In this document: positions 1 through 24,532 of the stretch, piece by piece
How positions within the stretch are numbered: the stretch's first letter is position 1
Layout of the letters: each line of letters begins with the position of its first letter
Notes under the pieces: model-generated
Database searches by the model: none
What the model saw: the letters and a program-made list of their open reading frames with translations, nothing else
What the model was told of the DNA's origin: nothing
Source of the DNA: a virus
Length of the DNA: 24,532 nt
IMG/VR virus record: IMGVR_UViG_3300030333_000498
Coordinates: 1-24,532 of that record
Reading direction: 5' to 3' (one strand)
Translations under genes and position numbers: made by a program

Positions 1-454
1 CTCCACCACCACCGGATCCACCACCACCAACGATGCCACCACCGCCGGCAACAGTAGGACCTTTTTGAGATTCGGCTGCTTCTCTAAAGAAACCAGATAT
101 AGGTTTAGTAAGTTCTACCATCTCTGTTAAATTAGCAGACATAGCAATAACTTCTTGTTTTAGTTCTACGTTATTTTTTAATAATTCTTGATTAGCTAGT
201 AGCAATGAAGCAGCATCTTCAGGAGATATACTACCACCAGAGCTCTCCATTGCACTATTGATTCCAGCCAGGTCTTCAGCAGTAACCAGCTTCTCCATAA
301 GGACCGTAAAGTTCTTATTGAGTGTATTAAGATTACGCTGTTGTAGGCCTATAATACCAAAAACCTTTTGCTGATGATGAATAACATCATTCATCAACTT
401 CTTGTTTCCACCACCTTGTGGTAATGGTCTTGTAGGTCTGTCTGTATCGGCCAT
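1..454 (-). CDS. Probable tail tape-measure protein, N-terminal part (runs off left edge)
   Basis: The ATG is at 454 (minus), and the frame stays open to the window edge, giving 151 codons. An AAGGAAA ribosome binding site lies just upstream, overlapping the end of the preceding gene. The visible part is soluble and largely helical: a polar start (MADTDRPTRPLPQGGG), helical segments around residues 20-60, a helix-rich stretch around 85-125, then a glycine-rich linker (GGGGIVGGGGSGGGG) at about residues 137-151. The tape-measure call rests on position: it is downstream of a chaperone-like gene pair, where tailed phages usually place the tape measure. No diagnostic motif is visible in the part present, so another long structural protein is possible. 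Confidence 0.5.
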   Translation of the reverse strand, partial: MADTDRPTRPLPQGGGNKKLMNDVIHHQQKVFGIIGLQQRNLNTLNKNFTVLMEKLVTAEDLAGINSAMESSGGSISPEDAASLLLANQELLKNNVELKQEVIAMSANLTEMVELTKPISGFFREAAESQKGPTVAGGGGIVGGGGSGGGG

Positions 455-464
455 TTATTTTTCC

Positions 465-836
465 TTACTTGCCAAAGGCTCTGCCTGCTTCTGATATACC
501 AAATGCACCAAGTGTAACTACAACAAATGATGTGTAGATGGTGTCTGATATTACCAGATCTTGTCCTGCGAAAGCTGTTACTAGATCACATATACCAAAT
601 ATAGTCATCAAACCAAATGATATAAAACCGATGATTGCCTTCTCGTTTACATCATTGTCATCTAAAAAGATATCCATGAATTTTCTTTTTGGAGGAGCTA
701 GTCTTTTCTTAGCTTCAGCAGCTTCTTCTTGCATCTCTTTAATAGTATCTTCTGCCATATCTAATTTTTCAATTAGTGACATATACTTATCGAGATCTAT
801 TTCGACTTCATTTCGACTGTTGTCTTGTTCTGCCAT
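465..836 (-). CDS. Small membrane protein with coiled coil and two TM helices
   Basis: This is 123 aa and starts at 836 behind a good ribosome binding site (AGAGG, 8 nt spacer). Residues 12-46 are charged and heptad-like, rich in Glu and Lys (probable coiled coil). A basic/proline hinge follows (APPKRKF, 47-53), then an acidic LDDNDVNE stretch. Hydrophobic segments at about 67-90 (AIIGFISFGLMTIFGICDLV) and 99-114 look like a helical hairpin in the membrane. It lies 21 nt after the frameshift ORF and 10 nt before the probable tape-measure gene. Similar small membrane proteins occur at this place in marine T4-like phages as far as I recall, without known function. A holin-like role or a tail-membrane contact are both possible; neither is shown by the sequence. 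Confidence 0.75.
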   Translation of the reverse strand: MAEQDNSRNEVEIDLDKYMSLIEKLDMAEDTIKEMQEEAAEAKKRLAPPKRKFMDIFLDDNDVNEKAIIGFISFGLMTIFGICDLVTAFAGQDLVISDTIYTSFVVVTLGAFGISEAGRAFGK

Positions 837-844
837 TTCTATTA

Positions 845-849
845 CCTCT
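845..849 (-). promoter_or_regulatory. Ribosome binding site of the 123-aa membrane protein
   Basis: AGAGG on the minus strand, 8 nt before the ATG at 836. It is a clear Shine-Dalgarno site, in contrast to the internal ATG at 998 of the preceding short ORF, which has none. Confidence 0.6.
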
Positions 850-857
850 ATATTGCA

Positions 858-998
858 TCAGAACTTTCTCTGTTGCTGACGTTCTTTTTCCGCTTCTAAC
901 CACTCTAGTAACATTTCAACGTACATATCTCGTTCAAACGGAAACATATTCTCTAACTCCGTTACAGAATATTTATGGTGTTGCACCATATTAAACAT
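858..998 (-). CDS. Short ORF downstream of gp26: C-terminal extension reached by frameshift
   Basis: From the first ATG (998) this is 46 aa: MFNMVQHHKYS, then VTELENMFPFERDMYVEM and a charged C-terminus, ending TGA at 858-860. It fills the space between the gp26-family gene and the membrane protein gene. The same frame is open upstream through the end of gp26 and reads YICLSHTDLGNYYQL before the Met. That stretch resembles conserved sequence I recall from marine T4-like phages (L-S/T-H-T-x-L-x-x-Y-Y, then QHHKYS and PFER/PWER). No Shine-Dalgarno site precedes the ATG. I therefore think it is mainly translated as the tail of a -1 frameshift product of gp26, not from its own start. Confidence 0.7.
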   Translation of the reverse strand: MFNMVQHHKYSVTELENMFPFERDMYVEMLLEWLEAEKERQQQRKF

Positions 999-1744
999 CA
1001 ATTGGTAATAGTTGCCTAGGTCAGTGTGACTTAGGCAAATGTAAAAAAATCGTAGATACCTCTAAGAGTTTTCTTTTTACTAACACCGTCTGCATCATAA
1101 ATTATATCGTGCTCTACCTGTGGTACATTCTGCATGAAGTTACTTATTTCTGCTAAATTTTTAGATGTTAATGATTCTACAAAATCCTTTTGCTCTTTTT
1201 CAGAGTAATCGTCAAATATAAAAACATCATCATCATTGTAAATAGATTCAATACATTTACCAATCAAGTCAAATAAAAACTCAGTTGGTTGTGCTGCATC
1301 TATTTTCATTTCACTTAAAACACCAAATTTAGGATATCTCAATTTAATTTGATATTCATCATTCAATTTAATATTTGGATCTTCAGCTCGATCCATATTT
1401 ATTTCTACATTCTCTAAATCTACTTCTGTATCATAATATGTCTCTTCACCATCCTTTTCATCTTTTACCTTGAGCTTAACGATGTTGTTCACACTAATTG
1501 ATCTTAACTTTAAAAATAAAAAGTCTACCTCAAAGGCAGGTAAGTCATCTACTTTAGTATCGTCTTGAATACAGTTAGCTAGAACTTGATTGATAGCTTT
1601 TGAAATTTCCGCACTCTCCTGACTGGATTGGGCGAACAATAATATTTTTTCTTCTTTAACCGTATACGGTCTTAAAGATACACTCTTCTTCGTAAATGGA
1701 AGTTTAACATCTACACTCGGAGCGTCAATTTTAGGCAATCCCAT
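858..1744 (-). CDS. Predicted gp26-family -1 frameshift fusion (tail assembly chaperone-like)
   Basis: The predicted product is 295 aa: 234 residues of the gp26-family protein (1744 to 1043), a -1 slip on T TTT TTT, then 61 codons from 1043 to 861. It would resemble the G/GT pair of lambda-type phages, where a minor frameshift product upstream of the tape-measure gene guides tail assembly. Three sequence facts support it: a perfect slippery heptamer in the correct phase four codons before the zero-frame stop, a hairpin beginning 4 nt after it, and a long -1 frame that continues across the gp26 stop without interruption. The join is inferred; the frameshift efficiency cannot be seen. Confidence 0.65.
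1012..1049 (-). promoter_or_regulatory. Programmed -1 ribosomal frameshift signal (slippery heptamer plus hairpin)
   Basis: Reading the minus strand, TTTTTTT occupies 1049-1043 in the phase T TTT TTT relative to gp26 codons (GAT TTT TTT ACA TTT GCC TAA). After a 4-nt spacer (ACAT) comes a hairpin: TTGCCTA (1038-1032) pairs with TAGGCAA (1018-1012), an A-C mismatch follows, GTCA (1030-1027) pairs with TGAC (1023-1020), and the loop is CAC (1026-1024). The gp26 stop codon (1033-1031) overlaps the 5' arm. The spacer is slightly shorter than the usual 5-9 nt, but fraying of the outer A-T pairs would bring it into range. Confidence 0.7.
1031..1744 (-). CDS. 26: Baseplate hub assembly protein, gp26 family (T4_baseplate family)
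   Basis: This is 237 aa (T4 gp26 is about 208). It starts at 1744 behind GGAGA with a good spacer, 15 nt after the gp54-like gene. The N-terminus (GLPKIDAPSVDVKLPFTKK, then LRPYTVKEEKILLFA) and the region near the C-terminus (FDDYSEKEQKDFVESLT, then SNFMQNVPQVEHDI and LRGIYDFF) match what I know of the T4-like baseplate hub/assembly family found in cyanophages. The protein is soluble and acidic. In T4, gp26 belongs to the hub assembly group (26, 51, 27, 28, 29). Its place upstream of a probable tape-measure gene, with a frameshift signal at its 3' end, suggests a chaperone role. Whether gp26 or gp51 is the nearest T4 counterpart is not settled here. Confidence 0.75.
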   Translation of the reverse strand: MGLPKIDAPSVDVKLPFTKKSVSLRPYTVKEEKILLFAQSSQESAEISKAINQVLANCIQDDTKVDDLPAFEVDFLFLKLRSISVNNIVKLKVKDEKDGEETYYDTEVDLENVEINMDRAEDPNIKLNDEYQIKLRYPKFGVLSEMKIDAAQPTEFLFDLIGKCIESIYNDDDVFIFDDYSEKEQKDFVESLTSKNLAEISNFMQNVPQVEHDIIYDADGVSKKKTLRGIYDFFTFA

Positions 1745-1759
1745 AATAATTCTCCATTA

Positions 1760-2551
1760 TTAATCAAATAAAGACCCGAGAGTCTTCGCATTATTTACAA
1801 CCTGTATTGCATCTTGTACATTACGAGGTTTCTTAATCGTCTTAGCGATTTCATAAGCACCTTTCATTTTGGATAGGAACTGGAATAGATTTAATCTACC
1901 TTCTGGATCTGCAGTAGTAACAGGATCTCCCATACTTGCATTCCATGCTCTATAAGTAAACTGAACGGTTACTTCTAGAATCTCATCAGTTTGTTTCCAA
2001 CCTAAAGCTGCTTCCGGTATAACTTGTGGCCATGCATCATACAAATGCCAATTCATTATACCACCTTTTGCTTTTGGTTCAGCATCGGAATCATCATTCT
2101 TCTTACCACGACCTTTATCACCAAACATAGTGATATCTATATCGCAGATATAATCATCATAATATCCAACCTCACCAAAAAAACCACCACCAGGATCTGT
2201 AGAAAATTCACCTTCATCTAATTGTTTAGCCATAACTAAATTAGACCATTTATAAAGGAAATCATAAACCATTCCTTTACCGTCCATCATGAAGGTAATA
2301 TTGATTGGAGGGAATATAGCTCCCTTCGCTCTTCTTTCTAAAGGTCCAAAACCTTGTCGTTGAATCTCTGCTATATCAAATGATATACCACCAACGTTAA
2401 CTGCATTAGCAAACAACGTAAGTGATTCAGGATCATCTGTTATTTGCTTCTGGCCTTTTGTTTGTTTAGTAAAAGTAACCAAAAAGGTATCTGGGCGCAT
2501 AAACCCATGTTCTGATACCGCCGATTTTAAATCGTTTACATTAAAAGCCAT
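1760..2551 (-). CDS. 54: Tail-tube-like baseplate protein, probable tube initiator gp54
   Basis: This is 263 aa (T4 gp54 is 320). The ATG at 2551 overlaps the stop of the upstream gene (TAATG), so translation is probably coupled. The order of motifs fits the tail-tube/gp54 fold: FMRPDTFLVTF near residue 17, ANAVNVGGISFDIAEIQRQG, FPPINITFMMDGKG, FLYKWSNLVM, then a late segment with QTDEILEVTVQFTYRAW. Such proteins polymerise or cap a hexameric tube. An acidic/basic loop (KGRGKKNDDSDAEPKAKGG) is inserted in the middle. Because gp48 lies just across the divergent promoter and no sheath gene is nearby, the tube initiator gp54 is more likely than the major tube protein gp19. Confidence 0.65.
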   Translation of the reverse strand: MAFNVNDLKSAVSEHGFMRPDTFLVTFTKQTKGQKQITDDPESLTLFANAVNVGGISFDIAEIQRQGFGPLERRAKGAIFPPINITFMMDGKGMVYDFLYKWSNLVMAKQLDEGEFSTDPGGGFFGEVGYYDDYICDIDITMFGDKGRGKKNDDSDAEPKAKGGIMNWHLYDAWPQVIPEAALGWKQTDEILEVTVQFTYRAWNASMGDPVTTADPEGRLNLFQFLSKMKGAYEIAKTIKKPRNVQDAIQVVNNAKTLGSLFD

Positions 2552-3165
2552 TATTGAAACAGTTCTCTACTTTTCATCCAGATTTTATTTCTTGATGCGC
2601 CTCTAAATCTTTCTATAGGCAACATAATTGCGAGGTCCCATTCTGCTGGATGTATTTTTATAAATCGACCTCTTACATTATTATTTATATAACGCTTTAC
2701 ACAGGGTGTATGTAGCTCTTTACCACCGAACCTTCGTACTAGCTTATCCCATGTTAATGTTTGTAATCTATAATTCTCATTCATTACATCATCGCTATTT
2801 CTAAAACGATACATTCTATCTAATAACTGTGCTCTAAAATGATATGGTAAGTAATGAAAATTAACACCTTCAAACCAACCTTGTTCTTGTCTTAATAACA
2901 TTATTAAAGGAAATCTATCGTGATAAGGTTGTTTTGGTGTTAAATATTCTTTTGGTCTGTATTGAAATAGATACATTTCTCCAGGTCGCCAGAAATAAGC
3001 TACTTTCTTAGCGCCAGGTCGAGTCATTAATCTATCTGGTCTTACATCTTTTAATTGTGCGGCTTTATCTCTAAACCACTCCTTTGCTTCTTGTGTTTGA
3101 CCGGGTTGGAAGCCTTCTTCTATACCTTCTTTTAATAATCTTTGAAATAAAAAGCGTTTAGCCAT
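2551..3165 (-). CDS. Conserved T4-like phage protein of unknown function (204 aa)
   Basis: It starts at 3165, overlapping the end of gp4 by 8 nt. No signal peptide or membrane segment is visible; it is basic and rich in aromatics. Motifs in order: FWRPGEMYLFQYRPK (58-72), YHDRFPLIMLL (81-91), GVNFHYLP (100-107), RAQLLDRMY (111-119), PCVKRYI (154-160), EWDLAIMLPIERF (175-187). I recall this pattern (MY-F-Y-PK, then D-FPL, then NFHYLP, then a VK/IKRY motif) from many T4-like phages, where its role is not clear. In T4 the neighbour of gene 4 is gene 2, the DNA end protector, but I see no decisive similarity to it. A head or tail completion role is a guess from context. Confidence 0.8.
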   Translation of the reverse strand: MAKRFLFQRLLKEGIEEGFQPGQTQEAKEWFRDKAAQLKDVRPDRLMTRPGAKKVAYFWRPGEMYLFQYRPKEYLTPKQPYHDRFPLIMLLRQEQGWFEGVNFHYLPYHFRAQLLDRMYRFRNSDDVMNENYRLQTLTWDKLVRRFGGKELHTPCVKRYINNNVRGRFIKIHPAEWDLAIMLPIERFRGASRNKIWMKSRELFQ

Positions 3166-3601
3166 ACTTAATTCCTAATTCCTTCTCAGTCATTAATTTA
3201 AAATCCCATTTTCTATCTTTACAAAAAGCAGTTGCTGCTTTCCACTTAGCTTCATTAATACCATAACGTTTAACCTCTGCGAGATATTTCTTAGTAGGTT
3301 TCTTTTGTTTTAATTTGGGTGGTACACATTGTTCAGAGGGCTTAACCTCGATAACTGTTTCTTTTAATTTACCATCTACTCTACGTTTCACGTAAAAGTC
3401 TGGATAATAGCGATGCATTCTACCATCTATAGGACTTCTATAAGGTATAGAAATCTCTTCAGAAGCCCATCCTAAAACATCTGGATGCTTATCTAAATAA
3501 ATCATTAACCTGCATTCCCATAAGGAACGATAAATAATATTAGTAGGGTTACCTAAATACTTATAGGAATTAACAGGTTTAAACTTCCCTTTGTAACTCA
3601 T
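3158..3601 (-). CDS. 4: Head completion protein gp4 (nuclease-like fold)
   Basis: This is 147 aa (T4 gp4 is about 150). The characteristic pattern is SYKGKFKPVNSYKYLGNPTN, IIYRSLWECRLM (22-33), WASEEISIPY (45-54), SPIDGRMHRYYPDFYVKRR (56-74), VIEVKP (83-88) and INEAKWKAATAFCKDR. E29, D68 and E85-x-K87 are laid out like the active site of PD-(D/E)XK/TnsA-type nucleases, a relation known for this family. In T4, gp4 (gene 50/4) acts at the end of DNA packaging to make the head ready to join the tail. It is the first gene of the leftward unit, and its ATG lies directly beside the shared late promoter, with no Shine-Dalgarno site. Confidence 0.88.
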   Translation of the reverse strand: MSYKGKFKPVNSYKYLGNPTNIIYRSLWECRLMIYLDKHPDVLGWASEEISIPYRSPIDGRMHRYYPDFYVKRRVDGKLKETVIEVKPSEQCVPPKLKQKKPTKKYLAEVKRYGINEAKWKAATAFCKDRKWDFKLMTEKELGIKYG

Positions 3602-3608
3602 ATAAATA
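3601..3608 (+). promoter_or_regulatory. T4-type late promoter box for the rightward tail unit
   Basis: TATAAATA, an exact match to the T4 late -10 box, lies 19 nt before the gp48 ATG at 3628. With the T4 late spacing the transcript would begin near 3614, leaving a leader of about 14 nt with a weak purine-rich site (GAGAAAAG). No sigma-70 -35 box is visible, as expected for late promoters. It is half of a bidirectional site with the minus-strand box. Confidence 0.75.
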
Positions 3609-3614
3609 TTTATC
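3607..3614 (-). promoter_or_regulatory. T4-type late promoter box for the leftward unit (gp4 onward)
   Basis: On the minus strand the box reads GATAAATA, 7 of 8 matches to TATAAATA and a full match to the looser NATAAATA form described for marine T4-like phages. It ends 5 nt before the gp4 ATG. Together with the plus-strand box it forms the 12-bp perfect palindrome ATAAATATTTAT at 3602-3613. Confidence 0.65.
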
Positions 3615-3627
3615 GAGAAAAGTAATT

Positions 3628-4551
3628 ATGGCTAAAGGTAAAGCATCAAGACATACGTTCGTACCCGTTCAAGAGGTAGTGAGACGTAGTAAAGACAATA
3701 TGACTCGCGAGAGTATGTCATTCCCTTCGGATGTAGGAACGCATTCGTTTAATATGGCATTTAAAGAATATTCATTTACCGGAACTAATCAACAAGAAAC
3801 CACTAAATTTGATATTACATTACCTCTACCTAAAGAATTGAGGGATATGTATCAGGTTAACTTTGCTAATAAAGAATTAGGTTCTATGATCGGTCAATTA
3901 ACAGAGACGTTAGTTGATTTTGATAGTGCCGACGCTATTGACTCATTAACCACAGAGTTTAAAGCCTTTAGTGATACTAATGAATCAACAGAAGATAAAG
4001 TAGCTCAGGCTTCAGCTATGACTGGTAGAGCCGCACAAGCACCTTTCGTAGCATCGTTAGCTAGTAAGAGTAAAGCATTAAAAGCATTAACTGGTGCTGC
4101 AGCTACATTAGGATTAAATAGTGTTGAAGATGCTATTGGTGTAGGAACTGGAACTGCTGTCAACCCAGTTGAAGCTGCTGTATTACAAGGTGTATCATTA
4201 AGAAGACATCAATTCTCATGGACATTATCTCCTAGAAATAAAGACGAAGGCACAACGTTACATAATATTATTAAAAAATTAAGAAAAGATATGCACCCTT
4301 CTTTTCTTGGTATGGATGCAGGCGCAGAAGGTAACTTCATGTTTAAATATCCTCAAGCTGTAGATATTATGATTGATGGAGATGTAGAAGGCGATAGATT
4401 TAGATTTAAACCTTGTGTGATAACAGAAATGAATGCAGACTATGGTGCTGGCGGAACAGCTTTCTTTAAAGAAACTGGTGCTCCTGTTGTTACTACTCTT
4501 AATTTAAGCTTTATGGAAATCGATATCATCACTCAAGAGGATTTTGAATAA
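3628..4551 (+). CDS. 48: Baseplate tail-tube cap gp48
   Basis: This is 307 aa (T4 gp48 is 364) and the first gene of the rightward unit. The family pattern is clearest in the C-terminal half: GTAVNPVEAAVLQGVSLRRH, then FSWTLSPRNKDEGTTLHNII, KKLRKDMHPSF, FKYPQAVDIMI, RFKPCVITEMNADYGAGG and TTLNLSFMEIDIITQEDF. This is the order of the tube-cap family of T4-like phages, which shares the tube fold. The middle (about 130-175) is Ala-rich and helical, as in relatives. gp48 binds the gp27/gp5 hub and, with gp54, primes tube polymerisation. The stop overlaps the gp53 start (TAATG). Confidence 0.82.
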   Translation: MAKGKASRHTFVPVQEVVRRSKDNMTRESMSFPSDVGTHSFNMAFKEYSFTGTNQQETTKFDITLPLPKELRDMYQVNFANKELGSMIGQLTETLVDFDSADAIDSLTTEFKAFSDTNESTEDKVAQASAMTGRAAQAPFVASLASKSKALKALTGAAATLGLNSVEDAIGVGTGTAVNPVEAAVLQGVSLRRHQFSWTLSPRNKDEGTTLHNIIKKLRKDMHPSFLGMDAGAEGNFMFKYPQAVDIMIDGDVEGDRFRFKPCVITEMNADYGAGGTAFFKETGAPVVTTLNLSFMEIDIITQEDFE

Positions 4552-5054
4552 TGAATTATTTTGAACAATATCCTTTAATGGAATATGATGGTTTACAAAT
4601 GCGTAATATACTACGTAAAGTAGTTATAAGAGATATTGTAAAAGAAGATGCGTTAGCATTTTTACCTTATACGGTTAGTGATGTAGATAAACCTTGGACA
4701 TTAGCATATGATTATTATGGATCCGTAGATAGAATGTGGTTAGTATTGTTATCTAATAATATTATAGATCCTGTTTATGATTGGTATATGGATACTAGAT
4801 CATTTGAAAGCTTTATGAAAAAGAAATACGGTTCTATAGAAACAGCTCAATCTACAATATTACATTATAAAGACTCAGACGGAAATTTATACTCAAAAGA
4901 TACCGCGACGATCAATTCTACCGGACTCACAGCAGTATATGCTTATGATTATGAAGATGAACAGAATGAAGCTAAAAGAAACGTAATGTTGTTGGAAAGA
5001 GCATATGCTAAACAAGCCGAAAAGAATTTGAGGGATCTTTTGAAAAATGAGTGA
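4551..5054 (+). CDS. 53: Baseplate wedge protein gp53
   Basis: This is 167 aa (T4 gp53 is 196). The N-terminal motif MNYFEQYPLMEYDG and the central block AYDYYGSVDRMWLVLLSNNI followed by IDPVYDWYMDTRSFESFM are typical of gp53, which contains a LysM-like domain and joins the wedge to the hub. The C-terminus is charged and helical (NEAKRNVMLLERAYAKQAEK). Translation is coupled to gp48 by a TAATG junction, and the 3' end overlaps the hub gene by 8 nt. The T4 order 4-53-5 is largely kept, although gp4 is on the other strand here. Confidence 0.85.
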   Translation: MNYFEQYPLMEYDGLQMRNILRKVVIRDIVKEDALAFLPYTVSDVDKPWTLAYDYYGSVDRMWLVLLSNNIIDPVYDWYMDTRSFESFMKKKYGSIETAQSTILHYKDSDGNLYSKDTATINSTGLTAVYAYDYEDEQNEAKRNVMLLERAYAKQAEKNLRDLLKNE

Positions 5055-6369
5055 TAAAACATTTCAATCTCCGGGCACAAAAGGTATAGAGGAAATATGG
5101 ATCCTAAGTCCACACTCTAACCAAGTTAAATCTGTTGCTACCCAATTACAATCTTTATCTATTACAGAAAGTATTGATAAAAGATCGATGCAAGGCACAT
5201 TAACGTTAAATGATGTATCCGATGTTTTAAATGAACAAGGTTATCAAGGTGCTGAATGGTTAGGCATTTCTTGGAAGTCAGAAAGTTATCTTGATGAAGA
5301 ACATCCAGACAGAACTCATCTTTTTAGAATATCCTCTATAACTAATATTACACCCAATACACAGAACACTGCTAAACAATATAACATTTCATTTATGTCA
5401 GAAGCAGAGTTTGCATGCACATTTGCAGACAGTGTATCACAATACTTTGCTAAACCAGTTAATGAAATAGTTCAAGATGTTTGGGATACATTTATTGGTG
5501 AAACAAAAGAAAAAATTATAGATACTGAAGCTGGCGATAAGATAAACATAGATGAGACAGAAGGATCCGCTCATGTTATTGTTCCTAGAAAAGCACCTTT
5601 AGATGCTATCGAATTTTTAGCTGCATTCGCATATAAAGCAGACAGTTCAAGCACATATATGTTTTTCCAAAATGCGGATGGATATAATTTTAGATTATTA
5701 GATAAACTATTTAAAGATGGAATAGATGAAATACCAGAGGATGAAAAATATAACTATGGAGCATTTGAAGCAACATCAATAAGTGGTAGAGCAAATTATA
5801 ATATGACTCAATTCACACAATTGCAAAGAAACAATTTATGGCAATTAGCAGATAAAGGTAAATTACATAATCAAGTAGTTGAAATAGATTTTGTTACTCA
5901 ATCAGTAAATGTTAATACAGTAAATGTAGCAGAAGAAATGGGTTCATATTCAGAATATAAATTTAATAAACCATTAAATTCAGATGACAAATATTTTGGT
6001 GAGAAATATAATCAAGATCCTACTGAATCTAATTACATATACGCAGATGGTCTTTCTCATTATATGAATAGACCAGATATGTTACCACGTAAATGGGCAT
6101 TTATGGATTTAATGTATAATAATATGATTGGATTTACTGTGCCAGGTAATAGTAGATTATCAGCAGGTAAAGTAATAGATGTTAAAATTGGTACTCAAGA
6201 TAATAAAACAGAAACAAATGATGGTTCGGTAGAAATTGTAGATGATCCAGTTTTATCAGGACATTATATTATAAAAGATATAATACACACATTTATACCT
6301 AATCAATATCAATGTAATATTATAGCATGTAGACCAGGACCTGGATCCGGAGATTATAATGGCAAGTAA
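5047..6369 (+). CDS. 27: Baseplate hub protein, gp27-like
   Basis: This is 440 aa (T4 gp27 is 391). It lies between gp53 and the spike gene and overlaps both (8 nt at the start, 11 nt at the end). The N-terminus (SPHSNQVKSVATQLQSLSIT, then QGTLTLNDVSDVLN) and the segment HLFRISSITNITPN look like the first beta-barrel of the hub family, followed by EAEFACTFADSVSQYFAKPVNEIVQDVWD, KAPLDAIEFLAAFAYKADSS (a common hub element) and a C-terminal barrel ending near DDPVLSGHYIIKDIIHTFIPN. gp27 trimers form the torus that holds gp5. The hub-spike adjacency fits VgrG-like modules, where the two functions are fused. Confidence 0.75.
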   Translation: MSDKTFQSPGTKGIEEIWILSPHSNQVKSVATQLQSLSITESIDKRSMQGTLTLNDVSDVLNEQGYQGAEWLGISWKSESYLDEEHPDRTHLFRISSITNITPNTQNTAKQYNISFMSEAEFACTFADSVSQYFAKPVNEIVQDVWDTFIGETKEKIIDTEAGDKINIDETEGSAHVIVPRKAPLDAIEFLAAFAYKADSSSTYMFFQNADGYNFRLLDKLFKDGIDEIPEDEKYNYGAFEATSISGRANYNMTQFTQLQRNNLWQLADKGKLHNQVVEIDFVTQSVNVNTVNVAEEMGSYSEYKFNKPLNSDDKYFGEKYNQDPTESNYIYADGLSHYMNRPDMLPRKWAFMDLMYNNMIGFTVPGNSRLSAGKVIDVKIGTQDNKTETNDGSVEIVDDPVLSGHYIIKDIIHTFIPNQYQCNIIACRPGPGSGDYNGK

Positions 6370-7912
6370 TAGTGAAGTGAAATATGAAAGATTTCAATGG
6401 CACATGGGTGTTGTTGAAGATAGAGATGATCCTGTTAAATTAGGAAGAGTCAAAGTAAGATTCTTTGGAGTTCATCCAGAAGATAAAAGTAAAGTATCAA
6501 CAGAAAGTTTACCATGGGCAACGGTATTGTCAAATGCTTCTCATGGTTCTAGATCTGGTGTTGGTGGACCAGCAGTAGGTATAGTTCCAGGAACTTGGGT
6601 AATAGGTTTCTTTATTGATGAGACAGCTTATCAAAAACCTTTTATTATAGGATCCTTTCCAGGAATACCAGTAGCAAAAGCTGATGGCACATTAGGATTT
6701 AATGATCCAAATGAAGTATTCCCTAAGAATAAAGATTTACATGGTGAAGAAGTAAATGGTTTAGAAGAAGTAGATATATCTAGATTAGCAAGAGGATTAT
6801 TTGCAGAGAGACATAGATCAGTTATAAAAAGAAGAGCATTAAGAATAACCGATATCCCAAAAGCTAAAGCACCTACAACAGACTTTGAAGTATTACCTGA
6901 AAAAGATGGTGTTGATTATGAAACGGTAAATTGGGAAGAGCCACATGCTAGAAATACTGATGGTAAATCTGTAAAAGATAAAGATTATGTTTCTAAGTAT
7001 CCTTATAATAAAGTAATAGAATCAGAAAATGGTATTATACAAGAAGTAGATGATACTCCAAATAATAATAGAATAGCATATTATCATCAAGCATCTGGAT
7101 CTTATCAAGAAATAGTTCATAGTGGAGATCGTAGCACAAAGATAACTGGTAATGATTATGAAATAGTTGTTAAAGATAAAAATGCTTATATCTCTGGTAA
7201 TTGTAATGTAACAATTCAAGGCGATGCAAAAGTATTAGTTCAGGGAAATAAATATGAAGAGATAGAAGGTAATTATTTCCTTACGGTTCGAAAAGATAAA
7301 ATAGAAAAGATAGGTGGTAATCATCAAACAGAGATTCTCTCAGATAGAGCTACGCAGATTAACGGGAATAATTATTTTACTGTTGGTAATAAAGATGTCG
7401 CTGATACTGGTCATGATGTAACTAGTATATTAGGATCCGAAACTATTACAGTAGGTAAATCTCATACAGAAACAATTAATGGTGATGTTCAATTTACATT
7501 TAATGCTAATGAGAATAAACAATTAGCAGGTAATTTAACTGAGCTTCATAAAGGTAATGCTGATATTGGTATTGTTGGTAATTATAATTTAGGTGTTGTA
7601 GGTAACTATAATGAGAAGACTAAAGCAAATAGTAGTATTATAGTTGAAGGAGCTAGAACAGAAACTATTACACTTGATGTAGTTCAAGATTATAAAGCTA
7701 ACTTCACAGATACAGTTGGTGGTAATTATACCGAAACTATTGAAGGAACGCAAGGCACAACTGCTTCAGTATCGAATATTAATAATAATGTTAATATAAC
7801 TGGTACATCTACAGCATCTGTTGATCATGTATCTAATGGCATAAGTGGTCATGGTCATACACATGATGATACAGCAGGATTAGGTGTTGGTGAAACCTCA
7901 CCACCAAAATAG
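6359..7912 (+). CDS. 5: Baseplate central spike gp5, without lysozyme domain
   Basis: This is 517 aa (T4 gp5 is 575). Residues about 8-105 are the OB-fold: HMGVVEDRDDPVKLGRVKVR, LPWATVLSNASHG, GPAVGIVPGTWVIGFFIDE, then QKPFIIGSFPGIP. Where T4 has about 165 residues of lysozyme there is only a charged linker (about 110-205) with no lysozyme-like sequence. From about 205 onward lie many short V/I-x-G-N repeats (for example ITGNDYEIVV, VVGNYNEK, VGGNYTETIEGT), the pattern of the trimeric beta-helix needle. Near the end is GHGHTHDD; the alternating HxHxH (498-502) resembles the metal-binding tip of P2 gpV-type spikes. The protein pierces the outer membrane; cell-wall lysis must come from elsewhere. 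Confidence 0.88.
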   Translation: MASNSEVKYERFQWHMGVVEDRDDPVKLGRVKVRFFGVHPEDKSKVSTESLPWATVLSNASHGSRSGVGGPAVGIVPGTWVIGFFIDETAYQKPFIIGSFPGIPVAKADGTLGFNDPNEVFPKNKDLHGEEVNGLEEVDISRLARGLFAERHRSVIKRRALRITDIPKAKAPTTDFEVLPEKDGVDYETVNWEEPHARNTDGKSVKDKDYVSKYPYNKVIESENGIIQEVDDTPNNNRIAYYHQASGSYQEIVHSGDRSTKITGNDYEIVVKDKNAYISGNCNVTIQGDAKVLVQGNKYEEIEGNYFLTVRKDKIEKIGGNHQTEILSDRATQINGNNYFTVGNKDVADTGHDVTSILGSETITVGKSHTETINGDVQFTFNANENKQLAGNLTELHKGNADIGIVGNYNLGVVGNYNEKTKANSSIIVEGARTETITLDVVQDYKANFTDTVGGNYTETIEGTQGTTASVSNINNNVNITGTSTASVDHVSNGISGHGHTHDDTAGLGVGETSPPK

Positions 7913-7915
7913 GAG
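7911..7915 (+). promoter_or_regulatory. Strong ribosome binding site overlapping the gp5 stop
   Basis: AGGAG begins within the TAG stop of gp5 and lies 6 nt before the ATG at 7922. It is one of the strongest Shine-Dalgarno sites in the window, suggesting the 103-aa protein is made in good amount. Confidence 0.6.
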
Positions 7916-7921
7916 TAAATT

Positions 7922-8233
7922 ATGGCTGATATGAAAATTGTAAATAATAAAGTTGCATATGTCAACAGCTCTGGTGATGCTCTTTATAATATGCCAATTG
8001 CAGGTGGATCAAATACATTTGTAGTAAAAACAGATGGAACTAATTTATCCTTTTCAGATGAATTACCTTATACTCCTAACGTAGCTGCTAATTGGAATGT
8101 CGCTCCAACATATGCTAATAACGCTTTAGATGAAGCAGCAGCAAGAATAAAAGTATTAGAAACAAAAGTAACAGACTTAGAAGCTAACGTCACATCATTA
8201 GCTGCTAGAGTAACAACATTAGAGGGTGCATAA
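7922..8233 (+). CDS. Small structural protein with C-terminal coiled coil (unknown)
   Basis: This is 103 aa. Residues 1-50 look beta-rich (MKIVNNKVAYVNSSGDALYN, VVKTDGTNLSFSDEL). Residues 60-70 (NWNVAPTYANNALDEAAARI) match a pattern common in small phage virion proteins. The C-terminus (about 70-102) shows regular heptads (IKVLETKVTDLEANVTSLAA, then RVTTLEGA) with I/L/V in a and d positions, probably a trimeric coiled coil. It lies between the trimeric spike and a Leu-Pro-rich protein, so a spike accessory or trimeric adaptor is plausible. I do not recognise a named family. Confidence 0.75.
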   Translation: MADMKIVNNKVAYVNSSGDALYNMPIAGGSNTFVVKTDGTNLSFSDELPYTPNVAANWNVAPTYANNALDEAAARIKVLETKVTDLEANVTSLAARVTTLEGA

Positions 8234-8943
8234 TGAGTTGTGGTCCTAATCCAAAATTAAAAAAATTACAAGACATGGCTGCAGGAGCCAAAGAAGCTTT
8301 TGGTAAATTAACTGAAGGTGCTGATGGTATAATGGGTTCGTTAGATGACCTAGCTGGTACTTTGGATGCAGAGATAGGTAAAGGTTTAGGATCCTTAAAA
8401 GAAATGTTACCAGAAATAGAATTACCTTCTTTAGATATAGAATTGCCAGAAATAAATTTACCAGAATTACCTAAGATACCTAATTTAAGTTTACAAGGTG
8501 ATTTAATGTCATTAGTAAATAATGCTAAATTAGGTGATCCAGGATTCCTAAGTGAGATGGCATCATTAAAAGCAAAGTATGGTGATATACCTGGAGTTGA
8601 TTTTGATAAGATACAAGGTCAATTATTATCTGGTGAATTAAACATGGATAATCTATGTAAGTTAATTCCTAATGTAGAAAAGACTGCTGAAGGCGAGACA
8701 AAAGAAAAAGGAACACCGCTGTCATCATTAGATATGCCAGCTGTAGAATTACCAAAAGAGCTACCAAAAATAGATATTCAATCAAAGTTAGATGAGGTTG
8801 CTGAATCAGCACAAGCAAAGCTTGATGTGGAATTTGAAGCAATTCAAGAAGAACAAATGAAAAAAATGGAGGCAGAGTTAGAAGCCAAGTTCGCTTTAGA
8901 GACAAGTAATCTTTCTTTTAAGCTAAACGACCTCGGTATCTAA
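8233..8943 (+). CDS. Uncharacterised protein with Leu-Pro repeats, between spike and gp25
   Basis: This is 236 aa, coupled to the preceding gene (TAATG). It starts MSCGPNPKLKKLQDMA, has a helical N-terminal part, then a striking stretch at about 56-87 where LP recurs with acidic and hydrophobic spacers (LPEIELPSLDIELPEINLP and onward), a second set at about 158-175 (MPAVELPKELPKIDI), and an Ala/Glu-rich helix (AQAKLDVEFEAIQEEQMKKM) before a short C-terminus. No membrane segment is seen. Proteins starting MSCGP with LP repeats occur beside gp5 and gp25 in marine T4-like phages as I recall, with no assigned role. An extended, proline-spaced structural element of the hub or wedge is an inference. 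Confidence 0.8.
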   Translation: MSCGPNPKLKKLQDMAAGAKEAFGKLTEGADGIMGSLDDLAGTLDAEIGKGLGSLKEMLPEIELPSLDIELPEINLPELPKIPNLSLQGDLMSLVNNAKLGDPGFLSEMASLKAKYGDIPGVDFDKIQGQLLSGELNMDNLCKLIPNVEKTAEGETKEKGTPLSSLDMPAVELPKELPKIDIQSKLDEVAESAQAKLDVEFEAIQEEQMKKMEAELEAKFALETSNLSFKLNDLGI

Positions 8944-8946
8944 TAC

Positions 8947-8954
8947 TATAAATA
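8947..8954 (+). promoter_or_regulatory. T4-type late promoter box before gp25
   Basis: An exact TATAAATA lies in the only intergenic gap (16 nt) within the rightward unit after gp5 that lacks a Shine-Dalgarno site. It ends 5 nt before the ATG at 8960, the same spacing as the minus-strand box before gp4. With T4 late geometry, transcription would start at or next to the A of the ATG. It probably gives extra expression of the wedge genes gp25-gp6-gp7-gp8. Confidence 0.7.
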
Positions 8955-8959
8955 AATCT

Positions 8960-9358
8960 ATGGCAACTAGACGTTTAGATAAAGTTTTTTCAGATATACG
9001 AGCAGATATGGCCTCACATCCGGTATCTGATGACTTGTTGTTGCATAATAACGAAGCATCAATAGAGACTTCTATTAAAAATTTATTATTAACTGATAGA
9101 TACGAAAGGTTGATGCAACCTAGAATAGGATCAGATTTAAAAGCGATGTTGTTTGAGAATTTTAGTGCTCAAACAGAAAGACGTCTAGCAGATGCTATAA
9201 GAGAAACAATAGAGAACTATGAACCAAGATGTAACCTTATGGATGTAATGGTTGAAGGTGATCCTGATAGGAACTCGTATCTTGCAGTAATAGAATATGC
9301 CGTTAGAAGTTCTGAGTCTCCTCAGTCTTTTAGCATAATTTTAGATAGGGTACGATAA
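8960..9358 (+). CDS. 25: Baseplate wedge protein gp25
   Basis: This is 132 aa, the same length as T4 gp25. It has the family's lysozyme-like (but non-enzymatic) fold markers: DLLLHNNEASIETSIKNLLL, TDRYERLMQPRIGSDLKAML, LADAIRETIENYEPRC with the conserved EPR at 88-90, and a C-terminal beta-strand end (SFSIILDRVR). gp25 is one of the most conserved baseplate proteins in contractile systems (equivalent to P2 gpW and T6SS TssE); it links the wedge to the sheath start. It has no Shine-Dalgarno site but a late promoter box immediately upstream. Its stop overlaps the gp6 start (TAATG). Confidence 0.92.
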   Translation: MATRRLDKVFSDIRADMASHPVSDDLLLHNNEASIETSIKNLLLTDRYERLMQPRIGSDLKAMLFENFSAQTERRLADAIRETIENYEPRCNLMDVMVEGDPDRNSYLAVIEYAVRSSESPQSFSIILDRVR

Positions 9359-11190
9359 TGGCAGCAAATTCAGCAACAAGTTTAGTGGATTTGGATTTTG
9401 ATAAAATTAAATCAAATCTAAAAACCCACATGAAGAGTCAATCAATCATTCGTGATTATGACTTCGAAGGATCAAATATAAATGTATTGTTAGATGTTCT
9501 TTCTTACAATACTTCACTTAACAATTATTATATTAATATGCTTTCTAATGAGATGTTCTTAGACACAGCGCAGGAAAGAGATAGTATATTAGCACACATT
9601 AAAGAACTTAACTACGTACCCCGTTCAGTTCACTCTGCTGTTGCTTATGTTAATATCGAAATACAACCTGATGATGCACCTAGTTCAATCTCTATTCCTA
9701 AGTGGACAATATTCAATTCAACTGTAGATGGTAAGTCTCTTAAATTTAGTACTCAAGAGGATCTTATCATTAAACCAACTGTTAATACTTCTTCTAATAC
9801 TACAACATATGCTGTATCTAATGTAGCAATATATGAAGGTGCTATTGTAGAAGAATTTGCTATTGCAGATAATTCAAATAACTTTACAGTAGATATTAGT
9901 AATAAGAATATCGATACAAGACATTTAGTTGTATCAGTTAAAGATAGTGCAACAGCTGCTAATAGTACATATTCAGATTGGGAAAAGAAAGAAACATTAT
10001 TTGGTATTAATGCTACATCAAATGTTTACTTTACAGAACCACAAATTGGTGATAAATTTAAATTAACATTTGGTGATGGTATCTTTGGTAAGAAACCAAT
10101 TCAAGGTAATGTTCTTAAAATTAAATATAGAAATGCATCTGGTACAGGTGGTAACAATGCTAAGAAGTTTACTAATCAATCTAATATTCAAGGTTATAGT
10201 AAAATCATTGTAAACACTGTTACTAATTCTTCTGGTGGTCAGGCTGCTGAGACAGTAGAAGAAATTAGATTTAATGCTCCTAAAGCATTCCAGGTTCAAG
10301 AAAGAGCTGTAACAAAAGACGATTATAAAATTATTGTACAACGTCAATTTCCAGAAGTCAAGAACGTATTAGCATTTGGTGGTGAAAATTTAGTACCACC
10401 TAGATTTGGTAAAGTAATTATAGCAGTAGATTTAGCTGATGCAGACGGCGTACCAGAATCAAAGAAAAATGCTATTCAGGATTACTTATCTAAAAAATCA
10501 CCATTAGGTATCGATCCTGTAGTTGTTATTCCAGAATTTTCATTCTTAGAATCAACTGTAGATGTATCATACGATGTTTCAGTCACTGATCAAACTATAG
10601 AAGCTATTAAATCAAAAGCACAAACAGCTTTACTAGCATATGCAGAAGATAATATTAATACATTTGATTCTGTATTTAGAAATTCTAAAGCAGCAGCTGC
10701 AATAGACGCAGCAGATGTAAGTATCATTTCTTCTCAATTATCAAATAGAGTGTTTAAAAAATTAACACCATCATCTGTTAGAACTACATTTAAATTAGAA
10801 TATAATAATGAACTAATTAAGGATGATATATTTGTAGAGAACGATACAAAGACTTATTATAAACCAGCATTCGAGTCTACATTATTTAACTATGATAGAA
10901 ATGGTGTAACAGAAAATAATGTATTCTTTATGGATAACGGAGCTGGTAATGTAATGATAGTAAGAAGTAATAGTCAAAACCAATTACAAATAATTTCACC
11001 AAATGCCGGGACTATTGATTATACAACTGGTATAATTAATATTAACGCTATTACAATTTATTCATATACCGGCACAGCATTAAAAGTATATGCTAGATGT
11101 ACTAATAGAGATATTAAAACTAAGAATGCATCTATACTACAAATGAATGCCGAGGATCTTACATTTAATATAACGCAAGAGAGGTTGTAA
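9358..11190 (+). CDS. 6: Baseplate wedge protein gp6 (baseplate J family)
   Basis: This is 610 aa (T4 gp6 is 660). The N-terminus (LDFDKIKSNLKTHMKSQ, then NVLLDVLSYNTSLNNYYINM, FLDTAQERDSILAHIKELNY) is the gp6 helical domain. The centre has the baseplate J hallmark FGDGIFGKKP (about 239-248) followed by YRNASGTGGNN, then AVTKDDYKIIVQRQFPEV and GGENLVPPRFGKVIIAV. gp6 dimers build the inner iris ring of the baseplate together with gp25 and gp53. It is coupled to gp25 by a TAATG overlap and followed 1 nt later by gp7 with its own ribosome binding site. Confidence 0.9.
   Translation: MAANSATSLVDLDFDKIKSNLKTHMKSQSIIRDYDFEGSNINVLLDVLSYNTSLNNYYINMLSNEMFLDTAQERDSILAHIKELNYVPRSVHSAVAYVNIEIQPDDAPSSISIPKWTIFNSTVDGKSLKFSTQEDLIIKPTVNTSSNTTTYAVSNVAIYEGAIVEEFAIADNSNNFTVDISNKNIDTRHLVVSVKDSATAANSTYSDWEKKETLFGINATSNVYFTEPQIGDKFKLTFGDGIFGKKPIQGNVLKIKYRNASGTGGNNAKKFTNQSNIQGYSKIIVNTVTNSSGGQAAETVEEIRFNAPKAFQVQERAVTKDDYKIIVQRQFPEVKNVLAFGGENLVPPRFGKVIIAVDLADADGVPESKKNAIQDYLSKKSPLGIDPVVVIPEFSFLESTVDVSYDVSVTDQTIEAIKSKAQTALLAYAEDNINTFDSVFRNSKAAAAIDAADVSIISSQLSNRVFKKLTPSSVRTTFKLEYNNELIKDDIFVENDTKTYYKPAFESTLFNYDRNGVTENNVFFMDNGAGNVMIVRSNSQNQLQIISPNAGTIDYTTGIININAITIYSYTGTALKVYARCTNRDIKTKNASILQMNAEDLTFNITQERL
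11179..11184 (+). promoter_or_regulatory. Ribosome binding site that fixes the GTG start of gp7
   Basis: GAGAGG in the 3' end of gp6, 7 nt before GTG at 11192. The good spacing supports the GTG start over any later ATG. Confidence 0.6.
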
Positions 11191-11191
11191 A

Positions 11192-14100
11192 GTGGCTAAG
11201 CCCTCACCGGAATACATATCTCAATTTATAAAAGAGCAATTCCCACAATACTATTTTGCGGGCGGTGAGAATCTTGTTGCTTTCATATTAGCATATTATG
11301 AATGGTTAGAGACAACAGATCAATCAACTAAGGTATTAAGAGGGCTTCAAAAGAACAGAGATATAGATACCGCTACCAGTGACTTTCTATTAAATTTTAA
11401 AAAGATATTTTTATCAGGTGTTAAATATCAAACACAAATAGATGATAGGTTTATGGTAAAACACGTAAGTGATATTTACCAATCAAAAGGTTCTACTAGA
11501 TCTATTGAACTTTTATTAAAGATGTTGTATAATGAAGAAGTAGAAGTATTTCTTCCTAGCACAAGAGTAACATACGCATCAGATTCCAAATTTAAAAAAC
11601 CAGTATACATAGAATTATCACCATCTGATAGAACAAGAGGAATGGTTGGTAATAAAATTACTGGATCTAAAAGTGGTGCTACAGCTTTTATAGAAAGTGT
11701 TATCACTAAACTAGTTAATAATAAAAGAATTACTATTGCTTATCTATCCGGTGTTATTGGAACATTTCAAAATAAAGAATTCGTTACAGATGATTTAGTT
11801 CTTAAAGATGCACCTCAAGTTGTAGGATCATTATCTAATATTACAATTACAAATGGTGGTCAAAATTTTGAAGTAGGAGATACATTTGATGTTATCTCAA
11901 GTGTAGGTAAAGGTGCAAGAGCTAAAGTTTTATCTACAGAAGATGCTACTGGTAAAGTATCATTTAATTTAGCTAATGGTGGTTATGGTTATACTACATC
12001 AAATGCTTATACAAGATCATTATCTGCTAATGCTACAATAGTAGTATCAAATATTGTAAATGCAAATACTGAAAGAGAAGATTTCTTTTTATTCGAACAA
12101 GTATCTCAAACTTTAGAGACTGTTACTTATACTTCTGCTGGATCTAACGCAGCCTTAGCTGATTATGCTAATGGTGCTTTAGTAGTAGGAGCAAATAATA
12201 CTAATACTAATGTTGCTACTGGTTATGCTATGTCAGCAGTAGCTCAAACATTTATTATACAAACTGAATCAGGATCATTTGCAGATTGTAATTATATCTA
12301 TGTTGCTAATGTTGCTACTAATGGTCAAATAGATACAGTCGCTAATTCATCTACTAATGGTGAATTAATTGCACAAAATTCAACTGCTATAGGTATTAAT
12401 GGTAATAATAAACCTTTCTATTCTCATGCTAAAGCATTTGTAAGAGGTTTAGCAAGTAATACTTATGCTAATGTAGCTAATGTAGGTATTGGTATTGGCG
12501 CTGATTTTGAAGTTGGATCCATAGGCACAAATGAAACATTAACTTTATTTACAGATATAATTGGAGCTAATAACACTGCAGCATCACCTAAACCATTTAC
12601 TAATGTTCATCCAAATGGAGCTAACGGTGGTATGGGATTTATTGATTCAGTATCGATAGATACTAAAATAACAATAGGCAATAGAGCCAACACACATACA
12701 CCATTCTCAGCTAATGGTAAATTCTCAAACAATGATGTAATATATGAAGCAAATGTATTTGTAGATAGAATATCTTTAGTAGCAGGCGGAACTGGATATT
12801 CAAATTCTGATACAGTAACATTTTCAGGAGCTACTTACGGAACACAAGCTGCAGCTTCTGTAGTAACAGATATATTTGGTAAGATCGTAAACGTGCCAAT
12901 ATCTAATAATGGTATACAATATAGAAAGCAACCATCAGTAGCAATAACAACTTCTACAGGATCTGGTGCTAATGTATATGCTATTATGGATGCTCAAAAA
13001 ATAGGCGCTACAGGAAGAATAAAAACTACTAATACAACTGTAATGTTTGTAAATGAAGTAGCTAATGGTTCTTTTTCTAATGGTGATGTAATTACTAATG
13101 CAGGTGTTAATGCTTTCTGTAATGCAGCAACAGCTGAGTTAGCAAGAGGAACTGGTTATGATGCAGCAGATACTGTTACATTTACTGGTGGTAGTCCAAC
13201 TACAAATGCTAATACACAAAACTTTACTGTTGATGGTAGTGGTGTAATACAATCAGTTCAAATAAACGATCCAGGCGCTGGATATAGTTCAAATGCTACA
13301 TTAGCTATTAATACATCAACTGGTTCTGGAGCTTCGTTATCTCCTGTAATGGATTTTGGTATTGGATTACCTAAATCGGGAGCAGCTGATTTAACTACTA
13401 TATTATATAATGCATTAACATTTACTAACTTTACTATTGGAACTGTAGAATCTTTAAATAGAATTAATCCAGGTTCTAATTATAACTTAGATCCATTAAC
13501 TGTTTTGCATAATCCATATGTAGCTGGTTTTAATAGAAGAGATTTAGTTGCAGTTGTATCTAATATAAATGGATCCTTTACTGCAGGCGAAACATTAAGA
13601 CAAACTGTATCTTTACCAGGTTATTTAATTACACATAGTAATAGTTCTGTTAATGGTATTACTTTAGCATCTAATAGTGCAGCTATATCAATTGGTGAAG
13701 GTGTTATTCAATTAACAACAAATGCTACTGGTGTTATTGAATCTTCTAATGCTACACATATTAAATTAAAAGATACTGTTGGTGCATTTGATGATTCGTA
13801 TATAATACAAACACAATCATCAGGAGCTAATGTTGATCCATTAACTGGTGGTAGCGTACAACAAAATGTATCTGCTATTGCTACTGGAACATTTAAAACA
13901 CAATTTGCTAATAATGGTGTAGATCATGTTAAGATAAGAAGATTAAAATTTGGCCAGGCATTTGCTAATGGTGCAACATTAGAAGGTTTATCATCTGGAT
14001 CTACTGCTACAGTAGAGAATATGTATGATGATGAAAATACTATGCCAATAGGTTTAAATGCTGTAGTAACTGCTAATGTTCAAACTGCAAATGGTATTGC

Positions 14101-14488
14101 TACATCATTAGAGATATTAGATTCTGGATTTGGTTATGAACAAGACGGTGAATTATCATTACAAAACCCAAATACAGTGTTTATTGTAGCAGGAACTGCG
14201 AATGTAGATCAACAAGGTGTAGCAACTGGTTATTGGGAAGATAGGCGTTCGTTTATAAGTGACATAAATAAATTACATGATAGTGATTACTATCAAGACT
14301 ATTCGTACGTTACAAAGACTTCTTTAGCCTTAGAACAATACGAAGAACAACTAAAAGACATTTTGCACGTAGCAGGTAACAAGTTATTTGGTGAGGTTGT
14401 TAAAGTAGATGAAAAAGTTGCATTGAATCTTACAGCAAGCAACAGTCATATAGATACAGCCAATGCATATCATAGTTGGATGAATTAA
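11192..14488 (+). CDS. 7: Baseplate wedge protein gp7-like
   Basis: This is 1098 aa with a GTG start (T4 gp7 is 1032). The N-terminus (PSPEYISQFIKEQFPQYYFA, then LVAFILAYYEWLETTDQ, ATSDFLLNFKKIFLSGV, IYQSKGSTRSIELLLKMLYN) is typical of the large wedge protein of marine T4-like phages. The C-terminus (FISDINKLHDSDYYQDYSYV, then QYEEQLKDILHVAGNKLFGE) is another conserved block. Between them, about 215-930, is beta-rich sequence full of Gly/Asn/Thr with repeated motifs such as GGTGYSNSDTVTF, RGTGYDAADTVTF and PGAGYSSNATLAI. The gp7 name rests on position between gp6 and gp8, size and terminal blocks; direct similarity to T4 gp7 is weak. Confidence 0.75.
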   Translation: MAKPSPEYISQFIKEQFPQYYFAGGENLVAFILAYYEWLETTDQSTKVLRGLQKNRDIDTATSDFLLNFKKIFLSGVKYQTQIDDRFMVKHVSDIYQSKGSTRSIELLLKMLYNEEVEVFLPSTRVTYASDSKFKKPVYIELSPSDRTRGMVGNKITGSKSGATAFIESVITKLVNNKRITIAYLSGVIGTFQNKEFVTDDLVLKDAPQVVGSLSNITITNGGQNFEVGDTFDVISSVGKGARAKVLSTEDATGKVSFNLANGGYGYTTSNAYTRSLSANATIVVSNIVNANTEREDFFLFEQVSQTLETVTYTSAGSNAALADYANGALVVGANNTNTNVATGYAMSAVAQTFIIQTESGSFADCNYIYVANVATNGQIDTVANSSTNGELIAQNSTAIGINGNNKPFYSHAKAFVRGLASNTYANVANVGIGIGADFEVGSIGTNETLTLFTDIIGANNTAASPKPFTNVHPNGANGGMGFIDSVSIDTKITIGNRANTHTPFSANGKFSNNDVIYEANVFVDRISLVAGGTGYSNSDTVTFSGATYGTQAAASVVTDIFGKIVNVPISNNGIQYRKQPSVAITTSTGSGANVYAIMDAQKIGATGRIKTTNTTVMFVNEVANGSFSNGDVITNAGVNAFCNAATAELARGTGYDAADTVTFTGGSPTTNANTQNFTVDGSGVIQSVQINDPGAGYSSNATLAINTSTGSGASLSPVMDFGIGLPKSGAADLTTILYNALTFTNFTIGTVESLNRINPGSNYNLDPLTVLHNPYVAGFNRRDLVAVVSNINGSFTAGETLRQTVSLPGYLITHSNSSVNGITLASNSAAISIGEGVIQLTTNATGVIESSNATHIKLKDTVGAFDDSYIIQTQSSGANVDPLTGGSVQQNVSAIATGTFKTQFANNGVDHVKIRRLKFGQAFANGATLEGLSSGSTATVENMYDDENTMPIGLNAVVTANVQTANGIATSLEILDSGFGYEQDGELSLQNPNTVFIVAGTANVDQQGVATGYWEDRRSFISDINKLHDSDYYQDYSYVTKTSLALEQYEEQLKDILHVAGNKLFGEVVKVDEKVALNLTASNSHIDTANAYHSWMN
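12775..13365 (+). repeat. Gly-x-Gly-Tyr repeat modules within gp7
   Basis: At protein level, four successive units follow the pattern G-x-G-Y, polar residues, T-V-T-F or A-I-x-T, G-S-G-A: VAGGTGYSNSDTVTFSGA, NNGIQYRKQPSVAITTSTG, ARGTGYDAADTVTFTGG and DPGAGYSSNATLAINTSTG. DNA identity is low, so these are old protein repeats, not recent duplications. An earlier related unit (TNGGQNFEVGDTFDVI) lies near 11850. Confidence 0.6.
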
Positions 14489-16743
14489 TGAGTAAACTAG
14501 TAACAAAAAATTTCAACGTTCACAGCGCAATACAATTTAAAGAGAGCTTTACTGAGCCTGCTAATACATTAGTCTACTTATTCTATGGTAGACATAAACA
14601 ATGGGAAGATGGAGATAGCTCTGCTCCTACAACTATAAATTCCCTAGCTAATACACACTACGACTCATACGATCATATGTTAGGCGGTAAGCAAGTTACC
14701 GATAATGATGTTAAACATATGGTCAGAAGAAAAGATTGGACCAACGGCACAAAATACGATATGTATGATGATAGCCATACCGATCTAGATACAAAAGATT
14801 TTTTCGTGGTTGTTTCAGAACAATCACAATATAACGTTTTCAAATGTTTGGATAATAACTATGGTGCTAATTCAGTTCAAGCACCTTCTATTATTGAGAC
14901 TTCAGCCAATGATGAAATTTACATAACTGAATCTGATGGATATCAGTGGAAGTATATGTATACGATCCCGTCAGCTACTTGGGATAAGTTTGCTACAGCA
15001 GAATATATGCCTGTAGTAGCTAATACTACAGTAGAGGGAGCAGCCACACAAGGAGGAATACATGCTATAAAGGTTACTGATTCTGGAAGAGACTATGCGG
15101 CGTATGCGAATGGGTTCGTATCAGAATTTGGCGTAGGAGGTGATCCAAAATTAATAGCCATAGCGAGCCCATCCTCATACGTCTACAATGTTGGTTCCAC
15201 TACAGGCTTCGTTAAAGAAGAAGTAGAGACTAAATTTGTAGAATCTATATTAATCATAGATGGTGGTGCAGGATTTGCTACCTCAGATACAATTACAATT
15301 AATAATGGTGGTGGCTCTACATTAAATGCAACAGCTACTATCGCTTCTGTTAATGCTACTGGTGGTATAACTGGTATTACTATAACTGGTAGAGGAAAAA
15401 GTTATACAGGCACACCTACAGTAACGGTTAGTGGTGCATCTAATACAGCAGCTGCTAACTTAATAGCTAGACTAGGTACTGCTAATGGTGTTATAGTAGA
15501 TTCTAACAGTTCAACGTTGACTGTTAGTTCAATAAATGGTAATATAGATAATAATGATGAAATTAGAGGTGTATCATCTAACACCTATGCTAATGTATCA
15601 TCAAGAACAATGGCTGGAGATAATTTATCCAGTAATACAGATTTTTATAAAGGATCTTCTTTCTATGTTGAAAGAGGAACAGGAGCTGGTCAATTAGGCA
15701 CAATTGATGAGTATATAGTTACAGCAGATGAAAAGAGAGTATTATTAGCTTCTGATTTATCTGTAAACTTAGACTCTACTTCATTTTGGAGTATAGGTCC
15801 TCAAGTTCAAATTACAGGTGATGGTAATGGTGCTAAAGCTAGAGCACTTGTTGATAGTACATTAAATGCTAACGTAGTAGCTAATGTTCAAATTGTAGCA
15901 ACAGGTAATAATTATACTTGGGCAGATATTTTAATACAAGGTAATACTGGTTCAGTACAAAATGCAGTATCTAATTCTTATATTACTACTTCAAGTAAAG
16001 CAAGAGCTATTATATCACCTCAAAATGGTCATGGATATGATCCATTAAAAGAATTATATGCAAATAGAATAGGTATTAGTGTTACTATAGCTAATACAGA
16101 ATCAGCAGCATTAACTGTAGAAAATGATTTTAGAGAAATAGGATTATTAAAAGATCCTTTATTTGCTAATGGAACTTTAGTATTATCAAGTTCTGATACT
16201 AATTTTGTAGCTGGTGAGAAAATAACTGGTGCTACTTCTAATGCTACTGCAGTAGTTGTATCAGCAAACGCATCAGGAATTGCAATGAAAGATATCAGAG
16301 GATTCTTTGCAACAGAAACAATAACAGGTAACGTAGCTGGTAATTCTGTAGTACAAACAGTTACACAACCTACAACAGTATTTCGACAAACGCATAAATA
16401 TACTACAGAACTGTCCTATGCAGGAACTCTAGGTAATGGATTAATCGAAGATGAATTAATTTCACAGGGAGAATCATTAGCAAATGCTCATGTGGTAGTC
16501 ACACCAGGCGCAGCTAATGGAACAGTAGAAACAACACGTAATAGAAATGTTTTCTTACTGTCAGATGTTTCGGCAGATAAATATTTTTCAGGACAGGATA
16601 GTGCAGCTCAGATGAAGATTACAGATGTCGTATTACCAGATCTAAAAGATGGATCCGGTGAGGTCATTTATAAAGAATCATTAACTCCTATATCTAGGAA
16701 TGCTAATCAGTCTGAGACTTTTAAACTTATTTTGGAATTTTAG
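14488..16743 (+). CDS. 8: Baseplate wedge protein gp8, enlarged
   Basis: From the ATG at 14488 this is 751 aa, more than twice T4 gp8 (334). I prefer this ATG over the TTG at 14476 because it forms a TAATG junction with gp7 and gives the usual N-terminus (SKLVTKNFNVHSAIQFKESF). The first 180 residues match gp8 well: LVYLFYGRHKQWEDGD, DNDVKHMVRRKDWTNGTKYD, QYNVFKCLDNNYG, DGYQWKYMYTIPSATWDKF, AEYMPVV. After that come Gly-rich beta modules (from about 250) resembling those of gp7, and a C-terminal part with DVVLPDLKDGSGEVIYKESL that resembles the end of gp8 relatives (intermediate of assembly with SETFKLILEF at the end). Extra modules appear to have been inserted into a gp8 core. Confidence 0.82.
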   Translation: MSKLVTKNFNVHSAIQFKESFTEPANTLVYLFYGRHKQWEDGDSSAPTTINSLANTHYDSYDHMLGGKQVTDNDVKHMVRRKDWTNGTKYDMYDDSHTDLDTKDFFVVVSEQSQYNVFKCLDNNYGANSVQAPSIIETSANDEIYITESDGYQWKYMYTIPSATWDKFATAEYMPVVANTTVEGAATQGGIHAIKVTDSGRDYAAYANGFVSEFGVGGDPKLIAIASPSSYVYNVGSTTGFVKEEVETKFVESILIIDGGAGFATSDTITINNGGGSTLNATATIASVNATGGITGITITGRGKSYTGTPTVTVSGASNTAAANLIARLGTANGVIVDSNSSTLTVSSINGNIDNNDEIRGVSSNTYANVSSRTMAGDNLSSNTDFYKGSSFYVERGTGAGQLGTIDEYIVTADEKRVLLASDLSVNLDSTSFWSIGPQVQITGDGNGAKARALVDSTLNANVVANVQIVATGNNYTWADILIQGNTGSVQNAVSNSYITTSSKARAIISPQNGHGYDPLKELYANRIGISVTIANTESAALTVENDFREIGLLKDPLFANGTLVLSSSDTNFVAGEKITGATSNATAVVVSANASGIAMKDIRGFFATETITGNVAGNSVVQTVTQPTTVFRQTHKYTTELSYAGTLGNGLIEDELISQGESLANAHVVVTPGAANGTVETTRNRNVFLLSDVSADKYFSGQDSAAQMKITDVVLPDLKDGSGEVIYKESLTPISRNANQSETFKLILEF
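15244..15480 (+). repeat. Gly-rich beta modules within gp8, related to those in gp7
   Basis: Two units: IIDGGAGFATSDTITINNGG with a following TATIASV strand, and ITGRGKSYTGTPTVTVSGAS with a following AANLIARL strand. The order (G-x-G-Y/F, short loop, T-x-T-I/V, G-rich, A-x-A) is the same as in gp7, which suggests exchange or duplication between neighbouring genes. Confidence 0.55.
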
Positions 16744-16751
16744 GATAAAGA

Positions 16752-19700
16752 ATGGCGCAAAACTTAACAACAGATTTTAACGTAAGTCCTTATTTTGACG
16801 ACTACGATGAAAATAAAAAATTCTCGAGGGTACTTTTTAAGCCCGCTGTTGCTATTCAAGCACGTGAATTAACACAATTACAAACAATACTTCAAGCACA
16901 AGTTCAAAGATTTGGTAATAACATATACAAAGAAGGAACTATTATTGAAGGTTGTGATGTCACTTTCGATGAAACATTCTCATTCGTTAAACTATTAGAC
17001 TTAGATACATCTGGCACAGCCGTAGCGCCATCTACTTATACAGGCTATTTCGCTAAAGGTGTATCATCAGGCGTTGTAGCTAAAGTATCTCATTATGTAG
17101 ATGGATTAGTTACTCAGGATCCTAACCTTACAACTTTATATGTTGATTACACAAGAAGTAATGCCTCTACAGGCGCTAAAGTATTTTCTGATTCTGAAAA
17201 TATAGAAATACATAGTACCTTCCATGCAAATGATTCATCACCTATTGCAACAGTAACAGCAGCTGGTTCATTAGCTAATAATGTAGTTGGTGATGGCTAT
17301 GCTGTAACCGTTGGTGAAGGTGTTGTCTATGCTAAAGGTCATTTCTTAAAAGTATCTACTGATACTGTAGTAGCTTCAAAATATAATAAATTCCCTGATA
17401 ACGTAGCAGTTGGATTTAATGTAAAAGAAACTGTTATAACATCTGATGCAGATAATACTCTATTAGATAACGCAGCTGGCTTTAATAACGAAAATGCGCC
17501 AGGTGCAGATAGACTTAAATTAGATCCATTCTTAGTTGCTATTCCATTTGATGATGCTAGAGCAAATACAGACTTCTTATCATTAGTAGATTTCCAAAGT
17601 GGATTACCTATTACTAAAAGATTCGATACACAATTTAACTCTGTAGATGAATTTATTGCTAAAAGAACAAAAGAAGAATCAGGTAACTTCTCTGTAAGAA
17701 CAAACAATTTCCAAACAGAAGCTGCTAATACAACAACCTTTAACCTAGTAATGAGCTCAGGTCTTCATTATGTTAATGGTAAAAGAGCCGAACAATTTAA
17801 TACAACAAGAATTAATTTAGAAAGATCTACTGCTAATGCTTCTATGACTAACGTAGTCACTACTACTAACCAAGGTAGTTATGTTGTAGTAGATCAATTT
17901 ATTGGAACATTCCAAGCTAATACATTACCAGAAGTATCATTAAGAAATACAGCTGGAACATCAGTTACTGATGGTGATGCTTTATCAGTAGCACCAGGTG
18001 CTGAAATAGGTAAAGCAAGACTTAGATCAATAGAAAGATTCCAAGATTTAGGACAAGCATCTAAAGTAAGATATAAAATGCATCTCTTTAATGTTAAGAT
18101 GAATGCAGGAAAAAGATTTAAAGATACTAGAGCAGTATCATTAGCAGGACATGGTTGTGCAGATATAGTATTAGACACAGATAGTAATAATAATTCTAAA
18201 GCAGTTCTTAAAGAAGCTAATGCTGATGGTCTTATATATCCATTACCAGTTGGAGCTGTAAAAGAAACAACAAGTTCTGATTATATATTTAGAACCGTAG
18301 CAGGAACAACTGTAACAGGATCTAATACAATTACAATTACGTCTCCATCAGGAGCATTCCCATATAGTGGATCGTTAACTAATGCACAAAAGAAAGAATG
18401 GATTGTTGTAGCTAATACAACAGGAGCTAATCTTGTACAAGGTGTACCATTAGATTACTCAGCAATGACAATTAATGTATCTGGTGCAACTGCAACTATA
18501 GATATAAGTGGTCAAACAAGTTCAGCACCTTCTTCAGGATTTACTGTATCCTTTAATGCTAAAAAAGCTGCTATTACTGCACCAATTAAAAAGACACTAA
18601 AAGAAGTATATGTTAAATTACATACTTCAAACAATGCTGCTACAAGCGCAGGACCTTTCTCATTAGGTATGCCAGATGTTCAATCTATTGAAGAAGTATA
18701 TGAGAATACAGCTAATACAACATCTTGGTTAACTACTGGATCTAATTTAAAAGATAACTTTACTTTAGAAGAGAATGCTTTTGGTACACACTATGGTTTA
18801 TCTACTATAGCATTAAAACCAGGACAGAGCTTAGGTGCTAATTCAGCTGTTACAGTTAAAGTAAAAGTATTTGAATCAGATGGTGCCGCAGGCGGAGTTG
18901 GTTTCTATTCAGTATCGTCATATAAGAAAGCAGATGGTACAACAGCTTTAGATCCAGAAGATGTTCCAGTATACAGAGATGAAATTAGAGGTATAACATT
19001 TGATTTAAGGTCAATGATTGATTGTAGACCACAAGTAGCTGCAACGGCAGCATTTGCTACTACAATTGGAGCCGCTACTAAAAACCCATCAGCAACAGAA
19101 ACATTTGCAGCTGCAGATCCATTTATAGCTGCACCAGACAGACAATTCCAATGTGACCTAGTTCACTACTTAGGAAGAATAGATAAAATCTTACTTACAG
19201 AGTCTGGACTTCTCACTACTTCAAGAGGTATAGCATCATTACAACCTGTGCCTCCAAGTGATAAGCCATCAACTATGACTCTTGGTTCAATTCATGTTCC
19301 ACCATTCCCTTCATTAACATCTGATGAAGCTAAAGATACGCTTAGAAAAAATGAAGCTATTAAGATTCAACGTAAAGCAACAGCTCGTTATACTATGGCG
19401 GATATTGGAAAGATAGATAGAAGATTAAAAAATCTTGAGTATTATACTACTCTTAGCCAACTAGAAACAAAAACTAATAATATGGCTATTACTGATGCTA
19501 ACGGTAATGATAGATTTAAAAACGGTATATTTGTAGATCCGGCTACAAACTTTGATAGTGCGGATTTAAATAATAGAGAGTTCCGTTGTTCAATTGATTC
19601 TACTAAAACACAATTTGTACCTAAGCAACAAATGACTGATGTAGATTTAGTAGTTGCTAATACAAGTAACGTCATAGACCTTAGTGGATCTTATACAATG

Positions 19701-21131
19701 GATGGTGCGGAGTATCTTGCAATAGAACAAGCATATGGTACTACAGCTAGACCATGCACAGATGTATATTACAAATACTTTGGTAAGCTAACCATATTCC
19801 CATCTTATGATGCTGGTTATGATGAAACAGTAATGCCTACTAAAGAAATAGTTAATGATCAAGCATCAGGTATTCAAGATTTATTTGATGGTATTAATGA
19901 AGTATATCCATTAACAAGAACATCAACAGAATTAATTGGTTCAGATACAGTATCTGAAGAAACCTCAGAAACACATACTACAACCGATCATAATGATTGG
20001 GGATATGACTGGTGGGAAGGTGAATATGACATCTATCATCACGGTTATGGTCATCATGGCTATGGCGAATACTATGGTGGATATGGTCATCATGGTTATG
20101 GCTGGAATGGCTATTGGTGGGGAGGTACTGGAACCACAACAACAGAAACAACTACAACTACTACTACATCAACTACGACTGATACATACTTAGCTACAAC
20201 TCAATCGTTGTCAATGGGTGTTAAAGAAAGCACAGAGAAGATTGGTGACTTTATTACTGATGTAACATTCTCACCATTTATGAGAGCAAAACAAATTAGT
20301 TTTTGGGCTACAGGATTAAAACCAAATCAAAGACATTATTTCTTCTTTGATGGTGATAAAGTTAATCATCGTGTTAAACAAGGTAGATTTAAAGGTGGTG
20401 GTTATGCTAGTGGTAAAATGGCTTTACAAGAACGTCACATTGTTTCAACTGGAGCATTCCTAGGTTCAAGTGGATATTTAGTATCAGACGATGTTGGTAA
20501 CTTAGTAGGACAATTCTATTTACCTGGCGGAACTTATCACGTTGGTGAAAGAGAAATGGTTGTTGCAGATGTAAATGACGTTGGCAACCTAGGTAATTCT
20601 CAATCCAAAGCATCAGCAAAATACAATGCATATAACTATAATGTAGAGAAAACAGAATATACGCTTACAACTAAAGCACCTACATTTAATTTATCAACTT
20701 CAACTCAAGAATATACTAACGTAAGTGCAGTAGACGTATCTACTAACACATCAACTAATACAGACTGGAGTTGGAACTGGAATTATCATAATACATATTA
20801 TACAAATGTATTCAGTAATAATAACCTAACATCAAATACAGATTATACACCTAATTCATCTTACATCGATTATGGTGGTATTGAATCTGCAGCTGGATCA
20901 GGCACATTAACTGATTACTCTTATTTGTATGACTACACCGGCATGACAACAATATATCCAACTGGTAACCCAACTACAACAGGTACTGGTGATATTGGCG
21001 TAGGCGCTATAACTGGTTCAGGTGGTGGAGCAAATAATTATCAATTTGCATCAACAGATTATACACTAGGCGGTAAGTATTCTTTAGATAACTTACTAGG
21101 CACCGGTCCAGATTTATCGGGGATATTTTAA
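16752..21131 (+). CDS. Giant DUF4815-type structural protein
   Basis: This is 1459 aa with an AGGA ribosome binding site, 8 nt after gp8. The N-terminus carries the DUF4815 signature known from cyanophages: NVSPYFDDYDENKKFSRVLF, FKPAVAIQARELTQLQTILQ, VQRFGNNIYKEGTIIEG, and later NENAPGADRLKLDPFLV, DEIRGITFDLRSMIDCRPQV, YLGRIDKILLTESG and RYTMADIGKIDRRLKNLEYY. A His/Gly/Tyr/Trp-rich segment (about 1079-1125) and a Thr-rich tract (1126-1145) follow, then a further conserved block (SPFMRAKQISFWATGLKPNQ, FYLPGGTYHVGEREMVVADV) and a low-complexity Asn/Thr/Tyr/Gly C-terminus from about 1310. It is likely a peripheral baseplate or fibre-attachment protein. Its usual C-terminal region seems to be encoded by the next gene. 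Confidence 0.82.
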   Translation: MAQNLTTDFNVSPYFDDYDENKKFSRVLFKPAVAIQARELTQLQTILQAQVQRFGNNIYKEGTIIEGCDVTFDETFSFVKLLDLDTSGTAVAPSTYTGYFAKGVSSGVVAKVSHYVDGLVTQDPNLTTLYVDYTRSNASTGAKVFSDSENIEIHSTFHANDSSPIATVTAAGSLANNVVGDGYAVTVGEGVVYAKGHFLKVSTDTVVASKYNKFPDNVAVGFNVKETVITSDADNTLLDNAAGFNNENAPGADRLKLDPFLVAIPFDDARANTDFLSLVDFQSGLPITKRFDTQFNSVDEFIAKRTKEESGNFSVRTNNFQTEAANTTTFNLVMSSGLHYVNGKRAEQFNTTRINLERSTANASMTNVVTTTNQGSYVVVDQFIGTFQANTLPEVSLRNTAGTSVTDGDALSVAPGAEIGKARLRSIERFQDLGQASKVRYKMHLFNVKMNAGKRFKDTRAVSLAGHGCADIVLDTDSNNNSKAVLKEANADGLIYPLPVGAVKETTSSDYIFRTVAGTTVTGSNTITITSPSGAFPYSGSLTNAQKKEWIVVANTTGANLVQGVPLDYSAMTINVSGATATIDISGQTSSAPSSGFTVSFNAKKAAITAPIKKTLKEVYVKLHTSNNAATSAGPFSLGMPDVQSIEEVYENTANTTSWLTTGSNLKDNFTLEENAFGTHYGLSTIALKPGQSLGANSAVTVKVKVFESDGAAGGVGFYSVSSYKKADGTTALDPEDVPVYRDEIRGITFDLRSMIDCRPQVAATAAFATTIGAATKNPSATETFAAADPFIAAPDRQFQCDLVHYLGRIDKILLTESGLLTTSRGIASLQPVPPSDKPSTMTLGSIHVPPFPSLTSDEAKDTLRKNEAIKIQRKATARYTMADIGKIDRRLKNLEYYTTLSQLETKTNNMAITDANGNDRFKNGIFVDPATNFDSADLNNREFRCSIDSTKTQFVPKQQMTDVDLVVANTSNVIDLSGSYTMDGAEYLAIEQAYGTTARPCTDVYYKYFGKLTIFPSYDAGYDETVMPTKEIVNDQASGIQDLFDGINEVYPLTRTSTELIGSDTVSEETSETHTTTDHNDWGYDWWEGEYDIYHHGYGHHGYGEYYGGYGHHGYGWNGYWWGGTGTTTTETTTTTTTSTTTDTYLATTQSLSMGVKESTEKIGDFITDVTFSPFMRAKQISFWATGLKPNQRHYFFFDGDKVNHRVKQGRFKGGGYASGKMALQERHIVSTGAFLGSSGYLVSDDVGNLVGQFYLPGGTYHVGEREMVVADVNDVGNLGNSQSKASAKYNAYNYNVEKTEYTLTTKAPTFNLSTSTQEYTNVSAVDVSTNTSTNTDWSWNWNYHNTYYTNVFSNNNLTSNTDYTPNSSYIDYGGIESAAGSGTLTDYSYLYDYTGMTTIYPTGNPTTTGTGDIGVGAITGSGGGANNYQFASTDYTLGGKYSLDNLLGTGPDLSGIF
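20020..20186 (+). repeat. His/Gly/Tyr/Trp-rich repeats and Thr tract inside the giant protein
   Basis: The translated stretch contains YHHGYGHHGYGEYYGGYG followed by HHGYGWNGYWWGG, then a tract of Thr with a few Glu/Ser (20127-20186). At DNA level a 24-nt unit encoding GYGHHGYG occurs at 20043-20066 and again at 20079-20102 (22 of 24 bases identical), 36 nt apart, a recent-looking internal duplication. The composition is unlike the rest of the protein. Confidence 0.75.
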
Positions 21132-23143
21132 TGAAAAAAGAAAGTAATCCAATAGCACAAACATTCTTTCTGCCGAATCTAAGGTTTGCCGGATCAGATG
21201 GTGTTAATTTAACAGGTATAGATTTATTCTTTAAACAAAGAGGTGATGCTTCTGGGTTTAATGTTTGGATTTGTGACTGTGATGGTGGAACTCCTAATCC
21301 TAAAAAAGAGGTACCAGGATCTTTCACAAGAGTAATAAGAAACCAAATAAAGGTAAGTAGTAATGCACAAACACCTACACACGTATTGTTTAATTCACCG
21401 GTCTATTTAAAAGTAGATCATAGATATGCAGTTTGTGTAGAAGTAGATGGTGGTAATCCTAATCTATTAATATGGATTTCAGAACAAGGTAAAGATGATG
21501 TACATCTAAACAAACCTGTTCCATCTAATTTTGAATTAGGTGCTTTCTTTACATCTTCAGGTGGTGCTTATACTCCTATAACTAACCAAGATTTAAAATT
21601 TGATTTATATGTTGGTATGTATAAAGTAAACACTAAAGGCATAGTCAATATGACTAATGCAGATTTAGAGTTCTTAACATTAGATACTACATCAGGCGCA
21701 TTCGTAAAACCAGAAGAAGTATTCCAGGTGCCATCTTCTTTTATTAATGGTACAATAACAGCAAATGCATCTAGTAGAACGTTAGCTGGATCTAGCACTA
21801 AATTCTCTACTGAATTTTCTGCTGGTGATACTATTGCTATTGTAGCTAATAGTACAGTAGCTGACGTCGTTACAATTGAATCTATTGAAAGTAATACTTC
21901 TTTAACATTAGAAGGCGCACCAACATTCTCAGCTACTTGTAATGGAGCTATTACACCTTGTGGTATTGCAGAAAGATATGAGACTAAAGATGGCGTAGTT
22001 ACTATGCACATAAGTAGTTCAACTGCTAAATCAGGATCAGTATTTACAGCAGGTCAAACGTTAAGAGGAGCAAATACAAATGCGGTAGCTAATATTGCTT
22101 CAGTAGATGTTTTACCAGTAAGTTATTTCCATCCTAAGTTAGCTAAAATAGCACCAACAGGTGGTCATGTCTTTACTACATTTAAATCTACTAATAAAGA
22201 TGATATAACAGATACAGAAACAAGAAATATAATTTACGGTGCTAAAAACCACATTCCTAATTTTGAAGGTGGTATTCATTCTAAGTCATTAGAGATAACT
22301 AATAATAGTGGTGCTAAATCATTTGTAGTAACATCTAAAATGTCTTCAACTAATAAGTGGGTTACACCTGTAGTTGATGGAGATGTATCTAAATTAGAAT
22401 CATACAAATATATTATTAATAGTAACAGCGCCAATGAAAGAACATTTGGTCAAGGTGTTGCTAATACTAAGTATCTATCCAAAACAGTTACATTGGCACC
22501 AGGTATTGATTCAGAAGATTTAAATGTTTATATTTCAGGATATAGACCATCTAATACTAGCTTTGAAGTATATGCTAAGTTGATTAATCAATCTGATTCT
22601 GATACACTAGTAGATAGACAGTGGACTAAACTAATAGAAGAAGATGCTCAGAAAGAGTTGTTTAGTTCTGATAGACATATGAATGATGTCAAAGAATTTA
22701 AATTTACTGTTCCAGAATTTCCAACTGCGGATTCAACAAATGTACAAACAGGAACAGCAAACACTACTGCTGATAGCACAACAGTTCCTTGTAATGGATC
22801 AAATTTCTCTCAAGGAGATTTAATAGCTATCACAGATGGTACATTTGATATTTACCAAGTAGGTAGAGTAGAATCGGCTAATAGTACAAATGTAACATTA
22901 AGCTCAGCAGCTGATATATCTATTACTAATGGTAAATTCTATAAAGTAAATGCTGATGAAAAGAGAGCAGCATTTAAACAAAGAACAAATAGTGGTGCTA
23001 CATTTAAGTTAAGATATTTTGATTCAGCAGGAAGAGAATTTGAAGCATTCAATGCTTTCCAAATTAAAGTAGTATTCTTAGCTGATCAAACAAGAAGAGT
23101 ACCTCGTATTAATGATGTAAGAGCGGTGGCCCTAAGTGCGTAA
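21131..23143 (+). CDS. Structural protein, probable detached C-terminal part of DUF4815-type protein
   Basis: This is 670 aa, joined to the previous gene by a TAATG overlap with a GGGGA site upstream. It opens with NPIAQTFFLPNLRFAG, then NLTGIDLFFKQRGDAS, FNVWICDCDGGTPNPKK, VLFNSPVYLKVDHRYAVCVE and NLLIWISEQGKDDV, then LKFDLYVGMYKVN. I recall this block ('DPLAQTF..., ...SPVYL...YAV..., ...WIS..G') as the C-terminal region of long single-chain proteins in related phages. Further on are two similar beta modules (near 210-285 and 545-615), each with a 'G-D-x-I-A-I' core, and a last part with KLRYFDSAGREFEAFNAFQI. It likely assembles with the giant protein on the baseplate periphery. Confidence 0.75.
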   Translation: MKKESNPIAQTFFLPNLRFAGSDGVNLTGIDLFFKQRGDASGFNVWICDCDGGTPNPKKEVPGSFTRVIRNQIKVSSNAQTPTHVLFNSPVYLKVDHRYAVCVEVDGGNPNLLIWISEQGKDDVHLNKPVPSNFELGAFFTSSGGAYTPITNQDLKFDLYVGMYKVNTKGIVNMTNADLEFLTLDTTSGAFVKPEEVFQVPSSFINGTITANASSRTLAGSSTKFSTEFSAGDTIAIVANSTVADVVTIESIESNTSLTLEGAPTFSATCNGAITPCGIAERYETKDGVVTMHISSSTAKSGSVFTAGQTLRGANTNAVANIASVDVLPVSYFHPKLAKIAPTGGHVFTTFKSTNKDDITDTETRNIIYGAKNHIPNFEGGIHSKSLEITNNSGAKSFVVTSKMSSTNKWVTPVVDGDVSKLESYKYIINSNSANERTFGQGVANTKYLSKTVTLAPGIDSEDLNVYISGYRPSNTSFEVYAKLINQSDSDTLVDRQWTKLIEEDAQKELFSSDRHMNDVKEFKFTVPEFPTADSTNVQTGTANTTADSTTVPCNGSNFSQGDLIAITDGTFDIYQVGRVESANSTNVTLSSAADISITNGKFYKVNADEKRAAFKQRTNSGATFKLRYFDSAGREFEAFNAFQIKVVFLADQTRRVPRINDVRAVALSA

Positions 23144-23390
23144 AAGATTACAACCAACTAATATACCAGGTTTAGTTAAAGACAATGCTTCTGGAGCAGT
23201 CATAAATACTGATATAGAAGGATATAAAGCATACAAGCTAGCTAGAGAAAAAAGAATTAAAAGTTTAGAAAGGGTCGATAAATTAGAAATGGAAGTTGTG
23301 TCATTAAAGAACACAATAAAGACACAAAACGGAACTCTGGAAGAAATGAGTTCTATGTTAAAGATTTTAGTAGATAACCATGGCAGATAA
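23136..23390 (+). CDS. Small coiled-coil structural protein (GTG start)
   Basis: This is 84 aa. GTG at 23136 is the only workable start before the conserved stretch (KRLQPTNIPGLVKDNASGA, then VINTDIEGYKAYKLAREK); it overlaps the previous gene by 8 nt. The second half has heptads (IKSLERVDKLEMEVVSLKNT) and ends LEEMSSMLKILVDNHGR, probably a coiled coil. I recall similar 60-90 aa proteins ('NIPGL...D..TGA..N.D...Y..YK..R') beside fibre genes in T4-like marine phages. Their role is not known; linking fibre to baseplate would fit. The 3' end overlaps the next gene by 11 nt. Confidence 0.75.
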   Translation: MRKRLQPTNIPGLVKDNASGAVINTDIEGYKAYKLAREKRIKSLERVDKLEMEVVSLKNTIKTQNGTLEEMSSMLKILVDNHGR

Positions 23391-24532
23391 AAAATATATA
23401 AGTGCTAATATAGCATATCAAACAGATACCTTCGGAGCTTGGGTCGAAAGAACCAACCAAATGGTATTTGATATGTCTGAAAGAGTTGTTACCTCTCAGG
23501 TCAATTCTATAGGTGCAGCCACAACAGGTAACGTTGTTATCACATCCAATGTTTGGAATAGTGATACTTCTGCATACGTAAATTCTACTGGTGGTGTATT
23601 ACAAGCTAATACATTAACAGCATATGGAGATTTACGTGGTGGTTCTGTAGATACACCGGCTGTATTAGTTGTATCATCTAATTCACATTTATCAGGTAAT
23701 ACAACACATGGTGTAGTTGCTGTTACATCAAATACTACATACGGAGCTGGTAGAATAACTACAAAAGGTGATTATGTAGATATGCAGTCTACAAACACTT
23801 TTGTTAATGGTTCTTTATTACAAGTAAGTTCAAATGTTCATATTAATAGTACATCAACAAATGCTTCTATTAATGCTACAACAACACACATTGATGGTAC
23901 TACTTTAAATCTTAAAGGAACAACTTTAAACGCAAACTATGATAATATCGTAGTCACTGCTAACGATCAATCATTTAAATCAAATTCATCTGTTACAGCC
24001 TTCATGATAGATTATGATGGAACATCAACAGGCATTAGTATTCCTGCTGGTAATACATTTGTAGTAGATGCTGATGAAACTACATTTAACGCTAACGTAT
24101 CATTAGGTAGTGCTAATGATGATACTGTATCATTCTTATCAGAAGTAGATACTGGTATTAATCCTGTAAGCAATACTTTAAGCTTAGGTTTAAACGACGC
24201 TAGATGGATTATTAAAGCAAATAATATTAATGTAAGCACAGACTTAACTGTTAGTGGTAATTCTGTATTAGGATCCAATTCTTCAGATGCATTGGGTGTA
24301 AATGCTAAAATAAATACAAATGTAATTCCATCAGCAAATGGAACAAAGTCATTAGGTAATACATCTCTAAGATGGGATGGTCAGTTTGATGATTTAACAG
24401 CAGATGATTTAACTGTAGATGCTAATGCATCGGTAACAGGTCACTTAGCTGTAACTGCTACATCTGTTCTTTCAAATACATTAACTGTAGCAGGCGCTAC
24501 ACAAATAAACAATACATTAGCTGCTGGTAATA
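23380..24532 (+). CDS. Tail fibre-like protein, N-terminal part (runs off right edge)
   Basis: The ATG is at 23380, overlapping the preceding gene; 384 codons are visible and the frame is open at the window end. The start reads MADKKYISANIAYQTDTFGA, then WVERTNQMVFDMSERVVTSQ, a motif I recall at the head of fibre-type proteins in marine T4-like phages. The rest is beta-rich, poor in charged residues and full of N/T/S/G/V, as expected of fibrous trimers. From about residue 265 two units share an 'SLG..xxRW' turn followed by '(D)LTV.....V.G' strands: NTLSLGLNDARWI and GTKSLGNTSLRWDG. A receptor-binding tip, if any, lies beyond the window. Confidence 0.75.
   Translation, partial: MADKKYISANIAYQTDTFGAWVERTNQMVFDMSERVVTSQVNSIGAATTGNVVITSNVWNSDTSAYVNSTGGVLQANTLTAYGDLRGGSVDTPAVLVVSSNSHLSGNTTHGVVAVTSNTTYGAGRITTKGDYVDMQSTNTFVNGSLLQVSSNVHINSTSTNASINATTTHIDGTTLNLKGTTLNANYDNIVVTANDQSFKSNSSVTAFMIDYDGTSTGISIPAGNTFVVDADETTFNANVSLGSANDDTVSFLSEVDTGINPVSNTLSLGLNDARWIIKANNINVSTDLTVSGNSVLGSNSSDALGVNAKINTNVIPSANGTKSLGNTSLRWDGQFDDLTADDLTVDANASVTGHLAVTATSVLSNTLTVAGATQINNTLAAGN

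Follow-up and report, generated by a model that had tools for sequence, protein, structure and literature searches.

The window, i.e., the whole stretch of DNA analyzed here, comprises 24,532 nucleotides and corresponds to positions 1 to 24,532 of the IMG/VR virus record IMGVR_UViG_3300030333_000498. On its minus strand, a gp26-family ORF ends with GAT TTT TTT ACA TTT GCC TAA. Its zero-frame product of 237 amino acids matched the PF12322 (T4_baseplate) profile at 1e-48 with 166.3 bits (curated cut-off of 24.5), as well as phrog_150, the T4 gp26 family, at 1.6e-54. The run of seven T at 1049-1043 is the only one within this gene. Translation in the −1 frame from this site gives FF-YICLSHTDLGNYYQLMFNMVQHHKYSVTELENMFPFERDMYVEMLLEWLEAEKERQQQRKF, with 61 codons after FF, and ends at a TGA codon (860-858). 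This extension matched phrog_634, 'baseplate hub assembly catalyst', at 1.5e-23, a family named after T4 gp51. An earlier note made from the letters alone had claimed the phase of the heptamer, the hairpin, the stop codon and the 61-codon −1 extension, and its coordinates proved exact. What it missed is that this extension is the very gene labelled '51' in further marine T4-like phages.

The order of genes is tail tube, gp26, gp51, a small ORF and tape measure, which parallels V - G - T - H of lambda, the tape measure being placed by synteny with HTVC008M. The position of the pair upstream of a probable tape measure, as had been stated in the earlier note, is thus supported by synteny, but a 123-aa ORF (465-836) intervenes. 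This ORF has a hydrophobic C-terminal half, and the ORFs found in the same slot in phiN3, HTVC008M, DLP6 and Melnitz are similar in size and unnamed. A comparison with the PHROG profiles gave no credible match for it, and no match was obtained with the phiN3 ORF from the same slot. Scanning the window against Rfam gave no match either. The features of the locus are collected in Table 1.

Table 1. Features at the gp26–gp51 locus of the window, with strand and supporting evidence; the last row gives positions by locus for relatives.
Feature	Position	Strand	Evidence
Probable tape measure gene, N-terminal part, cut by the end of the window	2..454	−	Position only: the ORF at the same place in HTVC008M is a 'putative tail tape measure'
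ORF of 123 aa separating the chaperone and tape measure genes	465..836	−	Same slot occupied in phiN3, HTVC008M, DLP6 and Melnitz
−1 frame running from the heptamer across the gp51 (TAC-C) domain as far as the TGA; 63 codons, stop not counted	858..1049	−	phrog_634, coding and conservation tests, translation
Likely stimulatory hairpin, 4 nt 3' of the heptamer, with the zero-frame stop inside	1012..1038	−	Folding z; stem kept in L007
Zero-frame stop TAA, 3 codons past the heptamer	1031..1033	−	Read from the sequence
Gene of the gp26 family (237 aa) for the short chaperone form, TAC-N	1031..1744	−	PF12322, phrog_150, predicted fold
Slippery heptamer T_TTT_TTT, zero-frame phase	1043..1049	−	Sequence; T_TTT_TTN in 120/122 clusters
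Tail tube protein, directly upstream of the gp26-family gene	1760..2551	−	phrog_45, 9e-27
Loci without the full heptamer	L053 2190-2223; L055 2180-2211; L058 2780-2804; L060 2140-2175		

As a check against chance, all in-phase X_XXY_YYZ heptamers within the ORFs of the window were collected, giving 36 sites. The heptamer at 1049-1043 opens 63 codons in the −1 frame with six zero-frame codons remaining, and the runner-up opens 26 codons in the middle of a gene. Only the former, among the 36, combines a position at the end of a gene with a long open −1 frame. A further in-phase T_TTT_TTT is present inside the tail tube gene (2177-2183, minus strand), where the −1 frame shuts after three codons.

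Conservation was evaluated on loci gathered from IMG/VR and from isolate genomes, which were clustered at 80% amino acid identity into 122 clusters; these share ancestry and, hence, are not fully independent observations. In each of the 241 loci carrying both parts, which make up these clusters, the gp51 domain is placed at −1 relative to gp26. The motif T_TTT_TTN was found 0 to 8 codons ahead of the zero-frame stop in 120 of the 122 clusters, as T_TTT_TTT in 59, T_TTT_TTC in 57, T_TTT_TTA in three and T_TTT_TTG in one. The remaining two are represented by Vibrio phage YC and Salmonella phage Vi01, members of the Ackermannviridae, in which the domain nevertheless follows in the −1 frame. Over 526 pairs of moderately related sequences, substitutions were distributed as 30/18/51% on codon positions 1/2/3 of the −1 frame. 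The comparison of relatives, which the earlier note had proposed, bears out the heptamer and the coding −1 frame; the hairpin is kept in part of them. At Phe-Phe pairs located elsewhere in the same gp26 genes of the 120 clusters, the xxT_TTT context was found in 2 of 106 cases vs about 24% expected from codon use, as if stray slip sites were being avoided. In some Vibrio phages and Ackermannviridae, only CTTTTT, GTTTTT, GCTTTC or ATTTTC precedes the stop, and the open frame downstream is again −1. Slippage by a single tRNA may operate at such junctions without the full heptamer.

The −1 frame could alternatively be a separate short gene 51, translated from an internal ATG, GTG or TTG start coupled to the gp26 stop. 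Most of the GenBank records examined carry gp51 as its own CDS (phiN3, S-PM2, P-SSM2 and HTVC008M among them), start–stop coupling is common in phages in general, and the −1 frame of the window has ATG codons some 16 to 19 codons past FF. However, conservation of the −1 protein already begins at codon 4 (L4 75%, H6 88%, L9 88%, Y12 68% and Y13 75%), i.e., before the point at which a start codon usually first occurs. The first ATG of the −1 frame is mostly codon 18 or 19, or codon 3, and varies between codons 1 and 43 across clusters. In addition, 95 of 120 clusters have a Shine–Dalgarno match of at least 4 nt ahead of gp26; ahead of any early −1 start, such a match occurs in 8 of 120, no more often than in random stretches (10 of 120). 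Since conservation starts early, the starts are scattered and Shine–Dalgarno matches are at the random level, separate initiation of the −1 frame is unlikely on sequence grounds. The retention of the heptamer in 120 of 122 clusters would also be left without a reason, and a separate gene 51 is therefore considered a very improbable explanation. The earlier note had named relatives without a slippery site, with a clear start and ribosome-binding site for the short ORF, as evidence that would count against a frameshift; when such relatives were sought, the opposite was found.

The structure downstream of the heptamer was also studied. The hairpin at 1038-1012 reads TTGCCTA-A-GTCA-CAC-TGAC-C-TAGGCAA, with the zero-frame stop (1033-1031) inside. 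Its folding energy is −12.9 kcal/mol, with a z of −5.8 (about −5), and none of 200 shuffled sequences folded as well. It is among the strongest hairpins of the compared loci. For 45-nt segments starting immediately 3' of the heptamer, z averaged −1.11 over clusters and was below −2 in 25% of them, vs mean values between −0.54 and 0.02 at six other offsets, indicating that hairpins are enriched just past the heptamer. In the nearest distinct relative, L007, whose gp26 is 51% identical, CC in the 3' arm is replaced by TT, so that the A·C mismatch of the window becomes A-U and one G-C becomes G-U; the stem is, therefore, kept. A stem folds at the same place in many relatives and is absent in others. 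The hairpin is likely a frameshift stimulator; since it is strong in the window, yet z < −2 is reached by just 25% of the clusters, it may be an optional one. A more tentative proposal, which we hold to be somewhat doubtful, is that a stop-enclosing hairpin is a selected and lineage-tuned stimulator across marine T4-like phages, where stop and structure would jointly set the ratio of short to long chaperone. No description of such an element was found in the literature searched, the full text of Vladimirov et al. (2022) lying outside that search. A second hairpin, TATGGTG/CACCATA, inside the −1 ORF was dropped as a candidate, since L007 has TATGGTT/CATCATA and the pairing is not kept.

The fold of gp26 was predicted by AlphaFold from an alignment of 16 sequences, drawn from the window and metagenome loci only, giving a model with pLDDT of 86.7 and pTM of 0.81. 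A Foldseek search of this model against the PDB returned nothing significant, and a PDB search by sequence profile gave nothing credible. In a second structural comparison against the PDB, the top matches were 3fgx (Z of 7.9), the HK97 tail assembly chaperone 2ob9 (Z of 7.6) and 3klu/YqbN (Z of 7.2), with the next one at 2.3. Both 3fgx and 3klu are likewise phage chaperones or chaperone-like proteins, so that the three best entries belong to one kind. The matches are limited to about residues 1-95 of gp26, with an rmsd near 4. With Z below 8 over about residues 1-95, the model suggests with moderate confidence that the N-domain of gp26 has a tail assembly chaperone fold. The isolated −1 domain was predicted as a helical, low-confidence structure (pLDDT of 72.8, pTM of 0.47).

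The explanation that best accounts for these data, to which a probability of about 0.94 is assigned, is that the locus belongs to a marine T4-like phage and that a programmed −1 frameshift would yield the long form of its tail assembly chaperone, of the lambda G/GT type, with gp26 as the short form and gp26-51 as the long one. Both the frameshift and the lambda analogy had been put forward in the earlier note, and they are strongly supported by the frame kept in 241/241 loci, the heptamer in 120/122 clusters, the lack of an own ribosome-binding site and the chaperone fold. We infer the slippage, its frequency and the binding roles as follows. The majority of ribosomes would stop at the gp26 stop codon and release the short form (TAC-N), and a minority would slip back one base with two Phe-tRNAs on T_TTT_TTT, aided by the downstream hairpin. 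The slipped ribosomes would bypass the zero-frame stop and append the 61-codon gp51 domain, giving the long form (TAC-NC). If lambda gpG/gpGT is taken as the model, the tape measure protein would be coated by numerous short copies together with a few long ones, whose gp51 domain would recruit the tail tube protein.

Lambda gpG/gpGT is similar in that a −1 slip takes place shortly before the short chaperone gene ends, in that this gene is flanked by those for the tail tube and the tape measure, and in that a minor, C-terminally extended form results. The lambda heptamer is GGGAAAG, which is a difference from the window, and the likeness runs through the fold resemblance to the HK97 chaperone only, not through any demonstrated sequence similarity. 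The lambda gpG/gpGT frameshift is a known system (Levin 1993; Xu 2004).

The long form could also be produced by slippage of the RNA polymerase instead of the ribosome. In its favour, the window contains a run of seven T, and slippage on homopolymers has been described from a length of about nine upwards. Against it, the run is limited to six T (T_TTT_TTC, TTA or TTG) in half of the clusters. Tandem tRNA slippage fits the six-T heptamers better, and the downstream hairpins suit a ribosomal signal, so that slippage of the polymerase is rated as even less probable than a separate gene. The least credible explanation is that the frame change reflects gene decay or an error of sequencing or assembly. 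Homopolymer runs are error prone, but this explanation is refuted by the recurrence of the identical junction across 122 divergent clusters and across independently sequenced isolate genomes.

Genes 26 and 51 of T4 were also analyzed and, as the earlier note had stated, they are separate, and they are divergent. T4 gp51 matched PF12322 over residues 1-201 (3.9e-52), phrog_150 almost from end to end (2.6e-84) and, with its residues 147-246, phrog_634 (1.2e-23). Its C-terminus aligns with the −1 domain found in the marine phages. In T4 gp26, just the N-domain is present. Since gp51 combines the N- and C-domains in one ORF and gp26 is the N-domain alone, T4 holds the short and long forms in two genes, and by these alignments T4 gp51 is the unsplit long form. 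No heptamer relic was found at the end of T4 gene 26, where Phe-Phe is kept as TTC TTT (GAG TTC TTT GAG), and the −1 frame of this gene is not a gp51 domain. The window differs from the T4-type arrangement, in which the unsplit long form has its own gene, in that it has the split −1 arrangement.

The abstract by Vladimirov and colleagues is said to describe frameshifting as conserved in several T4-like groups and T4 as encoding both forms in genes 26 and 51. Tail assembly chaperone genes in T4-like phages were identified by Vladimirov, Gautam and Davidson (Virology 2022, 566:9-15), as cited in PMC10885494, and PMC12846349, crediting the same authors, refers to polyT as known −1 slippery signals of the TAC-N genes of T4-like phages. 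The earlier note, which knew of no described frameshift at this locus in T4-like phages, is contradicted by this 2022 publication as PMC12846349 reports it. Since slippery sites of T4-like chaperones appear from these citing papers to be already in print, the frameshift described here is not new in kind. The chaperones belong to the same family (PF12322 gp26 plus gp51 domain), and the window departs from them in details alone, as a new metagenomic member with a strong hairpin. Chaperone frameshifting is also described for Vandenendeviridae / Andersonviridae, with phage Adele (PMC12846349), a system that differs from the window in its GTTTTT motif and in the phage families concerned. T4 was listed as an exception in a 2016 review (PMC5009743); the present data fit the published view that T4 swapped an ancestral frameshift for two genes, and T4 is no longer an exception. 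In addition, they correct a 2010 comparison in which cyanophage gp51 was read as a truncated protein without the first 200 residues (PMC3037559).

Searching with the joined protein by tblastn matched 704 phage records, 584 of them across at least 80% of its length, and in all the matches listed it aligned as two pieces. Among the GenBank records examined, the gp51 annotation is missing in DSL-LC03, ACP17 and Vi01, and none has the joined gene annotated. In many genomes of marine T4-like phages, '26' and '51' would, thus, be one frameshifted gene, for which the records examined give two genes or miss the second part. For the window itself, the result is mainly a correction of annotation. The gp51 domain is also unannotated in L048, L057, L058 and other phage records, and the annotated starts are scattered and poorly supported.

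Follow-up and report, generated by a model that had tools for sequence, protein, structure and literature searches.

An aromatic- and glycine-rich insert maintained by composition in a VrlC-type baseplate protein of uncultured tailed phages

The window, by which we mean the whole 24,532-nucleotide stretch of DNA analysed here (IMG/VR virus record IMGVR_UViG_3300030333_000498, positions 1 to 24,532), carries a set of baseplate genes in an order that matches phiM12 and HTVC008M. Genes resembling the gp25, gp6, gp7 and gp8 baseplate wedge genes lie upstream of a large open reading frame, ORF1, and the T4 gp8-like gene (14476-16743) directly precedes it. The features of ORF1 and its downstream neighbour are as follows.

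16752..21131, + strand: ORF1, DUF4815/VrlC-type baseplate protein of 1459 aa, with PF16075 and phrog_358/phrog_877 matches
19359..19886, + strand: conserved block 'up', residues 870-1045, from a profile built here; also found in A511 gp106 and phi812 ORF65
19914..19991, + strand: predicted extended strand A, residues 1055-1080, running into the insert; block pLDDT from about 79 to 51
19989..20132, + strand: aromatic-glycine insert, residues 1080-1127, 48 aa (15 Gly, 10 Tyr, 6 Trp, 7 His); predicted loop, pLDDT 34-45
20133..20192, + strand: threonine tract, residues 1128-1147, at the start of predicted strand B (1129-1173)
20241..20696, + strand: conserved block 'dn', residues 1164-1315, from a profile; with the end of 'up' in a predicted Ig-like domain
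20637..20765, + strand: third long strand predicted by AlphaFold2, residues 1296-1338, forming the Thr/Ser-rich linker 2
20763..20801, + strand: aromatic cluster DWSWNWNYHNTYY, start of the disordered C-terminal tail, similar in most clade members
20973..21029, + strand: motif TTTGTG(SKAxx)AITGSGGG of the clade, within the tail and near the ORF1 C-terminus, present in the window and most clade contigs
21131..23143, + strand: ORF2, separately encoded distal part with the third block (NPIAQTF...), at phrog_358 positions 1419-1650; third-block profile 139.9 bits

Further downstream, an open-ended ORF at 23380-24531 shows a repeated Asn/Ser/Thr-rich pattern, has a homologue in contig L186, and is probably a fibre.

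ORF1 matches Pfam PF16075 (DUF4815) with E 2.6e-53 and 181.7 bits, above the cut-off of 30 and with the gathering score passed, and it also matches phrog_877 and, with E 1.1e-226, the N-terminal and middle part of phrog_358. These matches, together with its place after the wedge genes, identify ORF1 at the sequence level as a VrlC-type baseplate protein of a T4-superfamily myovirus. The preliminary description of this DNA had called it a giant structural protein of the DUF4815 type; the family assignment holds, and the protein is more exactly a VrlC/DUF4815 baseplate protein. Its closest cultured relatives, at 35% identity, are those of the Sinorhizobium phages phiM7, phiM12, phiM19 and phiN3. 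Listeria phage A511 gp106 is a DUF4815 protein as well (E 2e-197), and Staphylococcus phage phi812 ORF65 (PDB 9euf) matches the profile with E 1.4e-28. Like ORF1, both carry the block order 'up', linker, 'dn', third block, the 'up' block being matched at residues 465-613 of A511 gp106 and 411-609 of phi812 ORF65; the third block, however, lies in ORF2 of the window, whereas A511 gp106 is one polypeptide. Our search for an assigned role of the VrlC/DUF4815 linkers found none, and a literature search for DUF4815 and 9EUF returned no informative paper.

Residues 1080-1127 of ORF1 read HNDWGYDWWEGEYDIYHHGYGHHGYGEYYGGYGHHGYGWNGYWWGGTG and are followed by TTTTETTTTTTTSTTTDTYL. The preliminary description had reported a His/Gly/Tyr/Trp-rich segment and a Thr tract at 19980-20186, which correspond to residues 1077-1145 of ORF 16752-21131, and our analysis bears out both, as well as the HHGYG units, present in three copies, and the return of the conserved part downstream of the Thr tract (IGDFITDVTFSPFMR...). 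Gly, Tyr, Trp and His account for 38 of the 48 residues of the insert (79%), as compared with 13.8% in the remaining protein (binomial tail 3e-24), and the richest other 48-residue window of ORF1 holds 17 of them. Gly makes up 15 of 48 residues (31%) with a longest run of two, about one third of the insert is aromatic, and a 15-bp tandem repeat is present in two copies. In a scan of 1,204 ORFs from the fetched loci (865,738 windows of forty residues), only the insert, as it occurs here and in its clade, and a small number of poly-Gly proteins had a Gly, Tyr and Trp (G+Y+W) content of at least 24 of 40. Four loci (L242, L275, L182 and L109) carry poly-Gly segments in other ORFs, and these resemble polyglycine-II adhesins more than the insert does.

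We modelled residues 812-1459 as a monomer with AlphaFold2 from 83 sequences (mean pLDDT 69). The model predicts an extended segment at 1055-1080, an unstructured segment at 1081-1129, a long strand at 1129-1173 and a third long strand at 1296-1338, followed by an unstructured C-terminal tail. The insert is thus predicted to be a loop between extended strands. Confidence is low in the distal part of strand A, whereas the pLDDT of strand B rises from 45 to above 90; because the pLDDT at the hairpin end is 35-68 and the equivalent phiN3 region is low as well, a straight hairpin stalk is to be read as a prediction only. By comparison of the partial model with known structures, the best VIA-align score among the matches listed was Z 8.4, over model residues 199-483, to Ig-like folds and at the level of a common fold, and a Foldseek search of the PDB found nothing below E 0.001. 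The phi812 structure 9euf was not among the VIA-align matches listed, and the relation to phi812 rests on the sequence profile. The preliminary description had named a loop among the possibilities and had set against it an invariant segment buried in a predicted core; the model places the insert in a loop, and the insert varies among relatives, as described below.

The Thr tract had been counted as part of the oddity, but it proved to be the ordinary part, since a Thr-rich linker is a widespread feature of the family and the insert is placed before it. Thr runs occur at this linker in phiM12 (TSTSGRTTTTRRTTTTTATTTTT) and, similarly, in Rhizobium phage RHph_I1_18 and Ochrobactrum phage OC, and cyanophage-type contigs carry GRRGAGTETTTITT there. 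The VrlC proteins of phiM12, phiM7 and phiN3 have the same Thr tract at the same place, but their genes are unsplit and the short turn TSTSGR stands where the insert would be; at this position most relatives likewise carry a short turn rich in Arg/Gly or in Ser. The Thr-rich linker and the aromatic-glycine insert differ in origin. At linker 2, most clade members share the aromatic cluster of the ORF1 tail, which reads YAYNWWWDEYYH or similar. The Tyr/Trp/His make-up of linkers 1 and 2 shows a raw correlation of rho 0.49; after phylogenetic contrasts this co-variation is weak (r 0.20-0.23, p about 0.004-0.013; control near 0), and we therefore left it out as support.

Alignment-guided scans of IMG/VR found ten clade contigs besides the window, and an extra scan for further members added none. 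The clade has a support of 1.0 in a tree of the flanking blocks built without L186 and duplicates. Nine of the ten carry a G/Y/W-rich insert at the same site, and the remaining one, L173, has an Asn/Tyr-rich loop in its place. In the window and the seven clade contigs measured individually, the insert spans 40-48 aa with 64-72% G+Y+W, so that its length varies, as do its order and His content. The inserts of L169 and L170 are nearly identical to those of L085 and L165, and the near-identical contig L059 ends upstream of the insert and is uninformative there. None of the cultured phages examined has the insert; HTVC008M, one of them, carries a linker with a W-x-x-W motif of another kind. This agrees with the initial remark that the segment was not known from relatives, and the carriers of the insert are a rare group of uncultured tailed phages. 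Its kind, a loop confined to one clade within a phage baseplate protein, is known, and the variant is new as far as these collections show. A Trp-rich loop, WWWNRHNGWYGRNGYYNWGWWGGW, has arisen independently in linker 1 of L218, an unsplit protein that is sister to a short-turn protein. In the clade member L186, an in-frame stop at about nt 4522-4524, between the Thr tract and 'dn', may reflect a genuine split or an error in the sequence.

The make-up of the insert is under selection. Between L085 and L168, 37 of 38 aligned insert residues are kept, and between L085 and L166, 35 of 42, with synonymous sites near or beyond saturation in both pairs. Relative to the flanking blocks, the dN of the insert ranges from about equal to about fourfold and is higher in most pairs, its dN/dS is well below 1 with dS about 1 or saturated, and the indels between inserts of close relatives are small and in frame (4-5 residues). 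Comparison of close pairs gave no sign of diversifying selection. In simulations of unconstrained drift starting from L085, 0.3 substitutions per site brought G+Y+W down to 37% and 1.0 brought it to 15%, stops arose in more than 94%, and 64% G+Y+W was kept in none of 2000 runs. Since the natural inserts retain 64-72% G+Y+W despite dS of about 1 or saturation, selection holds the make-up and approximate length of the insert, but not its order or sequence.

The site of the insert also tolerates chain breaks. Eleven sequences have a gene split inside linker 1, including Caulobacter phage Cr30 (L050) and Xanthomonas phage X1 (L053), the others being L140, L204, L205, L210, L246, L252, L287, L284 and L067. 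Parsimony on a tree of 191 sequences, which holds nine of the eleven, counts five split events, and the gene was thus broken here independently at least five times, with X1 and Cr30 as cultured examples. Several split lineages have a ribosome-site-like sequence ahead of the second ORF, which starts with the Thr tract in one group (LAAVNTTTTVTTTTSTR) and just ahead of the next block in Cr30. The recurrence of chain breaks in these lineages argues against a folded core at this site. X1 and Cr30 thus change at the same linker as the window, but by a chain break and not by an inserted loop. The window clade, by comparison, is split at linker 2: ORF2 opens with the third block, and the stop of ORF1 overlaps its start (TAATG). 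An assembly error does not account for the split, as the break recurs at the same position in other clade members; where the junctions were read (L085, L086 and L087), ORF1 ends just ahead of the new ATG. Among other split DUF4815 proteins, an ORF of L206 (from nt 3790, + strand) has a long Gly-Thr repeat (GTGTGT...) after 'dn'. A DUF4815-type ORF at L209:3784-5571 has a weak C-terminal Hint-type domain (PT-HINT E 0.0013, Vint E 0.008); both matches fall below the curated cut-offs, and a BFVD relative is also named a Hint-domain protein.

The make-up of the insert is kept, its sequence is free, and its site is often cut in relatives, which together point to a probably exposed, sticky tip. Of the sticky, receptor-facing loop suggested initially, we accordingly favour the sticky and exposed part, and a receptor-facing orientation is possible. 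We put a probability of roughly 60% on the reading that the insert is an exposed adhesive tip loop that binds baseplate parts together or touches the host surface. Trimers of gp106 make up pyramids on A511, and these swing round to the cell wall when the phage attaches (PMC9863714, PMC11406892). This makes an exposed, contact-making tip plausible for ORF1, which by homology may form a trimer standing out from the baseplate wedge as A511 gp106 does. The A511 linker is also aromatic (WWLHGGNYY), but it is short and mixed and lacks the 40-48 residue G/Y/W tract. In such an arrangement, the blocks of ORF1 would be joined by two Thr-rich extended linkers, with the insert where linker 1 turns back. 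Three loops per trimer could then give the exposed tip a sticky aromatic patch, capable of many weak aromatic, hydrogen-bond or glycan-type contacts. Candidate partners would be baseplate parts, such as ORF2 or a neighbouring subunit, or the host envelope, and docking within the virion and contact with the host surface seem to us about equally likely.

In the more specific host-facing form of the tip-loop reading, which we hold tentatively and well short of even odds, the loop would bind glycans or lipids of the host envelope and aid adsorption. Aromatic-rich surfaces often bind glycans, and the insert evolves faster than its flanks in most pairs. An adsorption role has been proposed for A511 gp106, which has carbohydrate-binding folds and turns to face the cell wall (PMC9863714, PMC11406892). 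Against a host-facing role stand the absence of any sign of diversifying selection and the high identity of inserts in close pairs with saturated dS, and VrlC is a conserved core gene of pelagimyophages, used for their phylogeny, that lies outside their variable host-recognition cluster (PMC7029224).

The other specific form of the tip-loop reading, equally possible but doubtful if taken alone, is that the loop and the aromatic tail of ORF1 dock ORF2 and replace the covalent link, which the clade has lost at linker 2, where a further aromatic tail now stands. The split at linker 2 is common to all eight clade members whose status was resolved, most of them with the aromatic tail, and docking through Trp has a precedent in S16 gp38, which sits on gp37 through conserved Trp residues (PMC6851490). 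The splits, however, belong to one clade and thus to one evolutionary event, and the linker co-variation is weak. We rejected the idea that gene split and aromatic loop always go together, since the unsplit proteins of L218 and A511 have aromatic tips as well. In a bolder version, which we consider rather unlikely, the low-complexity loop would act as a reversible, sticker-type adhesive at the tip of the projection, replacing the severed link between the protein halves. It would be kept up by selection on composition alone and is likened here to condensate-forming, silk-type and beak-type proteins.

The remaining readings fare much worse. Metal binding, raised in the preliminary description on account of the segment's composition, would suit the seven His and three HHGYG units of the window's insert, but His numbers across the eight measured inserts are 7, 5, 4, 2, 1, 1, 1 and 0, that is, 0-2 in five of them while G/Y/W stays; a DNA pattern coding for HHGYGHHG gave four chance matches in viral contigs and none in a related protein. 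With order and His content this variable, a metal-binding loop is very improbable. A functionless, neutral expansion by slippage would fit the short tandem repeat of the window and the small indels among close relatives, yet it is hardly compatible with a composition kept across saturated synonymous change and lost in every drift run. Least probable of all is the suggested polyglycine II (PGII) sandwich like that of S16 gp38, with which the insert shares a Gly-rich, loop-borne segment in the tail-tip region of a phage and, in some clade members, a common Gly spacing of three: gp38 is a separate monomer on gp37 with a PGII lattice, more than 50% Gly, ten glycine-rich motifs and Gly runs of up to eight (PMC6851490), whereas the insert lies within a baseplate protein, is far poorer in Gly and one third aromatic, and a family search matched the protein to DUF4815 only and the insert to nothing.

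VrlC/DUF4815 is a widespread baseplate protein, found in phages of Gram-negative and Gram-positive hosts alike. Linker 1 is a hot spot where its lineages have either gained loops or split the gene, and this suggests an exposed tip that is free to evolve. Baseplates are rigid machines, in which it is unusual for a loop to be conserved in composition but not in sequence, and the insert would offer a natural test of sticker-type adhesion, whether in virion assembly or in host contact.
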